A DNA stretch of 64,000 bases from Alcanivorax limicola. Lineage in GTDB: Bacteria > Pseudomonadota > Gammaproteobacteria > Pseudomonadales > Alcanivoracaceae. Under the pieces are notes generated by a model that was not told the DNA's origin, did no database searches, and saw nothing but the letters and a program-made list of their open reading frames with translations. The stretch spans positions 1,023,955 to 1,087,954 of the forward strand of contig NZ_JAIOUB010000001.1 in the NCBI RefSeq assembly GCF_019931215.1, given 5' to 3'. Numbering within the stretch: position 1 is the first letter of the stretch; the number at the start of each line of letters is the position of its first letter. Shown here piece by piece: positions 1 to 64,000 of this stretch. The position numbers and the translations under genes were made by a program.

Positions 1-263
1 GCAGTCGCCACACGCTCCCCCGGCACCGGATGACTGCAGCAGGTATTGGCCCATTGGCCGCCGCAGTGGTACTTGCCCGGTGCGCGGCGTTGTATCAGCA
101 GCTCGCCCGCCTGATTGAAAAGATAAACCGAAATGGCCCGGTGCAACTGACCGCTTTCATGCGCGGCCAGTTTGGCCATGGTGCCCACAGCGCGATCATC
201 GGCATCCACCAGAATGACGTCTGTGTGATCCAACTCAGAAGGTGAGGCGGGAACTTGTGGCAT
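1..263 (-). CDS. idi: isopentenyl-diphosphate delta-isomerase, type 1 (5' part only)
   Basis: Interconverts isopentenyl and dimethylallyl diphosphate in the cytoplasm. Translating the minus strand from the ATG at 263 gives about 87 residues before the window ends. They hold the Nudix-like Idi signature WANTCCSHP, with the catalytic Cys and the His that follows, preceded by LLIQRRAPGKYH. The usual enzyme is about 180 residues, so roughly half is present and the loss is only the window edge. The start fits the family N-terminus. It is divergent from the DUF2721 gene. The metal and catalytic Glu region further downstream cannot be seen here. Confidence 0.85.
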   Translation of the reverse strand, partial: MPQVPASPSELDHTDVILVDADDRAVGTMAKLAAHESGQLHRAISVYLFNQAGELLIQRRAPGKYHCGGQWANTCCSHPVPGERVAT

Positions 264-355
264 AGAGGCAGACCAGAATGCGTTAACGTACGGCAATCGC
301 TACGGACGCCGTGCTGATGCGGTAGCATAGCAGCACGTTGCTGAAGGAGACACCC

Positions 356-751
356 GTGACCCTGACCACCCCTGCCCTCTTGTTCCCGGCTATTTCACTG
401 TTGCTGCTGGCCTATACCAATCGCTTTCTGACGCTGGCCCAGCTGATTCGCAAGCTGGCCGACGAGGAGCGCAGCCAGCACCATGAGATCAAGACCCGGC
501 AGATTCATCTGCTGCGTCAGCGCATTGGCCTGACCAAGACCATGCAGGTAGCGGGGGTGCTCAGCTTCCTGTTGTGCACCCTGTCCATGTTCGCGCTGTT
601 TCTGCAGCTGGCGCTGGTGGGCATGGTGTTGTTTGGTGCCAGTCTGTTGAGCCTGTCGCTGTCGCTGGTGTATTCCCTGTGGGAAGTCACCATCTCGACC
701 AATGCCCTGAACGTGCAGTTGCAGGACATCGAGGACAATGCGGGTCGCTGA
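356..751 (+). CDS. DUF2721 family membrane protein
   Basis: Small inner-membrane protein of about 131 residues whose function is unknown. The sequence shows the DUF2721 layout: an N-terminal hydrophobic helix followed by TNRFLTLAQLIR, a charged stretch rich in Glu, Arg and His (about 35-60), then two more hydrophobic helices (about 65-110). I chose the GTG at 356 because AAGGAGA lies 5-6 nt upstream; the upstream in-frame TTG at 338 would bury that ribosome site inside the gene. It ends 7 nt from the end of convergent sbcB. Confidence 0.75.
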   Translation: MTLTTPALLFPAISLLLLAYTNRFLTLAQLIRKLADEERSQHHEIKTRQIHLLRQRIGLTKTMQVAGVLSFLLCTLSMFALFLQLALVGMVLFGASLLSLSLSLVYSLWEVTISTNALNVQLQDIEDNAGR

Positions 752-758
752 ACGCCAG

Positions 759-2246
759 TCACTGAACGTCGGGTTGGTCGACAGCCATCATCAGTTCGTC
801 TGCATAGTGTGACAGTTCGTCGAGTATGTGGCGGTCGCGGTCGCTTCTGTCTTCCGAGGACAAGGTGGCGAGGCGTTCACGAAACGCCGTTACGCTCAAT
901 GCGCCAGCAGGCGGTGTGTGCAGGCGCTCGCGGCAAAAGGCGATCCAGGCACCGCGCTCTTCGGCGGTCAGTGACGCGGGATAGTTGCGGGCGCGGTAGC
1001 GCCAGAGCATTTCCGGCAGGCGTGGGTCTTCAAACGGCAGGGGCTTGCCGACCAGTGCTTCGGGGTCGGTGTCGCGCACCTGGGTCATCAGGCGGCGGTC
1101 GTTGTCACTGAAAAACCCGCCGCTGTAGAGCTGTAAATCCGGGTCGGTCTGGGCTGGAAAATCACGTTGGGAAAAGACTGCGGCCAATCGGGCGTTGATG
1201 CCCTGGTGGTCAGCTTGCATGGCGTCGCGCAGCAGTTGCCAATGACGTCGGCAGGCGTCCATATCCAGTTGCAAACGTGCGGCCACCGTGTCGTCCACCA
1301 GCTTGATGGTGGCCACCATCGGTGAGCGGTTGATCTGGATTTCCCGTAGTGGAATGCGTGCCGCCGCCGGGTCCTCGCTGGTCAGTGCGTCCAGTTCCTG
1401 CGCCGAAGCGAAGACGCGGGCGCGAATGGCGTCGGCATCCAGATTGATCAGCGGTTGCGGGTCCACGCTCAGGTCATAGACGATAACGCTGTTGCGATTG
1501 GTGGGGTGCATCATCAGCGGCATCATGATGCCGGCACAGAAACGCGCAGCCGGGATCTTGCCGGAGATATGCAATACCGGCACCTGACTGACGACGTTGA
1601 GTTGCTTCGCCACTTCGTGCTTGAAGCGCAACGACAGCGCGTATTCAAACAGTTTGGGTTGTGCTTCGCGCAACAGCCTGGCCATGGCGATGGTCGCCGT
1701 CACATCGGACAGCGCATCATGGGCCGCCTCGTGGGCCAGGCCGTTGGCGCGGGTCAACTGCTCCAGCTTGAAGCTCGGGGTGCCGTCCTCGCGTTCGGGC
1801 CACTGCAGGCCCTCCGGGCGCAGTGCCCGGCACAGGCGCACTACGTCAATCAGATCCCAGCGAGAATTGCCGTTTTGCCACTCCCGGGCATAGGGGTCCA
1901 TGAAGTTGCGGTACAAGGTGTGCCGGGTGACTTCATCATCAAAGCGGATGCTGTTGTAGCCCACGCCACAGGTGCCCGGTTGCGACAGTTCGGCATGAAT
2001 GCGGGCGATGAATTCTGCTTCGGGAATGCCTTCTTCCAGCGCGTGCTGCGGTGTGATGCCGGTAATCAGGCAGGCTTCCGGGTGCGGCAGAAAATCTGCG
2101 GCGGGCCGGCTGTAAAGCATCAGCGGTTCGCCGATCACATTGAGGTCCGCGTCAGTGCGCAGGCCGGCAAACTGTACCGGCCGGTCGAGCCCCGGTGTCG
2201 CGCCCCAGGTCTCGTAGTCGTGCCAGTAGAAGGTGGTCTGTGTCAT
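759..2246 (-). CDS. sbcB: exodeoxyribonuclease I
   Basis: Single-strand-specific 3'-5' exonuclease used in recombination and mismatch repair. The 495-residue product is close to the 475 of the E. coli enzyme. The N-terminal DEDDh domain begins with WHDYETWG (acidic D and E metal ligands) and LDRPVQFAGLRTD; CGVGYNSIRFDDE and the AHDALSDVTAT segment supply the later acidic and His residues. The remainder matches the SH3-like and helical C-terminal region of ExoI. The gene lies 27 nt downstream of the lytic transglycosylase gene on the same strand, so they may be cotranscribed. Confidence 0.93.
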   Translation of the reverse strand: MTQTTFYWHDYETWGATPGLDRPVQFAGLRTDADLNVIGEPLMLYSRPAADFLPHPEACLITGITPQHALEEGIPEAEFIARIHAELSQPGTCGVGYNSIRFDDEVTRHTLYRNFMDPYAREWQNGNSRWDLIDVVRLCRALRPEGLQWPEREDGTPSFKLEQLTRANGLAHEAAHDALSDVTATIAMARLLREAQPKLFEYALSLRFKHEVAKQLNVVSQVPVLHISGKIPAARFCAGIMMPLMMHPTNRNSVIVYDLSVDPQPLINLDADAIRARVFASAQELDALTSEDPAAARIPLREIQINRSPMVATIKLVDDTVAARLQLDMDACRRHWQLLRDAMQADHQGINARLAAVFSQRDFPAQTDPDLQLYSGGFFSDNDRRLMTQVRDTDPEALVGKPLPFEDPRLPEMLWRYRARNYPASLTAEERGAWIAFCRERLHTPPAGALSVTAFRERLATLSSEDRSDRDRHILDELSHYADELMMAVDQPDVQ

Positions 2247-2273
2247 GAAGCTGTCCTGATATGCCGCAGCGCG

Positions 2274-3503
2274 TTATTCAACCTCAACCCCGAGACGGGC
2301 CAGCACTTCCTTGCCCGGAAAACCGTCTGCGATCATGCCCTGGTCTTTCTGGAATCGGCCCAGCGCTGCGCGCGTGCCCGGGCCGAGAATACCATCGACC
2401 TCGCCCGCCTCGAAGCCCTTGTCGTTCAGGGTGGTCTGCACCACCTTGACCTGATCACGGTGCAGGCGCGGGGCGTCCACCGGTGCCCGGCTCAGTGCGC
2501 CGGCACCGACAATACGATCTGCGAGGTGCCCCACCGACAGAGCGTAAAACTCGGAGCGATTCCAGCGCATGATCACACGAAAATTGTCATACACCAGGAA
2601 TGCAGGGCCCTGATGGCCAGAGGGCAGCAACAATGAGGCGCGCATATCCTCGACCTGCGGCAAGGCACTGCCATCCGTCATGCGCACGCCCTGCTGTTGC
2701 CACTCGGCCAGCGTCCGCCGTTCGCTTAATCCGGCAAGGCTGTAGTCGAAGCCCTCGGGAAGGCGCACTTCCCGTCCCCAGCGGCTGCCTGTCTCCCAGC
2801 CAATGCCGCGCAGGAAGTTAGCCGCTGATGCCATGGCATCGGGAACGCTGCCCCACAGGTCGCGACGGCCATCGCCGTCATCATCCACTGCATACTCCAG
2901 GAAAACGGACGGCATGAACTGAACATGGCCCATGGCGCCGGCCCAGGACCCCTGCATCCGCTGCGGGGTAATTGCTCCCTCGTCGATGATGCGCAGTGCA
3001 TTCACCAGCTCACCGGAAAAATAGGTGCTGCGGCGGCCATCACACCCCAGCGTGGCCAGCGATTCGATCACTGACATGCGTCCGAAGAAGCTGCCGTAGT
3101 TGGTTTCCATGCCCCAGAATGCCACCAGATACTGCGCGGGCACGCCATACTCCCGCGCAATGCGATCCAGCAGCGGACGATGCTCGCGCAGCATGTCCCT
3201 GCCCCGCTGGATCCGCTGTTCGCTCATGCGCGTGTTGAAATAACCGGCAAAACTGGCCGTAAATTCCGGCTGAGCACGATCCAGTTCGATAACGCGGGTA
3301 TTGAAGCTCAACCCGGAAAGGCTCGCCTCTACGGTTTTCGCTGACACACCGGCTTCCCGGGCGCGCTCACCGAGCCGGCTCACACAGGCCGTAAAGTCTG
3401 CCTCGCTCATGGTCAGACTGGCTGTATCCTCCACGGCATCGTTGGCGAAAACAGGGGACACACTCAGCATGACTGCAACAGATACCGCACACAGGGACTT
3501 CAT
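2274..3503 (-). CDS. MltB-type lytic murein transglycosylase with C-terminal peptidoglycan-binding domain
   Basis: Cleaves the glycan strand of murein to 1,6-anhydro ends in the periplasm. The 409 residues start with a Sec signal peptide (basic start, hydrophobic core, likely cleavage after VFA at about 20) and no lipobox, so unlike E. coli MltB it should be soluble. The SLT_2-type catalytic domain spans about 35-330, with WGMETNYGSFFG giving the probable catalytic Glu133. MGHVQFMPSVFLEYAVD is the usual substrate-cleft segment. The last 60 residues form a peptidoglycan-binding domain (VDGILGPGTRAALGRFQ). It is upstream of sbcB. Confidence 0.9.
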   Translation of the reverse strand: MKSLCAVSVAVMLSVSPVFANDAVEDTASLTMSEADFTACVSRLGERAREAGVSAKTVEASLSGLSFNTRVIELDRAQPEFTASFAGYFNTRMSEQRIQRGRDMLREHRPLLDRIAREYGVPAQYLVAFWGMETNYGSFFGRMSVIESLATLGCDGRRSTYFSGELVNALRIIDEGAITPQRMQGSWAGAMGHVQFMPSVFLEYAVDDDGDGRRDLWGSVPDAMASAANFLRGIGWETGSRWGREVRLPEGFDYSLAGLSERRTLAEWQQQGVRMTDGSALPQVEDMRASLLLPSGHQGPAFLVYDNFRVIMRWNRSEFYALSVGHLADRIVGAGALSRAPVDAPRLHRDQVKVVQTTLNDKGFEAGEVDGILGPGTRAALGRFQKDQGMIADGFPGKEVLARLGVEVE

Positions 3504-3633
3504 TATTTCTCCAGCAGACCAAAGCTCAGGCGATAACAGTATCCATCAGCTCTCGTCGACACAAATGTAAAACCTCTTCTCTGCTGAGCAGACCAGTGAT
3601 TGCAAAAGCCGCGCATGGCTGCGATAACACTGA

Positions 3634-4131
3634 GTGATGATGCCTTGGCTCAAGATCCTGCATATCACCACACTGGGAATCTGGTGCGGCGCACTGCTGT
3701 ACCTGCCCGCGTTGATTGCTGCCTGTGACCGGGCGCAACGCGGTACGCAGGCGGCGGACGCTGCACTCGTAACCAGCCCCGGGCTACCGCGCCGGTTTTT
3801 TACGCTGGTCGCCACGCCGGCGGCACTGCTGGCCATTATTTCGGGCAGTCTGCTGTTCGCCGGGGTGCTGGATATCCGCGTCACCTCTTTGACACAGCAT
3901 GACAGTTTGCCTTCTTTCCCGGCCTGGCTGCTCGCCAAGCTGCTACTGGTGGCCGGCATGGTGCTCTGCCATGCGTTTTGCGGCTGGCTGATTCAACGCA
4001 GCGAGTTGCATGCGGCGGACGCAACGGCCGGGGCCTCACGCACGCTGACTCTCCTCTGTGCGCTGACCGCATCACTGACCACGCTACTGATTCTGCTGGT
4101 GCTGTATCTGGTGCTGGCGAAGCCGCTATGA
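3634..4131 (+). CDS. CopD-like membrane protein
   Basis: About 165 residues with four hydrophobic helices. The start MPWLKILHITTLGIWCGALL, with an intramembrane His and Trp, and the later LAKLLLVAGMVLCHAF resemble the CopD / CopD-like superfamily of bacterial membrane proteins, some linked to copper or heme. Start codons GTG 3634, ATG 3637 and ATG 3640 are all possible and no strong ribosome site decides. It precedes the caa3 oxidase locus and is convergent with the DUF2231 gene (6 nt apart). A part in copper supply to the oxidase is only an inference from position. Confidence 0.65.
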   Translation: MMMPWLKILHITTLGIWCGALLYLPALIAACDRAQRGTQAADAALVTSPGLPRRFFTLVATPAALLAIISGSLLFAGVLDIRVTSLTQHDSLPSFPAWLLAKLLLVAGMVLCHAFCGWLIQRSELHAADATAGASRTLTLLCALTASLTTLLILLVLYLVLAKPL

Positions 4132-4136
4132 CGCAC

Positions 4137-4688
4137 TCACTGCTCTACATCCACACCCACCGCCTTCTCATAGACCAGGCGCCCGCCCAGGTAAGCGGCC
4201 ATGGCAATCAGCAGCGCCGTCAGCCAGCCAGCGACCATGCCCCAGGGCAGAATCACTATCTCACCCCACATCAGACGCAACAGCCAGTTGAGTGTGGCAA
4301 TGGAGAGCATCATCACGGCGAGAATCGCGTGCTGCCACCCGGTAATCAGACGACGGATGGCACTCACCGTCAGCAGATCAATCAGGCCCGCGATACTCGC
4401 CAGCCAGCCGCCGATAGCGCCCACACCCGCCAGCCAGAGCCCCATGCGGGCCCAGAAGGCATCGCCGGTAAAGAACCAGCCGATATCCGCCCCCAGCACG
4501 CCCAGCAAGGCCGCCACCGGGAAGTGCACCATCATCGGATGCAGCGGGTGCCCGCCAATCGCTGCGCGACTGGGAATATTCTCCGGCCTGCTGCTGTGTT
4601 GCCCGCTGCTCTGTTGATTGCCTGGTTCGCGCGTCATGGCGTTGCTCTGGTTTCCGTCTTGCATGGCCTCAGAGCCTGCCTGATGCAC
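4137..4688 (-). CDS. DUF2231 family membrane protein
   Basis: About 183 residues if started at the GTG at 4688; ATG 4664 and ATG 4637 are alternative starts and the first 45 residues look poorly conserved and polar. The conserved part begins with IGGHPLHPMMVHFPVAALLG, the DUF2231 signature with paired His residues, followed by four membrane helices. Function is unknown; family members are often found near cytochrome or metal-stress genes. If the longest start is right it overlaps the start of divergent ctaC by 6 nt, so the two promoters would be interleaved. Confidence 0.7.
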   Translation of the reverse strand: MHQAGSEAMQDGNQSNAMTREPGNQQSSGQHSSRPENIPSRAAIGGHPLHPMMVHFPVAALLGVLGADIGWFFTGDAFWARMGLWLAGVGAIGGWLASIAGLIDLLTVSAIRRLITGWQHAILAVMMLSIATLNWLLRLMWGEIVILPWGMVAGWLTALLIAMAAYLGGRLVYEKAVGVDVEQ

Positions 4689-5729
4689 CCCCTCCGTGAC
4701 AAACCCCGTGTCGGATTATTTACTTTCGCAGTAACGGCTGTTGCGCTGCTCAGCGGCTGCGAAGGCAGCCAGTCTGCACTGCAACCCGCCGGTCCTGCCG
4801 CGCAGGACATCGCGCTGCTGTGGTGGTGGATGCTGGGAACGTCAGCGGTCATCGTCTTTGCCGTGGTCGGTTTGTGGCTCTATGCGCAGTTTCGTCGCCC
4901 GCCTCCCGCGTCATCCGAACAACCCGCACCGGAACAGGCGGGCATGCGCCACACTGCAGCTGTTGACCGCATCATTGCGCGGCGCTGGCTGATCGGCGGC
5001 GGCCTGATCTTGCCGACCGTCACCATGGTCGTGCTGCTGGCGTTCGGCATCCCCATGGGGCACCGGATGTTGCCACTGCCGTTGCCGGAGGCACCGCTGC
5101 GCATTGAGGTCACCGGCCACCAGTGGTGGTGGGAAGTGCACTATCCCGAGCAGGGCATCACCACCGCCAACCAGATTCATATTCCCGCCGGGCGCCCGGT
5201 GGATTTTCATCTCGCCAGCGCTGACGTCATTCACGCCTTCTGGGTGCCGCAACTGGGCGGCAAGCTCGACATGATTCCCGGACGCACCAATGTGCTGCGG
5301 CTGCAGGCCGACGCACCCGGCCGCTTCCGTGGCCAATGTGCCGAGTTCTGCGGACTGCAGCATGCGCGTATGCGTTTCACGGTGGAGGCCCTGCCGGAGG
5401 AGGCGTTCGCGCAGTGGGTCGCTGCCCGGCAGGCGGATGAGGCGCGGCCTGTTCGCGACGCAGGTGCGCCCTCCGCGCAAGTGTTTGAAGCCCATTGCAG
5501 TCAGTGCCACAGTGTCGCCGGCACGCCCGCAACCGGCGGTCCGGATTTGCGCCATCTGCACAGCCGCACGCTGCTCGGTGCGGGCACATTGCGCCATGAT
5601 GGCGACGGCCTGCAACGCTGGCTGCGCGAACACCAGCACCTCAAGCCCGGCAATCACATGCCAGCCCATGATCATCTCGACGATGACACCCTCTCGGCGC
5701 TCGTCGACTGGTTGCGGAGACAGCAATGA
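4683..5729 (+). CDS. ctaC: caa3-type cytochrome c oxidase subunit II with fused cytochrome c domain
   Basis: Electron-entry subunit of the terminal oxidase. The 348-residue product begins with a lipoprotein signal (ALLSGC, Cys26), then two membrane helices (about 43-65 and 100-122). The CuA domain carries HQWWWEVHYP, VIHAFWVPQLGGKLDMIPG and CAEFCGLQHARM, giving both Cys, the His and the Met ligands. A C-terminal cytochrome c domain follows, with heme motif CSQCH and probable axial Met in GNHMPAHDH. The open frame continues far upstream without the lipoprotein signal, so ATG 4683 is preferred. Stop and the next start overlap by 4 nt. Confidence 0.9.
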   Translation: MHPLRDKPRVGLFTFAVTAVALLSGCEGSQSALQPAGPAAQDIALLWWWMLGTSAVIVFAVVGLWLYAQFRRPPPASSEQPAPEQAGMRHTAAVDRIIARRWLIGGGLILPTVTMVVLLAFGIPMGHRMLPLPLPEAPLRIEVTGHQWWWEVHYPEQGITTANQIHIPAGRPVDFHLASADVIHAFWVPQLGGKLDMIPGRTNVLRLQADAPGRFRGQCAEFCGLQHARMRFTVEALPEEAFAQWVAARQADEARPVRDAGAPSAQVFEAHCSQCHSVAGTPATGGPDLRHLHSRTLLGAGTLRHDGDGLQRWLREHQHLKPGNHMPAHDHLDDDTLSALVDWLRRQQ

Positions 5730-8203
5730 GCGAACAGCAGACCACCCGTGCCACCCGCGCCGCGGTCTGGCACAACCCCACTGGCTGGCGTGCACTGACC
5801 GTGGTCAGCCACTCGGTGATCGGCAAACGATTCATGCTCACCGGGTTGGTGTTTTTTCTGGTCGGCGGTTTGCTGGCCATGCTGATCCGGGCGCAGCTGG
5901 CGTTCCCCGATCAGGCCTTCATGTCCTCGGATATCTACAACCAGGTGTTCACCATGCACGGCACGGTGATGATGTTCCTGTTTGCGCTGCCGATGCTGGA
6001 AGGCCTGGCCATGTACATGATCCCGAAAATGATCGGCGCCCGGGACCTGGCCTTTCCGCGCCTCGGCGCGTTCGGTTATTTCTGTTACCTGTTTGGCGGC
6101 CTGATCCTGATGGCCAGCATTGTGCTGGCGCTGGCGCCCGCCAGCGGCTGGTTCATGTATACGCCGTTGAGCAGCGATGTGTTTTCGCCAGGGGTGAATT
6201 CCGATTTCTGGCTGCTGGGCGTCACCTTTGTGGAGATCGCAGCGGTCACCGCCGGTATCGAATTGCTGGTGTCGATCCTGCGCACACGCACCGCCGGCAT
6301 GAGCCTGTCGAAGATGCCCCTGTTCGTCTGGTACATCCTGGTCACGTCGGTGATGGTGGTGTTCGGCTTTCCGCCGCTGATCCTCGGCAGCATCCTGCTG
6401 GAGCTGGAGCGTGCCGGCGGGCTGGCCTTCTTTGATGTGGCCCGGGGTGGCGACCCGTTGCTGTGGCAGCATCTGTTCTGGCTGTTCGGGCACCCGGAGG
6501 TGTACATCATCTTCTTGCCCGCCGCCGGGGTGATCTCGACACTGATTCCGGTGTTTGCGCGCCGGCCCATTGTCGGTTACCGCGCCGTGGTGCTGGCGGT
6601 GCTGACCACGGGTTTCATCAGTTTCGGCCTGTGGGTCCACCACATGTTCACGGTTGGCATTCCGCAACTGGCGCAGGCGTTTTTCTCCGTGGCCAGCATG
6701 CTGGTGGCGGTGCCCACCGCCATACAGATCTTTGCCTGGCTGGCGACCTTGTGGGGCGGCCGCCCGGTATTCAGCCTGCCCATGCTGTGGGTGTTCGGTT
6801 TTCTGGTGGTGTTTGTCTTCGGCGGCCTCACCGGTGTCATGCTGGCGCTGGTGCCCTTCAACTGGCAGGTGCACGACACGCATTTTGTCGTTGCGCACAT
6901 GCACTATGTGCTGATCGGCGGCATGCTGTTTCCGCTGGTGGCAGGTATCTACTACTGGCTGCCGCTGTTCACCGGGCGCATGCCTTCGATGCAGTTGGGG
7001 CGCTGGGGCTTCTGGCTGTGTTTCATCGGTTTCAACCTGACCTTTCTGGTGATGCATTTCACCGGCCTGCTGGGCATGCCCCGGCGGGTCTACACCTATG
7101 AGGCCGGGCTCGGCTGGGACATTCCCAACCTGATCTCCTCCGTCGGCGGTTTTGTCATGTGCGCCGGGGTCGCCATGGTGCTGATCGATCTGCTGACCCA
7201 TGCGCGCTTCGGTCGCAAGGCGAAGGCCAATCCCTGGCATGCGGACACACTGGAATGGTCCATGGCTGCGCCGCCGCCCACCTGGAATTTCGACCTGCTG
7301 CCGCGGGTGCACGACCGCCACCCGAGTCACGACGCGCAGTTGCAGGAAGAAACCTGGCTGCCTGATATGCATCATGGCCGCCGGGAAACCCTGGGCTGCG
7401 ATCCGGTCAGCGGCGAGCCCCGACAGGTGATCCATTTGCCAGCCAATTCCTGGTGGCCCTTCGTCTGTGCCCTGGCGCTGGCCGCGTTGTGTGTGTCGCT
7501 GCTGGTACGCGCCTATCCCCTGGCGGCCTTCATTGCGCTGCTGAGTGTGGGCCTGCTCAGTGCCTGGTCCTGGCATAACGGGTTGCGCAAACCCCATGCC
7601 CGTGCCCTGCCAGCCCCGGACCCGTTGCCGATGCATTTCACCGGCTTTGACAGCCCGGGGCTCTGGGGCACCAACGCCGCCCTGCTCGCCAGCGGCTCAC
7701 TGTTCATGTCGATGCTGTTCGGTTGGTTCTATTTGTGGACGGTAGCGCCGCTCTGGCAATTCCCGGAAACCTCACCGCTCGCATGGCCCCTGCTCCTGAC
7801 GGTGTGCCTGCTGTGCTCTCTGGCTGCGCTGCTGTACCGGCGCACACTGGTGCGTCTGCGCACTGGCGACGGAGCCGCCTTGCCACGCACTCTGTGGGCG
7901 GTTGCCGGCATCGGTCTTGTCGCCTGTGCGGCACTGATCGCGCTGCTGCGCGCACCGCTGGATATCACCGGCCAGGCGCACGACGCGGTGATCCTGGTCA
8001 TGTTGCTGTATCTGCTGATGCATGCAGGCGTGGCCACTCTGGCCACGCTGCTGCAACTGCGCCGGGTGGCATTGGGTTATGTCAGTGCAGCGGCGCCCTT
8101 CGAAGTGCCGATCGTGCGGCAGTTATGGCGTTACACCCAATTGATCGCCTGGATCCTGCTGCTGGTACTGATCGCCTTTCCACAAAGCTGGGGCGTTTAC
8201 TGA
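5726..8203 (+). CDS. ctaD: cytochrome c oxidase subunits I and III fused in one polypeptide
   Basis: Catalytic core of the proton-pumping caa3 oxidase. Residues 1 to about 550 are subunit I: TMHGTVMMF (heme a ligand), GHPEVYIIF (Cu-B His, cross-linked Tyr and the D-channel Glu typical of A1-type oxidases), WVHHMFTVG (two Cu-B His) and HDTHFVVAHMHYV (heme a3 and a ligands). GARDLAFPRL keeps the D-channel entry Asp. From about residue 575 to 825 the chain continues as a subunit III-like helical domain (GLWGTNAALLASGSLFMSM), so no separate ctaE is needed. It overlaps ctaC by 4 nt and the next gene by 1 nt. Confidence 0.92.
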   Translation: MSEQQTTRATRAAVWHNPTGWRALTVVSHSVIGKRFMLTGLVFFLVGGLLAMLIRAQLAFPDQAFMSSDIYNQVFTMHGTVMMFLFALPMLEGLAMYMIPKMIGARDLAFPRLGAFGYFCYLFGGLILMASIVLALAPASGWFMYTPLSSDVFSPGVNSDFWLLGVTFVEIAAVTAGIELLVSILRTRTAGMSLSKMPLFVWYILVTSVMVVFGFPPLILGSILLELERAGGLAFFDVARGGDPLLWQHLFWLFGHPEVYIIFLPAAGVISTLIPVFARRPIVGYRAVVLAVLTTGFISFGLWVHHMFTVGIPQLAQAFFSVASMLVAVPTAIQIFAWLATLWGGRPVFSLPMLWVFGFLVVFVFGGLTGVMLALVPFNWQVHDTHFVVAHMHYVLIGGMLFPLVAGIYYWLPLFTGRMPSMQLGRWGFWLCFIGFNLTFLVMHFTGLLGMPRRVYTYEAGLGWDIPNLISSVGGFVMCAGVAMVLIDLLTHARFGRKAKANPWHADTLEWSMAAPPPTWNFDLLPRVHDRHPSHDAQLQEETWLPDMHHGRRETLGCDPVSGEPRQVIHLPANSWWPFVCALALAALCVSLLVRAYPLAAFIALLSVGLLSAWSWHNGLRKPHARALPAPDPLPMHFTGFDSPGLWGTNAALLASGSLFMSMLFGWFYLWTVAPLWQFPETSPLAWPLLLTVCLLCSLAALLYRRTLVRLRTGDGAALPRTLWAVAGIGLVACAALIALLRAPLDITGQAHDAVILVMLLYLLMHAGVATLATLLQLRRVALGYVSAAAPFEVPIVRQLWRYTQLIAWILLLVLIAFPQSWGVY

Positions 8204-8565
8204 TGTGGACAAGAAAACCATTCCCGATTGCCGCCGTGCATCCGTTCCAGTTGCCTCTGGGACTGGTGATCTGGGCCCTGTGGTTCGTTGCCGTCTACGG
8301 CGGGCTCTCCGTGGGCTGCGCCATCGCCACCCCGGCGGCGGAGGCGGGCTCGCTCACCTGGATCAATGCCGTGTTGGGGCTGTTGACCCTCGTCGTCACT
8401 GTCGGCCTGCTGGCCCTCGCGCGCTTTTGTCTGATGGCGGCGCGGAATGAGCCACGCACAGAGCGCCGGTTCATTGCCCGTCTTGCCGCCGGCGTGCATG
8501 TCATTGCCGCTGTCAGCACTCTGATCACCGGGCTTCCGATTCTGGTCTTGCCGCCCTGTGTCTGA
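8203..8565 (+). CDS. small membrane protein of the caa3 oxidase operon, unknown function
   Basis: A 120-residue protein starting at ATG 8203, which shares its first base with the last base of the ctaD stop (TGATG). It has three hydrophobic segments (about 17-40, 50-75 and 90-115) and no recognisable cofactor motif. The position, between the I+III fusion and ctaG, is where a small subunit IV/CtaF-like protein lies in other caa3 operons, so a small-subunit or assembly role is plausible, but I do not recognise the sequence. Its end overlaps the ctaG start by 8 nt, which supports translation. Confidence 0.7.
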   Translation: MWTRKPFPIAAVHPFQLPLGLVIWALWFVAVYGGLSVGCAIATPAAEAGSLTWINAVLGLLTLVVTVGLLALARFCLMAARNEPRTERRFIARLAAGVHVIAAVSTLITGLPILVLPPCV

Positions 8566-9439
8566 GCTGTCGCCCGCCCCGGACGCACTGCGTCGCCAGG
8601 CAAGGCCCATCGGCTTTGCCGGACGGGTTCTGGCTAGACTGATTCTGGCTGGACTGCTTCTGGTTGGACTGGCCCTGCCTTCCGTCGCTGCCGCACACAG
8701 CCCCCTGGATGTGCTGGGCGGCGCCGACGGCATCCCGGCATTGCTCAGCGCCGTGCTGCTGGGCCTGATGTGGCTGGCCTATGTGCTCGGCAGCATCACA
8801 CGTCGTGGCGGCGTAAAACCCCGGCGTCGGGAAGCGCTGGCGCTGCACAGCGGCATGCTGGTCGCAGCACTGGCCTTGTTCGGGCCGTTTGATGACTGGG
8901 CCAAGACGAGTTCGGCCATGCACATGACACAACACATGCTGCTGATGGTGGTGATACCACCGCTGTGGGTCCTGGCACGCCCCCTGCCCCAGTGGCGTGC
9001 TGCCACGGGCGATCTGGGCAAGGTGTTGTGGGAACCGCTTTTGCGGGCCACTCGCTATCCGCTGGCCGCTGCGCTGGTCCACGGCGCCATGATATGGGTC
9101 TGGCATGCGCCGGGGCCTTACATGGTTGCCGTGGAAAACGTCTGGTGGCACCTGCTGGAGCATGCCTGCTTTCTGCTCAGCGGTTGGGTGTTCTGGTGGG
9201 CGGTGTTGCGCGGCAGCAGCCTCAATACCGGCAAGGCGCTGATGGCGCTGCTGCTGACATTGATGCATACCGGGTTGCTTGGCGCCCTGCTGACCTTTGC
9301 CACGGCGCCCATTTACGATGAGGCGCGCAGCCTGGCGGATCAACAGCTCGCCGGTCTGATCATGTGGGTGCCCGGCGGCATCGCCTATCTGGCCGCCATC
9401 AGCTGGATCGGCTACCGCTGGCTGGTACGCCACACCTGA
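8558..9439 (+). CDS. ctaG: caa3-type cytochrome c oxidase assembly protein CtaG
   Basis: Polytopic membrane protein of 293 residues belonging to the caa3_CtaG family (distinct from the Cox11-type CtaG), needed for oxidase maturation, probably copper handling. After a signal-like first helix come about six to seven helices with conserved His motifs MHMTQHMLLMVVIPPLWVLA, LVHGAMIWVWHAPG, LLEHACFLLSG and MWVPGGIAYL. Start is the GTG at 8558, overlapping the previous gene. The first helix is encoded by three nearly identical 15-nt units. This is the last gene of the oxidase operon; 28 nt later the convergent sugar dehydrogenase gene ends. Confidence 0.88.
   Translation: MSELSPAPDALRRQARPIGFAGRVLARLILAGLLLVGLALPSVAAAHSPLDVLGGADGIPALLSAVLLGLMWLAYVLGSITRRGGVKPRRREALALHSGMLVAALALFGPFDDWAKTSSAMHMTQHMLLMVVIPPLWVLARPLPQWRAATGDLGKVLWEPLLRATRYPLAAALVHGAMIWVWHAPGPYMVAVENVWWHLLEHACFLLSGWVFWWAVLRGSSLNTGKALMALLLTLMHTGLLGALLTFATAPIYDEARSLADQQLAGLIMWVPGGIAYLAAISWIGYRWLVRHT
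8628..8672 (+). repeat. 15-nt tandem repeat, three copies, inside ctaG
   Basis: Three adjacent 15-nt units (consensus ttctggctggactgc) start at 8628, 8643 and 8658. They stay in frame and encode repeated hydrophobic residues of the first CtaG helix. Confidence 0.85.
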
Positions 9440-9467
9440 GACGTCGGGTGTGGCGTCGAGCAGGCGG

Positions 9468-10628
9468 TTAGCGCTCTGCGGGTGTGATGCGCAGCAGGCG
9501 CCCCGCAGGACTGTCTGTCAGCAGGTAGACGGCGCCATCAGGCCCGGTCCGCACGTCACGAAAGCGCGCATTGATCTCGCCAAACAATTGCTCTTCATCA
9601 CGAGCGCCCTCGTCACTCAGCACCACGCGATGCACCCGCTTGCCGGCCAGGGCCGCCACCAGCAGGTTGCCCTCCCATTGCGGAAACAGGTCGCCGCGGT
9701 ACTGCGTCATGCCCGCCGGCGCGATGGACGGCGTCCAGTCGACCATCGGCGGTTCAAACCCCGGCAGTGTGGTGTAAGGCGTGATGCGTGCGCCGGTGTA
9801 ATCCTTGCCGTGGGTCACCAGCGGCCAGCCATAATTCTTGCCGGGCGCCAGCAGGTTCAGTTCATCGCCGCCACGCGGGCCATGCTCATGGGCATAGAGC
9901 CGCTGCGTGGTCGCATCGAAGACAATACCCTGCGCATTGCGATGCCCCAGTGTGTAGATCTCCGGCAGCACGCCTGCATGGCCCACGAAGGGATTGTCCG
10001 CCGGCACCGAGCCATCCCGGTTGAGCCGCACTGTCTTGCCGATATGGCTGCCGGGGTCCTGCGCCGCCTCGCGATAATCGAAGCCATCCCCGAGCGTCAG
10101 CACCAGCGTATCGTCCGGCAGAAATACCATGCGGCCGCCGTAGTGGGCATCGCCACGTTTGGTCGGGCGGGTGGTGAACAGGGTCTGCACGTCCTGCAAT
10201 GCATCGTCCTGCCAGCGGGCGCGGGCCAGGCACAGGCCGTTGGCACGGGCCGTGCCGCAGGCATAGGTGAGATACAGTTCACCGCTGTCAGCAAAATCGG
10301 GCGCGAGCACCACGTCTTTCAGGCCTGCCTGACCGCTGGCAAACACATCCGGCACACCGCTGACCGGCGCCTCGCGCAACCCGTCTTGCACATCCACCAA
10401 GCGCAAACGCCCGGCACGTTCCGTTACCAGCATGCGGCCATCGGGCAGAAATGCCAGGGACCATGGATGGACCAGCCCTTCGGCCATCACCTGGCTGTCG
10501 TACTCACGGGATTCACTGTCCGCGGCGTGGGCGGACGCCAGCCACAGGACTGCCATGAGCAAGGCGATGAGGCTTGTAGTGCGTGCAGCGCTGACGCGAC
10601 GCGGGGCATGGGGGAAGCGGTTGTACAT
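9468..10628 (-). CDS. PQQ-dependent aldose-sugar dehydrogenase (YliI/Asd type)
   Basis: Periplasmic six-bladed beta-propeller quinoprotein that oxidises sugars or related alcohols. The 386-residue product starts at ATG 10628 with GAGG upstream and carries a signal peptide ending SAHA-AD. Family motifs are visible: EGLVHPWSLAFLPDGRMLVT, GDGFDYREAAQDP, LGHRNAQGIVFD and the hallmark HEHGPRGGDELNLL, with the catalytic and PQQ-contacting residues. The open frame runs further upstream, but that part overlaps the preceding membrane gene and has no signal. No PQQ synthesis genes are visible here. It follows the membrane gene by 23 nt. Confidence 0.87.
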   Translation of the reverse strand: MYNRFPHAPRRVSAARTTSLIALLMAVLWLASAHAADSESREYDSQVMAEGLVHPWSLAFLPDGRMLVTERAGRLRLVDVQDGLREAPVSGVPDVFASGQAGLKDVVLAPDFADSGELYLTYACGTARANGLCLARARWQDDALQDVQTLFTTRPTKRGDAHYGGRMVFLPDDTLVLTLGDGFDYREAAQDPGSHIGKTVRLNRDGSVPADNPFVGHAGVLPEIYTLGHRNAQGIVFDATTQRLYAHEHGPRGGDELNLLAPGKNYGWPLVTHGKDYTGARITPYTTLPGFEPPMVDWTPSIAPAGMTQYRGDLFPQWEGNLLVAALAGKRVHRVVLSDEGARDEEQLFGEINARFRDVRTGPDGAVYLLTDSPAGRLLRITPAER

Positions 10629-10651
10629 GAGGCGATCCTCGCTGTGGCGGG

Positions 10652-11122
10652 TCACTGATCGAGCGTGTGCAGTCGGGCAAACACCCAGCCGCCCAGCGCG
10701 CCGCTGAGCATCATGGCCAGCGTGCCGGCGACGCTGCGCGTTGCGGCTATCAAGGTCGGCATAGGCGCCGCCGCGTTGGCCGCCAGGAACGCCGCGCAGA
10801 TTCCCAGCGCCCCGGCCAGGGCATACACCGGCAACTGCCAGGTGCTGCGCTGTGCGGGCGTCAGCAGCCGCAGCGCCAGAGCGGCCACCGGCAAGGCCAG
10901 CAACAGGCTCACGGCCATCATGGCGGCGTACAAGGGGGCGAAACCGGCGAGGTCTTCCAGCGTCGTGGCAAGCCATACCGGAACGGGCACCGGCGCGCCC
11001 AGGGCGCTGATCGCCACCAGATTGAACTGGCTCTGGATCACACTGCCCGCCAGGCTGGCGCACAGCACCGCCAGAATGAAATACACCAACATGCGCATCG
11101 CGCTCACTATCATTTTCTGCAT
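10652..11122 (-). CDS. hypothetical membrane protein (four helices)
   Basis: A 156-residue protein starting at ATG 11122 (GGAG 8 nt upstream; a second ATG lies three codons in). It has four hydrophobic segments separated by short loops (about 6-30, 50-75, 90-112 and 125-145) and no catalytic motif. I do not recognise a named family. It lies between the Atm1-type exporter gene and the sugar dehydrogenase gene on the same strand, 23 nt before the latter, so it is likely cotranscribed with it. Composition is like its neighbours. Confidence 0.6.
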   Translation of the reverse strand: MQKMIVSAMRMLVYFILAVLCASLAGSVIQSQFNLVAISALGAPVPVPVWLATTLEDLAGFAPLYAAMMAVSLLLALPVAALALRLLTPAQRSTWQLPVYALAGALGICAAFLAANAAAPMPTLIAATRSVAGTLAMMLSGALGGWVFARLHTLDQ

Positions 11123-11235
11123 GGCTCCCGCTCCGCCCTTGATGCTATCCGTTGAATCCTGGCACGACGTTCTGTGCCACGACTGTGCCACGACCATCCG
11201 CACGACACCAGTTGCATACGCTGTCGCGGACCAGG

Positions 11236-13074
11236 TCAAGCCGAGGCAGGCCGTTCCCGGGATTGCGCCTGCCATAGCGCAGCATAAGCACCCCGGGCAG
11301 CCAGCAGCGTCTCATGATCGCCTGACTCGACAATGCGCCCGGCCTCCAGCACCAGAATCTGATCTGCATCGCGCACGGTGGAAAGCCGGTGGGCAATCAC
11401 CAGGGTGGTGCGCCGGGCAGCCACTTCGTTCAGGGCCGCCAGCACCACTTGTTCGGCGTGAGCGTCCAGCGACGAGGTCGCTTCATCCAGGATCAGTATC
11501 GGCGGGTCTTTCAACAGCACCCGGGCAATCGCAATGCGCTGTTTTTCACCCCCGGAGACCTTCAGGCCGCGCTCCCCCACCATGGTCTCGAACCCCTCCG
11601 GCAGATCGGCGATGAACTGGCTCAAATGGGCGCGCCGGGCCGCATCTTCCACCTCGGCCCGGGTGGCGCCCGGCCGACCGTAGGCGATGTTGCTGAAGAT
11701 GGTGTCGTTGAACAGCACCGCATCCTGGGGCACCACGCCGATCACTTGCCGCAGGCTCGCCTGGGTCACCGCACGCAGGTCCTGGCCGTCGATACGAATC
11801 GCGCCTGCCTCCACATCAAAGAAGCGAAACAGCAGCCGTGCCAGCGTTGATTTACCCGCGCCGGACGGCCCCACCACAGCCACTTTTCGGCCCGCCGGAA
11901 TACGAAAATCCACCCCATGCAGGATCGGCCGCTGCGGGTGATAACCGAAACTGACACGCTCAAACACCACCTCACCCACCGCCTGGTCCGTCGCGCGCGC
12001 GGCACCGCCCATGGTCAGGGTGGTGCCCTCCTCGGGGTCCGTCACCCGGGGCGGCTGCTCCAGCAGACCGAACATGCGTTCGACGTTGATCAGCGCCTGG
12101 CGAATTTCACGGTAGATAAAACCCAGGGCATTGAGGGGCACGAACAGCTGAATCATGTAGGCGTTGATCATGGTCAGGTCGCCGAGGGTTATGGTGCCCG
12201 CCGCCACCTGGCTTGCCGCCATCCACATCATCACCGTCATGGTGAGTGCGATGATCAACGCCTGCCCGCTGTTCAACGCCGACAGGGACAAGCGGTTCTT
12301 CATGCGAGCTTCTTCCCACAGGACCAGGTCCGCGTCATAACGCTGCGCTTCAAAGCCTTCGTTGCCGAAGTACTTGACGGTTTCATAGTTGAGCAGGCTG
12401 TCCACGGCACGGGTGTTGGAGCGGTTGTCCATTTCGTTGGTTTCACGCACAAAGCGGGTGCGCCATTCGGTAATGCGAATGGAAAATACCAGATAGGTGA
12501 ATACCGCAAGCAACACCACCAGCACATACCCGGGGCTGAACACCAGCAGCAGAATCACCGCCACCATGAGGATTTCCAGCAGGGTTGGCACCACATTGAA
12601 AATGGCGAAACGCAGCAGAAAGCTGATGCTGTTGGTGCCGCGCTCGATATCCCGCGCCAGCCCGCCGGTGCGCCGTGACAGGTGGTAGCTCAGCTCCAGA
12701 CGATGCAGATGCTCGAAGACCTTCAACGACACCCGGCGCATGGCACGTTCGGCCACGCGGGCGAACACCGCATCGCGCAGTTCGCCAAACAGGGTCGAGG
12801 CAAAGCGTAGCGCGCCATAGGCCAGCACCAGCAACACCGGCACAGCCAGGGCAGCCTGCATACCCCGTTCCGCCTCCAGCGCGTCGACGATATATTTCAG
12901 CGCCAGCGGCATCGCCACGGTGGCCAGCTTCGCCAGCACCAGCAATACCATCGACAGCACCACACGGGTGCGGAACTCCATCAGGTAAGGCCACAGCGAG
13001 CGGAGAATACGCCAGTTCGGGCGCTGGTCGGCGGGGTGGTCGGCAGAATTGTCGTGCTGGGCAAACTGACGCAC
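11236..13074 (-). CDS. Atm1/HMT1-type ABC exporter (fused permease and ATPase)
   Basis: Half-transporter of 612 residues that should act as a homodimer in the inner membrane. Residues about 40-310 form a six-helix type-1 exporter domain including LNYETVKYFGNEGFEAQRYD, the segment typical of ATM1/ABCB7/HMT1 relatives, which move glutathione conjugates or sulfur species. The ATPase domain has GPSGAGKST (Walker A), VSGGEKQRIAIAR (signature; the Q is replaced by E as in this subfamily) and ILILDEATSSLD (Walker B). Start is the GTG at 13074. It is divergent from pyrC. The substrate cannot be read from sequence. Confidence 0.88.
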   Translation of the reverse strand: MRQFAQHDNSADHPADQRPNWRILRSLWPYLMEFRTRVVLSMVLLVLAKLATVAMPLALKYIVDALEAERGMQAALAVPVLLVLAYGALRFASTLFGELRDAVFARVAERAMRRVSLKVFEHLHRLELSYHLSRRTGGLARDIERGTNSISFLLRFAIFNVVPTLLEILMVAVILLLVFSPGYVLVVLLAVFTYLVFSIRITEWRTRFVRETNEMDNRSNTRAVDSLLNYETVKYFGNEGFEAQRYDADLVLWEEARMKNRLSLSALNSGQALIIALTMTVMMWMAASQVAAGTITLGDLTMINAYMIQLFVPLNALGFIYREIRQALINVERMFGLLEQPPRVTDPEEGTTLTMGGAARATDQAVGEVVFERVSFGYHPQRPILHGVDFRIPAGRKVAVVGPSGAGKSTLARLLFRFFDVEAGAIRIDGQDLRAVTQASLRQVIGVVPQDAVLFNDTIFSNIAYGRPGATRAEVEDAARRAHLSQFIADLPEGFETMVGERGLKVSGGEKQRIAIARVLLKDPPILILDEATSSLDAHAEQVVLAALNEVAARRTTLVIAHRLSTVRDADQILVLEAGRIVESGDHETLLAARGAYAALWQAQSRERPASA

Positions 13075-13189
13075 GCGGCAAGCTCCGGAACTCAGGGGCC
13101 ACGACTATAACGGCTACCGGGTGGGGCCGCGAGTGAACTGCCCGTCTGCAGCACCATCTGCTATCCTTGCCGCCTGCGCAGCCCACAGT

Positions 13190-13223
13190 TTTAACCCGAG
13201 AGTGACTTTAGCCCGAGAGTGAA
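13190..13223. repeat. 17-nt direct repeat covering the pyrC translation start region
   Basis: Two adjacent 17-nt copies (consensus tttagcccgagagtgaa, three differences) at 13190 and 13207. Each contains CGAGAG followed by GTG, so the duplication presents two similar ribosome-site-like segments before pyrC. Confidence 0.8.
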
Positions 13224-13230
13224 CCTGACG

Positions 13231-14265
13231 ATGACCGACACCCTCACCCTGACACGTCCCGATGACTGGCATCTGCATTTCCGCGATGGCGATATGCTGC
13301 TGGAAACCGTGCCGGCCACGGCCGCCGTCTTTCGCCGTGCCATCGTCATGCCCAATCTGACGCCGCCTGTTATCCGGGTTGCCGATGCGCAGGCCTACCG
13401 TGAACGCATCCTGGCCGCCCTGCCCGCCGGTACCGATTTCGAGCCGCTGATGGTCCTGTACCTCACCGAGGCCACCACGCCAGCCGATATCGCCGCGGCG
13501 GCGGCATCAGGGATTGTGTACGGCTGCAAGCTCTATCCGGCGGGTGCCACGACCAACTCTGACAGCGGTGTGCGTGATCCGTCTGCGATTATGGCGCTGT
13601 ATGAAGCCATGGAGAAACATGGCATGCCACTGCAGGTCCATGGCGAGGTGACAGAACCCGAGATCGACATCTTCGACCGGGAGAAGCTGTTCATTGACCG
13701 CTACCTGCTGACGATTCGGCAACGCTTCCCGGATCTGAAAATCATTTTCGAACACGTCACCACTCGCGAGGGTGTGCAGTTTGTGCAGGACCACGACAGC
13801 CATACTGCTGCCACTGTGACGCCGCAGCATCTGATGATGAATCGTAATGACTTGCTGGCCGGGGGTATCCGGCCGCATAACTACTGCCTGCCGGTGCTCA
13901 AGCGCCGCGAGCATCAGCTCAGCATTCAGCAGGCGGTTCTGGGGGGGGATGCGCGATTCTTCCTGGGCACGGACTCTGCGCCTCATGCGCGTAACAAGAA
14001 AGAGGCCGCCTGCGGTTGCGCAGGCTGCTATTCCGCACCGGCGGCACTGCCGCTGTATGCGGCGTTTTTTGAGGAGCACGGTGCGTTATCACGCCTGGAG
14101 GCCTTCGCCAGTCACTTTGGCGCAGACTTCTACGGCCTGCCTCGCAACACCGATACCGTGACGCTGAAACGCGACCCCTGGCAGGTGCCGGCGCATATTC
14201 ACGCCGCGGGTGAAACTCTGGTGCCCTGGCAGGCCGGCGTCGCCTTGCAGTGGCGACTGGCCTGA
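13231..14265 (+). CDS. pyrC: dihydroorotase (class II)
   Basis: Third step of pyrimidine synthesis, closing N-carbamoyl-aspartate to dihydroorotate. About 344 residues from ATG 13231 (GTG 13219 is an in-frame alternative). Metal ligands are all present: DWHLHFRDG (His-x-His), YGCKLYPAGATTNSDSGV (the Lys that is carboxylated), QVHGEV and FEHVTT (His), and LGTDSAPH (catalytic Asp). Length fits the short class II enzyme of E. coli. It is transcribed away from the ABC exporter gene and its end is followed by the structured repeat element. Confidence 0.95.
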   Translation: MTDTLTLTRPDDWHLHFRDGDMLLETVPATAAVFRRAIVMPNLTPPVIRVADAQAYRERILAALPAGTDFEPLMVLYLTEATTPADIAAAAASGIVYGCKLYPAGATTNSDSGVRDPSAIMALYEAMEKHGMPLQVHGEVTEPEIDIFDREKLFIDRYLLTIRQRFPDLKIIFEHVTTREGVQFVQDHDSHTAATVTPQHLMMNRNDLLAGGIRPHNYCLPVLKRREHQLSIQQAVLGGDARFFLGTDSAPHARNKKEAACGCAGCYSAPAALPLYAAFFEEHGALSRLEAFASHFGADFYGLPRNTDTVTLKRDPWQVPAHIHAAGETLVPWQAGVALQWRLA

Positions 14266-14299
14266 TAGCGATAGCGCGCTTTTGGCGTTCATCGTGGAT

Positions 14300-14696
14300 G
14301 GGAGGTTCGTTCCGGGCGTCTTCCATTCCTTGTTGGTTTGGTGGTTGTGGCCCTCGGGGGGCGGGTACAGGTTTTCAGGACCCGCCGTAAACCCATCCCT
14401 GGGGGCTTGTGTTCGACATCCTTGTCTCACACAGTCCTGAAAACCTGTACCCGCCCCCCGAGGGCCGTCACGCGCAGCCCGGTTAACAGCCTCGATGCCA
14501 ACTGACGGGTTTGTTCCTCCAGAAAGTTGCTATAACCACCGTGATTCGAATCTACTGCCAGCGTTGAGCCGGGGTGCGCCATGGAGGGACCTCTTTGGCC
14601 AGGGATGGCCAAAGCGCGAGCGCCCAGGGACGGCTTGAGCGGTCCCGGAAGGGCGCACCCCGGCTCAACGCGTACTCGATGGAAGGTGACCAACCC
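14300..14696 (+). repeat. structured repeat element, copy A (two long hairpins)
   Basis: Non-coding element of about 397 nt between pyrC and the convergent DUF3096 gene; its partner is at 36118-36513 in the same orientation. A hand alignment gives about 45 differences over about 360 positions. Hairpin 1 pairs 14349-14381 with 14434-14466 (33 perfect pairs, 52-nt loop). Hairpin 2 pairs 14561-14580 with 14652-14671 (20 perfect pairs) and encloses smaller stems, including 14593-14601 with 14606-14614 closed by a GGGA loop. No U-run follows either hairpin, so it is not an ordinary terminator. The 34 nt before it hold nothing I can see; the 89 nt after it hold only a weak 7-bp inverted repeat (14698-14704 with 14754-14760). 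Confidence 0.9.
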
Positions 14697-14785
14697 GCAG
14701 AGGAGCCACCTACCTTTTGGTTGACCCACAAGTGGTCATCACAGGCAAACACTTCCTCTGATCCGCGATGAACCTTGTGAAAATA

Positions 14786-14935
14786 CTAGAGATAGGTAAT
14801 CACACCCGCCACGCCCACAAGGATGAGGTACAGGGCGACGATGTAATTCAGCAATCGGGGGATCATCAGAATCAATACGCCCGCGATAATCGACAGAATC
14901 GCGGTCAATAAAGCCATATCCATGGTGATCTGCAT
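14786..14935 (-). CDS. DUF3096 family small membrane protein
   Basis: A 49-residue peptide with the DUF3096 pattern: MDMALLTAILSIIAGVLILM, a Pro-Arg turn, then a second hydrophobic helix ending in a Tyr-Leu tail. It is predicted to be a two-helix inner-membrane protein; no function is established. ATG 14935 is chosen because AGGAGAA lies about 7 nt upstream; the upstream in-frame ATG at 14983 would add a highly polar stretch encoded by a tandem repeat. It sits 110 nt downstream of the universal stress protein gene on the same strand. Confidence 0.72.
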   Translation of the reverse strand: MQITMDMALLTAILSIIAGVLILMIPRLLNYIVALYLILVGVAGVITYL

Positions 14936-14962
14936 CGGGCTTCTCCTGGCTCGTCTTTCGGG

Positions 14963-14986
14963 CTTGCTCGCATGCTTGCTCACATG
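14963..14986. repeat. 12-nt direct repeat upstream of the DUF3096 gene
   Basis: Two adjacent 12-nt units (cttgctcrcatg) at 14963 and 14975, differing at one base, 28 nt before the DUF3096 start codon. Confidence 0.8.
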
Positions 14987-15045
14987 CAGTCATGCATTAT
15001 CGAGATTGCCCGAAAGACGCCGTGCCGTGTGCAAAAACCTGTAAA

Positions 15046-15930
15046 TCAGCTGGCCGGGACGACCAGCACATCACAGGTTGCGTGGCCCAGCACCCGTGCT
15101 GTCACGCTGCCTATGAGCCACTCTGCGACTCGATTGTCGCCGTGCTTGCCCATCACCACCAGATCGGCCGACTGATCGTTGATCTGTGCCATGATCATGC
15201 GGGCCGGATAATCATGCGCAGTGATGATTTCCACGTCGTCAGCACTCAGGCCACACTCATCGCGCAGTGCTTCCATCGCCGCGCGCACGTTTGCTTCCTG
15301 CTCGCCGGTCGCCCGGCTGAGGTCATGCTCCGTGATCACCGAGTAGCTGCCAAAGGCGGCCGGAATCGGTGTATGCGCGTACAGCAGGCACAGACGCGCC
15401 TCGGGTGCGATGGCGCGGGCCATGCGCAGGGCCGGCGCGGACGCGGCGGACAGATCCACCGGCACCAGCACTTTCCGGTAAGGCTTGTCCGCCGGCGCGA
15501 GCACCGCCAGTGTCGGGCTGGTGTTCTGCCGCACAATCCGCTCTGCGGTGGTGCCCAGCATACGGTCCTGCAGTGCATGGGCGCCCTGGCCACCGACGAT
15601 CACCAGCGTGCTGTCATCCGCCCCCTTGAGCATCACGTCCATCACGTTGCCTTCGCCCATCTCCGGCGTCAGGGTGACACCGGTGGCGGCCAGAACTTCC
15701 TCGACACTGGCGGCCAGCGCCTTTTCTGCCGCCTCGGCCAGGTTACGCTCCAGCCCGGCGATAACCGGCAACAGCGCCCGCACACGGCGTACACCCGGAC
15801 CATCCTGTACGTGAACCAGCTTGCCCTTGCTCAATCCCAGATCGTCGACCAGCAGGGCGCCGCGGCGTGCTGCCCGGTCTGAAAATTCCGAAAAGTCCGT
15901 CGCAATGCGAATTGACTTGATGGTGCTCAT
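15046..15930 (-). CDS. universal stress protein with two tandem Usp domains
   Basis: Cytoplasmic stress protein of 294 residues. Two UspA domains lie in tandem (about 1-145 and 150-294), the arrangement of UspE-type proteins. Each retains the ATP-binding G-2x-G-9x-G(S/T) pattern: VGGQGAHALQDRMLGTT in the first and MGKHGDNRVAEWLIGS in the second, so both halves may bind nucleotide. The start ATG at 15930 is preceded by AGGAGA. A TTGAC-N4-GTCAA palindrome lies about 83 nt upstream and may place the gene under an Anr/Fnr-type regulator. The specific role is not known. Confidence 0.85.
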   Translation of the reverse strand: MSTIKSIRIATDFSEFSDRAARRGALLVDDLGLSKGKLVHVQDGPGVRRVRALLPVIAGLERNLAEAAEKALAASVEEVLAATGVTLTPEMGEGNVMDVMLKGADDSTLVIVGGQGAHALQDRMLGTTAERIVRQNTSPTLAVLAPADKPYRKVLVPVDLSAASAPALRMARAIAPEARLCLLYAHTPIPAAFGSYSVITEHDLSRATGEQEANVRAAMEALRDECGLSADDVEIITAHDYPARMIMAQINDQSADLVVMGKHGDNRVAEWLIGSVTARVLGHATCDVLVVPAS

Positions 15931-16012
15931 ATCTGTCTCCTGAAAAATCTGCTCGGGTCATCCCGGCACACCCGGTCGACGGTCAGTCTCCCCCGCGCCA
16001 TCGGTCAACACA

Positions 16013-16026
16013 TTGACGCAGGTCAA
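16013..16026 (-). promoter_or_regulatory. candidate Anr/Fnr-type box upstream of the universal stress protein gene
   Basis: TTGAC-N4-GTCAA, a perfect inverted repeat matching the half-site spacing of Anr/Fnr/Crp-family sites (consensus TTGAT-N4-ATCAA; the inner base pair differs). Its centre is about 89 nt before the start codon of the tandem Usp gene, which fits an activator site. No clear -10 element was identified. Confidence 0.4.
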
Positions 16027-16065
16027 CAATCTCATGCCACGGCACGCTGCGTCCGACCAACAGGC

Positions 16066-16341
16066 CTATCGCCTCTCCAGCCCCTTCAGCCAGAGGATGA
16101 AAGCCGCCGGCACGTGAGTGACGCCGAAAGCGCTGAAGAACACCAGCCAGGGCGACAGATCGCCCAGCTGTGCATAGCGCCAGGCCATCATAGCCCCGAA
16201 CAGCGCGCCGACGGAAATCAGCACGGTACGGACCAGCAGAACCTGTCGCACCGTTGCTGCCCGCACGGCCAGCACCCGATGGGCATAGATCACCGCAACC
16301 AGTGTACCCAACGTAAATATCAGTAATAACACGGTCTGCAT
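16066..16341 (-). CDS. small hypothetical membrane protein
   Basis: A 91-residue protein with three hydrophobic segments (about 3-20, 36-58 and 62-84) and a basic end. ATG 16341 is preceded by an AGGAG-like sequence (acaggagttgcacg). No family is recognised and no catalytic motif is seen. It lies upstream of the universal stress protein gene on the same strand, 135 nt away, with the candidate Anr/Fnr box between them, and is divergent from the glycerophosphodiesterase gene. Confidence 0.55.
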   Translation of the reverse strand: MQTVLLLIFTLGTLVAVIYAHRVLAVRAATVRQVLLVRTVLISVGALFGAMMAWRYAQLGDLSPWLVFFSAFGVTHVPAAFILWLKGLERR

Positions 16342-16430
16342 CGTGCAACTCCTGTGACAGCTTTCCTGTGAGAACTTGGCCTTCAGACCCTATCAGCGTA
16401 ATAATGAAACGCAGGTTGTTGCCATACCGG

Positions 16431-17165
16431 ATGCAGGATATGACACCCATCGTCTGGATCAGTCATCGCGGTCTCAACGAACGCTACGCAGAAAATTCAC
16501 TGCTGGCGTTCCGCGCTGCGGTGGATGCCGGTTTCACCCATCTTGAGACCGACCTGCGCTGCACCAGCGACGGCCATCTGGTGCTGCATCATGATCCGCA
16601 CATGGGCCGCACGGCGGGTAACCCCGCCGCCATTCACACGCTGACGCTGGCCGAATTCCGCAATGCCCGTCTCGCCGATGGTCAGGTGCCGCCCCTGTTC
16701 ACTGAATTCGCCGAGCAGTTTGATCGCCAGTCATGGATTCTGGACATCAAGCCGGAGCGCGGTGCCGAGACCCTGAAACTGCTGCATGACTGGGCCCAGC
16801 GGCATGGCGCCGGTGGCTGGCTGACGCGCAAGGCCCGCTTTCTGTTGTGGGCACCGCAACACTATCCGTTGCTGGCCCGCTACTTCCCCGACGCCGTCAC
16901 CATGGCAGACCAGCGCGAATGCCGTCGCGCCGGCTTGTCGGTGCTGTGCGGCATGAGCCAGCTCGGCAATATCTGCCGCAACCGGACCTACTCGATTCCG
17001 CCACGCTACTTTGGCCTGAACCTGCTGCGACGGTCTGTGATTCGCGCCTATCAGCGCCACGGCGCCAGGGTGCTGGCGTTCCTGCCCGAGTCCCCTGCCG
17101 ACGTGGAGAAAGCATTGGCCAATGGCGCCAATGAAATACTGATCAACGGCCGGGCACCCTTGTGA
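16431..17165 (+). CDS. glycerophosphodiester phosphodiesterase family protein
   Basis: TIM-barrel enzyme of about 244 residues that hydrolyses glycerophosphodiesters to glycerol-3-phosphate and an alcohol. Metal and catalytic residues of the GDPD family are present: ISHRGLNERYAENS (His, Arg, Glu), HLETDLRCTSDGHLVLHHDP (Glu-x-Asp and the catalytic His) and ILDIKPE (Lys). The late strand that usually reads WTVN is VLAFLPES here, so substrate contacts may differ. There is no signal peptide, hence cytoplasmic, as for UgpQ. ATG 16431 and ATG 16440 are both possible starts. Confidence 0.82.
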   Translation: MQDMTPIVWISHRGLNERYAENSLLAFRAAVDAGFTHLETDLRCTSDGHLVLHHDPHMGRTAGNPAAIHTLTLAEFRNARLADGQVPPLFTEFAEQFDRQSWILDIKPERGAETLKLLHDWAQRHGAGGWLTRKARFLLWAPQHYPLLARYFPDAVTMADQRECRRAGLSVLCGMSQLGNICRNRTYSIPPRYFGLNLLRRSVIRAYQRHGARVLAFLPESPADVEKALANGANEILINGRAPL

Positions 17166-17295
17166 TTCACGTCCTTCCGCTGGCGTTGCTGTCATACTTT
17201 GTCATGTGTGATGCGCATACTCCTGTGCGGTGCCGCACATGAACATGCCGGGCCCTCGCCATGACGGATAAGCCATAAAAGGAAAGGTGGCAAAC

Positions 17296-18663
17296 ATGAA
17301 CCATCCCGCCAGACAGGTCGGTGACGACGACACCGATGACGACTGCATGAGCACGGACGATGCGGCAGCGCTGCTGACACGCTACCGTCATGTACGCGAC
17401 GCCTCGCTGGTTCATTGCGCGTCACTGCAAACGGAGGATTTCGGCCTGCAGGCGGTGCCGGAAACCAGTCCTGCAAAGTGGCACCTCGCCCATACCGCCT
17501 GGTTCTTCGAGACGTTTCTGTTACGTCCCTTTCTGCAAGGGTATACCGAGTACAACGCCGGCTATGCCTACTTGTTCAATTCCTATTACAACGGTGTCGG
17601 TGCCCAGTTTCCCCGTGCCGAACGGGGGCTGCTTTCACGCCCCACTGTGGAGGAGGTGATCCGGTATCGGGCTCATGTGGACCACGCCATGGCGCAGCTG
17701 CTGAACCAGCAGGATCATCGGGACATTGCGGTGATCCTGTCGCGCACACGGTTAGGCCTGCATCACGAGTACCAGCATCAGGAACTGCTGTTTACTGACC
17801 TCAAATACAATTTTCACTGCAACCCTCTTCTGCCCGCGTGGCAACCGGCGACACTCCCCGTCAGCGATACGCAGACGCCGCAAACCTGGCATCGCTTTGC
17901 TGGCGGGCTCTCCCACCTCGGCGTTGATGAAGAGCCGGATCAGTTCTGTTTCGATAACGAAACGCCGCGTCACCAGACGCTGCTGCAACCCTTTCGTCTG
18001 GCAACGCGTCCGCTGTGCAATGCCGAGGTGCTGGCCTTTATTGAGGATGGCGGCTATCGCAACCCGGCGCTCTGGCTGGCTGACGGCTGGGCCAGAGTGC
18101 AGGAGGGGCGCTGGCAACATCCGCTTTACTGGCAACAGGATGCTCACGGTGCCTGGCACAACTTTACCCTGCACGGGCTCCAGCCGCTGGACCCCGCCGC
18201 CACCGCCTGCCACCTCAGCGCCTACGAAGCCGATGCCCTGGCGCGCTGGGCGGGCGCCCGGCTGCCCACCGAAGCGGAGTGGGAACACGCCGCCAACAGC
18301 CAACTGGCTGCGCGCTCGCCCGCCGCATCGCCAGCGCTCAGCGGACATTTTCTGGATCAGGGCATGCGTCACCCGACCGCAGCCGCCGCCGACACCGGCC
18401 CGCTGCAGCAACTGTTCGGCAGCGTCTGGGAATGGACCGCCAACAGCTACAGCCCCTATCCGGGCTATCGCCCCGCAGCAGGCGCCATCGGTGAGTACAA
18501 CGGCAAATTCATGTGCAATCAGCTGGTGCTGCGCGGCGGCTCTTGTGTCAGTGCGCGGCAACATATTCGCCCCAGCTATCGCAACTTCTTCTACCCGGGT
18601 GATCGCTGGCAGTTCAGCGGTGTGCGCCTGGCCCGTGATGATCGTCCGGAGACTGCCAGATGA
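17296..18663 (+). CDS. egtB: ergothioneine biosynthesis protein EgtB (iron-dependent sulfoxide synthase)
   Basis: Joins a thiol donor to hercynine and forms the sulfoxide on the way to ergothioneine. The 455-residue protein starts at ATG 17296, with GGAAAGG about 8 nt upstream. An N-terminal DinB-like domain provides the iron ligands: WHLAHTAWFFE (His66) and HHEYQHQELL (His157 and His161). The C-terminal FGE-sulfatase domain shows RLPTEAEWE, LFGSVWEWTANSYSPYPGY and VLRGGSCVS. It overlaps egtD by 4 nt. No egtA, egtC or egtE is nearby, so the sulfur donor may be cysteine rather than glutamylcysteine. Confidence 0.9.
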   Translation: MNHPARQVGDDDTDDDCMSTDDAAALLTRYRHVRDASLVHCASLQTEDFGLQAVPETSPAKWHLAHTAWFFETFLLRPFLQGYTEYNAGYAYLFNSYYNGVGAQFPRAERGLLSRPTVEEVIRYRAHVDHAMAQLLNQQDHRDIAVILSRTRLGLHHEYQHQELLFTDLKYNFHCNPLLPAWQPATLPVSDTQTPQTWHRFAGGLSHLGVDEEPDQFCFDNETPRHQTLLQPFRLATRPLCNAEVLAFIEDGGYRNPALWLADGWARVQEGRWQHPLYWQQDAHGAWHNFTLHGLQPLDPAATACHLSAYEADALARWAGARLPTEAEWEHAANSQLAARSPAASPALSGHFLDQGMRHPTAAAADTGPLQQLFGSVWEWTANSYSPYPGYRPAAGAIGEYNGKFMCNQLVLRGGSCVSARQHIRPSYRNFFYPGDRWQFSGVRLARDDRPETAR

Positions 18664-19649
18664 CCCTTGCCACACGCGCGTCTGCCCGCAACGCACTGCC
18701 CGACTTCGTCGATCTGTCCACCGCCTCGGGCGACACCACGGCAGAAATACTGGCCGGGCTCAACGCCACACCCCGATGCATCAATCCGAAATTCTTTTAC
18801 GACAGCCATGGCTCAGCGCTGTTCGAACGCATCACGGCGCTGCCGGAGTACTATCCGACGCGGACAGAACGCGGCATTCTGAAGGCCTTCTCCCGACAGA
18901 TCGCGCAAGCAACCGGCACCCGCCGTGTGCTGATCGAACCCGGCGCTGGCAGCTGTGAAAAGGTGCGTTTGCTGTTACCCACCATGCAACCGGCAGCTTA
19001 TGTGCCCACGGACATCGCCGGTGACTTTCTGCATGCATCGGCGGAAAAACTGCGTTCGGAATTTCCGTGGCTGCCGGTCACGGCCATCCAGGCAGATTTC
19101 ACCGCCCTGACGGCGATGCCCGAGAGCCTGCCTGCGGGGCCGCGCTGTCTGTTCTATCCCGGCTCGACATTGGGCAACTTCCAGCGTGATGAAGCGCAGG
19201 CGTTTCTGTGCCAGGCCGCCACGCTTATCGGGGCCGGCGGTACACTGCTGATTGGCATTGATCTGCACAAGGAAACGGCCACGCTTGAAGCCGCTTACAA
19301 CGATAGCGCCGGCATCACGGCGGACTTCAACCTGAATATCCTGCGCCACCTCAATCAACTGCTGCCGGCCAATTTTGACCTGCGCGCGTTTCGCCATGTC
19401 GCGCACTATAATGAGGCAGAAAAGCGCATTGAAATGCACCTGGAGAGCCGGAAGGCGCAGCAGGTTGATTGCGCCGACATCACGATTACGCTGGATGCCG
19501 GCGAACGTTTGCTCACGGAGTATTCCTGCAAATACACTCGCGATGACTTTGCCCTGCTTGCGGATGCCGCAGGCTTGACGGTTCGGCACTGCTGGCAGGA
19601 CCCGGCCGGCATGTTCGCGGTATTTTGCCTGGCGCCCAGTGGCACTTGA
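18660..19649 (+). CDS. egtD: L-histidine N-alpha-methyltransferase EgtD
   Basis: S-adenosylmethionine-dependent enzyme that trimethylates histidine to hercynine, the first step of ergothioneine synthesis. It has 329 residues, typical for the family. Family features are INPKFFYDSHGSALFERITA, LPEYYPTRTERGIL, the SAM loop LIEPGAGSCEKVRLLL, FYPGSTLGNFQ, and the C-terminal EYSCKYTRDDF with substrate-contacting residues. The ATG overlaps the egtB stop (ATGA), so the pair is translationally coupled. The stop lies 55 nt before the coiled-coil gene. Confidence 0.93.
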   Translation: MTLATRASARNALPDFVDLSTASGDTTAEILAGLNATPRCINPKFFYDSHGSALFERITALPEYYPTRTERGILKAFSRQIAQATGTRRVLIEPGAGSCEKVRLLLPTMQPAAYVPTDIAGDFLHASAEKLRSEFPWLPVTAIQADFTALTAMPESLPAGPRCLFYPGSTLGNFQRDEAQAFLCQAATLIGAGGTLLIGIDLHKETATLEAAYNDSAGITADFNLNILRHLNQLLPANFDLRAFRHVAHYNEAEKRIEMHLESRKAQQVDCADITITLDAGERLLTEYSCKYTRDDFALLADAAGLTVRHCWQDPAGMFAVFCLAPSGT

Positions 19650-19704
19650 CCTGTCGACCCGGCTGGAGGAAGGTTAAGGAGTACGTTCTTATGGAGGTTG
19701 TCCG

Positions 19705-20001
19705 ATGCCGCACAGGAAGGAATATATCGAGCGCATCAAGCGCAAGCTGGATGAATGGGACGGCGAACTGGATCGTCTTGAGGACAAGGCAAAGCAGGCA
19801 CGCGATGAAGTGCAGCAACAGTGGGCAGAGCGTCGCCCGGAGCTTGAGCAGGTACTTCGCGATCTCGAGATGCGCGTCAAGAATGCCCATGACAGCGTCG
19901 AGGAAAACTGGGAAGAAACCCGCAGCAAACTTGAAAGTGGCTGGGAGCGCCTGTCCCGGGAACTGAAAACCGTGACTGACCGGCTATTCCCCGGGAACTG
20001 A
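19705..20001 (+). CDS. small coiled-coil protein, unknown function
   Basis: A 98-residue, highly charged protein with heptad-like spacing of Leu, Trp and Val along nearly its full length, predicted to be one long amphipathic coiled coil. No signal peptide or membrane helix is visible. ATG 19705 is well supported by TGGAGG about 8 nt upstream. It follows egtD by 55 nt and may share its transcript. I do not recognise a named family. A strong bidirectional hairpin terminator lies 64 nt after its stop. Confidence 0.65.
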   Translation: MPHRKEYIERIKRKLDEWDGELDRLEDKAKQARDEVQQQWAERRPELEQVLRDLEMRVKNAHDSVEENWEETRSKLESGWERLSRELKTVTDRLFPGN

Positions 20002-20064
20002 TCTTTTCAGGCCGCAACTGGCACACTGCCCGGAGCAACTCAGCGCACACGCGGCCAACACAAG

Positions 20065-20089
20065 CAGGGGCAGCATCATGCTGCCCCTG
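20065..20089. terminator. hairpin between convergent genes, probable bidirectional terminator
   Basis: A 25-nt palindrome with two 12-nt arms around a single central base (arm caggggcagcat). It lies between the ends of the coiled-coil gene and the BCCT transporter gene. The plus side continues gcattattt, a weak U-rich tail. Confidence 0.65.
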
Positions 20090-20093
20090 TGCA

Positions 20094-20121
20094 TTATTTG
20101 ATGTGTGTTATTTGATGTGTG
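20094..20121. repeat. 14-nt perfect tandem repeat at the end of the BCCT gene
   Basis: Two identical 14-nt units (ttatttgatgtgtg) at 20094 and 20108, followed by a third partial copy that contains the stop codon of the minus-strand BCCT gene. Confidence 0.9.
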
Positions 20122-21747
20122 TTATTTAAGACGCGGATTGCGCGTGACCAACCTGCGCCGGATGCGCTCTTCGGTATCGAGCTCGCTGAATTCATCCGTT
20201 TCGAAGATATCCCCACCCACTGGCGTTGCATCATTGCGATGATAAAGATTGAGCAGCATGTCCCGCCGATCACTGGAGAGCTCTCGCACCAGCACAATCA
20301 TGATCATGAACAGCACGATGGAGAACGGCAGCGCTGACACCAGCGACGCTGACTGCAACCCCCGCAGACCACTGGCCGCGATCAGCGTGATACATATCGC
20401 CGAAATCAGCACCCCCCAGCTCAGGCGCTTGTAAAGCGGCGGATTGAGAGACCCGTTATCCGTCATCTGCGCCACGATATAGGCTGCCGAATCCGCCGAG
20501 GTCACCAGGAAGATAAAGATCACCAGCAGCGTCAGCGCCGACAGCGCTGCGGTATAGGGCATGACCTCGTACATCCGGAACAGCCCGGATGTCACATCAC
20601 TGTCCACGGCTGCCGCCAGGTCCAGTGTTCCTTCAAGTTGCAGGAACATGGCATTGCCACCGAAAATCGCTATCCAGACGCACGCCAGCAGGGGCGGCAC
20701 GAACATGACACCGAATACGAATTCCTTGATGGTCCTGCCCCGGGATATCCGCGCGATAAACGTGCCGACAAACGGTGACCAGGCGATCACCCAGGCCCAG
20801 TAGAACACGGTGTATTCGTTCATCCAGCCGGAGCTGTCGCGGGGCGGCAAGGTCAGGCTCATCTGAATGAAGTTGCCCAGATACCCTGCCATGCCATGCA
20901 CAAACGTTTCGAGGATATAGATGGTGGGGCCGGAAATCAGCATGTAGGCGAGGAAGATCAGCACCAACGTCATGTTGATGTTACTGAGCACTTTGATCCC
21001 CCGATCCAGCCCCGAGTATGACGAAGCGGTGTACACCACAAACATGGCACTGAGAATCGCCGCTTTGGTCCAGAAATTATTGGCCCAGCCAAACTGGGAT
21101 TCGAGCCCGCCGTTCATTTGCAGCACGCCCAGCCCCAGGGAAGTGGCCACTCCCATTACCGTGGCAATCACCGCCAGCACATTGAGCCCGTCCATGATCG
21201 GCCGCGGTCGCTTCACGCTACGCAGCATCGGTTCCACCATATTCGAGACCAGCCCGGGGCGATCCTTGCGGAACTGAAAGAATGCAATGATCAGCCCCAC
21301 CAGCGTAAAGGCCGCCCACTGGTTGATCCCCCAGTGAAAGAAGCTGTACTGAAAGGCCAGCTCCGCTGCTGCTTCGGTGCCGGCTTCCGCCATGCCATGG
21401 GGTGGCGTCAGAAAATGCAGCATGGGTTCCGCCATGCCATAAAACACCAGGCCGACGCCGAAACCGGCAGACAGCAGCATGTTGATCCAGGAAAAGAAAC
21501 TGTAATCCGGCGCGCTGTCCTGGGGCCCCAGGCGAATCTTGCCGTAACGCCCCAGCGCTAGGTACAGCAGAAAAACGACGAAGATGAACACGGCCAGCAG
21601 ATAAAACCAGCCGAAGTAATGGCCCAGCGTTGCCAGGGCAACACCGGCGCCCCTGGCAAATTCAGCCGGAAAGGCGGCACCAAACAATACCAGCAAGAAA
21701 ATCAGACCCGCAGAAAGGAAATAAACGCGTTCCCTGGCAAACATCAC
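20122..21747 (-). CDS. BCCT family transporter (betaine/carnitine/choline type)
   Basis: Sodium- or proton-coupled importer of quaternary-ammonium solutes such as glycine betaine or choline. The 541 residues give about twelve membrane helices. Family landmarks are GFGVGLVFYGMAEPMLHF (helix 3 glycine-rich motif), the helix 8 segment FYWAWVIAWSPFVGTFIARI followed by SRGRTIKEF, and VTSADSAAYIVAQMTD. The charged C-terminal tail of about 50 residues may sense osmotic strength as in BetP relatives. Substrate cannot be fixed from sequence. No choline oxidation genes are nearby. It is convergent with the coiled-coil gene. Confidence 0.9.
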   Translation of the reverse strand: MMFARERVYFLSAGLIFLLVLFGAAFPAEFARGAGVALATLGHYFGWFYLLAVFIFVVFLLYLALGRYGKIRLGPQDSAPDYSFFSWINMLLSAGFGVGLVFYGMAEPMLHFLTPPHGMAEAGTEAAAELAFQYSFFHWGINQWAAFTLVGLIIAFFQFRKDRPGLVSNMVEPMLRSVKRPRPIMDGLNVLAVIATVMGVATSLGLGVLQMNGGLESQFGWANNFWTKAAILSAMFVVYTASSYSGLDRGIKVLSNINMTLVLIFLAYMLISGPTIYILETFVHGMAGYLGNFIQMSLTLPPRDSSGWMNEYTVFYWAWVIAWSPFVGTFIARISRGRTIKEFVFGVMFVPPLLACVWIAIFGGNAMFLQLEGTLDLAAAVDSDVTSGLFRMYEVMPYTAALSALTLLVIFIFLVTSADSAAYIVAQMTDNGSLNPPLYKRLSWGVLISAICITLIAASGLRGLQSASLVSALPFSIVLFMIMIVLVRELSSDRRDMLLNLYHRNDATPVGGDIFETDEFSELDTEERIRRRLVTRNPRLK

Positions 21748-21913
21748 ACCCCCGGTGGTGGTTGAGTCAAGCGCCGCAGCCCGGCGGAAGTGTCACAACC
21801 ATAGCGAAGCGGACAGCCGCTGGCCAGCCGTGACACCGCCTGATGCCGGTGCCACGGCGCGCCACGCTGCCGGAATCGCGCCGCCGACCACGACGCTCGC
21901 CGGGAATCGGGCG

Positions 21914-24073
21914 TTACACCGCGTCTGCCAATGCGTTGGCGCGCGCCACCGTTACCGGCACACCATTGAGCGCTGCATTGCCCGACAGCATGTCGATACG
22001 CTGGTCGTCGGTCAGATCATTGACGCTCACACCCGGGTGTTCTGCCGCAATCTGCTGACGAATACCGACGCGCTGATGCCCCCAGCCATGGGGCACGCTG
22101 ATCACACCAGGCATGATGTCCGCCGTGACTTCCGCCGCTACTTCGATACTGCCCACGCGGGATGTGATCAGTAGCAAATCGCCATCACTGACGCCCAGCG
22201 ATTGTGCGTGGGAAGGATGAATCATCGCGGTGCAGCGAGACTTGCCTTTCACCAGCCGGTGGCTGTTGTGCAGCCAGGAATTATTGCTGCGCACATGCCG
22301 CCGTCCGATCAGCAGAGGTTGTTCCGGCGCAATGGCATCATCCCCGAAGAAATGTCGCTCCACCCGCAACAGATCCGGCAGATAGAATTCCGTATGCAGA
22401 TGAATACGCTTGTCCGCATGTTTCAGGGCACCGGGCAAACTGCGTGTCAGCGGGCCCAGATCAATCCCGTGGGGATTACGGCGCAGCTTGCCCAGCGTCA
22501 GGCCACCAGGCCGCAAGCCGCGCCCCCAGGCGCCAAAACGCAGCATCATGGCGAGCAGGCCGCGCGGCCCCGTGCGCCCGAGCAGCGCGCGGGAAGCACG
22601 ATCACGCAGGTTTTTCGGTGGGTCCATGCGCTCGGCAAGCCCGAGATAAATCTGCCAGTCATGCAGGGCATCCTTCGGCGGACTGAACAGCGCATCGGCA
22701 TACCGTGCCGTGTTGCGCACCGCCAGCGTGTGGAAGATGACATCATAGTGCTCCCGCTCCAGCGGGCTGACCGGCGGCAGTATCAGGTCGGCATGGCGGT
22801 TGGTTTCATTCAGATAAAAATCGATGGCTACCATGAAATCCAGCGATGCAAACGCTTCGTCGAGTTGCACGCCGTTGGGCGTCGACAACACCGGGTTGCC
22901 CGCCACGGTGACCAGCGCACGAATACGCCCTTCACCCGGCGTCAGGATTTCCTCCGCCAGCGCCGACACCGGGAACTCACCACCGAAGTCCGGCAGCTGG
23001 CGCACGCGCGTGTGATTGCGCCCCAGACGCCCGGGCCCGGCGTGACTGAGTACATCCACCGCAGGGCGGGTAAACATCATGCCGCCCTCTTCATCCAGGC
23101 GGCCGGTCAACAGGTTGATGAGCATCACCAGATACTGACTGAGCAGCCCGAACTCCTGCACCGAGACGCCCATACGGCCGTAACAGACAGCGCGCTTCGC
23201 CGCGCAGAATGATGCGACCAACTGGCGAATCTCGCCAGCGTCCATGCCGGTCAGCGGTGCGACCCGCTCCGGCGTCCAGGGTGCGACAGCTTCCGGCAGC
23301 GCCTCGAGCCCGTCACACAGGGCCAGCACACGGCTGTCCTCGCGCACCAGCTTGTCGGCGAACAACACGTTGATCATGGCCAGCAGCAGCAACACATCCG
23401 TGCCCGGACGGATAAAATGATGGCTCGACGCAATGGCGGCGGTTTCCGTGCGGCGTGGATCAATGACCACCACTTTGCCGCCGCGCCCCTGAATGGCCTG
23501 CAGCCGTTTCTTCACGTTCGGCACGGTCATGATGCTGCCGTTGGAGGCAATCGGATTGGCGCCCAGAATCAGCATGAAATCCGTGCGGTCGATATCCGGC
23601 ACCGGAATCTTCAGCTGATGCCCGAACAAGTGGTGCGCCACAATGTGATGCGGCAACTGATCCACTGAGGTCGCTGAAAACCTGTTGCGGGTTTTCAGGC
23701 TGTTGTGCAGCAAGCGCCCCAGCAGCATCGCGCCCGTGTTGTGGACGTTCGGATTGCCAAGGTAGGACGCGACGGCGTTGCGGCCGTGCTCGGCCTGGAT
23801 CTTCTTCAGGCCTTCCGCCGCGCGATCCAGCGCCTCGGTCCAGCTGATTTCTTTCCAGCTGTCACCGACCCGCATCATCGGCCGCCGCAGACGATCCGGA
23901 TCTTCGTGGATATCTTTCAGCGCTACGGCTTTGGGGCAGATATGCCCCTGACTGAACGGGTCATCCTTGTCACCGCGAATGCTCTGGATCTTGCCATCCG
24001 CATGCGTGATTTCGATGCCACACATGGCTTCGCAGAGATTACAGGTACGGTAGTGGGTCTGTGTGTCGCTCAT
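21914..24073 (-). CDS. molybdopterin-dependent oxidoreductase (formate dehydrogenase-like superfamily)
   Basis: A 719-residue catalytic subunit of the Mo/W-bisMGD family. The N-terminus has a 4Fe-4S site (CNLCEAMCG and the later HICPKAV). Middle domains include the cofactor-binding segments LILGANPIASNGS and VVIDPRRTETA, and the C-terminal dinucleotide-binding domain carries RRHVRSNNSWLHN and SVPHGWGHQR. The stretch where a Cys or Sec metal ligand would lie reads SATSVDQLPHH, so Ser or Asp may replace it. There is no Tat signal, so it is cytoplasmic. Its ATG overlaps the amidase stop by 4 nt. The substrate is unknown. Confidence 0.85.
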   Translation of the reverse strand: MSDTQTHYRTCNLCEAMCGIEITHADGKIQSIRGDKDDPFSQGHICPKAVALKDIHEDPDRLRRPMMRVGDSWKEISWTEALDRAAEGLKKIQAEHGRNAVASYLGNPNVHNTGAMLLGRLLHNSLKTRNRFSATSVDQLPHHIVAHHLFGHQLKIPVPDIDRTDFMLILGANPIASNGSIMTVPNVKKRLQAIQGRGGKVVVIDPRRTETAAIASSHHFIRPGTDVLLLLAMINVLFADKLVREDSRVLALCDGLEALPEAVAPWTPERVAPLTGMDAGEIRQLVASFCAAKRAVCYGRMGVSVQEFGLLSQYLVMLINLLTGRLDEEGGMMFTRPAVDVLSHAGPGRLGRNHTRVRQLPDFGGEFPVSALAEEILTPGEGRIRALVTVAGNPVLSTPNGVQLDEAFASLDFMVAIDFYLNETNRHADLILPPVSPLEREHYDVIFHTLAVRNTARYADALFSPPKDALHDWQIYLGLAERMDPPKNLRDRASRALLGRTGPRGLLAMMLRFGAWGRGLRPGGLTLGKLRRNPHGIDLGPLTRSLPGALKHADKRIHLHTEFYLPDLLRVERHFFGDDAIAPEQPLLIGRRHVRSNNSWLHNSHRLVKGKSRCTAMIHPSHAQSLGVSDGDLLLITSRVGSIEVAAEVTADIMPGVISVPHGWGHQRVGIRQQIAAEHPGVSVNDLTDDQRIDMLSGNAALNGVPVTVARANALADAV

Positions 24074-25572
24074 GATGCCTCCTGAGGCAGCCGATCGAAC
24101 CAGGGACTGGCCTGTTCCAGCTGCGCCGCCAGACGCAGCAACTTGCCCTCGTCACCATGGTTGCCGACGAACTGCACGCCCAGCGGCAAGCCATTGCCGG
24201 ACACCGCATCGCACCAGTGCAGGGGCACGGACATGGCGGGCACACCGGTGACATTGGCCAGTTGGGTGAACGGGGTGTATTTCAGGTTTTCCTGCGCCAT
24301 GGTTTCCAGCATGCCGGACTTGAGAATCAGCCGCGAGGCACCGAGTCGCAAAATCACTTTGGAGGCCTGCTGCTGCCAGCGCGGTGTTGCCATGGCACCG
24401 ATTTTCGCTGGTGGCATGGCCAGTGTCGGCGTCATCAGGAAATCATGGTTCTGGAAGAAATTCGCCAGCTGGCGCATGTAGTCCTGAATACGCTGGCAGA
24501 TTTCCACATACTCGTTGCCGCGAATGCTGCGGCCAAACGCGGCCATGACCAGCGTATCGGGTTCGAACCCTTCATCGCCACACCCGGTCGCCTTGCGCAC
24601 CATATCCACTGTCGCGGCACAGTTGGCAAACCACAGCTTCAGCCAGTCCATGGTCAGCGCATCCATGTCGATGTGCGGCTCGGCCTCTACCACGATGTGG
24701 CCGAGGGACGTCAGCAAGCGCGCTGCATCCTCCACGGCACGCACGGCTTCCGGGTCCACAGGCGTGTTGATCGGCGAGCGGGAGGTAAACGCGATGCGCA
24801 GCTGACCGGGATCGCGTGTCACTTCCTCGATATAGGGACGCTCCGGCGGCGCCAGCCGGAACAGCGCGCCGTGCTCATCACCTTGCACCGCATCCAGCAG
24901 CGCGGCGCTGTCGCGCACGCTGCGGGTGACCGCGTGATTCATCGCCATGCCGTGCATGGCCTCGGTAAACTCCGGCCCCCAGGGCGTGCGCCCGCGCCCC
25001 GGCTTGAGGCCGAACAAACCGCAGCAGGCCGCCGGAATACGAATTGACCCACCCCCATCATTGGCGCCCGCCATGGGCACCGCGCCTGCCGCCACCAGCG
25101 CCGCCGAGCCCCCCGAAGAACCGCCCGGTGTGTGGTCGGTATGCCAGGGGTTGCGGGTCGCGCCGTAGGCGTCCGGCTCGGTGATGCCCTTGGCACCAAA
25201 CTCCGGCGTGTTGGTGCGGCCGAAGATCACCAGACCGGCAGCCAGCCAGCGCCGCACCAGCTCTGAATCCTCGGCGGGGCGATGGTCTGCCGCCTTGAGA
25301 CCCTGGCAGCCCATGTAGTGAGGCGCACCAGCCATATCCTGGAACAGATCCTTGGACAGCATGGGCACCCCGGCAAAGGGCCCGGACAAGGGCCCCGCCG
25401 CGCGCTTCCTGGCCTGCTCGAACAACGGATGGATCAGCGCGTTAAGCGCTGGATTCACCTGCTCGGTGCGACTGATGGCGATGTGCAGCAGCTCTTCTGC
25501 GGTGACATCCCCTTTTGCCACCAGCGCAGCCAGACCCAGCGCATCATGTTTGCGGTATTCATCAAAGTTCAT
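24070..25572 (-). CDS. amidase (amidase-signature family)
   Basis: Serine hydrolase of 500 residues that cleaves a carboxamide. The Ser-cisSer-Lys triad is visible: Lys in GVPMLSKDLFQD, the first Ser in HTPGGSSGGSAALVAAG and the catalytic Ser in GGGSIRIPAACCGLFGLKP. No signal peptide is present. It is the first gene of a two-gene unit; its stop overlaps the start of the molybdopterin oxidoreductase gene (ATGA), so the two products are made together. GatA is unlikely because gatB and gatC are absent and the start FDEYRKHDALGLAAL is typical of catabolic amidases. Confidence 0.87.
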   Translation of the reverse strand: MNFDEYRKHDALGLAALVAKGDVTAEELLHIAISRTEQVNPALNALIHPLFEQARKRAAGPLSGPFAGVPMLSKDLFQDMAGAPHYMGCQGLKAADHRPAEDSELVRRWLAAGLVIFGRTNTPEFGAKGITEPDAYGATRNPWHTDHTPGGSSGGSAALVAAGAVPMAGANDGGGSIRIPAACCGLFGLKPGRGRTPWGPEFTEAMHGMAMNHAVTRSVRDSAALLDAVQGDEHGALFRLAPPERPYIEEVTRDPGQLRIAFTSRSPINTPVDPEAVRAVEDAARLLTSLGHIVVEAEPHIDMDALTMDWLKLWFANCAATVDMVRKATGCGDEGFEPDTLVMAAFGRSIRGNEYVEICQRIQDYMRQLANFFQNHDFLMTPTLAMPPAKIGAMATPRWQQQASKVILRLGASRLILKSGMLETMAQENLKYTPFTQLANVTGVPAMSVPLHWCDAVSGNGLPLGVQFVGNHGDEGKLLRLAAQLEQASPWFDRLPQEAS

Positions 25573-25926
25573 TTTTTGCTTCCCCTGGGCAATCCAATTG
25601 TTGCAGCGACCCCGATCATACCCTGCCTACGCTACGGTGCCAGTCGGTGAAGACCACATTGCGTCCTGCCCGTCTCGCCTTGTCAATAAACGGGGTGTTT
25701 ACCCGTCATGGCCAAGCTCGCGCTGCGCGTTCACAATGTGCACCAACAACCTTGTTGCCTGTGCGCTTGAGCGCTCCGGGCTGCTGCTCCATACTATGGC
25801 CCTGTTACGAGGGTAGACGGCATGTATAGCCCGTACACGACTCCATCGGATGCGACACCATCGGTTACGACACCATGATGACGGCCCCGATGCCTGATGG
25901 CCCAACCCTGACGACCTGTTTGCGAT
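25573..25926. other. divergent intergenic region between the amidase and rnf operons
   Basis: No convincing gene is present in these 354 nt. It must hold promoters for both directions. A possible plus-strand promoter for rnfA is TTGAGC (25767) and TACTAT (25792) with a 19-nt spacer, a weak match. A three-copy 15-nt tandem repeat lies at 25838-25881 in what would be the rnf leader. No riboswitch or clear operator was recognised. Confidence 0.5.
25838..25881. repeat. 15-nt tandem repeat, three copies, in the rnf leader
   Basis: Imperfect units (consensus cgacaccatcggttr) start at 25838, 25853 and 25868; the third is shortened and diverges at its end. It lies 45 nt before the rnfA start. Confidence 0.8.
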
Positions 25927-26511
25927 ATGACTGAATATCTCCTGATTCTGGTCAGCGCGGTGCTGGTCAACAATTTCGTACTGGTCCAGTTCCTGGGCCT
26001 GTGCCCGTTCATGGGGGTTTCCAACAAAGTGGAGACCGCCATGGGCATGTCCCTGGCCACCACTTTCGTGCTGACCCTGTCGTCGGTGCTCGCCTATCTC
26101 ACCTGGGCCTACATTCTGGTGCCCTTCGAGCTGCAATATCTGCGCACCATTTCCTTCATTCTGGTGATCGCGGCAGCCGTGCAGTTCACCGAAATGTTCG
26201 TCAAGAAAGCCAGCCCGCTGCTCTACCGAGTGCTGGGCGTGTTCCTGCCGTTGATCACCTCCAACTGTGCCGTGCTGGGCGTCGCGTTGCTGAACGTGCG
26301 CGCCGAGAACACCAGCTTCCTCAGTTCGCTGACCTACGGCTTCGGCGCTGCGCTGGGCTTTTCTCTGGTGCTGGTGCTGTTTGCGGCCATGCGTGAGCGC
26401 ATTGCCGTGGCGGATGTACCGGAGGCATTTCGTGGCCCCAGCATTGGTCTGATCACCGCCGGCCTGATGTCGCTGGCATTCATGGGCTTCAGTGGTCTGA
26501 TTCGCTTATGA
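25927..26511 (+). CDS. rnfA: Rnf complex subunit A
   Basis: Integral membrane subunit of the Rnf ferredoxin:NAD+ oxidoreductase, an ion-pumping complex (called Rsx in E. coli, where it also resets SoxR). The 194 residues match the usual length, with six membrane helices and the family segments [17 protein letters not shown] and [15 protein letters not shown], both carrying the conserved Cys that ligate an intramembrane iron-sulfur centre shared with RnfE. It is the first gene of rnfABCDGE; its stop overlaps the rnfB start by 4 nt. Confidence 0.95.
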
Positions 26512-27095
26512 CGACGATCCTGATTGCTGTAGCCGCCCTGTTGGCCATGGCCGCCGTATTCGGCGCCATCCTCGGCTTTGCGTCGGAGCGCTTCCGCGTC
26601 GAGGGCGACCCCATTGTGGATCAGATCGACGCCATCCTGCCCCAGACGCAGTGCGGCCAGTGTGGTCACCCCGGCTGCCGCCCCTATGCCGAAGCCATTG
26701 CCGAGGGCGAAGAACACAACAAATGCCCGCCCGGTGGCGAAACCACCATTCAGGAACTCTCGGACCTGCTGGGGCGCGAGGTGCTGCCGCTGGACGACGA
26801 ACACGGCGATACTTCCGACATCAAGAAAGTGGCCTATATCCGCGAGGATGAGTGCATCGGTTGCACCAAATGCATCCAGGCGTGCCCGGTAGATGCCATC
26901 GTTGGCGCGGCGCGCCTGATGCACACCGTGATCGTGGATGAATGCACCGGCTGCGATCTGTGTGTGGAGCCTTGCCCGGTGGACTGCATCGACATGATCG
27001 ACGTAGCACCGACATTGCAGACCTGGGGCTGGTCGCGGCCGCCCGGCGTCGGCCATCAGCCAGCCCGCAAAATTGCGTTGGTGAACCTGCCATGA
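26508..27095 (+). CDS. rnfB: Rnf complex subunit B (iron-sulfur protein)
   Basis: Membrane-anchored electron-transfer subunit of Rnf, 195 residues. One N-terminal helix (about 2-22) is followed by the 4Fe-4S domain [19 protein letters not shown] with its later NKCPPGG Cys, then two ferredoxin-type clusters, [18 protein letters not shown] and [18 protein letters not shown]. This fits the cytoplasmic ferredoxin-facing role. It starts inside the rnfA stop and its own stop overlaps rnfC by 4 nt, so A, B and C are translationally coupled. Confidence 0.95.
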
Positions 27096-29812
27096 ATCTG
27101 CTGTCGCTGCTCAGACCCGGCAAGTCCGCGCCCGCGCGCCAGCCACTGCTGGCAGGCAATACCCGTCGGCTGCACGATTTTCATGGCGGCATACACCCGC
27201 CCCAGCACAAGACGCTGTCCAATCAGACACCCATTCGCCCGGGCCCCATACCGCACTCCCTGGTGCTGCCGCTGAACATGCACATCGGCGCCCCCGCCCT
27301 GCCCTGCGTGCAGGTGGGCGACACGGTACTCAAGGGCCAGAAGATTGCCGAACCGTCGGGCCCGGTAAGCGCCGCCGTCCATGCGCCCACGTCCGGCGTC
27401 ATCCGCGCCATCGAAGCGCGACCGATCCAGCATCCGTCCGGCCTGGATGCCCTGTGTATCGTGCTCGACAGCGACGGCGAGGATCGCTGGGCGCCCCTGA
27501 CACCGCACCCGGACTACCATCAGTTGCCCCGTGCCGAACTGGTGGGCCTGATTCGGGAAGCCGGGATTGCCGGCATGGGCGGCGCGGGGTTCCCCACCGC
27601 CATCAAGGTCAATCTGCGGGACAGCCAGCGCATCGAACAGCTGATCATCAACGCCGTGGAATGCGAGCCCTATATCACTGCCGATGATCTGCTGATGCGG
27701 GAACGGGCAGAGGGCGTCATCGCAGGCGTACAGGCGCTGCAGTACCTGGTGCAGCCGCAAGAAACCCTGATCGGCATCGAGGACAACAAGCCGGAGGCCA
27801 TCGCGGCCATGCGCGCGGCGGCGGCCGGCACCGATATCGAGATTGTCGTCGTCCCCACCAAGTATCCGTCCGGCGGGGAAAAGCAGCTGATCCAGATACT
27901 CACCGGCAAGGAAGTGCGTGCCGGCGGCCTGCCGGCCGAAGTGGGTGTGGTGTGCCACAATACCGGCACCGCCTGGGCGATCCATCGCCTGCTCAGCCAC
28001 GGCGAGCCGCTGATCAGCCGCATCACCACCCTCACCGGCACCGCGTTCAGCGCGCCGGGCAATGTCGAGGTGCTGCTCGGCACCCAGGTGAAGGACCTGC
28101 TCGCCTTCGGCGGCGTCAACTTGGCGGAGCACGGCGACTACGACGGCCGGCTGATCATGGGCGGCCCGATGATGGGCTTCAGCATCGACCACCCGACTGT
28201 ACCTGTGGTGAAGACCACCAATTGCATCATTGCCGCCCCCGCGCAGGAATTGCCGGAACCGGAACCGGAGCAACCCTGTATTCGCTGCGGCGCCTGCGCC
28301 GAGGTATGCCCGGCGGATCTGCTGCCCCAGCAGTTGTACTGGTACAGCAAAGCCGGGGAATTCGATCGCGCGCAGCACTACAACCTGATGGACTGCATTG
28401 AGTGCGGTGCCTGCGCTTACGTTTGCCCCAGCCATATTCCGCTGGTGCAGTACTACCGCTTTGCCAAGGGCGCCCTGCGCCAGCAGGCCGCAGAGCAGCA
28501 GAAAGCCGACCGCGCCCGGGAACGCTTCGAAGCCCGCACGGCACGCATCGAGCGCGAAAAAGCGGAGAAAGAAGCCAAACGTCAGGCGCGCCTGGCGGCC
28601 AATCGCCAGAAACAGGCGCCGGGCAGCAACAGCGCCCCCGCCGTGGACATGGCCGCGCTGAAAGCCGCATCCCTGGAAGCATCCTCCGCCTACAAGGCTG
28701 CCGTGAAAGCCCTGAAAGCCGCCGAAGCGGCAGGCGAGGATATTGATGCACTGCGTGCCGAGGCGGACACCCTCAAGGCCCGCGCCGATGCCGCCAAGGC
28801 GGCCGTCCGCGACGCCAAAGCCAGCGGCGCGGCTGCCACACCAGCAGCCCCAGCCAGCGATCCGGTGGCAGACCTGAAGAAAGCGGTGGCCGCAGCCTCC
28901 TCCGCTTACAAGCAGGCGGTCAAGGCGGCGAAAGAGGCCGAGGCCTCAGGCAGCGCCGAGGCCGCCGCACTGCGCGCCGAAGCAGATACCCTCAAGGGGC
29001 GTGCCGACGAACTCAAGAATGCCCTGCGCGAGGCCAAGGACCAGGCCCCCGCCGTGACAGCCGCGCCGCCGGCAGCAGACCCCGTCGCCGAGCTGAAGAA
29101 AGCCGTTGGCGAGGCCTCCAGCCAGTACAAGAATGCGCTGAAGGCCGCCAAGGCCGCCGCCGAAGACAATGCCGACGATGCCGATGCCCTGCGTGCCAGA
29201 GCAGACGAACTGAAAGCCCGCGCTGACCAGCTCAAGGCGGAACTGCGTGACGCGAAAGACCGAGCCCCGGCGGTCACTGTCGCGCCGGTCTCATCGGTCT
29301 CACCGGCTACATCGACCATGCCGACAGAGACAGACGCCGCTGCCCCCGTCGCCGCAAGCACCGATGCAGAAAGCGCGGCCCGGGCAAAGCGCATGAAGGC
29401 ACTGAAAACCGCCTTCAACATGGCCAACAAGCAGTGGAAAGACGCCTCTGCGGCGCTCGAGCGGGCAACCCGGGAAGGCGCTGATGATCTGGATGTGCAA
29501 CAGGCGCGTGTCGACAAGCTGAAGAAAAAAGCCGATCTGGCCAAAACCCAGCTGAACCTGCTGGTGGACGAGGCCAAGGCGGCCATGAAACAGGCCACCG
29601 GCAGCGACCTGAAAACCCTCAAACTCGCCGCCGCGCGCACCGAGAGCGCCGCGCGGGAAAAAACGGCCGCCCTGGCCGCAGCCCGCGAGGCTGGCGATGA
29701 GGCGCAAATAGCGGTACTTCAACAGGAATTGGCCGCCGCCGAGCAAGCAGCGCTTGAGGCCGCCCGCACACTCAAGCAGGCGGTTGCCGACCAGGGGCTT
29801 GCTGATGTCTGA
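27092..29812 (+). CDS. rnfC: Rnf complex subunit C with long repetitive C-terminal tail
   Basis: Soluble NADH-, FMN- and iron-sulfur-binding subunit. The product is 906 residues. The N-terminal 450 hold the core: [22 protein letters not shown] (nucleotide loop), [13 protein letters not shown], and two 4Fe-4S motifs, [12 protein letters not shown] (about 395) and [12 protein letters not shown] (about 434). A basic helix follows, then about 390 residues of Ala-, Lys- and Asp-rich coiled coil with three clear repeats starting at nt 28646, 28859 and 29078 (71 and 73 residues apart) and two more divergent ones. E. coli RsxC (740 residues) has a shorter tail of this kind. ATG 27092 overlaps the rnfB stop. 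Confidence 0.94.
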
Positions 29813-29842
29813 CGCGCTCATGTACGACAAGGACACCCGCTG

Positions 29843-30868
29843 ATGGCCCTGATCAAGGTCACCTCACCCCATGCCACCGGCCAGCAACGCACCGGCCGGT
29901 TGATGCGCGAAGTCATGCTCGCCACCCTGCCCGGGCTGGCGGTGCTGACCTGGCTGTTTGGCTGGGGCTCACTGATCAATGTGATCTGGGCGATGCTGAT
30001 TGCGCTGGCCAGCGAAGCAGCGGTGCTCAAGGCGCGGGGCAAGGCCGTGGGCTTTTATCTGCGCGACAACAGTGCGCTGGTGACCGCCGTGCTGCTGGCG
30101 CTGGCAATACCGCCTTCCGCACCCTGGTGGCTGACACTGATCGGCGTCAGCTTCTCCATTGTGGTAGCCAAGCAGCTCTATGGCGGGCTGGGCATGAATC
30201 CCTTCAACCCCGCCATGGCCGGGTACGTGCTGCTGCTGATTTCCTTCCCCATCGAGATGACGCGCTGGTTTGCGCCGGGCGAGGGGCCCGAGTATTTCAT
30301 GGGCTCGGTGCAGCTGTTCCTGGGGCGGTATGCCGAGACCGTAGACCTGATGACGGGGGCGACGCCGCTGGACAGCTTCCGCACCTGGGCTGGCGACGCT
30401 GCGGCGCTGGCCAATGAGCAGATCCTGCATGGCGTCTTCGCCGGGGTCGGCTGGGAATGGGTTAACGTAGCGTTTCTGCTCGGCGGCCTGTACCTGCTGT
30501 GGCGCGGTATCATCACCTGGCATATCCCGGCCGGTTTCCTCGGCGGCCTGGCGCTGTGCGCCCTGCCCTTCTGGCTGTATGACCCGGTACGCTTCGCCAG
30601 CCCGTTGTTCCATCTGTTCAGCGGTGCCGCCATGTTCGGGGCTTTTTTCATTGCCACCGACCCGGTCTCTGCCGCCACCAGCCGATGGGGCCGGCTGATC
30701 TATGCCGCCCTGATCGGCGTGCTGATCTGGGTCATTCGCAGCCTGGGGGGCTACCCTGACGCGGTCGCTTTTGCCGTGCTGTTGCTGAACCTGGCGGCCC
30801 CGACCATTGATTACTACACCCAGCCCCGCACCTACGGCCACGACAAAGCCAAACGGAGGACCGGCTGA
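29843..30868 (+). CDS. rnfD: Rnf complex subunit D
   Basis: Integral membrane flavoprotein subunit of Rnf, 341 residues with nine to ten helices. The covalent FMN attachment threonine lies in DLMTGATPLDSF (the TGAT-type motif), as in NqrB/RnfD relatives. Other landmarks are LYGGLGMNPFNPAMAGYVLL and FFIATDPVSAATSRWGR. It starts 30 nt after rnfC, the only gap of more than a few bases inside the operon. The stop shares a base with the rnfG start. Confidence 0.94.
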   Translation: MALIKVTSPHATGQQRTGRLMREVMLATLPGLAVLTWLFGWGSLINVIWAMLIALASEAAVLKARGKAVGFYLRDNSALVTAVLLALAIPPSAPWWLTLIGVSFSIVVAKQLYGGLGMNPFNPAMAGYVLLLISFPIEMTRWFAPGEGPEYFMGSVQLFLGRYAETVDLMTGATPLDSFRTWAGDAAALANEQILHGVFAGVGWEWVNVAFLLGGLYLLWRGIITWHIPAGFLGGLALCALPFWLYDPVRFASPLFHLFSGAAMFGAFFIATDPVSAATSRWGRLIYAALIGVLIWVIRSLGGYPDAVAFAVLLLNLAAPTIDYYTQPRTYGHDKAKRRTG

Positions 30869-31521
30869 TGCACCAGGCGATCATCCGCAACGCCGTGATC
30901 CTCGGCCTGTTTGCCATCGCCACAGCAGCAATGCTGGCGTGGACCAACGACCGCACCCGCGACCGGGTCGCCTGCAACAGGCAGTTCGCGCTGGAAGAAT
31001 CCCTGCTGGCGGTGATGCCCGCCACGCACGCCGACAACAGCCTGCTGGAAGATCGCATTACCGTCACCGATTCCCGCCTGGGCCGGAGCCGCTACTCCCT
31101 GTACCGGGCGCGTCTGGACGGCGCCCCCAGTGGTGCAGTGCTTGAAGCCGCCGCGCCCGATGGCTACGGTGGCAATATCGCCATGCTCATCGGTGTGGAC
31201 TATGACGGGGTCATTACTGGCGTCAGAATCGTCCCGCCGCATAATGAAACGCCCGGGCTGGGCGACAAGATCGAAACGCGCAAGTCCGACTGGATCCTGA
31301 GTTTTGACGGCCGTTCCCTGGCGGACACGCCGCCGAAGGACTGGGCCGTACGTCAGGACGGTGGCGACTTCGACAGCTTCACCGGCGCGACCATTACCCC
31401 GCGCGCGGTTGTTGGCGCCGTATATCGAGCTCTGGACTTTTATCAGGCGCAGCGCGACAGTCTCTTCGCTGCAGAATCAGAAGCCGCCCCGGACATGAGC
31501 GGCTGCGGGAGCAGGTCATGA
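30868..31521 (+). CDS. rnfG: Rnf complex subunit G
   Basis: Membrane-anchored flavoprotein subunit, 217 residues. One N-terminal helix (about 8-25) anchors a periplasmic FMN-binding domain; the FMN-linked Thr is in [18 protein letters not shown], and the preceding [12 protein letters not shown] is the family hallmark. The C-terminal 30 residues are variable. It overlaps rnfD by 1 nt and rnfE by 4 nt, so it sits in a tightly coupled run. Confidence 0.93.
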
Positions 31522-32297
31522 GCAGTACCGACACCACCGCCCCGACCGGCATTGACCTTGAGCAGGATACGACGCCTGCCGCGACGCCCACGGCGGACTA
31601 TGGCGCACTGACCAACAACGGCCTGTGGAAAAACAATCCGGCCACCGTTCAGCTTCTGGGCCTGTGCCCCCTGCTGGCGGTGACCGGCACGGTCGTCAAT
31701 TCCCTTGGCCTGGGTCTGGCCACCATGGCGGTGCTGATCGCCTCGAATCTCGTCGTATCGCTCATCCGTGATGTCGTCACACCCGCGGTGCGTCTGCCCG
31801 CCTTCGTGATGATCATTGCGGCGCTGGTGACGGTCATTGAAATGGTCATGCAGGCGTTTACCTTCGAGCTGTACGAGATCCTCGGCATCTTCATTCCGCT
31901 GATCGTCACCAACTGTGCCATCCTCGGGCGCGCTGACGCTTTCGCCTCCAAGAATGCGCCATTGCCAGCGGCGTACGACGGCTTCGTCATGGGGCTGGGC
32001 TTTCTGCTGATCCTGGTCTTGCTCGGCGCCATGCGCGAGGCGGTGGGTGAAGGCACGCTGTTTGCCAATATGCACCTGCTGTTCGGCGAGATGGCGCGGG
32101 ACTGGCAGATCACCCTGGTCGCCGACTACCGGGGCTTCCTGGTGGCGATCCTGCCCCCCGGCGCTTTCATCGGCCTGGGACTGATCATTGCCGGCAAGAA
32201 CGTGATCGACAAATTCATCCGCGAGCGCGCCCGGCGCCAGCAAGGCCCAGTGATCAAGGGCAACCGCCGCGTCCGCACCACCGGCAGTGTGAACTGA
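31518..32297 (+). CDS. rnfE: Rnf complex subunit E
   Basis: Integral membrane subunit that pairs with RnfA, 259 residues. Six helices and the segments [20 protein letters not shown] and [16 protein letters not shown] place the conserved Cys residues of the shared intramembrane cluster. The first 30 residues are a polar Thr- and Ala-rich extension not usual for RnfE. In many gammaproteobacteria nth follows directly; here five other reading frames intervene. Its end is 22 nt from the convergent DUF1330 gene. Confidence 0.93.
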
Positions 32298-32319
32298 CGC
32301 TACACCGTTTACGCCGACG

Positions 32320-32730
32320 CTACCCCAGCGGCTGCTCCACATTGGCGATCAGGCGTGCATCCTCCAGCGCAGCGCTGCGATGCCGCGTTGCGGCCCGGTA
32401 CTCCGGGTCCGCCAGCATGCTGGCAAACGCGGCCGCCGAGGGGTAGCGCACCAGCAGCACTTCATCCCACTGCTCCCCTTCTGGCGCAATCACTGACGCC
32501 TGCGTACGGCCCATCCATACCAGCTGGCCACCGACACCCTGCACCTTCGCCAGCGCCGTTTTTGAATATTCCCCATAGGCCTGACGGCCACTGCGCGCCG
32601 GTTCACTGGCATCGCTGTACTGCGCCTGGTCGCGAAAGCGCAGCAGGTTGAGCATGACGAGGGGCGTGTCCTGCGGCAGGCTGGCCAGCAATGCGGGCAG
32701 CTGCTTCGGGTCCGGATCAATGGTGGGCAT
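32320..32730 (-). CDS. DUF1330 family protein
   Basis: A 136-residue cytoplasmic protein of the dimeric alpha/beta-barrel fold group. The pattern PLVMLNLLRFRDQAQY, YGEYSKTALAKVQGVGGQLVW and WDEVLLVRYPSAAAFASML followed by DPEYRAATRHRSAAL matches the DUF1330 / NIPSNAP-like group. No enzymatic function is assigned to the family. ATG 32730 has GGAGAG about 6 nt upstream and is favoured over longer in-frame extensions that look non-coding. It is convergent with rnfE. Confidence 0.75.
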   Translation of the reverse strand: MPTIDPDPKQLPALLASLPQDTPLVMLNLLRFRDQAQYSDASEPARSGRQAYGEYSKTALAKVQGVGGQLVWMGRTQASVIAPEGEQWDEVLLVRYPSAAAFASMLADPEYRAATRHRSAALEDARLIANVEQPLG

Positions 32731-32948
32731 GATGCTCTCCGTTGTGGGTCCACGTATGGGTGCTTGTGTGGATGCGTGGCAGGAATTGTCGAGGCCCCAG
32801 TCTTGCCGCCCGCGCCCGTCGGCACAATGACCGGAAATAGCCGGCCCTGACCGGACAGCACTTCCCCGCTTTTTCCACATTTCCGCCCGCTTTACACCAC
32901 GATTGCCTGTCTTAATCAGCGTATCGAATCCATGCAAGGAGAGACGAG

Positions 32949-33596
32949 ATGGACAAGACCAACCTGATTGCCCTGTCTGCCGCCGGCATCATCGGCCTCT
33001 CGGGCGTCGGCTTCGGCGCCTACCAGGCCGGTGCTCGCCAGGCAGACGCGCCCGTCGCGTTCCAGGACGAGACTTTCCATGACGAAACTTTCCACGACAA
33101 AAAAGAGCCGATCCACGACAAGGTCGCGGATCAGGCTGTCGAGCCTGTCGCCCCGGCAGCGCCAACCCTGGCCCATGTACTGAACGTCGAGCCCATCAGC
33201 CGCAGCTGGCAGGTACCCCGTGAGGACTGCCACGTCGTCGAGGTCCAGCGCCAGGCGCCGATCACCAGCGAACACAACACCGCAGGCACCCTGATCGGCG
33301 CTGTCGTCGGCGGCGTGCTGGGCAATCAGGTGGGAGGCGGCAACGGCAAGAAGGTCGCCACCGCCGCGGGCATTCTCGCGGGCGGCTACACCGGCAACCG
33401 TATCCAGGACAACCAGCAACGCAGCCGCACCTACACGACCACCGAACTGCAGTGCAGCACCGTCTACGACACCCGCAGCGAGACCACCGGTTATACCGTG
33501 ACCTACCTGCTGGGCGATGAACGCGGCAGCGTGCGCATGGACCACCGCCCCGGCGACACCCTGCCGGTGCGCGATGGCCAGGTCGTCATTCGCTGA
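32949..33596 (+). CDS. glycine-zipper 2TM-domain protein (17-kDa-antigen-like)
   Basis: A 215-residue envelope protein starting after AAGGAGAG at ATG 32949. The N-terminus is a hydrophobic signal or anchor (about 6-27). Residues about 113-160 form the glycine-zipper domain (GTLIGAVVGGVLGNQVGGG and the following GGYTGNRIQ), as in Rickettsia 17-kDa antigen and SlyB-like proteins. After it comes a conserved C-terminal domain with a CSTVYDTRSE motif. A His- and Asp-rich spacer contains a duplicated five-residue unit. The role is unknown; related proteins are linked to envelope integrity. Confidence 0.75.
   Translation: MDKTNLIALSAAGIIGLSGVGFGAYQAGARQADAPVAFQDETFHDETFHDKKEPIHDKVADQAVEPVAPAAPTLAHVLNVEPISRSWQVPREDCHVVEVQRQAPITSEHNTAGTLIGAVVGGVLGNQVGGGNGKKVATAAGILAGGYTGNRIQDNQQRSRTYTTTELQCSTVYDTRSETTGYTVTYLLGDERGSVRMDHRPGDTLPVRDGQVVIR
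33069..33098 (+). repeat. 15-nt tandem repeat inside the glycine-zipper gene
   Basis: Two 15-nt units (consensus garactttccaygac) at 33069 and 33084, in frame, duplicating the residues ETFHD. Confidence 0.85.
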
Positions 33597-33628
33597 ACCC
33601 TCCCCGGTGGTCAACCCTCCCGGTGGCG
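33596..33628. repeat. 16-17-nt direct repeat spanning two convergent gene ends
   Basis: Two near-identical units (aaccctccccggtggtc and a 16-nt variant) at 33596 and 33613. They cover the end of the glycine-zipper gene and the stop codon of the HAD hydrolase gene. Confidence 0.8.
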
Positions 33629-34444
33629 CGTGACCCGGATATTCTGCGCCTGCAGATGCCGGGCCATCGCCACCAGCGCAGGCAAATCCGTGACCACCGC
33701 GTCGGGCAGTGACGGATGACGCTGGGTACCGGGAAAGATCTTGTCCAGCCACGCCTGATCCCAGTGGGCGCCATTATAGAAAATCGACGTAACCCCCGCT
33801 GCCTTGGCCGCAATCACATCCGTCGTGCTGTCGCCCAGATACCAGCACGCCTCCGACGGCAGCCTCCCCAGGCGTGATAATGCCGTCAGCAACATATCCG
33901 GCGCCGGTTTGCGGCGCGGCACATCATTGCCGCACACCATGACATCGAACAGATCCGCCCAACCGCCTTCCTCCACCCGCGCGACTTCCTGTTCCATGAA
34001 CTCGCGACTGCGATTGGAGATCAGCCCCAGCGCAATGCCCAGCTCCCGCAGCTTCGTCAACTGCACCCGCGCATCCGCCTCCAGCGGCGCCACCTCCCCC
34101 ACATGCTGGCGATAGGCGCTGTCGAACGCCAGATGCGCGCGCCGCTTGGCGTCCTCGTCATTCCCGAACAGCACCTCAAAGATATCCGTACGCGAAATCT
34201 TGCGCGCCGCCACCACCTTCGGATGCAAACGCTGATGGTCTCGCACGTACTTCACCAGCTTCGCATCCTCTACCGTCTTCGACTGCTCCGCCGTCAACAA
34301 CCGCTCCAGCAACCCCAACTCGCGTAAACGCGGCAACACATCGTCCACCGCGTGATACATGGCATCGTGGGTATTCACCAACGTCGCATGCCAATCAATC
34401 AGTATGACGTCCGGCTGCGCATGCGGCAGTGCCAGTATGCTCAT
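33611..34444 (-). CDS. HAD-superfamily hydrolase with altered motif I
   Basis: A 277-residue HAD-fold protein. Start ATG 34444 has GGGAG about 7 nt upstream. Motif I reads ILIDWHATLVNT: the nucleophile Asp17 is present but the usual Asp two residues later is His19. Motif II (GLISNRS), motif III Lys (RRKPAPDMLL) and motif IV (YLGDSTTDV) are intact. A helical cap domain lies between about 30 and 125. Substitution of the second Asp is known in HAD enzymes that are not simple phosphatases, such as phosphonatases (Ala) and dehalogenases (Tyr or similar). Its substrate is unknown. Confidence 0.8.
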   Translation of the reverse strand: MSILALPHAQPDVILIDWHATLVNTHDAMYHAVDDVLPRLRELGLLERLLTAEQSKTVEDAKLVKYVRDHQRLHPKVVAARKISRTDIFEVLFGNDEDAKRRAHLAFDSAYRQHVGEVAPLEADARVQLTKLRELGIALGLISNRSREFMEQEVARVEEGGWADLFDVMVCGNDVPRRKPAPDMLLTALSRLGRLPSEACWYLGDSTTDVIAAKAAGVTSIFYNGAHWDQAWLDKIFPGTQRHPSLPDAVVTDLPALVAMARHLQAQNIRVTRHREG

Positions 34445-34558
34445 CCATCTCTCCCGAATGGCGGATCTCCTACCTCTTCTATCAGCAACCGCTGACAACA
34501 GCCAGTCAACCAACGGTCCATACTTGACGGCGCACCTCCGCCCTGAGAAACTACAAAG

Positions 34559-34566
34559 TAATTACA
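34559..34566. promoter_or_regulatory. palindrome just upstream of brnT, candidate autoregulatory operator
   Basis: GTAATTAC, a perfect 8-bp palindrome ending 2 nt before the brnT start codon; a TTGACG element lies about 30 nt further upstream (34525). BrnA antitoxins bind palindromic sites at their own promoter, so this is a reasonable but unproven candidate. Confidence 0.3.
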
Positions 34567-34568
34567 TT

Positions 34569-35099
34569 ATGATCACGTTCGAGTGGGATGACAGCAAAGC
34601 CAGCACCAACCAGCGCAAGCACCGCGTCAGCTTCAAGGAAGCCGCCACGGTGTTTGATGATGACACGGGGCTTGTGATCTGCGACCCGGATCACCCTCAC
34701 GAGGACCGTTTCGTCTTGCTCGGCCTGAGCCGGCGTATGAACCTGCTGGTGGTCTGCCACACCTGGCGCAGCGACGATGTCATCCGGCTGATTTCCGCCC
34801 GCCGAGCCAGCCCCGGCGAGGGAAATCAGTATTTCAGTCAGCAGAAGCCCACAGGGGTAATGGATATGCGCAGCGAATACGACTTCAGCAACGCCCGGCC
34901 CAGCCCGTACAGCAAGCGCGAGCGCAAGCAGATCACCATCCGCCTGGAAGCCGCGACCATCGATTATTTCAAGACCATGGCCGACGAGATGGGCATGCCC
35001 TACCAGAGCCTGATCAACCTGTATCTGCGCGATTGCGCCGAAAAGCAGCGCAAACTTGCCCTGCACTGGCAGAACGAGGACGCGCCACAGGAACAATAA
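34569..35099 (+). CDS. brnT: BrnT-type toxin and BrnA-type antitoxin in one continuous reading frame
   Basis: Type II toxin-antitoxin module. From ATG 34569 the frame runs 176 codons. Residues 1 to about 88 are BrnT, a small ribonuclease (FEWDDSKASTNQRKHRVSF, VFDDDTGLVICDPDH, VIRLISARRASPGEGNQY). Residues 98-176 are BrnA (MRSEYDFSNARPSPYSKRE, then KQITIRLEAATIDYFKTMA and MGMPYQSLINLYLRDCAEK), a ribbon-helix-helix antitoxin. Normally these are separate genes with a short overlap. Here no stop separates them; TAATG at 34858 sits in another frame, as if a small indel near the toxin end fused them. Internal initiation at 34860 or 34866 could still make free BrnA. Confidence 0.8.
   Translation: MITFEWDDSKASTNQRKHRVSFKEAATVFDDDTGLVICDPDHPHEDRFVLLGLSRRMNLLVVCHTWRSDDVIRLISARRASPGEGNQYFSQQKPTGVMDMRSEYDFSNARPSPYSKRERKQITIRLEAATIDYFKTMADEMGMPYQSLINLYLRDCAEKQRKLALHWQNEDAPQEQ
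34860..35099 (+). CDS. brnA: BrnA-type antitoxin (probable internal start in the brnT frame)
   Basis: Ribbon-helix-helix antitoxin expected to neutralise BrnT and repress the operon. Candidate starts are ATG 34860 and ATG 34866; AGGGG at 34852 lies 9 nt before the second, the better spacing. The N-terminal EYDFSNARPSPYSKRERKQ and the helix region PYQSLINLYLRDCAEK are characteristic. Listed separately because the upstream toxin is in the same frame without an intervening stop, and the independent product is what the family usually makes. About 77-79 residues. Confidence 0.65.
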   Translation: MDMRSEYDFSNARPSPYSKRERKQITIRLEAATIDYFKTMADEMGMPYQSLINLYLRDCAEKQRKLALHWQNEDAPQEQ

Positions 35100-35117
35100 G
35101 TCACGGGAACAATAGAA
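35086..35117. repeat. 16-nt direct repeat at the brnA stop codon
   Basis: Two adjacent units (consensus cacrggaacaatarrw, few differences) at 35086 and 35102; the first contains the stop codon of the BrnT-BrnA frame. Confidence 0.75.
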
Positions 35118-35175
35118 AGATGCGATTCCCCGACCACGCCGCTAGAATGCAGCGAACCCCGAATCGAACCACACC

Positions 35176-35817
35176 ATGAATAAAGCCAAACGCACCGAAA
35201 TATTTGCCCGCCTGCGCGCCCAACGGCCGAATCCGACGACCGAGCTGCACTACACCAGCCCCTTCGAGCTGCTGATCGCCGTACTGCTCTCTGCCCAGGC
35301 TACCGATGTCGGCGTGAACAAGGCCACCGCCCGACTGTTCCCGGCCGCCAATACCCCCGAGGCCATGCTGGCGCTGGGCGTAGACGGCGTGAAAGAACAC
35401 ATCAAGACCATCGGGCTGTTCAATGCCAAAGCCGAGAATGTCATCAAGACCTGCCGCATTCTGGTGGCCGAGCACGGCGGCGAGGTTCCCAGAGCACGCG
35501 AAGCACTGGAAGCATTACCGGGCGTCGGCCGCAAGACAGCCAACGTGGTGCTGAACACCGCCTTCGGCGAGCCCACCATTGCCGTGGACACCCATATCTT
35601 CCGGGTCTCCAACCGCACACGTATCGCGCCGGGCAAGAATGTACTGGAAGTGGAAAAGCGCCTTGAGCGCGTGATCCCGGATGAATTCAAACTGGACGCC
35701 CATCACTGGCTGATCCTGCACGGCCGCTACACCTGCATCGCCCGCAAGCCGAAGTGCGGCAGCTGCATCATCGAGGATCTGTGTGAGCTGCCCATCAGCC
35801 AGCGGCCTGACTACTAG
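35176..35817 (+). CDS. nth: endonuclease III
   Basis: Base-excision-repair glycosylase/AP lyase for oxidised pyrimidines, 213 residues as in E. coli. The helix-hairpin-helix plus catalytic Lys is in LEALPGVGRKTANVVLN, the catalytic Asp in PTIAVDTHIFRVSNR, and the 4Fe-4S ligands follow the C-x6-C-x2-C-x5-C pattern (CIARKPKCGSCIIEDLC). It normally closes the rnf operon but here stands 2.9 kb downstream with its own leader. ATG 35176 follows a weak ribosome site. Confidence 0.96.
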   Translation: MNKAKRTEIFARLRAQRPNPTTELHYTSPFELLIAVLLSAQATDVGVNKATARLFPAANTPEAMLALGVDGVKEHIKTIGLFNAKAENVIKTCRILVAEHGGEVPRAREALEALPGVGRKTANVVLNTAFGEPTIAVDTHIFRVSNRTRIAPGKNVLEVEKRLERVIPDEFKLDAHHWLILHGRYTCIARKPKCGSCIIEDLCELPISQRPDY

Positions 35818-35922
35818 CAGGGCAACGCTGCCCGGCAACCAAAACCCAACAATTTCCTTACGGAAAAACCACCCCCTCTCGCGCCAGACTCAACTATCAC
35901 CTGTATTGGCGGGGAGCGGGAC

Positions 35923-36069
35923 ATGGCTGACGATACCCAGAACGAGAACTTTCAATGGATACCGGCACACATGCCGGAAATCTTCGAGGATGTCTTTGCA
36001 GAAGGGACAGCGCGGCAGGAAACGCTGGTCATCCATAACGCCCCTCACCACACCTCTGACGCTAACTGA
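35923..36069 (+). CDS. possible small acidic protein, unknown
   Basis: A 48-codon open frame from ATG 35923, preceded by GGGGAGCGGG 2-10 nt upstream. The product is acidic, with FQWIPAHMPEIFEDVFAEG as its most protein-like part and no membrane segment or motif that I recognise. It lies between nth and repeat element copy B. The 105 nt before it contain nothing clear. The good ribosome site and codon use make it plausible, but at this size it could be chance. Confidence 0.35.
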   Translation: MADDTQNENFQWIPAHMPEIFEDVFAEGTARQETLVIHNAPHHTSDAN

Positions 36070-36117
36070 AACGTGCTGTAGCTGCGGGCCTTTCCTGATA
36101 TTCATCGCAGAGTAGCC

Positions 36118-36513
36118 GGGAAGTTTTTTTCCTGGTGTTTTTCATTCTGCTTTGTCTGGTGGTTGTGGCCCTCGGGGGGCGGGGATGTATTTTCAGGACA
36201 CGCCGTAAATACGTCCCTGTAGGCTTGTGTTCGACATCCTTGTCTCACACAGTCCTGAAAATACATCCCCGCCCCCCGAGGGCCGTCACGCACAGCCCAG
36301 TTAACAGCTCCCAGCCAACCGGCGGCTTTGTTCCTCCAAAAAGTTGATAAAACCACCGAACTCAGACTCTACTGCCAGCGTTGAGCCGGGGTATGCCCTG
36401 GAGGGACCTCTTTGGCCAGGGATGGCCAAAGCGCGAGCGACCAGGGACGGCTTGAGCGGTCCCGGAAGGGCATACCCCGGCTCAACGCGTACTCAATGGA
36501 GGGTAACCCACCC
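36118..36513 (+). repeat. structured repeat element, copy B (two long hairpins)
   Basis: Second copy of the element at 14300-14696, same orientation, again between the 3' ends of convergent genes. Hairpin 1 pairs 36167-36199 with 36252-36284 (33 perfect pairs). Hairpin 2 pairs 36378-36398 with 36468-36488 (21 perfect pairs). Relative to copy A, five pairs of hairpin 1 and two of hairpin 2 differ and all seven are changed on both arms. The GGGA-capped inner stem of hairpin 2 is identical in both copies. Similarity fades at about 36513; the 83 nt to the next gene contain only a weak inverted repeat (36517-36522 with 36553-36558). Confidence 0.9.
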
Positions 36514-36596
36514 AGCCAGAGAGCACGCCACACACCGATTGGCGCTCAACCTTCTCTGTTGGAAAACCTGCCCACCAATCAGAGACAAGCCTTCCT

Positions 36597-37646
36597 TCAA
36601 GGCGCAATAGGCGGATCGTTTTCAGCCACGGGGTCTGCATCGACGATGCCGTTGGTAAAGTCTTCGACCTGCTGAGCCACTTGCTTGACCTCATCAAAGC
36701 GCGCGATATGAAACAGCGCCTCGCCTTCATTCACCAATGGCAAATTATCCCGCCCCACCAGAATGCCCGCACAGGGCGAGCGCACTTCGATTTCGTCAGC
36801 CGTAAATGGGCTGCTGATGCGCCCCAGAATCTGGTCCTTCTTGATTCGCGCCCCCAGTGCTACCAGAGAACGGAACACCCCGTCACGTTCAGCCCGCACC
36901 CAGACAGAGCTGCCAGCCACCGCCGGTTTGACATGATGCCCCGGCACCTTGCGCTCACTGAGCATGCCCAGATGGCGCATGACATTGGTAATGCCACGCA
37001 CACCCACCCGAATAGAGGTTTCATCAAAACGCAGCGCCTCACCGGCTTCATAGGTGATCACCGGAATATTCTGCGCTTCGGCGACTTCACGCAGCGTGCC
37101 ATCCCGCAGCACCGAATTGAGGATCAACGGCACACCGAAGGCTTCTGCCATGGCGGCGGTGTCCGGGCTTTCCAGATTGGCGCGGATCTGCGGTTGATTG
37201 GAGCGATATACCGCGCCGGTATGCAGATCCACCGCATGAGTGGCGCGGTCCAGAATCTGGGTTTTGAACAGCCAGGCCATCCGTGCGCCGAGGCTGCCGG
37301 TTTCGGAGCCCGGGAAACAGCGATTGAGATCGCGACGATCCGGCAGATAGCGGGACTTGTGAATAAAGCCAAAAACGTTGACGACAGGCACGGCTACCAG
37401 CGTGCCATGCAGGCGCTTCATGGAGGACATGCGCAATACGCGGCGAATGATTTCGACGCCGTTGAGTTCGTCACCATGAATCGCGGCGCACACCAGCAGC
37501 ACCGGACCTTTCTGTCGGCCGTGCACGACATGCACCGGAATATTCAGCGGTGTCTGTGTGTACAACTGCGCTGCCGGCATTTCAACGATGGTGCGCTGGC
37601 CGGGTGCAACACTGACACCGCCCAGCTCGAACGGAGTAGCGGTCAT
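36597..37646 (-). CDS. succinylglutamate desuccinylase/aspartoacylase-family zinc hydrolase
   Basis: A 349-residue protein with the AstE/ASPA zinc carboxypeptidase fold. Zinc and catalytic residues appear in [19 protein letters not shown] (His and Glu) and [18 protein letters not shown] (His). The C-terminal 100 residues look like a biotinyl/lipoyl-type beta domain often fused in this subgroup ([20 protein letters not shown]). It ends the three-gene rimK unit and overlaps the rimK stop by 4 nt. A role in trimming amino acids that RimK adds is inferred from position only. Confidence 0.85.
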
Positions 37647-38551
37647 CCTTTGGTTCCCTTGGTGGCGGTGTGATAGGGCCGCGCTGATTTTTCCAGGAAG
37701 CGGATGATCAATCCGGCCACGTCCTTGCCGGTGGCCAGCTCGATGCCCTCCAGGCCTGGTGACGAGTTCACTTCCATGACCAGGGGGCCGTGGTTGGAGC
37801 GCAGGATATCCACACCGGCCACGTTCAGGCCCATGATGCGGGCAGCGCGGACGGCGGTGGCGCGTTCTTCCGGAGTGATGCGGATCAGGGCGGCGCTGCC
37901 GCCGCGGTGCAGGTTGGAACGGAATTCGCCGTCCTTGGCCTGGCGTTTCATGGCAGCCACGACCTTGCCATCCACCACGAAGCAGCGAATATCGGCCCCG
38001 CCCGCTTCCTTGATGTATTCCTGCACCATGATGTTGGCAGACAACCCCATGAACGCCTCGATCACGGACTCGGCGGCCTGGCGGGTTTCCGCCAGCACCA
38101 CACCGATGCCCTGGGTGCCTTCCAGCAGTTTGATCACCAGCGGGGCGCCGCCCACCATGTTGATCAGATCGGGAATGTCATCCGGCGCATTGGCAAAGCC
38201 GGTCACCGGCAGGCCGACGCCCTTGCGTGCCAGCAACTGCAGTGAGCGCAGCTTGTCCCGTGAGCGGGTGATGGCCACGGATTCATTGATCGGAAACACG
38301 CCCATCATTTCAAACTGGCGCAGCACAGCAGTGCCGTAGAACGTGATCGAGGCGCCGATTCTCGGAATCACGGCATCGAAGTTTTCCAGCACCTTGCCTT
38401 TGAAATGAATCTCGGGCTTGTGTGAGGTCATGCTCATGTAACAGCGCAAGGTGTCCACGACATGCATCTCGTGGCCCGCCGCTTCGCCAGCTTCGACAAG
38501 GCGGCGGGTGGAATAGAGTTTCGCATTCCGGGACAGAATCGCGATCTTCAT
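37643..38551 (-). CDS. rimK: RimK-type ATP-grasp glutamate ligase
   Basis: Adds glutamates to the C-terminus of ribosomal protein S6 in E. coli and can make poly-glutamate. The 302 residues match RimK length and pattern: [59 protein letters not shown], the ATP-grasp segments [17 protein letters not shown] and [19 protein letters not shown], and metal ligands in [14 protein letters not shown]. It overlaps both neighbours by 4 nt in a three-gene operon. Confidence 0.93.
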
Positions 38552-38988
38552 GGTCTGGCTCCATGGGTGCCCAAAAGATATGAGGCCGCAGGGTCAACGC
38601 GCAATGCGGTCATGGCGGTGCGTCCGAGCAACATGCGGAATTTCATTGTATCGCGATCCGTCAGCGTGATGTCGATGGGCCAGCGTTGTTCGCCCATCTC
38701 GATATCGGTGCGAATGACGACCCGTTCTTCGCGATGGCCGCCGGAATCTGTCACCTGACGGCGATCAAGCACGGGGCAGATACACTCCCGCTCGAAATCA
38801 TTGTCACCCTGAATCGGATGAATGCGGAATTTCACCCACTCCTGATCGCCCTGCATGAATGTCGTCACTTCGAAGGCATGCAGCGCCGAGGTGCGGGCGC
38901 CGGTATCCACCTTGACCTTGATGGCGTCAATGCCGAGCGCAGGCAGCCTCGCCCATTCACGCCAGCCCACTGTTCTTTTCTCTGTCAT
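38548..38988 (-). CDS. RimK-associated retropepsin-like protease (DUF785/COG4067 type)
   Basis: A 146-residue protein of the family annotated as ATP-dependent zinc protease, structurally like half an aspartic protease. The signature is [17 protein letters not shown], a DTGA motif typical of retropepsin folds. Members usually lie next to rimK, as here, where this is the first gene and its stop overlaps the rimK start. In Pseudomonas a partner protease of RimK has been named RimB; whether this is its equivalent is inference. Confidence 0.8.
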
Positions 38989-39133
38989 GGTGTGTTTGTC
39001 ATCGTGTTGTCGGCATCCTGTGTGGCCGCCGGATTCTGGCGTTCATCATGACACTTGCAGCTATGCTACGTCTGTTGCGATAACAACATATTACTGGCGT
39101 CGGAGCGAGCACGAAAACCTGTCGCGGGGCATC

Positions 39134-39163
39134 AAAAGCATGCCCGGCAGGATGCCGGGCATG
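39134..39163 (-). terminator. intrinsic terminator of argG
   Basis: Read on the minus strand: an 11-bp GC-rich stem (arms 39139-39149 and 39153-39163) with a 3-nt loop, followed directly by CTTTTGA. It is 50 nt after the argG stop. Confidence 0.75.
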
Positions 39164-39213
39164 GGCAGGAAAGGATCGGGACACGGATGGCGCAATGGTA
39201 AAAAACTGTTGCC

Positions 39214-40434
39214 TCAGGAGAGCTTGCGCCCTGCCCGTGCAGCAATGCGCAAACGCAGCGCGTTGAGCTTGATGAAGCCCTCCGCGTCCTTCTGGTTGTA
39301 GGCGCCGGCGTCGTCATCAAAGGTAGCGATGCTGGCATCAAACAGGCTGTCTTCCGAGCGACGGCCCACCAGAATCACATTGCCTTTGTAGAGCTTGAGG
39401 CGCACTTCACCGTTGACGCACTCCTGGGTGGCATCAATCAGCTTCTGCATTGCCAGGCGCTCCGGGGACCACCAGTAACCGTTGTAGATCAGCTCGGCAT
39501 ACTTGGGCATCAGGCTGTCTTTAAGGTGCGCGGATTCGCGATCCAGCGTGAGCGACTCGATGGCGCGGTGGCCGCGCAGCATGATGGTGCCGCCGGGGGT
39601 TTCATAACAGCCCCGTGATTTCATGCCCACGTAACGGTTCTCGACGATATCCAGCCGCCCGATGCCGTGCTTGCCGCCCAGGCGGTTGAGTTCTGCGAGC
39701 ACCTCAGCCGGGCTCATGGCCTGGCCATTAACGGCAACAATGTCACCGGCCGCATAGGTCAGGTCCAGATACTCGGCCTCATTCGGTGCCGCTTCGGGGC
39801 TGACGGTCCAGCGCCACATGTCTTCTTCAGCTTCCGCCCAAGGATCTTCCAGAATGCCGCCTTCGTAGGAAATATGCAGCAGGTTGGCATCCATGGAGTA
39901 CGGCGATTTGGTGCCGGCTTTCTTGAAGTCCACGGGAATCTCGTGCTCGGCCGCATAGGCCATCAGGCGATCACGGCTGTTGAGATCCCATTCGCGCCAG
40001 GGAGCAATCACCTTGATGCCCGGTGTCAGGGCGTAGGCGCCCAGCTCGAAGCGCACCTGGTCGTTGCCTTTGCCGGTGGCGCCATGGGATACCGCATCGG
40101 CGCCGGTGGCTTCCGCGATTTCTACCAGACGTTTGGCAATCAGCGGGCGGGCAATGGACGTGCCCAGCAGGTATTCACCTTCGTAAATGGTGTTGGCACG
40201 GAACATCGGGTAAACGTAGTCGCGCGCAAACTCTTCACGCAGGTCTTCGATGTAGATTTCCTTGATGCCCATGGCCTCGGCCTTGGCACGTGCCGGCTCG
40301 ACTTCCTCGCCCTGGCCGATATCAGCGGTAAAGGTGACGACTTCGCAGTTGTAGGTCTGCTGCAGCCATTTGGCGATTACCGAGGTATCCAGACCTCCGG
40401 AATAAGCCAGTACAACCTTCTTGATATCCGACAT
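39214..40434 (-). CDS. argG: argininosuccinate synthase
   Basis: Condenses citrulline and aspartate with ATP in arginine synthesis. The 406 residues match the short class of ArgG. The ATP pyrophosphatase loop is [18 protein letters not shown]. Citrulline and aspartate contacts appear in [17 protein letters not shown] and [16 protein letters not shown]. The gene is monocistronic: an intrinsic terminator lies downstream and divergent rnt upstream. ATG 40434 is the family start. Confidence 0.96.
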
Positions 40435-40659
40435 GGGGACTCCATCTGCTAGGGCGCTTAACGCAAGGCATTCAATGTGTCTGCGCGGGTCAGGGACTCA
40501 GGGCCATGGGCCGCGCAGGGCGCATATTGTACCTGCCCTGATGCGCCGCGGAAACGCTCCTGCCAAGGAGAATCGGCTGTCGGGGTGAAAAGCCGGCATC
40601 GCGCCTGTCGCTGGCCGGTTGAATCCGGTAGCATGCGCCCCTTGGTAGATGGAGTCCCC

Positions 40660-41334
40660 ATGTCTGAATCTCGCTCTTCAATGGCGCTGCGCTTCCGCGG
40701 TTTCCTGCCCGTGGTGGTAGACGTGGAGACTGGCGGTTTCAACGCCAATACCGATGCCCTGCTGGAAGTGGCGGCGGTGACGCTGGAGATGGACCACGAA
40801 GGCTTGCTGCGGCCAGCCGAGCGTGTGCACTACCATGTGGACCCGTTTGACGGCGCCAACCTGGAGCAGGCGGCGCTGGATTTCACCGGTATCGACCCGC
40901 ACAACCCGCTGCGGGGTGCGGTGCCGGAAGAAATGGCTCTGCGCGGGGTTTTCGAGGCCGTGCGCAAATCGGTCAAGGCAAACCACTGCAAGCGCGCGAT
41001 TCTGGTCGGCCACAACGCTTTCTTCGATCACGATTTCATGAAGGCGGCCGTGCTGCGCACAGACCTCAAGCGCGACCCGTTCCACCCGTTTTCCTGCTTT
41101 GATACCGCCACCATGGCCGGGCTGGTCTTCGGCCAGACCGTGCTGGCGAAGGCCTGCGAGATGGCCGGCATCCCGTTCAACCAGAACGAAGCCCACTCGG
41201 CTCTGTATGACGCCACCCGCACTGCAGAACTGTTCTGCACCATGGTCAACCGCTGGCGCGGCATGGGCGGCTGGCCGCCGCCACCGCCCTCAGAAATGCC
41301 CCCGACGCTGGCCCGCAAGACCAGCGACTTCTGA
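40660..41334 (+). CDS. rnt: ribonuclease T
   Basis: 3'-5' exoribonuclease that trims tRNA and other stable RNA ends. The 224 residues carry the DEDDh exonuclease residues in [27 protein letters not shown] and [14 protein letters not shown]. The aromatic substrate-sandwich region is present (HNAFFDHDF). ATG 40660 has GGAG about 6 nt upstream; the longer in-frame extension upstream overlaps the argG promoter region. It is convergent with fieF 31 nt away; a short hairpin lies between them but lacks a U-run. Confidence 0.94.
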
Positions 41335-41365
41335 ATCCCCGCATCTCGATGCGGCGAAACAAAAT

Positions 41366-42286
41366 TCAGCGAGAGCCGGGCTCCGGCACCGGATCGGCAT
41401 GGGTAGCCTTGACCGGGTCGGCATGAATAATCACCTCGGAACCGGGTAAGGCCGCCCGGATCGCATCCCCCACCTCGACGACCCGCGCATGCGCTTGCTC
41501 CAGCGGTTGCGTGCCATCCAGCTCCACATGCACCTGAATGAAACGGGTGCGCCCGGATTGCCGGGTCCGCAGGTCATGAAATCCCAACACGCCCGGCTGG
41601 GCAGCAATCACAGCCGTAATCTGCTGACGCTCGGCATCATCCAACTCGCGATCCAGTAGCAGCTGCACCGATTGATAGCCGATCTGCCAGGCGGCATACA
41701 GGATATATCCCCCTATCAGCAACGCCACCACGGCATCCACCCGCAGGTAACCGAAATGCGCTGCCACGATGGCGCCGATGATGGCCAGATTCATGGCCAG
41801 GTCCGAAACATAATGCAGCGCATCACCGGCGATAGCGGTGGAGCCTGTACGCCGCACCACATGGCGCTGATAACGCACCAGCAGGATCGTCAGCACCACC
41901 GACAGCCCCATCACTGCCAGCGCGATACCGGTGGCCGACACCGGGGTCGGGTTCAGCACTCGGCTGACACCTTCATACAGCAGAAACAGCCCTGACAGGG
42001 TAATGAAAGTAGCCTGCCCCAACCCGGCCAGGGCTTCCGCCTTGCCATGGCCGAAACGGTGCTCGGCATCCGCCGGCACCAGCGAGTAGCGCACGGCCAG
42101 CAGCGTCACCAGTGAGGCACTGCCATCCATGATGGAATCCAGCAACGACGCCAGCAGCGCCACGGAACCGCTCAACCACCAGGCGATGGCCTTGCTGACA
42201 ATCAGGATCAGGGCAACGGAGACCGAAGCAAGTGTGGCACGGCGCAGCAGCGACGCGGCCTGCTCCGGGGTGCATGGGGCGGCCAT
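41366..42286 (-). CDS. fieF: cation diffusion facilitator (FieF/YiiP type)
   Basis: Proton-coupled divalent metal exporter (Zn2+, Fe2+, Cd2+) of 306 residues. Six membrane helices are followed by a cytoplasmic dimer domain. The transport site residues are LLDSIMDGSASLVTL (two Asp) and ALHYVSDLAMNLA (His and Asp), and HRFGHGKAEALAGL is the family loop. The C-terminal domain contains His residues for regulatory zinc. It lies downstream of nlpD where rpoS is found in many relatives. Gap to nlpD is 5 nt, so cotranscription is likely. Confidence 0.88.
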   Translation of the reverse strand: MAAPCTPEQAASLLRRATLASVSVALILIVSKAIAWWLSGSVALLASLLDSIMDGSASLVTLLAVRYSLVPADAEHRFGHGKAEALAGLGQATFITLSGLFLLYEGVSRVLNPTPVSATGIALAVMGLSVVLTILLVRYQRHVVRRTGSTAIAGDALHYVSDLAMNLAIIGAIVAAHFGYLRVDAVVALLIGGYILYAAWQIGYQSVQLLLDRELDDAERQQITAVIAAQPGVLGFHDLRTRQSGRTRFIQVHVELDGTQPLEQAHARVVEVGDAIRAALPGSEVIIHADPVKATHADPVPEPGSR

Positions 42287-42291
42287 AGCCC

Positions 42292-43218
42292 TCAGGACCG
42301 TCGCGGCAGGAGGCCGAGGGGGTCAACAGGCGCCCCGTCTCGACGGATTTCAAAATGCAGCTGGGTACGGAACGTGCCGGTGGCCCCCATGGTGGCGATG
42401 CGCTGCCCGGCGTCGACCTTGTCGCCTTCCCGCACTAGCATGTCGTCGTTGTGCGCATAGGCCGACAGCCAGCGATCATTGTGTTTGACGATCAGCAGAT
42501 TGCCGTAACCGGTCAGGCCATTACCGCGATAGACCACCACGCCGCTGGCGGCGGCCACCACCGGATCGCCGCTGCTACCGGCAATGCGAATCCCGCTCTG
42601 TCCGGCCTGCTGGGCCGCAAAGCGGGACAGCAACTCCCCGGTCGCCGGCCAGCGCCAGTTCACATCACCGGTCCCTGCCACAGACGGTGTGCTCTGGCGC
42701 GGTGGTGGCTGTTGGCGTGCAGGCGCACTGGTCGACGGCGCACTGGTCGCAGGCGGTCTGGCCGATGGTGTGGAGGAGGATGCAGGCGGCGTCTGCCGTG
42801 CCGGCGGCGCTGACGGCTGTGGTGCGGCGGCTGTAGTACGGCGATCCAGGCGGATTTCCTGCCCGGGACGAATGGTAAAGGGGGCTGCGATATTGTTGGC
42901 GGCCGCCAGCTCGCGATAATCCCAGCCGTAGCGCCAGGCAATGGAAAACAGCGTATCCCCGCGCACGACCGTGTGGGTGCCCCGGGTGACCTGGGCCGGA
43001 CGACTGCTCATGGTGCCGGTGCCAGCGCGGGCGCCGCCCGCATCATATTCCACCACCGGCGCATTATTGGCAGCGCAGCCCCCGGATAGCAGAGCCAGCG
43101 TCACCACCCCGGACAACAGCCGCACCACGCCAGCACCTGCACGCCGCTGACGGCAACGGCCCGCAGCCAACGGCGCAGCCTGGTCTCTGTGATGGTGCCC
43201 GCGTTGCCGGAATCTCAA
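42292..43218 (-). CDS. nlpD: NlpD-like murein hydrolase activator lipoprotein (LysM and M23 domains)
   Basis: Envelope lipoprotein that activates an amidase at the division septum in E. coli. The 308-residue frame has a lipobox (ALLSGGC, Cys48), a LysM domain (HTVVRGDTLFSIAWRYGW), a Pro/Ser-rich linker and a C-terminal LytM/M23 domain. The His-x3-Asp zinc motif is lost (SGIRIAG) and only LHFEIRR of the second motif remains, fitting an activator without catalytic metal. Start TTG 43218 has AGGA 7 nt upstream and overlaps the previous stop; an internal GTG just before the lipobox helix is an alternative. Confidence 0.88.
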   Translation of the reverse strand: MRFRQRGHHHRDQAAPLAAGRCRQRRAGAGVVRLLSGVVTLALLSGGCAANNAPVVEYDAGGARAGTGTMSSRPAQVTRGTHTVVRGDTLFSIAWRYGWDYRELAAANNIAAPFTIRPGQEIRLDRRTTAAAPQPSAPPARQTPPASSSTPSARPPATSAPSTSAPARQQPPPRQSTPSVAGTGDVNWRWPATGELLSRFAAQQAGQSGIRIAGSSGDPVVAAASGVVVYRGNGLTGYGNLLIVKHNDRWLSAYAHNDDMLVREGDKVDAGQRIATMGATGTFRTQLHFEIRRDGAPVDPLGLLPRRS

Positions 43219-44144
43219 GGCGTCCTGGTCCCTACTGCCGGATTCGCCTCATTATGCCTGCCGTAACGGGAAACTAGCCAGACCAGGCATACGCCGCCCA
43301 GCAGCCCCAACAGTGCGGCGGGCACCATGGCGGGCAACCCGGTCACCTCGGTGTATCGGGCAGGCAGCACGGTCAGTTCCAGCGTTGCACCGGGCTCTGC
43401 GGGGATACGCCAGGGCCACAGGCGCACCAGCGAGCCCGCCATAAAACCGGCCAGCAACGCCATCACTGCATCGTTGAAGCGCTGCAACGCCCATCGTAAA
43501 AGATGGACAAATGCCAGCAGCCCCGTCGCGCAGCCGGCGGCAAACGCGGCCAGCAGCACCAGATCCCCATCGCTGACAGCGGCCAGCACCGGCGCGTACA
43601 TGCCCAGCAGCAGCAGAATGAAGCTGCCGGAAATGCCTGGCAGAATCATGGCAGTGATAGCGATGGCACCGGAAACGAAGAAAATCAGCGGGGTCAGACC
43701 AAAACTGTCGAGCCCCGGCCGCGTGCTCACCCAGGCCGCTATCAACACACCAAGCAGTGTCATCAACCAGGCCAGCACACCGAAAGCACGCAGGGAGCGC
43801 AACACCAGCAGGATGCTGGCAATAATCAGGCCGCAGAAAAATGCCCACAGCGGCACCGGGTAATGGGCCATCACCCAGAGGATGCCCCGCGCCAGCAGCA
43901 CAATGCTGGTGAGCATGCCGGCCAGCAGCACGAGCAGAAAAGACAGATTGCCTGCGCGCCAGGCTGCCGCCAGTCCGTCGCGGCGCCAGATGCCGATCAG
44001 ACGCGGGCTCAGCCCCGCCAGTGTGTTGATCAGCTCGGCATAAATGCCGGTGATCAACGCCATGGTGCCACCGGACACACCGGGCACCACATCGGCTGCG
44101 CCCATCGCCAGGCCACGCAGATAAATACCGGGCCAACGCCTCAT
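43215..44144 (-). CDS. DUF368 family polyprenyl-phosphate transporter-like protein
   Basis: Polytopic membrane protein of 309 residues. It shows two copies of the family motif, in GAADVVPGVSGGTMALITG near the start and MILPGISGSFILLLLGMY in the middle, consistent with an inverted-repeat transporter. DUF368 proteins (PopT) have been reported to return undecaprenyl phosphate across the membrane, which suits the surrounding cell-envelope genes. It sits between pcm and nlpD, an unusual place for it relative to the classic surE-pcm-nlpD order. Its stop overlaps the nlpD start. Confidence 0.85.
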   Translation of the reverse strand: MRRWPGIYLRGLAMGAADVVPGVSGGTMALITGIYAELINTLAGLSPRLIGIWRRDGLAAAWRAGNLSFLLVLLAGMLTSIVLLARGILWVMAHYPVPLWAFFCGLIIASILLVLRSLRAFGVLAWLMTLLGVLIAAWVSTRPGLDSFGLTPLIFFVSGAIAITAMILPGISGSFILLLLGMYAPVLAAVSDGDLVLLAAFAAGCATGLLAFVHLLRWALQRFNDAVMALLAGFMAGSLVRLWPWRIPAEPGATLELTVLPARYTEVTGLPAMVPAALLGLLGGVCLVWLVSRYGRHNEANPAVGTRTP

Positions 44145-44163
44145 ATCACTCTTGTTCCCGTTG

Positions 44164-44841
44164 CTACTTCAGAATGCCACGCTGAAACGGCACAAAGCGC
44201 ACCGCATCGAGACGCGTGGTCCGGAACGTATCACCCTCACGATCCACCACGGTCAGCCATTGCTGGTCCAGTTCACCCACCGGCATCACCAGTCGACCAC
44301 CGTCTGCCAGTTGCGCCAGCAATTCCTGTGGAATGTCCGGCCGCCCGCACGCCGCCAGGATGCCGTCGAATGGCGCTTCGGCGGCCCAGCCCATGCCACC
44401 ATCCGCATGGCGCAGCTGCACCCGGGCCATGCCCAGCGACATCAGTCGCTTGCGCGCCTGATCCTGCAGCGGCCGAATGCGCTCCACCGAGTACACTTCC
44501 TCGCACAGGGCCGCCAGAATGGCCGTCTGGTAACCGCTGCCGGTGCCCACCTCCAGCACGCGCCGGGGCACGCCTGGCGCAATCAGCAACTCGGTCATGC
44601 GCGCCACCACCCAGGGCTGGGAGATGGTCTGCCCATGACCGATAGGCAAAGCGGTATCGTCGTAGGCCTGGTGTGCCAGCGCCTCCTCGATAAACAGATG
44701 CCGCGGCGTGCTACGGATCAGGTCCAGCACCCGCACATCCTCAATGCCTTTTTCGCGCAGGCGGCTGACCAGCCGCTCGCGGGTCCGTGCCGAGGTCATG
44801 CCTATTCCGGAACGATTCACTTCCGTCACATTTGCCCCCAC
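44164..44841 (-). CDS. pcm: protein-L-isoaspartate O-methyltransferase
   Basis: Repairs isoaspartyl residues with S-adenosylmethionine. The 225 residues include the family sequence LPIGHGQTISQPWVVARM, the SAM loop VLEVGTGSGYQTAILA, and EEVYSVERIRPLQDQARKRL. An ATG at 44799 within the frame could give the shorter canonical start (MTSARTRERLVSRLREKG); the first 14 residues are not conserved. The gene is 19 nt upstream of the DUF368 gene. The usual surE partner upstream is missing, and a tandem repeat array occupies the gap to truD. Confidence 0.93.
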   Translation of the reverse strand: MGANVTEVNRSGIGMTSARTRERLVSRLREKGIEDVRVLDLIRSTPRHLFIEEALAHQAYDDTALPIGHGQTISQPWVVARMTELLIAPGVPRRVLEVGTGSGYQTAILAALCEEVYSVERIRPLQDQARKRLMSLGMARVQLRHADGGMGWAAEAPFDGILAACGRPDIPQELLAQLADGGRLVMPVGELDQQWLTVVDREGDTFRTTRLDAVRFVPFQRGILK

Positions 44842-44851
44842 CCTTCGCTAT

Positions 44852-44939
44852 CCCCTGTATTAAACCCCTGGTATTAAACCCCTGGTATGAGCCCCTCTAT
44901 AAGCCCCTGTATAAGCCGCTGTATCAGCCCCGGTGCTCC
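44852..44939. repeat. tandem array of seven 12-14-nt units between truD and pcm
   Basis: Seven imperfect units (consensus cccctgtataag) start at 44852, 44865, 44879, 44892, 44904, 44916 and 44928. The units near pcm are 13-14 nt and those near truD 12 nt. There is no spacer between units, so this is a minisatellite and not a CRISPR array. Confidence 0.88.
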
Positions 44940-44956
44940 CCATGCGCTGCGTTCCC

Positions 44957-46090
44957 TTACGGTGATACTTGTGCGCGGGTATCCACCACTTCTGCCAGCA
45001 CCGTCGTCGCGAACGCGCCAGCGGGCAGCGTCATGTCCAGTACCAGATACGGGGCGCTATCCTGCGCCTGCTGCGAAAGCTGCCACGTCATCGCCGCCAC
45101 CGGCAACCGCGTTGCCCGCCGTGCCGCGTCCACGCCAGCGGCGGCCAGCGCGTCGATCAAGGCGCCATGCGGTGCCAGCACCGCCGTTTCCAGCGCGGCA
45201 CAAGCGCCTGATGATGCCATGCCACCCGCACCGGGCATAGGCGCGGTGGGGTGAACCTCCCCCGCAGCAGCGCGCGCCTGGGCCTCCGGCTCATCATCGG
45301 CAAGAAATAACCCGCGCCGGCCATCCGGTTGCAGGATGTCGCCGGGCAACACGCGCTGCCAGCAGTCTTCCTGCACCCGCCGTGCCAACACCTGATTGAA
45401 CAGCTCGCTGCGCGCCGCAGACAACCACATGCTGCGCAGGGCCTGCTTGCGCGGGGCGTCCCCGGTGCCCAGCAGCCAATCCCGGGCGCGGCTGAAATTA
45501 TCGCCGTGGCGACCGAAACGCTGCTCACCGAAGTAGTTCGGCACGCCCTCACGCGCCACCGCCGCCAGGCGCGCTTCCAGCGCGGCGAGATCACCGCCGA
45601 TATCACGAATCACCAGAGAAAAACGATTGCCCCGGTGCGTACCCCGGTTCAGTTTGCGGCTGTGGCGTCGGGCCGCCAGCAAGGTCAGGCCGTCACCAAT
45701 AGGAACGCCGTCACCGATGGACACGCTGTCAGAAAGAGTCACGCCGTCCTGGTCCGTTGGGCTATCTTGCAACGCTTCGGTAAACGCCGGGTCCGGCTTG
45801 CCCGGCAAATGCAGGCTGAACCACTGCTCGGTCACAGCAACGCGATCCTTGAGGCCACTGAAACCGACTGCCCGCAACGGCAGCTTTGCCAGGCGTGCCA
45901 GATCGAGCGCCACATCCGTGGTGTTACGTTCCCGTTTGCGGATCTTCAGCCACAGGTGCTCGCCGGTGCCGTCCGGCTCGACGCCCATCTCCTCAAAGAC
46001 GCGAAAATCTTCCGGGCTGCTGCGCAGACGGCCGGTGGCAGGCGCGCCGCCGTGGGCGCGGGGCAGCTCACTTGCAGGTTGGTCACTCAT
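44957..46090 (-). CDS. truD: tRNA pseudouridine(13) synthase
   Basis: Makes pseudouridine at position 13 of tRNA-Glu. The 377 residues contain the catalytic Asp in [18 protein letters not shown] and the family segments [16 protein letters not shown] and [16 protein letters not shown]. An insert after about residue 108 contains three six-residue repeats encoded by 18-nt units. It overlaps ispF by 8 nt. Downstream, surE would be expected but is absent. Confidence 0.94.
45692..45745. repeat. 18-nt tandem repeat, three copies, inside truD
   Basis: Units (consensus gtcaccgatggacacgcc) at 45692, 45710 and 45728, in frame; they encode the repeated S/G-V-x-I-G-D type unit in TruD. Confidence 0.8.
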
Positions 46091-46574
46091 GAACAGCTCC
46101 CTGAACGAGCAACACCACCGCGGTCACCGCAATACCCTCCTCCCGGCCAGTGAAACCCAACCGTTCCGTGGTCGTGGCCTTCACTGAAATGGCGTCCGGC
46201 CCACAGTCCAGCAGTTTGGCAATCCGCTCTCGCATGGCGGGAATATGCGGTGCCATCTTCGGTCGCTGGGCGATCAGGGTGATGTCGGCATTACCCAACC
46301 GATACCCGCGCGCCGTGATCTGCTGATACACCTCGCGCAACAGTTGCGCCGAATCCGCACCGGCCCATTCGGCATCGGTGTCCGGGAAAAAATGACCGAT
46401 ATCGCCCAATGCCAACGCACCCAGCAATGCATCACACAGCGCGTGCAAGGCTACGTCGCCATCGGAATGCGCCACCAGCCCCTGGTCGTGGGCAATGCGC
46501 ACCCCGCCCAGCATGACATGGTCACCGGGCCCGAAGGCGTGCACGTCGAAACCCTGGCCAATACGTATGCTCAT
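46083..46574 (-). CDS. ispF: 2-C-methyl-D-erythritol 2,4-cyclodiphosphate synthase
   Basis: Cyclises CDP-methylerythritol phosphate in the MEP isoprenoid pathway. The 163 residues show the zinc ligands in [10 protein letters not shown] (Asp and His) and [20 protein letters not shown] (His), and the C-terminal [19 protein letters not shown] nucleotide-binding motif. It overlaps ispD by 4 nt and truD by 8 nt, so ispD-ispF-truD are coupled. Confidence 0.97.
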
Positions 46575-47311
46575 GCTGCGCTCCCGGGGTCTCGCTGTTG
46601 TTGCCGCAAATAAAACCCGGCGAGTGCGAGATCTGCGGGCCAGGTGACCTTGATATTGTCCGCTTGCCCGACGACCAGCGCCGGGCGCCAGCCCAGTGCT
46701 TCCATGGCGGAGGCTTCATCGGTGATCTCGCCGGCGTCTTTCGCTGCGTTTGCCAGCGCTTTTTCCAGCGCGCTGCGCAAAGCGCCAATCGGAAACAATT
46801 GCGGTGTGAGCGCCCGCCAGATCTGCGCACGAGGCAAGGTGGCGCTGATCACGGCGTCTCCGGTTTCCGGCGATTGCTTGACAGTGTCCGCCACCGGCAG
46901 AGCGAGGATGGCGCCCTCGTCCGTGCATGCCGCCAGCAGTTTGTGAATATCCGAGACGCGCAGGCAGGGCCGCGCCATGTCATGCACCAGCACCCAGTCA
47001 CTGTCGCTGGCCCATTGTCCCAATGCCTGCAGGCCGTTGAGCACGGACTGTGCGCGCAGCGCGCCGCCCGCCGCCGTGCTGACACGCCGATGGCTGGCCA
47101 CCGGCAACGCCGACCACCAGTGATCGTCCTCCCCCACAGCCACCACAATGCGTTCGATACGGGCACAGGCCAGCAGCCGGGCAAGCGTATGCTCGGCCAG
47201 CGTCATGCCATGCAGGGAAAGATATTGTTTGGGTAACGGCGCACCCATGCGAGTGCCGCTGCCGCCGGCGGGGACCAAGGCAAAGACGCGCACCTCAGCG
47301 GGAATCGGCAT
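46571..47311 (-). CDS. ispD: 2-C-methyl-D-erythritol 4-phosphate cytidylyltransferase
   Basis: Third enzyme of the MEP pathway, making CDP-methylerythritol. About 246 residues from ATG 47311, with GGGGA 6 nt upstream; a longer in-frame start at 47353 lies inside ftsB. Motifs include [20 protein letters not shown] (CTP loop), [11 protein letters not shown] and [13 protein letters not shown]. It overlaps the end of ftsB by 17 nt and is followed by ispF with a 4-nt overlap. The idi fragment at the left edge acts on products of this pathway. Confidence 0.95.
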
Positions 47312-47633
47312 TGCGTTCCCCGGCCCTGTTGCGCTGTTCGTTACGGTCGGCATCCAGCACGCGGTAAAAGGTTTCGCCTTCGCGAATCATACCGAGATCA
47401 CGCCGGGCAATCTCCTCGATCTTGTCGAGGCCGGACTTGAGGTCTTCCACGTCGGCAACCATCAGCCGGTTGCGATCCGCCAGCACGGCGTTTTCTGCTT
47501 CCAGCTCACTCACCTGCTTGCGCAGGCTCGCGACATGCCGAAGGCTGCCTTCGCCAAACCAGAGGCGCGCCTGCAATGCCAGGATGGCCAGCAGCATGCT
47601 GGCTATCAGGATAGTGCCGGCGCGACGACTCAT
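47295..47633 (-). CDS. ftsB: cell division protein FtsB
   Basis: Bitopic membrane protein of the divisome that pairs with FtsL and FtsQ. The 112 residues have one N-terminal helix (about 7-25), a coiled coil (about 30-65; SLRKQVSELEAENAVLADRN) and the conserved EEIARRDLGMIREGETFYRV segment. The order eno-ftsB-ispD is standard for gammaproteobacteria. It lies 22 nt downstream of eno. Confidence 0.92.
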   Translation of the reverse strand: MSRRAGTILIASMLLAILALQARLWFGEGSLRHVASLRKQVSELEAENAVLADRNRLMVADVEDLKSGLDKIEEIARRDLGMIREGETFYRVLDADRNEQRNRAGERNADSR

Positions 47634-47655
47634 GACAACTCAACGGCTCCCGGGC

Positions 47656-51609
<3,954 letters not shown>

Positions 51610-51705
51610 TCATGAGAAATTTCGGGACGCCGGAAAAACCGGGGAAATTTCAGATGATTGCGCTGAGTCAGGACGGGAGTAAATGCTAACAGAACACCCC
51701 GGGGG

Positions 51706-53127
51706 TCACAATCGGGAATCCGTTTCAGACGCATGCCAGCGGAGCGCCCAGGCACTCTCCCCGGGGGACGGGCGATGGCCATCCGCGACGCCCAGCCCGG
51801 CCACCGCCAGCAGCGCCGCGGTACCGGATTCACGGAACACGGGCAGGCGGCGGCGCACCCAGGGGGCAATACCTGCAGCACGCCAGCCTTCCCGCACATC
51901 ACGGTGCAGCCCGCCCAGCAACAGCCGGGCACCCGGCGCCGCCGGCCCCACAATGACCTCGGTCAGGCGCTGCGGCAGCCATAGCTCATCTGTAAAGGCA
52001 TCTGAGGGGGCATCTGAGGGGACATCTGAGAAGACACCGGCCCGCACCGTTACCGTGAGCGGCCCCAGCGTGCATCGGGCACCGTCTGCCAGCGGCAGCA
52101 CCACCTCGCCTTCCAGCGGCGTCAGTGCCGCCAGCGGCAACAGGTACAGGCCGTCCCGGTAGCGGCAGAAGACGCCCTGCTCCCAGCGGACTTCCGGCAT
52201 GCGATCCGGCAGCGCGGTGGCCACTTCGTCCAGCACGCGTTGCAGCACCTTGCGCGGCGGCGCCTGCAGCCCCTTGCGGCGCAGCCAGCCGTATAACAGA
52301 TTGCGCTGACGCGCCGCTGGCAATGCCGCCAGCCCGGACAGGCTGATGGCGCCCTCCGCCACACTACCCGGTCCGCTCGGCAACGCCAGCGCGACCAGAT
52401 CTGCCTCGGCCAGGCTCATCTGCAGCGTCGCCGCCTCGGCTTGCAGCTGCGCATCACGGTTGAGGGTGCCCACCACGGCCGGCCAGCGCTCGGCAAGGCG
52501 CGGCAGTATCGCGTGGCGCAGGAAATTGCGATCCGCCTCGGTAGCGGCATTGGTCGGGTCCTCCACCCACTGCAGTTGCCAGCGGGCAGCCAGGTCCGCC
52601 AGCGCCTCCCGGCGCCAGGGCAGCAAGGGCCGCAGCAGACGCCGGCCGGCAAACTCGCTGTCCGCCGCCATGGCGGCGAGCCCGGACGGGCCACTGCCCC
52701 GTAACAGGCGCAACAGAAAGGTTTCAGCCTGATCATCGGCGTGGTGCGCCAACAGCAGCGCGCCGTCGGCGGGCGTCAGCGCCAACAGGTGTGCCCGGCG
52801 GGCATCGCGGGCGCGCGCTTCAAGGTTGGGGCCGTGGGGCACTGCAAGGTGAATGCTGTGAAAGGCGACGCCCAGCTGTTGCGCTGTATCGGCGCAGTGC
52901 TGGCACCAGTCGTCGGCTGCGGCTTGCAGGCCATGCTGCACATGCACCGCCAGCACCCTGGCGGCCAGCCCGGCGCGCACCAGCGCATGCAACAGCACCG
53001 TGGAATCAAGCCCGCCGCTGTAGCCCAGCACCAGGGTGCCGGGCACGTCCTGCGCCAGTGCGCGCAAGCGGGCATCAAGGTCTGCGAAGGCGGGGGAACC
53101 GGGCAGGTCAGTCGCCATACCGGGCAT
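51706..53127 (-). CDS. tilS: tRNA(Ile)-lysidine synthase
   Basis: Attaches lysine to C34 of the tRNA-Ile that reads AUA. The 473 residues include the PP-loop VLGYSGGLDSTVLLHALV, ALLLAHHADDQAETFLLRLL, and VEDPTNAATEADRNFLRH. Beyond about 330 lies the C-terminal substrate domain. That domain contains a run of four-residue repeats (S-D-V/A-P) encoded by a 12-nt tandem repeat, which is unlikely to be structured. ATG 53127 and ATG 53118 are alternative starts. It lies between accA and pyrG on the same strand. Confidence 0.93.
   Translation of the reverse strand: MPGMATDLPGSPAFADLDARLRALAQDVPGTLVLGYSGGLDSTVLLHALVRAGLAARVLAVHVQHGLQAAADDWCQHCADTAQQLGVAFHSIHLAVPHGPNLEARARDARRAHLLALTPADGALLLAHHADDQAETFLLRLLRGSGPSGLAAMAADSEFAGRRLLRPLLPWRREALADLAARWQLQWVEDPTNAATEADRNFLRHAILPRLAERWPAVVGTLNRDAQLQAEAATLQMSLAEADLVALALPSGPGSVAEGAISLSGLAALPAARQRNLLYGWLRRKGLQAPPRKVLQRVLDEVATALPDRMPEVRWEQGVFCRYRDGLYLLPLAALTPLEGEVVLPLADGARCTLGPLTVTVRAGVFSDVPSDAPSDAFTDELWLPQRLTEVIVGPAAPGARLLLGGLHRDVREGWRAAGIAPWVRRRLPVFRESGTAALLAVAGLGVADGHRPSPGESAWALRWHASETDSRL
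51986..52033. repeat. 12-nt tandem repeat, four copies, inside tilS
   Basis: Units (consensus gcatctgagggg) at 51986, 51998, 52010 and 52022; the middle two are identical. In frame, they encode repeated S-D-A-P-type tetrapeptides in TilS. Confidence 0.88.
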
Positions 53128-53143
53128 CCATAACAGCCATGGC

Positions 53144-53179
53144 GATATGCAGGGAAATGTGCAGGGCGATGTGCATCAT
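53144..53179. repeat. 12-nt tandem repeat between accA and tilS
   Basis: Three imperfect units (consensus gatgtgcagggc) at 53144, 53156 and 53168, filling about half of the 73-nt gap between the accA stop and the tilS start. Confidence 0.8.
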
Positions 53180-53200
53180 GGCTGCTCCATCGCCGGCAGG

Positions 53201-54172
53201 TTATTCGTCGGCAGGCGTCGCACTGAGGTTGCCGTAGGACACCAGGCGCTGGTAGCGGCGATCCACCAGCGAGGCAGCATCGTAGGCGGCCAGGGCATCC
53301 AGCTGGGCGATCAGGCTCTTGCGCAGCCGGTCCGCCGCGAGGTCATAGTCGCGATGGGCGCCGCCCAGCGGTTCAGGGATCACCTCGTCCACGATGCCCA
53401 GCTCGTGCAGTCGCACGGCGGTCAGGCCCATGGCCTCGGCGGCCTCCGGCGCCTTGTCCGCGCTGCGCCAGAGAATCGAGGCGCAGCCCTCCGGTGAAAT
53501 CACCGAGTAAGTGCCGTACTGCATCATCTGCAGATGGTCGCAAACGCCGATGGCCAGCGCGCCGCCGGAGCCGCCCTCGCCGATCACCGTGGCGATGATC
53601 GGCACCTTGAGGCTGGACATCACCAGCAGGTTGCGGGCAATCGCCTCACTCTGGCCGCGCTCTTCCGCGTCGATCCCCGGAAACGCGCCGGGGGTATCGA
53701 TGAAGGTCAGGATCGGCATCTTGAAACGCTCGGCCATTTCCATCAGGCGCAGGGCCTTGCGGTACCCTTCCGGTTTCGGCATGCCGAAGTTGCGCCGCAC
53801 CTTCTCTTTCACGTCGCGGCCTTTCTGGTGGCCGATGATCATCACCGGCTTGCCAGCCAGACGGCCGATGCCGCCGACGATGGCCGCGTCATCATGAAAG
53901 GTGCGGTCGCCATGCAGCTCGTCGAACTCATCGAAGATGCGCTTGATGTAATCCAGCGTGTAAGGCCGGGACGGGTGCCGGGCCAGCTGGGAAATCTGCC
54001 AGGGCGACAGATTCTTGAAGATACTCTCGGTCAGCGAGATGCTTTTTTCCTGCAACTTGCTGATCTCATCAGAGATATTGACCTCGGCGCCGCTGCCCAC
54101 GAGCCGCAGATCCTCGATTTTCGCTTCAAGATCGGCGATAGGTTGTTCGAATTCGAGGAAATTGGGGTTCAT
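53201..54172 (-). CDS. accA: acetyl-CoA carboxylase carboxyltransferase subunit alpha
   Basis: Carboxyltransferase half-subunit that, with AccD, moves CO2 from biotin to acetyl-CoA in fatty acid synthesis. The 323 residues match E. coli AccA. The CoA/biotin carboxylate cleft motifs are [34 protein letters not shown] and [15 protein letters not shown]. The N-terminal helical segment [20 protein letters not shown] is typical. The order dnaE-accA-tilS is conserved in gammaproteobacteria. Confidence 0.97.
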
Positions 54173-54272
54173 TCCTGGACCTCTTGTCAGCGATTGCCAC
54201 GGAGTTTAGCGGCAAGGGCCTGCTAACGTCGACCATCCGCTCCGCAATCCTGGTTTCAACTTGTTTCGGGGG

Positions 54273-57200
54273 TCAGTATTCCACCCGCACGGCGTCCTCG
54301 CCAAAGCGGTTGCGCAGGTCTTCCAGCAATGCCTGTTCCGGCGTGACCTTCCATTCGTCACCCAGCCACAGCAGGCCACTGCCACGGGGGTGCTGCAAGC
54401 GCACCGCCACCGGGCAAACGCCGCCGCGAAACGGCATCAGCGCGCCCTGCAGCAGGTCCGGCAAGCGTGCCTGCACCTCGGCATTGAGCATCAGGCGGCG
54501 GGCGAACAAGCCCCGCGCCTGGGCGATGTCGAGAATCTCGTCCGCCATGATGCTGAAGCCGCCGCTGTAATCGTCGTTACGCACCGCGCCGCGTATCACC
54601 AGCAACGCATCTTTCTGGACCAGATCGCCATACTGGGCAAAGGTGCGACCGAACACCGACACTTCAACCCGGCCACTCTTGTCGTCCAGGGTCAGAAACG
54701 CCATGCGGTCACCGCTTTTCTTGCTGCGGGTAATGCGCATGGCCACCACCAGGCCAGCGACGGTGGCTGCTTCGCCCTTGCCGGTCGGCGTCAGTCCATT
54801 GAGACGCGAGGTCACAAAGCGGTTCACTTCATGCTCGAACTGGTCAATGGGATGCCCGGTGAGAAACAGCCCCAGCGTATCCCGTTCGCCATTCAGGCGA
54901 ATTTCGTCATTCCAGGGGCGTGCCTGTTTCCAGGCCACCGGCGGCGCCGATGTCTCCGCGCCACCGCCGCCAAACAGGTCCGCCATACCGGCTTCTTCGT
55001 TGCGCGCTTCCTGCTCCGCGGCCTGGGCGGCATCGCCGAGGCTGGCCATGAGCACGGCCCGGTCACGGAAGTCCTCGCCCGGGCCCAGCTTGTCCAGCGC
55101 ACCGGCACGCACCAGCGCTTCCATGGAGCGGCGGTTCATGCGCTTCATGTCCACCCGGCGACAGAAATCGAACAGGTCTTCGAAAATCACACCCTGCTGG
55201 CGCGCCTGCACGATCGCTTCAATCGGCCCTTCACCGAGCCCCTTGATGGCGCCAAGACCGTAGACGATGTCGCCGTCCCGGTTGACCGTAAAGCGATAGC
55301 CGCAACTGTTGACGTCCGGCGGCAATACCTTGATGCCCATGGCGTGACATTCATCAATGAAGGTCACCACCTTGTCAGTGTTCTGCATTTCCGCAGAAAT
55401 CACCGCCGCCATAAATTCGGCGGGATAGTGTGTCTTCAGCCAGGCGGTCTGATAGGCCACCAGGGCGTAGGCGGCGGAGTGGGATTTGTTGAACCCGTAA
55501 CCCGCGAATTTTTCCACCAGGTCAAAGATCTTGATCGCCAGATCACCGTCGATGCCCTTGTCGCGGGCGCCCGACTCAAAAATCTCTCGCTGTTTCGCCA
55601 TTTCTTCGGGCTTTTTCTTACCCATGGCACGGCGCAACAGATCCGCGCCGCCGAGAGAATAACCGGCCAGCACCTGGGCGATCTGCATCACCTGTTCCTG
55701 GTACAGGATGACCCCGTAGGTGGGTTCCAGAATCGGCTTGAGCAGATCGTGCTGGTATTGCGGGTCCGGGTAGGCCATCGGTTCACGGCCGTGTTTCCGG
55801 TTGATGAAGTTGTCCACCATGCCCGATTCCAGCGGCCCCGGACGATACAGGGCCACCAATGCGATGATGTCTTCAAACAGATCCGGGCGGAGCTTCTTGA
55901 TCAGCTCTTTCATGCCCTGGGATTCGAGCTGGAATACGGCGGTGGTCTCGCCCTTTTTCAGCAACTCGAAGGACTTCGCGTCATCCAGGGGAATTTCTTC
56001 AATACGCAGCGGCGGCAGGTCTTCTCGCTGGCGCCGCTCGTTGGCGGCTTTCACCGCCCAATCAATAATCGTCAGGGTCTTCAGACCCAGAAAGTCGAAC
56101 TTCACCAGCCCGGCGGATTCCACGTCATCCTTGTCGTACTGGGTAACCAGGTTTTCGCCATGCTCGTCGCAATGCAGCGGTGAAAAGTCCGTCAGCCGAC
56201 CCGGCGCGATAACCACGCCCCCGGCGTGCTTGCCGACGTTGCGGGTCAGGCCCTCCAGCTTGAGCGCCATTTCCCAGATTTCTTTTGCCGATTCCTGATC
56301 GCTGTTGCCGCTGTCCTCGAGGAAATCACGCAGCACTTCCTCTTGCTCCAGCGCTTTCTCCAGCGTCATGCCGGGCGTGGGTGGAATCATCTTGGACAGG
56401 CGATCAGCCAGGCCATAGGGCTTGCCCTGTACGCGGGCGACATCACGCACCACCGCCTTGGCGGCCATGGTGCCGAAGGTGATGATCTGCCCCACCGCCT
56501 CACGGCCATATTTGTCTGCTACATAAGCGATCACGCGATCGCGCTTGTCCATGCAGAAGTCGACATCGAAGTCGGGCATGGAGACCCGTTCCGGGTTCAG
56601 AAAACGTTCGAACAGCAGGTCGTATTCGATCGGGTCCAGATCGGTAATTTCCAGCGCATAGGCCACCAGCGAGCCCGCACCGGAACCCCGCCCCGGCCCC
56701 ACCGGCACCTGGTTTTCCTTGGCCCAGCGAATAAAGTCCGACACGATCAGGAAGTAGCCGGGAAACCCCATCTGGTTGATGACGTCGAGTTCGAACTGCA
56801 GCCGGTCATGATACTCCTGCCGCCGTACGGCATAGTCCTCCGCCTGCGGGTCGAGAATGCCGGTCAGGCGCTTTTCCAGCCCTTCCCGTGACACCAGCTG
56901 GATGTATTCCTCGATGGTCTTGCCATCCGGAATCGGAAAGTCCGGCAGGTAGTTCTTGCCCAGCTCGATATCCAGCGAGCAGCGCCGGGCGATCTCCACC
57001 GTATTCGCCAACGCTTCAGGCAAATCACTGAAAAGCTCGGCCATTTCGGCCGGCGTCTTGAGATACTGCTGGTCACTGTAGCGGCGCGGACGACGGGGAT
57101 CATCCAGTGCATTGCCGTCATGGATACAGACCCGGGCCTCATGGGCCTCGAAATCCGACGCCTTGAGAAAGCGCACGTCATTGGTCGCGACAACCGGCAG

Positions 57201-57776
57201 CGCCAGCGCTGTCGCCAGGGCAACGCTGGCATGCAGGCAGTTCTCGTCACCAGGGCGCCCGGTGCGCTGCACTTCAACGTAGAAGCGGTCCCCGCACAGG
57301 GTGCTGAAATGCTGCGCCAGCGCGCGCGCCTCGTCGTCCTTACCGGCCAGCAGCAACTGCCCCAGCTCGCCATGGGTGGCACAGGACAGAAGGATCAACC
57401 CTTCGTGCAGCTCTTCCACCCACGCCTGTTTGACCAGTGCACGGCCACGCGACTGGTTGTGCTGCCAGGCACGGGAAATCAGCAAACGCAGATTGTGATA
57501 GCCGGTGTCGTTCATCACCAGCGCGCACAGTCGCGCCGGGTCTTCCAGGTAGCGGCTTTCCAGCCACAGGTCAGCACCGGCCAGCGGCTTGACCCCGGCC
57601 CCCTGGGCGTTCTGGTAGAACTTGATCAGGCCGAACAGGTTGGAGTCGTCGGTGACCGCAATGGCGGGCAGCCCTTCGGCAACACACTGCTTGATCAACG
57701 GCTTGACGCGCACCACCCCGTCCGCCAGGGAATAGTCGGTGTGGACACGAAGGTGGACAAACGCCGGATCAGACAC
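54273..57776 (-). CDS. dnaE: DNA polymerase III subunit alpha
   Basis: Replicative polymerase catalytic subunit, 1167 residues. The N-terminal PHP domain starts FVHLRVHTDYSLADGVVRVK. The catalytic palm carries GPGRGSGAGSLVAYAL and PDFDVDFCMDKRDRVI (the Asp pair), with the third acidic residue further on. A helix-hairpin-helix, an OB domain (VAGLVVAMRITRSKKSGDR) and a C-terminal clamp and tau-binding region follow. The GTG start at 57776 has GAGGAAG 6 nt upstream. It lies 44 nt downstream of rnhB. Confidence 0.97.
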   Translation of the reverse strand: MSDPAFVHLRVHTDYSLADGVVRVKPLIKQCVAEGLPAIAVTDDSNLFGLIKFYQNAQGAGVKPLAGADLWLESRYLEDPARLCALVMNDTGYHNLRLLISRAWQHNQSRGRALVKQAWVEELHEGLILLSCATHGELGQLLLAGKDDEARALAQHFSTLCGDRFYVEVQRTGRPGDENCLHASVALATALALPVVATNDVRFLKASDFEAHEARVCIHDGNALDDPRRPRRYSDQQYLKTPAEMAELFSDLPEALANTVEIARRCSLDIELGKNYLPDFPIPDGKTIEEYIQLVSREGLEKRLTGILDPQAEDYAVRRQEYHDRLQFELDVINQMGFPGYFLIVSDFIRWAKENQVPVGPGRGSGAGSLVAYALEITDLDPIEYDLLFERFLNPERVSMPDFDVDFCMDKRDRVIAYVADKYGREAVGQIITFGTMAAKAVVRDVARVQGKPYGLADRLSKMIPPTPGMTLEKALEQEEVLRDFLEDSGNSDQESAKEIWEMALKLEGLTRNVGKHAGGVVIAPGRLTDFSPLHCDEHGENLVTQYDKDDVESAGLVKFDFLGLKTLTIIDWAVKAANERRQREDLPPLRIEEIPLDDAKSFELLKKGETTAVFQLESQGMKELIKKLRPDLFEDIIALVALYRPGPLESGMVDNFINRKHGREPMAYPDPQYQHDLLKPILEPTYGVILYQEQVMQIAQVLAGYSLGGADLLRRAMGKKKPEEMAKQREIFESGARDKGIDGDLAIKIFDLVEKFAGYGFNKSHSAAYALVAYQTAWLKTHYPAEFMAAVISAEMQNTDKVVTFIDECHAMGIKVLPPDVNSCGYRFTVNRDGDIVYGLGAIKGLGEGPIEAIVQARQQGVIFEDLFDFCRRVDMKRMNRRSMEALVRAGALDKLGPGEDFRDRAVLMASLGDAAQAAEQEARNEEAGMADLFGGGGAETSAPPVAWKQARPWNDEIRLNGERDTLGLFLTGHPIDQFEHEVNRFVTSRLNGLTPTGKGEAATVAGLVVAMRITRSKKSGDRMAFLTLDDKSGRVEVSVFGRTFAQYGDLVQKDALLVIRGAVRNDDYSGGFSIMADEILDIAQARGLFARRLMLNAEVQARLPDLLQGALMPFRGGVCPVAVRLQHPRGSGLLWLGDEWKVTPEQALLEDLRNRFGEDAVRVEY

Positions 57777-57795
57777 GTATCAACTTCCTCAAGTA

Positions 57796-57819
57796 TTCAT
57801 CAGGCTGTTTATCAGGCTA
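57796..57819. repeat. 12-nt direct repeat between rnhB and dnaE
   Basis: Two adjacent 12-nt units (consensus ttyatcaggctr) at 57796 and 57808, immediately after the rnhB stop codon. Confidence 0.8.
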
Positions 57820-57820
57820 T

Positions 57821-58477
57821 TCACTCGATCAGGGCGCGCGCCACCGGCGCAAAGGAACGGCGGTGTTCCGGCAACGGCCCGTAGCGCTCCAATGCTGCCA
57901 GATGCACGGCTGTGGGGTAACCCTTGTGGCGGTCAAACCCATACTCCGGGTGGCGCGCATGCAGTTGCTGCATTTCCGCATCCCGCGCCACCTTGGCGAG
58001 AATCGAGGCGGCGCTGATCGCCGGAATACGGCCATCGCCCTTGACCACAGGCTCTGCGGGCAAACCGAAATCCGGGGCCCGGTTACCATCCACCAGCACG
58101 CCGTCTGCGGCCAGACCCAGCCCGGCCACCGCGCGTTGCATTGCCAGCATGGTGGCCTGGTAGATATTCAGTGTGTCGATCTCGGCGGCTTCGGCGCGCC
58201 CCAGGCTCCAGGCCAGCGCTGAATCACGAATGGCCAGGGCCAACTGGTCCCGGCGCTTCTCGCTGAGGCGTTTGCTGTCCGCCAGGCCGGGAATCGGCCG
58301 GGCGGGATCAAGGATCACGGCAGCGGTCACCACCGCACCGATCAACGGGCCCCGCCCCACTTCGTCCACGCCGGCAAGACGCATGGCCGGGCGCCAGACA
58401 AACAGGGTCGGCAGCCAGGGCTCGGCGGCCGGATACTCGGAAAACGGGTGCTCGGAGAACGGGGCCTGCGCGCTCAC
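57821..58477 (-). CDS. rnhB: ribonuclease HII
   Basis: Removes ribonucleotides from RNA-DNA hybrids. The 218-residue frame from GTG 58477 overlaps the lpxB stop by 4 nt. The catalytic core starts near residue 32 ([20 protein letters not shown], with the Asp-Glu pair); the third acidic residue is in [11 protein letters not shown]. The first 31 residues are an extension containing a duplicated F-S-E-x-P unit encoded by a 15-nt repeat. The internal ATG at residue 32 could be an alternative start, but the overlap with lpxB supports coupling at 58477. Confidence 0.93.
58431..58460. repeat. 15-nt tandem repeat at the start of rnhB
   Basis: Two 15-nt units (consensus gggtrctcggaraac) at 58431 and 58446, in frame, giving the doubled F-S-E-x-P unit in the RNase HII extension. 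Confidence 0.83.
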
Positions 58478-59649
58478 CGGGGCACCTGCGCCCTGTTGTC
58501 CGGCTCCGCCCCCAGAAGCGCCGCCACCGCTGTGGCAGCACGCTCACTGGCGCCCTGCCGCAACTGCTCATGCACGCGGGTGAACTCGGCTTTCAATGCC
58601 GCCACCGCATCCGGGTTATCCAGCCAGTGCTGCACCGCCGCCGCCAGGGCATCCGGCGTCATCGCATCCTGCAGCAGCTCAGGCACACAGGGGCGCTGCG
58701 CCAGCAGGTTTGGCAAGGACACATTTTCCAGATTGACCAGACGGCGGGCGATAAAATAGGTCAAGGCGCCGACCCGATAGCCAACCACCATGGGTTTCTT
58801 GAGCAGCGTGCCTTCCAATGTTGCGGTGCCGGACGCCATCATGATGACATCCGCCGCCGCCATCACCGTGCGGCTCTGCCCCGACACCAGCGTCACGACC
58901 TCCGCCAGTCCGGCCTGCGCCAGCCCGGCGCTGATCTCGTCGTGCCGCTCACCGGTCGCCGCCGGAATCACCACCTGCAACGCCGGGTTGGCGGCGCGCA
59001 GTTGTTGTACTGCGGCCAGGAAATCCGGCAGCAACTGCCGGACTTCACCGCCACGGCTGCCGGGCAGCACGGCCAGCACGCGCTGATCACGGGCCAGCCC
59101 CAGGGTGGCACGGGCGGCGGCCACATCGACCTCCAGCGGGATCATGTCGGCCAGCGGATGGCCCACGAAGGCCACCGGCACGTCATGTTCTTCGTAGAAG
59201 CGCGCCTCGAAGGGCAGCAAGGTCAGCATCAGATCAATGCTGGCCTTGATGCCCTTGACCCGACCCTGGCGCCAGGCCCACACGGACGGGCTGACGTAAT
59301 GCACGGTACGCACACCACGCCGGTGCAGGCGCTTGGCAACAGACAGGGTGAAATCCGGGGAATCGATAGTGATGCAAGCGACAGGCCGTTCTGACAACAG
59401 CCGCGCTACCAGTTGGCGGCGCAGGCGAAACAGCTCCCGCAGCCGTGGCAGCACCTCGGTGATGCCCATGACCGACAGGCGCTCCATGGGGAACAGGGTC
59501 TCGCCGCCGGCAGCGATCATCTCGGGGCCGCAAACGCCGATAAAGCGGGCATCCGGGTAGCGCTGGCGCAGGGCTTGCATCAGGCCTGCGCCAAGAATAT
59601 CGCCGGACATCTCGCCGGCGATGATGGCAAACAGCGGCGCTTTCGGCAT
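58474..59649 (-). CDS. lpxB: lipid-A-disaccharide synthase
   Basis: GT19 glycosyltransferase that joins UDP-diacylglucosamine and lipid X. The 391 residues begin [20 protein letters not shown]; other family motifs are [54 protein letters not shown] and [16 protein letters not shown]. It shares one base with the lpxA stop and overlaps rnhB by 4 nt. It acts at the inner leaflet of the cytoplasmic membrane. Confidence 0.96.
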
Positions 59650-60416
59650 CAGCGGGTAATCCCGCGCTCCGAATGGCGCAGGGAATCCACGAACAGTTTC
59701 AGCTCCGCACCACCGTCCATGGCGTCCAGTTCCGTCAGCGCCTGTTCCAGCGTGTTGCCCTGGCGGTAAACGATCTTGTAGGCCTTGCGCAGTCCGCTGA
59801 CCACGTCGGCGGACCAGCCACGACGGCGCATACCTTCAAAGTTCATGCTGCGCGCGGCGGCCGGATTGCCCCCCACCATGACGTAGGCTGGAATATCCTT
59901 GAGCACCAGGCTGCACCCCGCCGTCATGGCATAGGAACCAATGCGACAAAACTGATGCACGCCAGTCATGCCGCCGAGGATAACGCCATCACCAATATGC
60001 GCGTGCCCGGCAATGCCGCAGGTATTGGCAAAAATATTGTCATTGCCAATCATGCAGTCGTGGGCCACATGCACCGCCACCATCAGCAGATTGTTATTGC
60101 CGATACGGGTCAGGCCCTTGTCCTGGACAGTGCCGCGATGAATGGTCACATGCTCGCGAATCACATTGTTGTCGCCAATTTCCAGCGCCGTGGGCTCGCC
60201 CCGGTACTTCTTGTCCTGGCAGGCTTCACCCACCGAGGCAAACTGGAAAATGCGATTGTCGCGACCGATGCTGGTCGGCCCCTGAATCACCACGTGCGGG
60301 CCAATCACGGTCCCGGCCCCGATTTTTACATCCGGGCCGATGATCGTGTAGGGGCCAACCTGAACGTCTTCGGCCAGCTCGGCCCCGGGATCAATTATGG
60401 CGGTCTTGTGTATCAT
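59649..60416 (-). CDS. lpxA: UDP-N-acetylglucosamine acyltransferase
   Basis: First step of lipid A synthesis, transferring a hydroxyacyl chain from ACP to UDP-GlcNAc. The 255 residues form a left-handed beta-helix of hexapeptide repeats beginning IHKTAIIDPGAELAEDVQVG, with the catalytic His in the segment AVHVAHDCMIGNDNIFANTC, then the helical C-terminal domain (MRRRGWSADVVSGLRKAYKI). The gene lies 62 nt downstream of fabZ. Confidence 0.96.
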   Translation of the reverse strand: MIHKTAIIDPGAELAEDVQVGPYTIIGPDVKIGAGTVIGPHVVIQGPTSIGRDNRIFQFASVGEACQDKKYRGEPTALEIGDNNVIREHVTIHRGTVQDKGLTRIGNNNLLMVAVHVAHDCMIGNDNIFANTCGIAGHAHIGDGVILGGMTGVHQFCRIGSYAMTAGCSLVLKDIPAYVMVGGNPAAARSMNFEGMRRRGWSADVVSGLRKAYKIVYRQGNTLEQALTELDAMDGGAELKLFVDSLRHSERGITR

Positions 60417-60461
60417 TGTTATGTGCTACCCGAAAGAATGGCGGAAAATGACGCTAATGCT

Positions 60462-60485
60462 ATGGGCTACTGTATGAGCTACTGA
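60462..60485. repeat. 12-nt direct repeat at the fabZ stop codon
   Basis: Two 12-nt units (consensus atgrgctactgw) at 60462 and 60474; the second contains the fabZ stop codon and the first repeats it downstream. Confidence 0.8.
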
Positions 60486-60931
60486 GAGTTAGCAACGATT
60501 TTCTGCTCGGCGACCAGCGTTTCAGCACTGGCGACCAGCTTGCCGTCTACGTGCGCTTCGCAGGCAAACTTGAGAATATTGCGGCGCACCACCAGCAGTC
60601 TGGCCCGCAACTCCACCTGATCACCTGGCACCACCGGGCGCTTGAAGCGCGCCTTGTCGGTCCCCACCAGCAGGTAGTTATAGCCGTCCGCCGGGCGCTT
60701 CCCCGCCGTCATGAAACCCAGCACACCTGCTGCCTGGGTCATGGCTTCAATAATCAGCACGCCCGGCATCACCGGTTCGTGGGGGAAATGCCCGTTGAAA
60801 AAAGGCTCGTTGATGGTGACATTCTTGATCGCCACCACATGCTGGCCCGGCACCACTTCCAGTACCCGGTCAATCAGCAGAAACGGGTAACGGTGAGGCA
60901 GGTATTCCTTGATTTCGTTAATGGTCATCAT
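60479..60931 (-). CDS. fabZ: 3-hydroxyacyl-ACP dehydratase FabZ
   Basis: Hot-dog-fold dehydratase of fatty acid synthesis. The 150 residues contain [20 protein letters not shown] and the active-site segments [20 protein letters not shown] (catalytic His) and [11 protein letters not shown] (catalytic Glu). Two adjacent ATG codons (60931 and 60928) could start it. It is placed between lpxD and lpxA, matching its role in balancing lipid A and phospholipid acyl supply. The stop codon region is duplicated by a 12-nt repeat. Confidence 0.96.
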
Positions 60932-61023
60932 AAGCTTGCTGTCCGGCGATCAAAAGACCGCACAGGAACCGTCCTGAGCACACACGGAAGAAGCGGCGCT
61001 GGTGCGCCGCTTCATGAATCGTA

Positions 61024-62037
61024 TCAATCTCTGTTCTGTTCCAGCTTCCGTACCCGCCGGAACAGATCGTCAAGATGCCTGAATCTGGCTGCATTACGCT
61101 GCCAGCGCGCCTGCCGGTCAACGGTCAGGCTGGAGCCATAGGTGCCGGGCTCCGAAATCGATTTGGACACCAGCGTCATGCCGAGAATCATGACCTTGTC
61201 ACCGATCTCCAGGTGGCCTGCCAACCCGGCCGCACCACCAATCATGCAATAGCTGCCGATACGGGTGCTGCCCGACACGCCGACCTTGCCGGCCAGGGCA
61301 GTATGATCGCCTACAGTGACATTGTGGCCCAGATGTACCTGATCATCGAGAATCACGCCGTTACCAATAACCGTGTCATCGATGGCACCCCGGTCAACGG
61401 TCACATTCGCGCCGATTTCCACGTCAGCGCCGATTCTCACGGCGCCCACCTGGGCTACCCGGTTCCAGCGTCCTTCGCCGAAGGCGTAGCCGAAACCGTC
61501 AGCACCGATCACTGATCCGGCGTGTATGATAGTGCGCGGACCAATGCTCACACCATGATAAATTGTAACATTGGGGAACAGCGTAACCTGCTCGGCCAGC
61601 TCACAGCCGGCACCCACCACGCAATTGGCCATGATTACCGCGCCGGCACCAATCCTGACACCTGCTTCGATCACCACATTGGGACCAATGGAAACATTGT
61701 CCGAGAGCACTGCATCCGGCGCGATGACCGCGCGAGGGTGGACCCCGGGCGCCGCGACAGGCGTCGGGTCGAAGTGCCCGCTCAGGCGGGCAAAGGCAAG
61801 GTACGGGTCCTTGACCACCAACGCCGGCACAGGACAGTCTGCCTGCGCTTCTGCCGTGCACAGCACCGCAGCTGCGCGGGTCGCCGCCAGTTGCGGTCGG
61901 TAACGGGGGTTGGCCAGGAAGGCCAGCTGGTCGGGCGCGGCGGACTTCAATGTGCCAAGACCGCGCACTTGCGCGGTCCCGTCACCGATCAGTTCGGCGC
62001 CCAGCTCTTCGGCGAGCTGCGCTACGGTGTATGTCAC
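61024..62037 (-). CDS. lpxD: UDP-3-O-(3-hydroxyacyl)glucosamine N-acyltransferase
   Basis: Third lipid A enzyme. The 337 residues have the N-terminal uridine-binding domain (about 1-100; YTVAQLAEELGAELIGDGTA), then a left-handed beta-helix of hexapeptides with the catalytic His in LDDQVHLGHNVTVGDHTAL, and a C-terminal helix (FRHLDDLFRRVRKLEQ). It starts 20 nt after the skp stop and is followed 92 nt later by fabZ. Confidence 0.96.
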   Translation of the reverse strand: MTYTVAQLAEELGAELIGDGTAQVRGLGTLKSAAPDQLAFLANPRYRPQLAATRAAAVLCTAEAQADCPVPALVVKDPYLAFARLSGHFDPTPVAAPGVHPRAVIAPDAVLSDNVSIGPNVVIEAGVRIGAGAVIMANCVVGAGCELAEQVTLFPNVTIYHGVSIGPRTIIHAGSVIGADGFGYAFGEGRWNRVAQVGAVRIGADVEIGANVTVDRGAIDDTVIGNGVILDDQVHLGHNVTVGDHTALAGKVGVSGSTRIGSYCMIGGAAGLAGHLEIGDKVMILGMTLVSKSISEPGTYGSSLTVDRQARWQRNAARFRHLDDLFRRVRKLEQNRD

Positions 62038-62057
62038 AGTCGTTCTCTTCAGGATAA

Positions 62058-62561
62058 CTACTTCAGCTGCTGGTTGAGACGCTGCGTGACATCACGGGTA
62101 ATATCCAGCTCCGGCTTCACATACACCATGGCCTGAGCACTGATCACCATATCCAGACCACGCGCCTGGGCCACTGCTTCAATGGCCTGCAGCAACTTGG
62201 GCTCCATGCTCTCCAGCAGTTCCTGACGGTCATTGTTGACCCGGCGCTGCAAGCTCTGCTGCAGGGTCTGGAACTCAAGGCCCTTGGCCTCGCGATCGTC
62301 GGTCAGCTTTTCCCGCTCCTGCCGCGACATGGTCATGCCATCACGCTGCATTTTCTCTTCGATCTTGCCGATCTCGTCCCGCAGCGTGCGCAAGCGGCGG
62401 CTTTCGGTTTCCAGCGATGCCTCGAGTCGTGCATTCCGGCTTTTCACCTCTTCGGTTTCTACCAATGCCTGCATCGGGTCGATCACTGCGATTTTCTGGT
62501 CTGCAACGGCCAGCAAAGGCAGCATCAGCAGGGCGAAGAGTGCGGTTCTCATTGTTGTCAT
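62058..62561 (-). CDS. skp: periplasmic chaperone Skp (OmpH)
   Basis: Trimeric holdase that escorts unfolded outer-membrane proteins to BamA. About 167 residues. The AGGAG at the bamA stop is followed by three consecutive ATG codons (62567, 62564, 62561); the third has the best 6-nt spacing, so it is chosen. A signal peptide ends near LLAVA-DQ, then KIAVIDPMQALVETEEVK and a long coiled-coil arm region (about 45-120), and the C-terminal beta segment. It is 3 nt after bamA, a conserved arrangement. Confidence 0.92.
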   Translation of the reverse strand: MTTMRTALFALLMLPLLAVADQKIAVIDPMQALVETEEVKSRNARLEASLETESRRLRTLRDEIGKIEEKMQRDGMTMSRQEREKLTDDREAKGLEFQTLQQSLQRRVNNDRQELLESMEPKLLQAIEAVAQARGLDMVISAQAMVYVKPELDITRDVTQRLNQQLK

Positions 62562-62570
62562 CATCATCTC

Positions 62571-64000
62571 CTAAAAAACCTGGCCCAGCGAGAACTGGAA
62601 GAATTCGGTGTCATCACCGCTCTGCTTGTTCAACGGCCGGGCAATATTGAAGCTGAGCGGTCCGATTGCCGTCAGCCATGTCAAGCCGATACCACCGGCG
62701 TAACGTATTTCATCCACGTCGAAATCAGACCGCAGATTCTCGATTTCAGTTTCAAACACCTGGCCCCCGTCGACGAAGAAGAAGGTCCGGACATTTCTGC
62801 TCTCCGGGGCAAAGGGCGTCGGGAAGATCAATTCCAGACTCCCCTCTACCAGCAAGTTACCACCCAGCGGATCCGGATCCGGGTCCACTACCGGCGGGTT
62901 CTGCAACTCGAACACCGCTGCGGGCGAGCGCGGGCCAAGGGTACGTGAGCGATAACCCCGCACCGACCCTATGCCGCCGGCATAGAAGTTCTCGAAGAAT
63001 GGCAGCACTCGCTGATTGCCGTAGCCGTCACCATACCCCAGATCACCACGTGCCCGCAGCGTCCAGTCTCCACCAACGGGGAAGTAACGCTGCCCGTTCC
63101 AGGTCACCTTGTAGAACAGATAGTCACTACCCGGTACAGCGGCTTCAGCACCCAGCACTTGCGACCAGCCCCGGTCAGGCAAAATACCACGGTTCAGCGT
63201 GCTCTTCTGCCAGGACGCATTGGCCTTGAACAGATTGAACTCGTATCCCTTGGCCTCCAGGAACCGCAGGATGTCCACCGCAACGAAATTACCAACGGTC
63301 AGCTCGATATTGTCAAAACCGACACCAAAGTCCAGGCGCGAGGTTTCCGAGATCGGGTAACCATAGTTCACGGCGCCACCAAGACGGTCAGCCGCATAGG
63401 AGGCCACCGTGGCACGGCTGAAATCGATCTTCGAGTAATAGAGGCTGAAGCCACGGCTCACGCCATCGAGTGTGTAATAAGGATTGAAGTGGGAAAAACT
63501 GTAACTTTCCCGGATATCACTGCGGCTCAGCGCAAACGACACCCGGTTACCGGTGCCCATGAAATTGTTCTGGCTGATGCTGGCGCCGAAAATAAACCCG
63601 CTGGCCTCAGAATAACCCACGTTGGCACCAATGGATCCGGAGGGTTGCTCCTCGACGGTATAATCCACATCGACCAGATCCTCGGCACCCACCACGCGCG
63701 GTGTCTCGGCGTTGACCAGACCAAAATAGCCGAGCCGTTGCAGCCGCTGGCGAGACAGATCCACCAGGGCCGTGTTGGCCGGTGCGCCCTCGAACTGGCG
63801 CAATTCACGCCGCAGCACTTCGTCCTCGGTCTTGGCGTTACCGCTGAAATTCACCCGCCGCACATAGACCTTGCGACCCGGATCGACGAAAAAGGTAACG
63901 TCTACTGTCTCACCGTCTTCACTGACTTCAGGGAAATCATTCACCTCGGCAAAGGAATACCCCTCATTGCCCAGTCGGCGGGTCAGCAGATCCGCCGTGT
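62571..64000 (-). CDS. bamA: outer membrane protein assembly factor BamA (3' part only)
   Basis: Core subunit of the beta-barrel assembly machine in the outer membrane. The reading frame enters from the right edge, so about 476 C-terminal residues are seen: the end of a POTRA domain (LLTRRLGNEGYSFAEVND), a complete last POTRA (DVTFFVDPGRKVYVRRVNFS) and the 16-strand barrel. The lid-lock VRGYRSRTLGPRSP holds the VRGF-type motif with Tyr in place of Phe. The chain ends in Phe (FSLGQVF), the usual outer-membrane insertion signal. skp begins within 10 nt after its stop. Confidence 0.95.
   Translation of the reverse strand, partial: TADLLTRRLGNEGYSFAEVNDFPEVSEDGETVDVTFFVDPGRKVYVRRVNFSGNAKTEDEVLRRELRQFEGAPANTALVDLSRQRLQRLGYFGLVNAETPRVVGAEDLVDVDYTVEEQPSGSIGANVGYSEASGFIFGASISQNNFMGTGNRVSFALSRSDIRESYSFSHFNPYYTLDGVSRGFSLYYSKIDFSRATVASYAADRLGGAVNYGYPISETSRLDFGVGFDNIELTVGNFVAVDILRFLEAKGYEFNLFKANASWQKSTLNRGILPDRGWSQVLGAEAAVPGSDYLFYKVTWNGQRYFPVGGDWTLRARGDLGYGDGYGNQRVLPFFENFYAGGIGSVRGYRSRTLGPRSPAAVFELQNPPVVDPDPDPLGGNLLVEGSLELIFPTPFAPESRNVRTFFFVDGGQVFETEIENLRSDFDVDEIRYAGGIGLTWLTAIGPLSFNIARPLNKQSGDDTEFFQFSLGQVF

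Follow-up and report, generated by a model that had tools for sequence, protein, structure and literature searches.

The window, by which we mean the whole stretch of 64,000 nucleotides of the Alcanivorax limicola genome that was analysed, contains two copies of a non-coding element. The first follows a plus-strand gene of the amidohydrolase family, which looks like a dihydroorotase gene, and is followed on the minus strand by a small open reading frame, recognised by eye, and the gene for a universal stress protein. The second copy has on one side an endonuclease III gene (plus strand) with a small open reading frame and on the other a minus-strand gene of the aspartoacylase family. Reading and alignment of the DNA confirmed both copies at the positions proposed from the sequence alone, 14300-14696 and 36118-36513. 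Copy 1 nevertheless reaches beyond these limits, since the probable whole element spans 14286-14774 on the plus strand, with outer terminal inverted repeats (TIRs) at both ends. The left TIR (14286-14308) has 7 mismatches in 23 positions to GGTTCATCGCGGATGAGCGGGAA, a weak match at the limit used, and the right TIR (14752-14774) has 4 in 23. In copy 2, for which the limits 36118-36513 (plus strand) were kept, the left TIR is degenerate (36099-36121) and the right one was not recognised.

Each window copy consists of two homologous branched-hairpin modules in opposite orientation. Hairpin 1 is homologous to the reverse complement of hairpin 2, and both are built of an outer stem followed by two small hairpins. 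The strand that presents the ANGGAY loops, in sites that read C-ANGGAY-G, is the minus strand for hairpin 1 and the plus strand for hairpin 2, and is treated here as the RNA sense. In copy 1, module 1 (14349-14466, minus) has perfect arms of 33 bp and scores 99.1 bits (14360-14453, minus) with R1, a covariance model built in this work; its two GGA hairpins, recognised by sequence and fold, lie on the minus strand at 14415-14426 (GAC-AAGGAT-GTC) and 14392-14403 (CCC-AGGGAT-GGG). Module 2 of this copy (14561-14671, plus; R1 61.0 bits, 14570-14664, plus) has perfect arms at 14561-14580 and 14652-14671. Its first GGA hairpin (14593-14614, plus; CTTTGGCC-AGGGAT-GGCCAAAG) was again found by sequence and fold, and its second GGA site (14624-14633, plus; CC-AGGGAC-GG) has a stem of 2 bp only and gives no GGA hairpin in the lowest-energy fold. 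Copy 2 repeats this plan with module 1 at 36167-36284 (minus; 33-bp perfect arms; R1 96.5 bits, 36178-36271, minus) and module 2 at 36378-36488 (plus; 22-bp perfect arms; R1 64.9 bits, 36387-36481, plus). By inspection, tandem GAs are present in module 1 (GTGTGAG..CGAACAC) and absent from module 2.

The sequence-only reading had described two perfect hairpins in each copy, of 33 and 20-21 bp, and had claimed that all seven differences noted in them between the copies were compensated on the other arm. The arms of hairpin 1 are indeed perfect over 33 bp in both copies (14349-14381/14434-14466 and 36167-36199/36252-36284), and its five differences (pairs 18 and 20-23), like the two of hairpin 2 (pairs 16 and 17), are all compensated. 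Hairpin 2 is also perfect in both, the first copy having 20 such pairs and the second 22, and at its edge position 21 is A opposite G in copy 1 and C-G in copy 2, an uncompensated difference that had been overlooked. Compensated changes in a small inner hairpin (CCC..GGG vs TAC..GTA) had been missed as well. The folds are very stable, with z from -8.0 to -13.4 over the six strands folded and, for each strand, 0 of 200 shuffles as stable. In the lowest-energy folds of the window copies, five of the eight GGA sites form the expected small hairpin. Three second sites do not, namely that of module 2 in either copy and that of module 1 of copy 2; this count speaks against the CsrA-docking reading developed below.

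At the Rfam thresholds the window has no match, and to this extent the earlier statement that no known family could be recognised stands. Below them it does not: the TwoAYGGAY family (RF01731, gathering threshold 43 bits) matches module 1 of copy 2 with 42.6 bits (36163-36288, minus; E 1.3e-5) and module 2 of copy 1 with 28.2 bits (14554-14678, plus). Four of the 18 own-genome loci scanned (out of 26 places) gave five matches, at 44.3 (L028, above the threshold), 42.6, 37, 35.6 and 33.2 bits, and 2 of 18 loci from relatives gave 36.6 and 33.5 bits; at threshold, the 18 loci of the relatives yielded one tRNA only. All eight matches, that of copy 1 included, fall on the strand that was predicted, and this speaks against a mere artefact of the long stems. 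Long perfect stems do attract unrelated microRNA models (mir-2545 with 41.1 bits, mir-584 on both strands), and these matches, like the mere 28.2 bits of copy 1, count against a TwoAYGGAY-type reading. The microRNA families themselves (mir-2545, mir-584, mir-342 and others) were rejected as long-stem artefacts, the host being a bacterium, the scores far under their thresholds and some matches on both strands. In 145 genomes of the order, RF01731 had matches in 23 and matches above the threshold in 13, several genomes being matched many times. The element is thus a divergent relative of TwoAYGGAY, and the proposal of a wholly new family, which the sequence-only reading had tied to the lack of any match to a known one, falls with the copy that passes the threshold.

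TwoAYGGAY was listed in 2010 with a function then not known (PMC2864571), was later predicted to bind CsrA (PMC4333381), and has received a structure update (PMC11701678). In our own reading of the alignments, the family and the element have in common an outer stem, an AG..CGG junction and a pair of inner hairpins whose loops are AYGGAY-like. Tandem GAs are noted for the family in PMC4333381; module 1 has GA/GA, and module 2 lacks tandem GAs. Sequence and covariation place the two (A)NGGAY sites of the element, too, in small hairpins enclosed by a longer stem, and the lowest-energy folds do so for 5 of the 8 window sites. The differences are that the loops are ANGGAY rather than AYGGAY, and that the modules occur as mirrored pairs in a dispersed repeat with outer TIRs, the stems being unrelated between genera. 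Several genomes were found here to contain multiple copies of TwoAYGGAY itself, most of them in pairs of minus-then-plus order. Among the open-access papers listed for TwoAYGGAY/RF01731, or for CsrA in connection with REPs, MITEs or mobile repeats, none dealt with dispersed or paired copies or with dispersed mirrored pairs with species-specific stems. What was already known is the family and its predicted binding of CsrA, and what appears to be new is the dispersed mirrored pairs with species-specific stems.

Alignments of modules from many loci extended the evidence for pairing beyond the window. In a set of 26 diverse modules (A2), picked partly by the CANGGAYG motif, by arm pairing and by eye, 23 of 26 pairs had changed on both sides, and the covariation score was 0.863 against 0.189 in shuffles and at most 0.186 with slid partners; leaving out 6 of 32 modules by eye (a duplicate, a decayed copy and four divergent ones) may have raised the covariation. 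The number of pair types in A2 was less clear, 39 of 500 shuffles being as high. A further 41 modules from 35 loci, found with the model (A3), had 97.8% paired cells and a score of 1.043 against 0.227 in shuffles, while changed pairs and pair types were not above the shuffles (187 and 126 of 500 as high). In A3, of which 10 modules from 6 loci had been found by a GGA-containing pattern, GGA is present in 40 of 41 first loops and 41 of 41 second loops, and the C-G closing pair in 41 of 41 for both. Because motif-based picking entered A2, part of A3 and the mismatch count given below, the invariance of the loops is partly the product of choice. Even so stated, the GGA loops and the AGC..GCG junction are constant while the stems are replaced.

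Further support for maintained pairing came from copies of module 1 in four genomes of the genus, which were found by their core sequence, independently of arm pairing; 46 of them were complete (5 of 51 distinct copies were dropped for incomplete arms). The two arms of one copy differ on average at 1.15 of 30 positions, compared with 6.6 between copies; for the 17 module-1 copies of the A. limicola genome alone the corresponding values are 1.9 and 6.9. Further copies with uncompensated stem changes, which had been named in advance as evidence against selected pairing, exist as a minority: 34 of the 46 have perfect inner arms of 30 nt, 6 have one mismatch and 6 have two or more.

The earlier suggestion of a structured RNA or DNA element under selection for pairing therefore holds, and the kind of mismatch tolerated favours RNA. 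Among isolated stem mismatches read on the ANGGA strand, in modules selected for arm pairing and for the CANGGAYG motif, G.U occurs in 38 distinct contexts and A.C in 4 (p 6e-8, a value that ignores kinship); the numbers in a looser count were 32 and 4. Symmetry would be expected if only the pairing of DNA were selected, so that the excess of G.U over A.C points to selection on RNA. The other isolated mismatches on this strand are also unequal, with 16 G.A/A.G against 4 T.C/C.T, and of 148 modules 141 have the more stable fold on the sense strand.

The element had been taken for a two-copy one, which is correct for the 64-kb window, with its four modules, but not for the genome, where copies lie at 26 places. 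BLAST against the own genome gave 70 matches, many of them of one arm to the other, which correspond to these 26 places and one small fragment, and R1 found 40 module matches in the 3.55 Mb, 4 of them in the window. Two contig ends (G000 C1:1-340 and C4:594493-594629) lie inside copies, and the assembly probably broke at this repeat. BLAST over 37 genomes, the own included, had matches in 14; within the genus these were G000 (the own genome), G001, G004 and G005, with no match in G002, G003 and G006. A pattern scan of named genomes found 53 stretches, mainly in Alcanivorax and other Alcanivoracaceae, and also in Haliea, Parahaliea, Sediminihaliea and other gammaproteobacteria. In a sample of the class, R1 matched 69 of 369 gammaproteobacterial genomes, the A. 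limicola genome among them, which represent 62 of 272 genera, many genomes with at least 11 modules; in a sample of the phylum it matched 21 of 299 genomes, none labelled as outside the class, the non-class share of this sample not being stated. Across the carrier genomes the stems are largely unrelated in sequence, yet paired. Plasmid and phage records had no match to the element.

In three sister species (G001, G004 and G005), the gene junctions that hold the two window copies are empty; other parts of their genomes do contain the family. These empty sites mean that the window copies were gained or lost at their junctions among the sister species. The order of the modules is nearly fixed: minus-then-plus in 15 of 15 adjacent own-genome pairs and in 25 of 25 pairs within 400 nt in the wider locus set, a count that left out L146 (a duplicate of L005) and a two-strand match at L063 and kept separate three pairs more than 400 nt apart (two plus-minus, one minus-plus). 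In the RF01731 list for the 145 genomes of the order, 12 of 13 pairs, counted by hand, have this order, the exception being a plus-then-minus pair in G154 (C2). Other exceptions are a same-strand array in G008, a minus-minus neighbour in G508 and a plus-plus neighbour in G711, and all four weigh against the explanation favoured below. The array (G008 C1:94422-95646) consists of six module matches on one strand at a spacing of about 227 nt, single modules following one another in tandem.

Fuller copies have outer inverted repeats (GGTTCATCGCGGATnAGCGGGAA), perfect over 23 nt in L037, weaker in others and not recognised in many, and such TIRs also occur in other genera. In the own genome, the TIR pattern (at most 3 mismatches) occurs at 6 places, all in this element, and a search with it revealed no autonomous element or partner transposase with the same ends. 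As to target-site duplications, the flanks are T/A-rich, for example TTTTTTAT / TTTTTCAT in L035, and not consistent. A RAYT was considered as the mobiliser and rejected, as neither of the two PF01797 genes present is flanked by the element within 1.5 kb on each side. In L050 (1009-1860), a RAYT-like gene is, as judged by eye, flanked by an inverted repeat of its own (GGTCAGGTCTCACATT), which is unrelated to the element.

These features bring the element close to two known kinds of repeat. Like REPs, BIMEs and REPINs, it forms dispersed extragenic palindromes and inverted pairs that remain palindromic despite sequence change (PMC2817692), but its units of about 110-120 nt are branched and have RNA-strand asymmetry, and no RAYT is flanked by them. 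Like MITEs of the ERIC/RU kind, it is small and non-coding, has TIRs in its fuller copies and is present or absent at given sites; unlike them, it carries conserved RNA modules, and no partner transposase or clear target duplication was found. The main alternative to the explanation favoured below is that nothing more is involved, namely that the element is selfish MITE/BIME-like DNA in which the hairpins serve transposase recognition, the GGA loops are part of what is recognised and CsrA is irrelevant. The many dispersed copies, the outer TIRs in fuller copies and in other genera, the empty sites in sister species and the nearly fixed inverted order, as in transposon ends, would all suit it. 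We nevertheless think it unlikely, although it deserves serious attention, because the inequality of G.U and A.C, and of G.A and T.C, on the ANGGA strand is unexpected from DNA pairing only, the TIR pattern leads to this element and to no autonomous partner, the PF01797 genes lack flanking copies and target duplications are not clear.

The position of the copies relative to genes suggests another alternative. Of the 107 flanks that could be assigned at 60 loci of the genus, 82 turn the 3' end of a gene towards the element (nominal expectation 50%), and of 52 two-sided cases 31 are convergent and 4 divergent (nominal expectation 25%). These counts show a 3'-end bias roughly, as the flank rule is a crude longest-ORF one that erred in at least one known case, by reversing the orientation of the gene to the right of window copy 2; 5 of the 60 loci had no assignable element, 3 without a right flank were dropped, and 20 of the 26 own-genome places were used. 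The stems might thus act as a barrier at 3' ends, shielding upstream mRNAs from 3' exonucleases or separating convergent transcripts in the manner of REPs and BIMEs, with no need for CsrA. The bias toward 3' ends and convergent genes (by the crude rule) and the extremely stable stems agree with this idea, and termination and mRNA stabilisation have been hypothesised for REPs (PMC3733652). We consider it improbable, as a plain hairpin would suffice for such a barrier and the constant GGA loops and AGC..GCG junction are left unexplained.

Double changes in adjacent pairs occur in blocks, and one compensated length change of 1 nt was observed; both fit template switching, which may be a source of the double changes. 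That template switching during replication (quasipalindrome correction) keeps the arms identical without any selection, in an element that is decaying junk, is very improbable, because this mechanism, described in PMC8794818 and offered there also for asymmetric base-pair frequencies, would account for the blocks and the length change but not for loops that are constant across the class on unrelated stems, nor, unless switching is strand-biased, for the one-strand excess of G.U.

The loops themselves direct attention to the global regulator CsrA. The SELEX consensus for this protein is RUACARGGAUGU, mostly in six-base loops, and a dimer bridges paired sites at 10-63 nt, with an optimum above 18 (PMC7652899). 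In 147 of 148 distinct modules the starts of the two GGA sites are 22-25 nt apart, having been sought within 18-36 nt. Judged from sequence, the six-base GGA loop, its C-G closing pair and the paired spacing fit CsrA/RsmA sites, less well for the second sites. The csrA gene is present in the own genome (G000:C1:929711), in 31 of 31 good genomes among the 37 relatives (own included) and in 35 of the 37 overall. In the class sample, CsrA was found in 64 of 69 module carriers and 249 of 300 non-carriers (p 0.04, kinship uncorrected), the 64 and 5 carriers being hand-read from two listings taken as the same draw; with good genomes only, the numbers are 56 of 57 carriers and 224 of 257 others (p 0.01, kinship likewise uncorrected). 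Five carrier genomes, one of them good (G357) and four incomplete, had no CsrA match, which counts against a role of this protein. In seven own-genome copies (L033, L036-L040 and L045), about 75-80 extra structured nucleotides (~77) replace one GGA loop, in either module, and these copies also tell against CsrA docking; on inspection, the insert looks like a module core that is degenerate and lacks GGA. The sponge RNAs CsrB, RsmY and RsmZ have several GGA hairpin loops and paired sites too (PMC4383904 and PMC7652899), but they are products of dedicated sRNA genes, whereas the elements described here are dispersed, lie near gene ends and have no recognisable promoter. For Alcanivorax, a paper on sRNAs describes two other CsrA-related sRNAs (PMC9788540).

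The explanation that we favour, with middling confidence, is that the element, dispersed and MITE/BIME-like, carries paired TwoAYGGAY modules, which would provide CsrA docking sites in 3' UTRs, with titration of CsrA as their summed effect. Two TwoAYGGAY-type modules, inverted so that the minus-sense one precedes the plus-sense one, would be placed mostly downstream of genes. As neither window copy contains a promoter-like site, their RNA would probably come from read-through transcription of neighbouring genes. Intrinsic terminator sites number 0 in copy 1; copy 2 has four terminator-like sites against 1.0 in shuffles, two of 5 bp inside hairpin 1, one downstream, and one of 9 bp directly upstream (36115-36136), which could block read-through into this copy and is counted against the explanation. 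A transcript entering from either side would include the antisense module first, after which the sense module would form, with a long stem that presents two C-ANGGAY-G sites so spaced that one CsrA/RsmA dimer could bridge them. From each copy, the 3' UTR of the neighbouring gene would thereby gain a place for CsrA to dock, with an effect on the stability of that mRNA, and the copies at the 26 places together may titrate CsrA. The copies would spread as non-autonomous mobile DNA, and their stems would be free in sequence while pairing was kept by selection on RNA, probably aided by template switching.

A wider proposal, which we put forward as speculative and rather doubtful, is that a widespread class of gammaproteobacterial mobile RNA elements seeds paired CsrA docking modules in many 3' UTRs and that transposition thereby both titrates CsrA and rewires its regulon, TwoAYGGAY being the visible part of the class. 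Dispersed, mirrored and high-copy modules, situated mostly at gene ends in many Gammaproteobacteria, would recast TwoAYGGAY as a mobile regulatory class. The dispersed modules would also make the prediction that TwoAYGGAY binds CsrA directly testable, and the element would be a natural test bed in which stems stay perfect while their sequence turns over. At two loci (L041 and L093), the two arms carry different stem alleles, which suggests recombination between copies.
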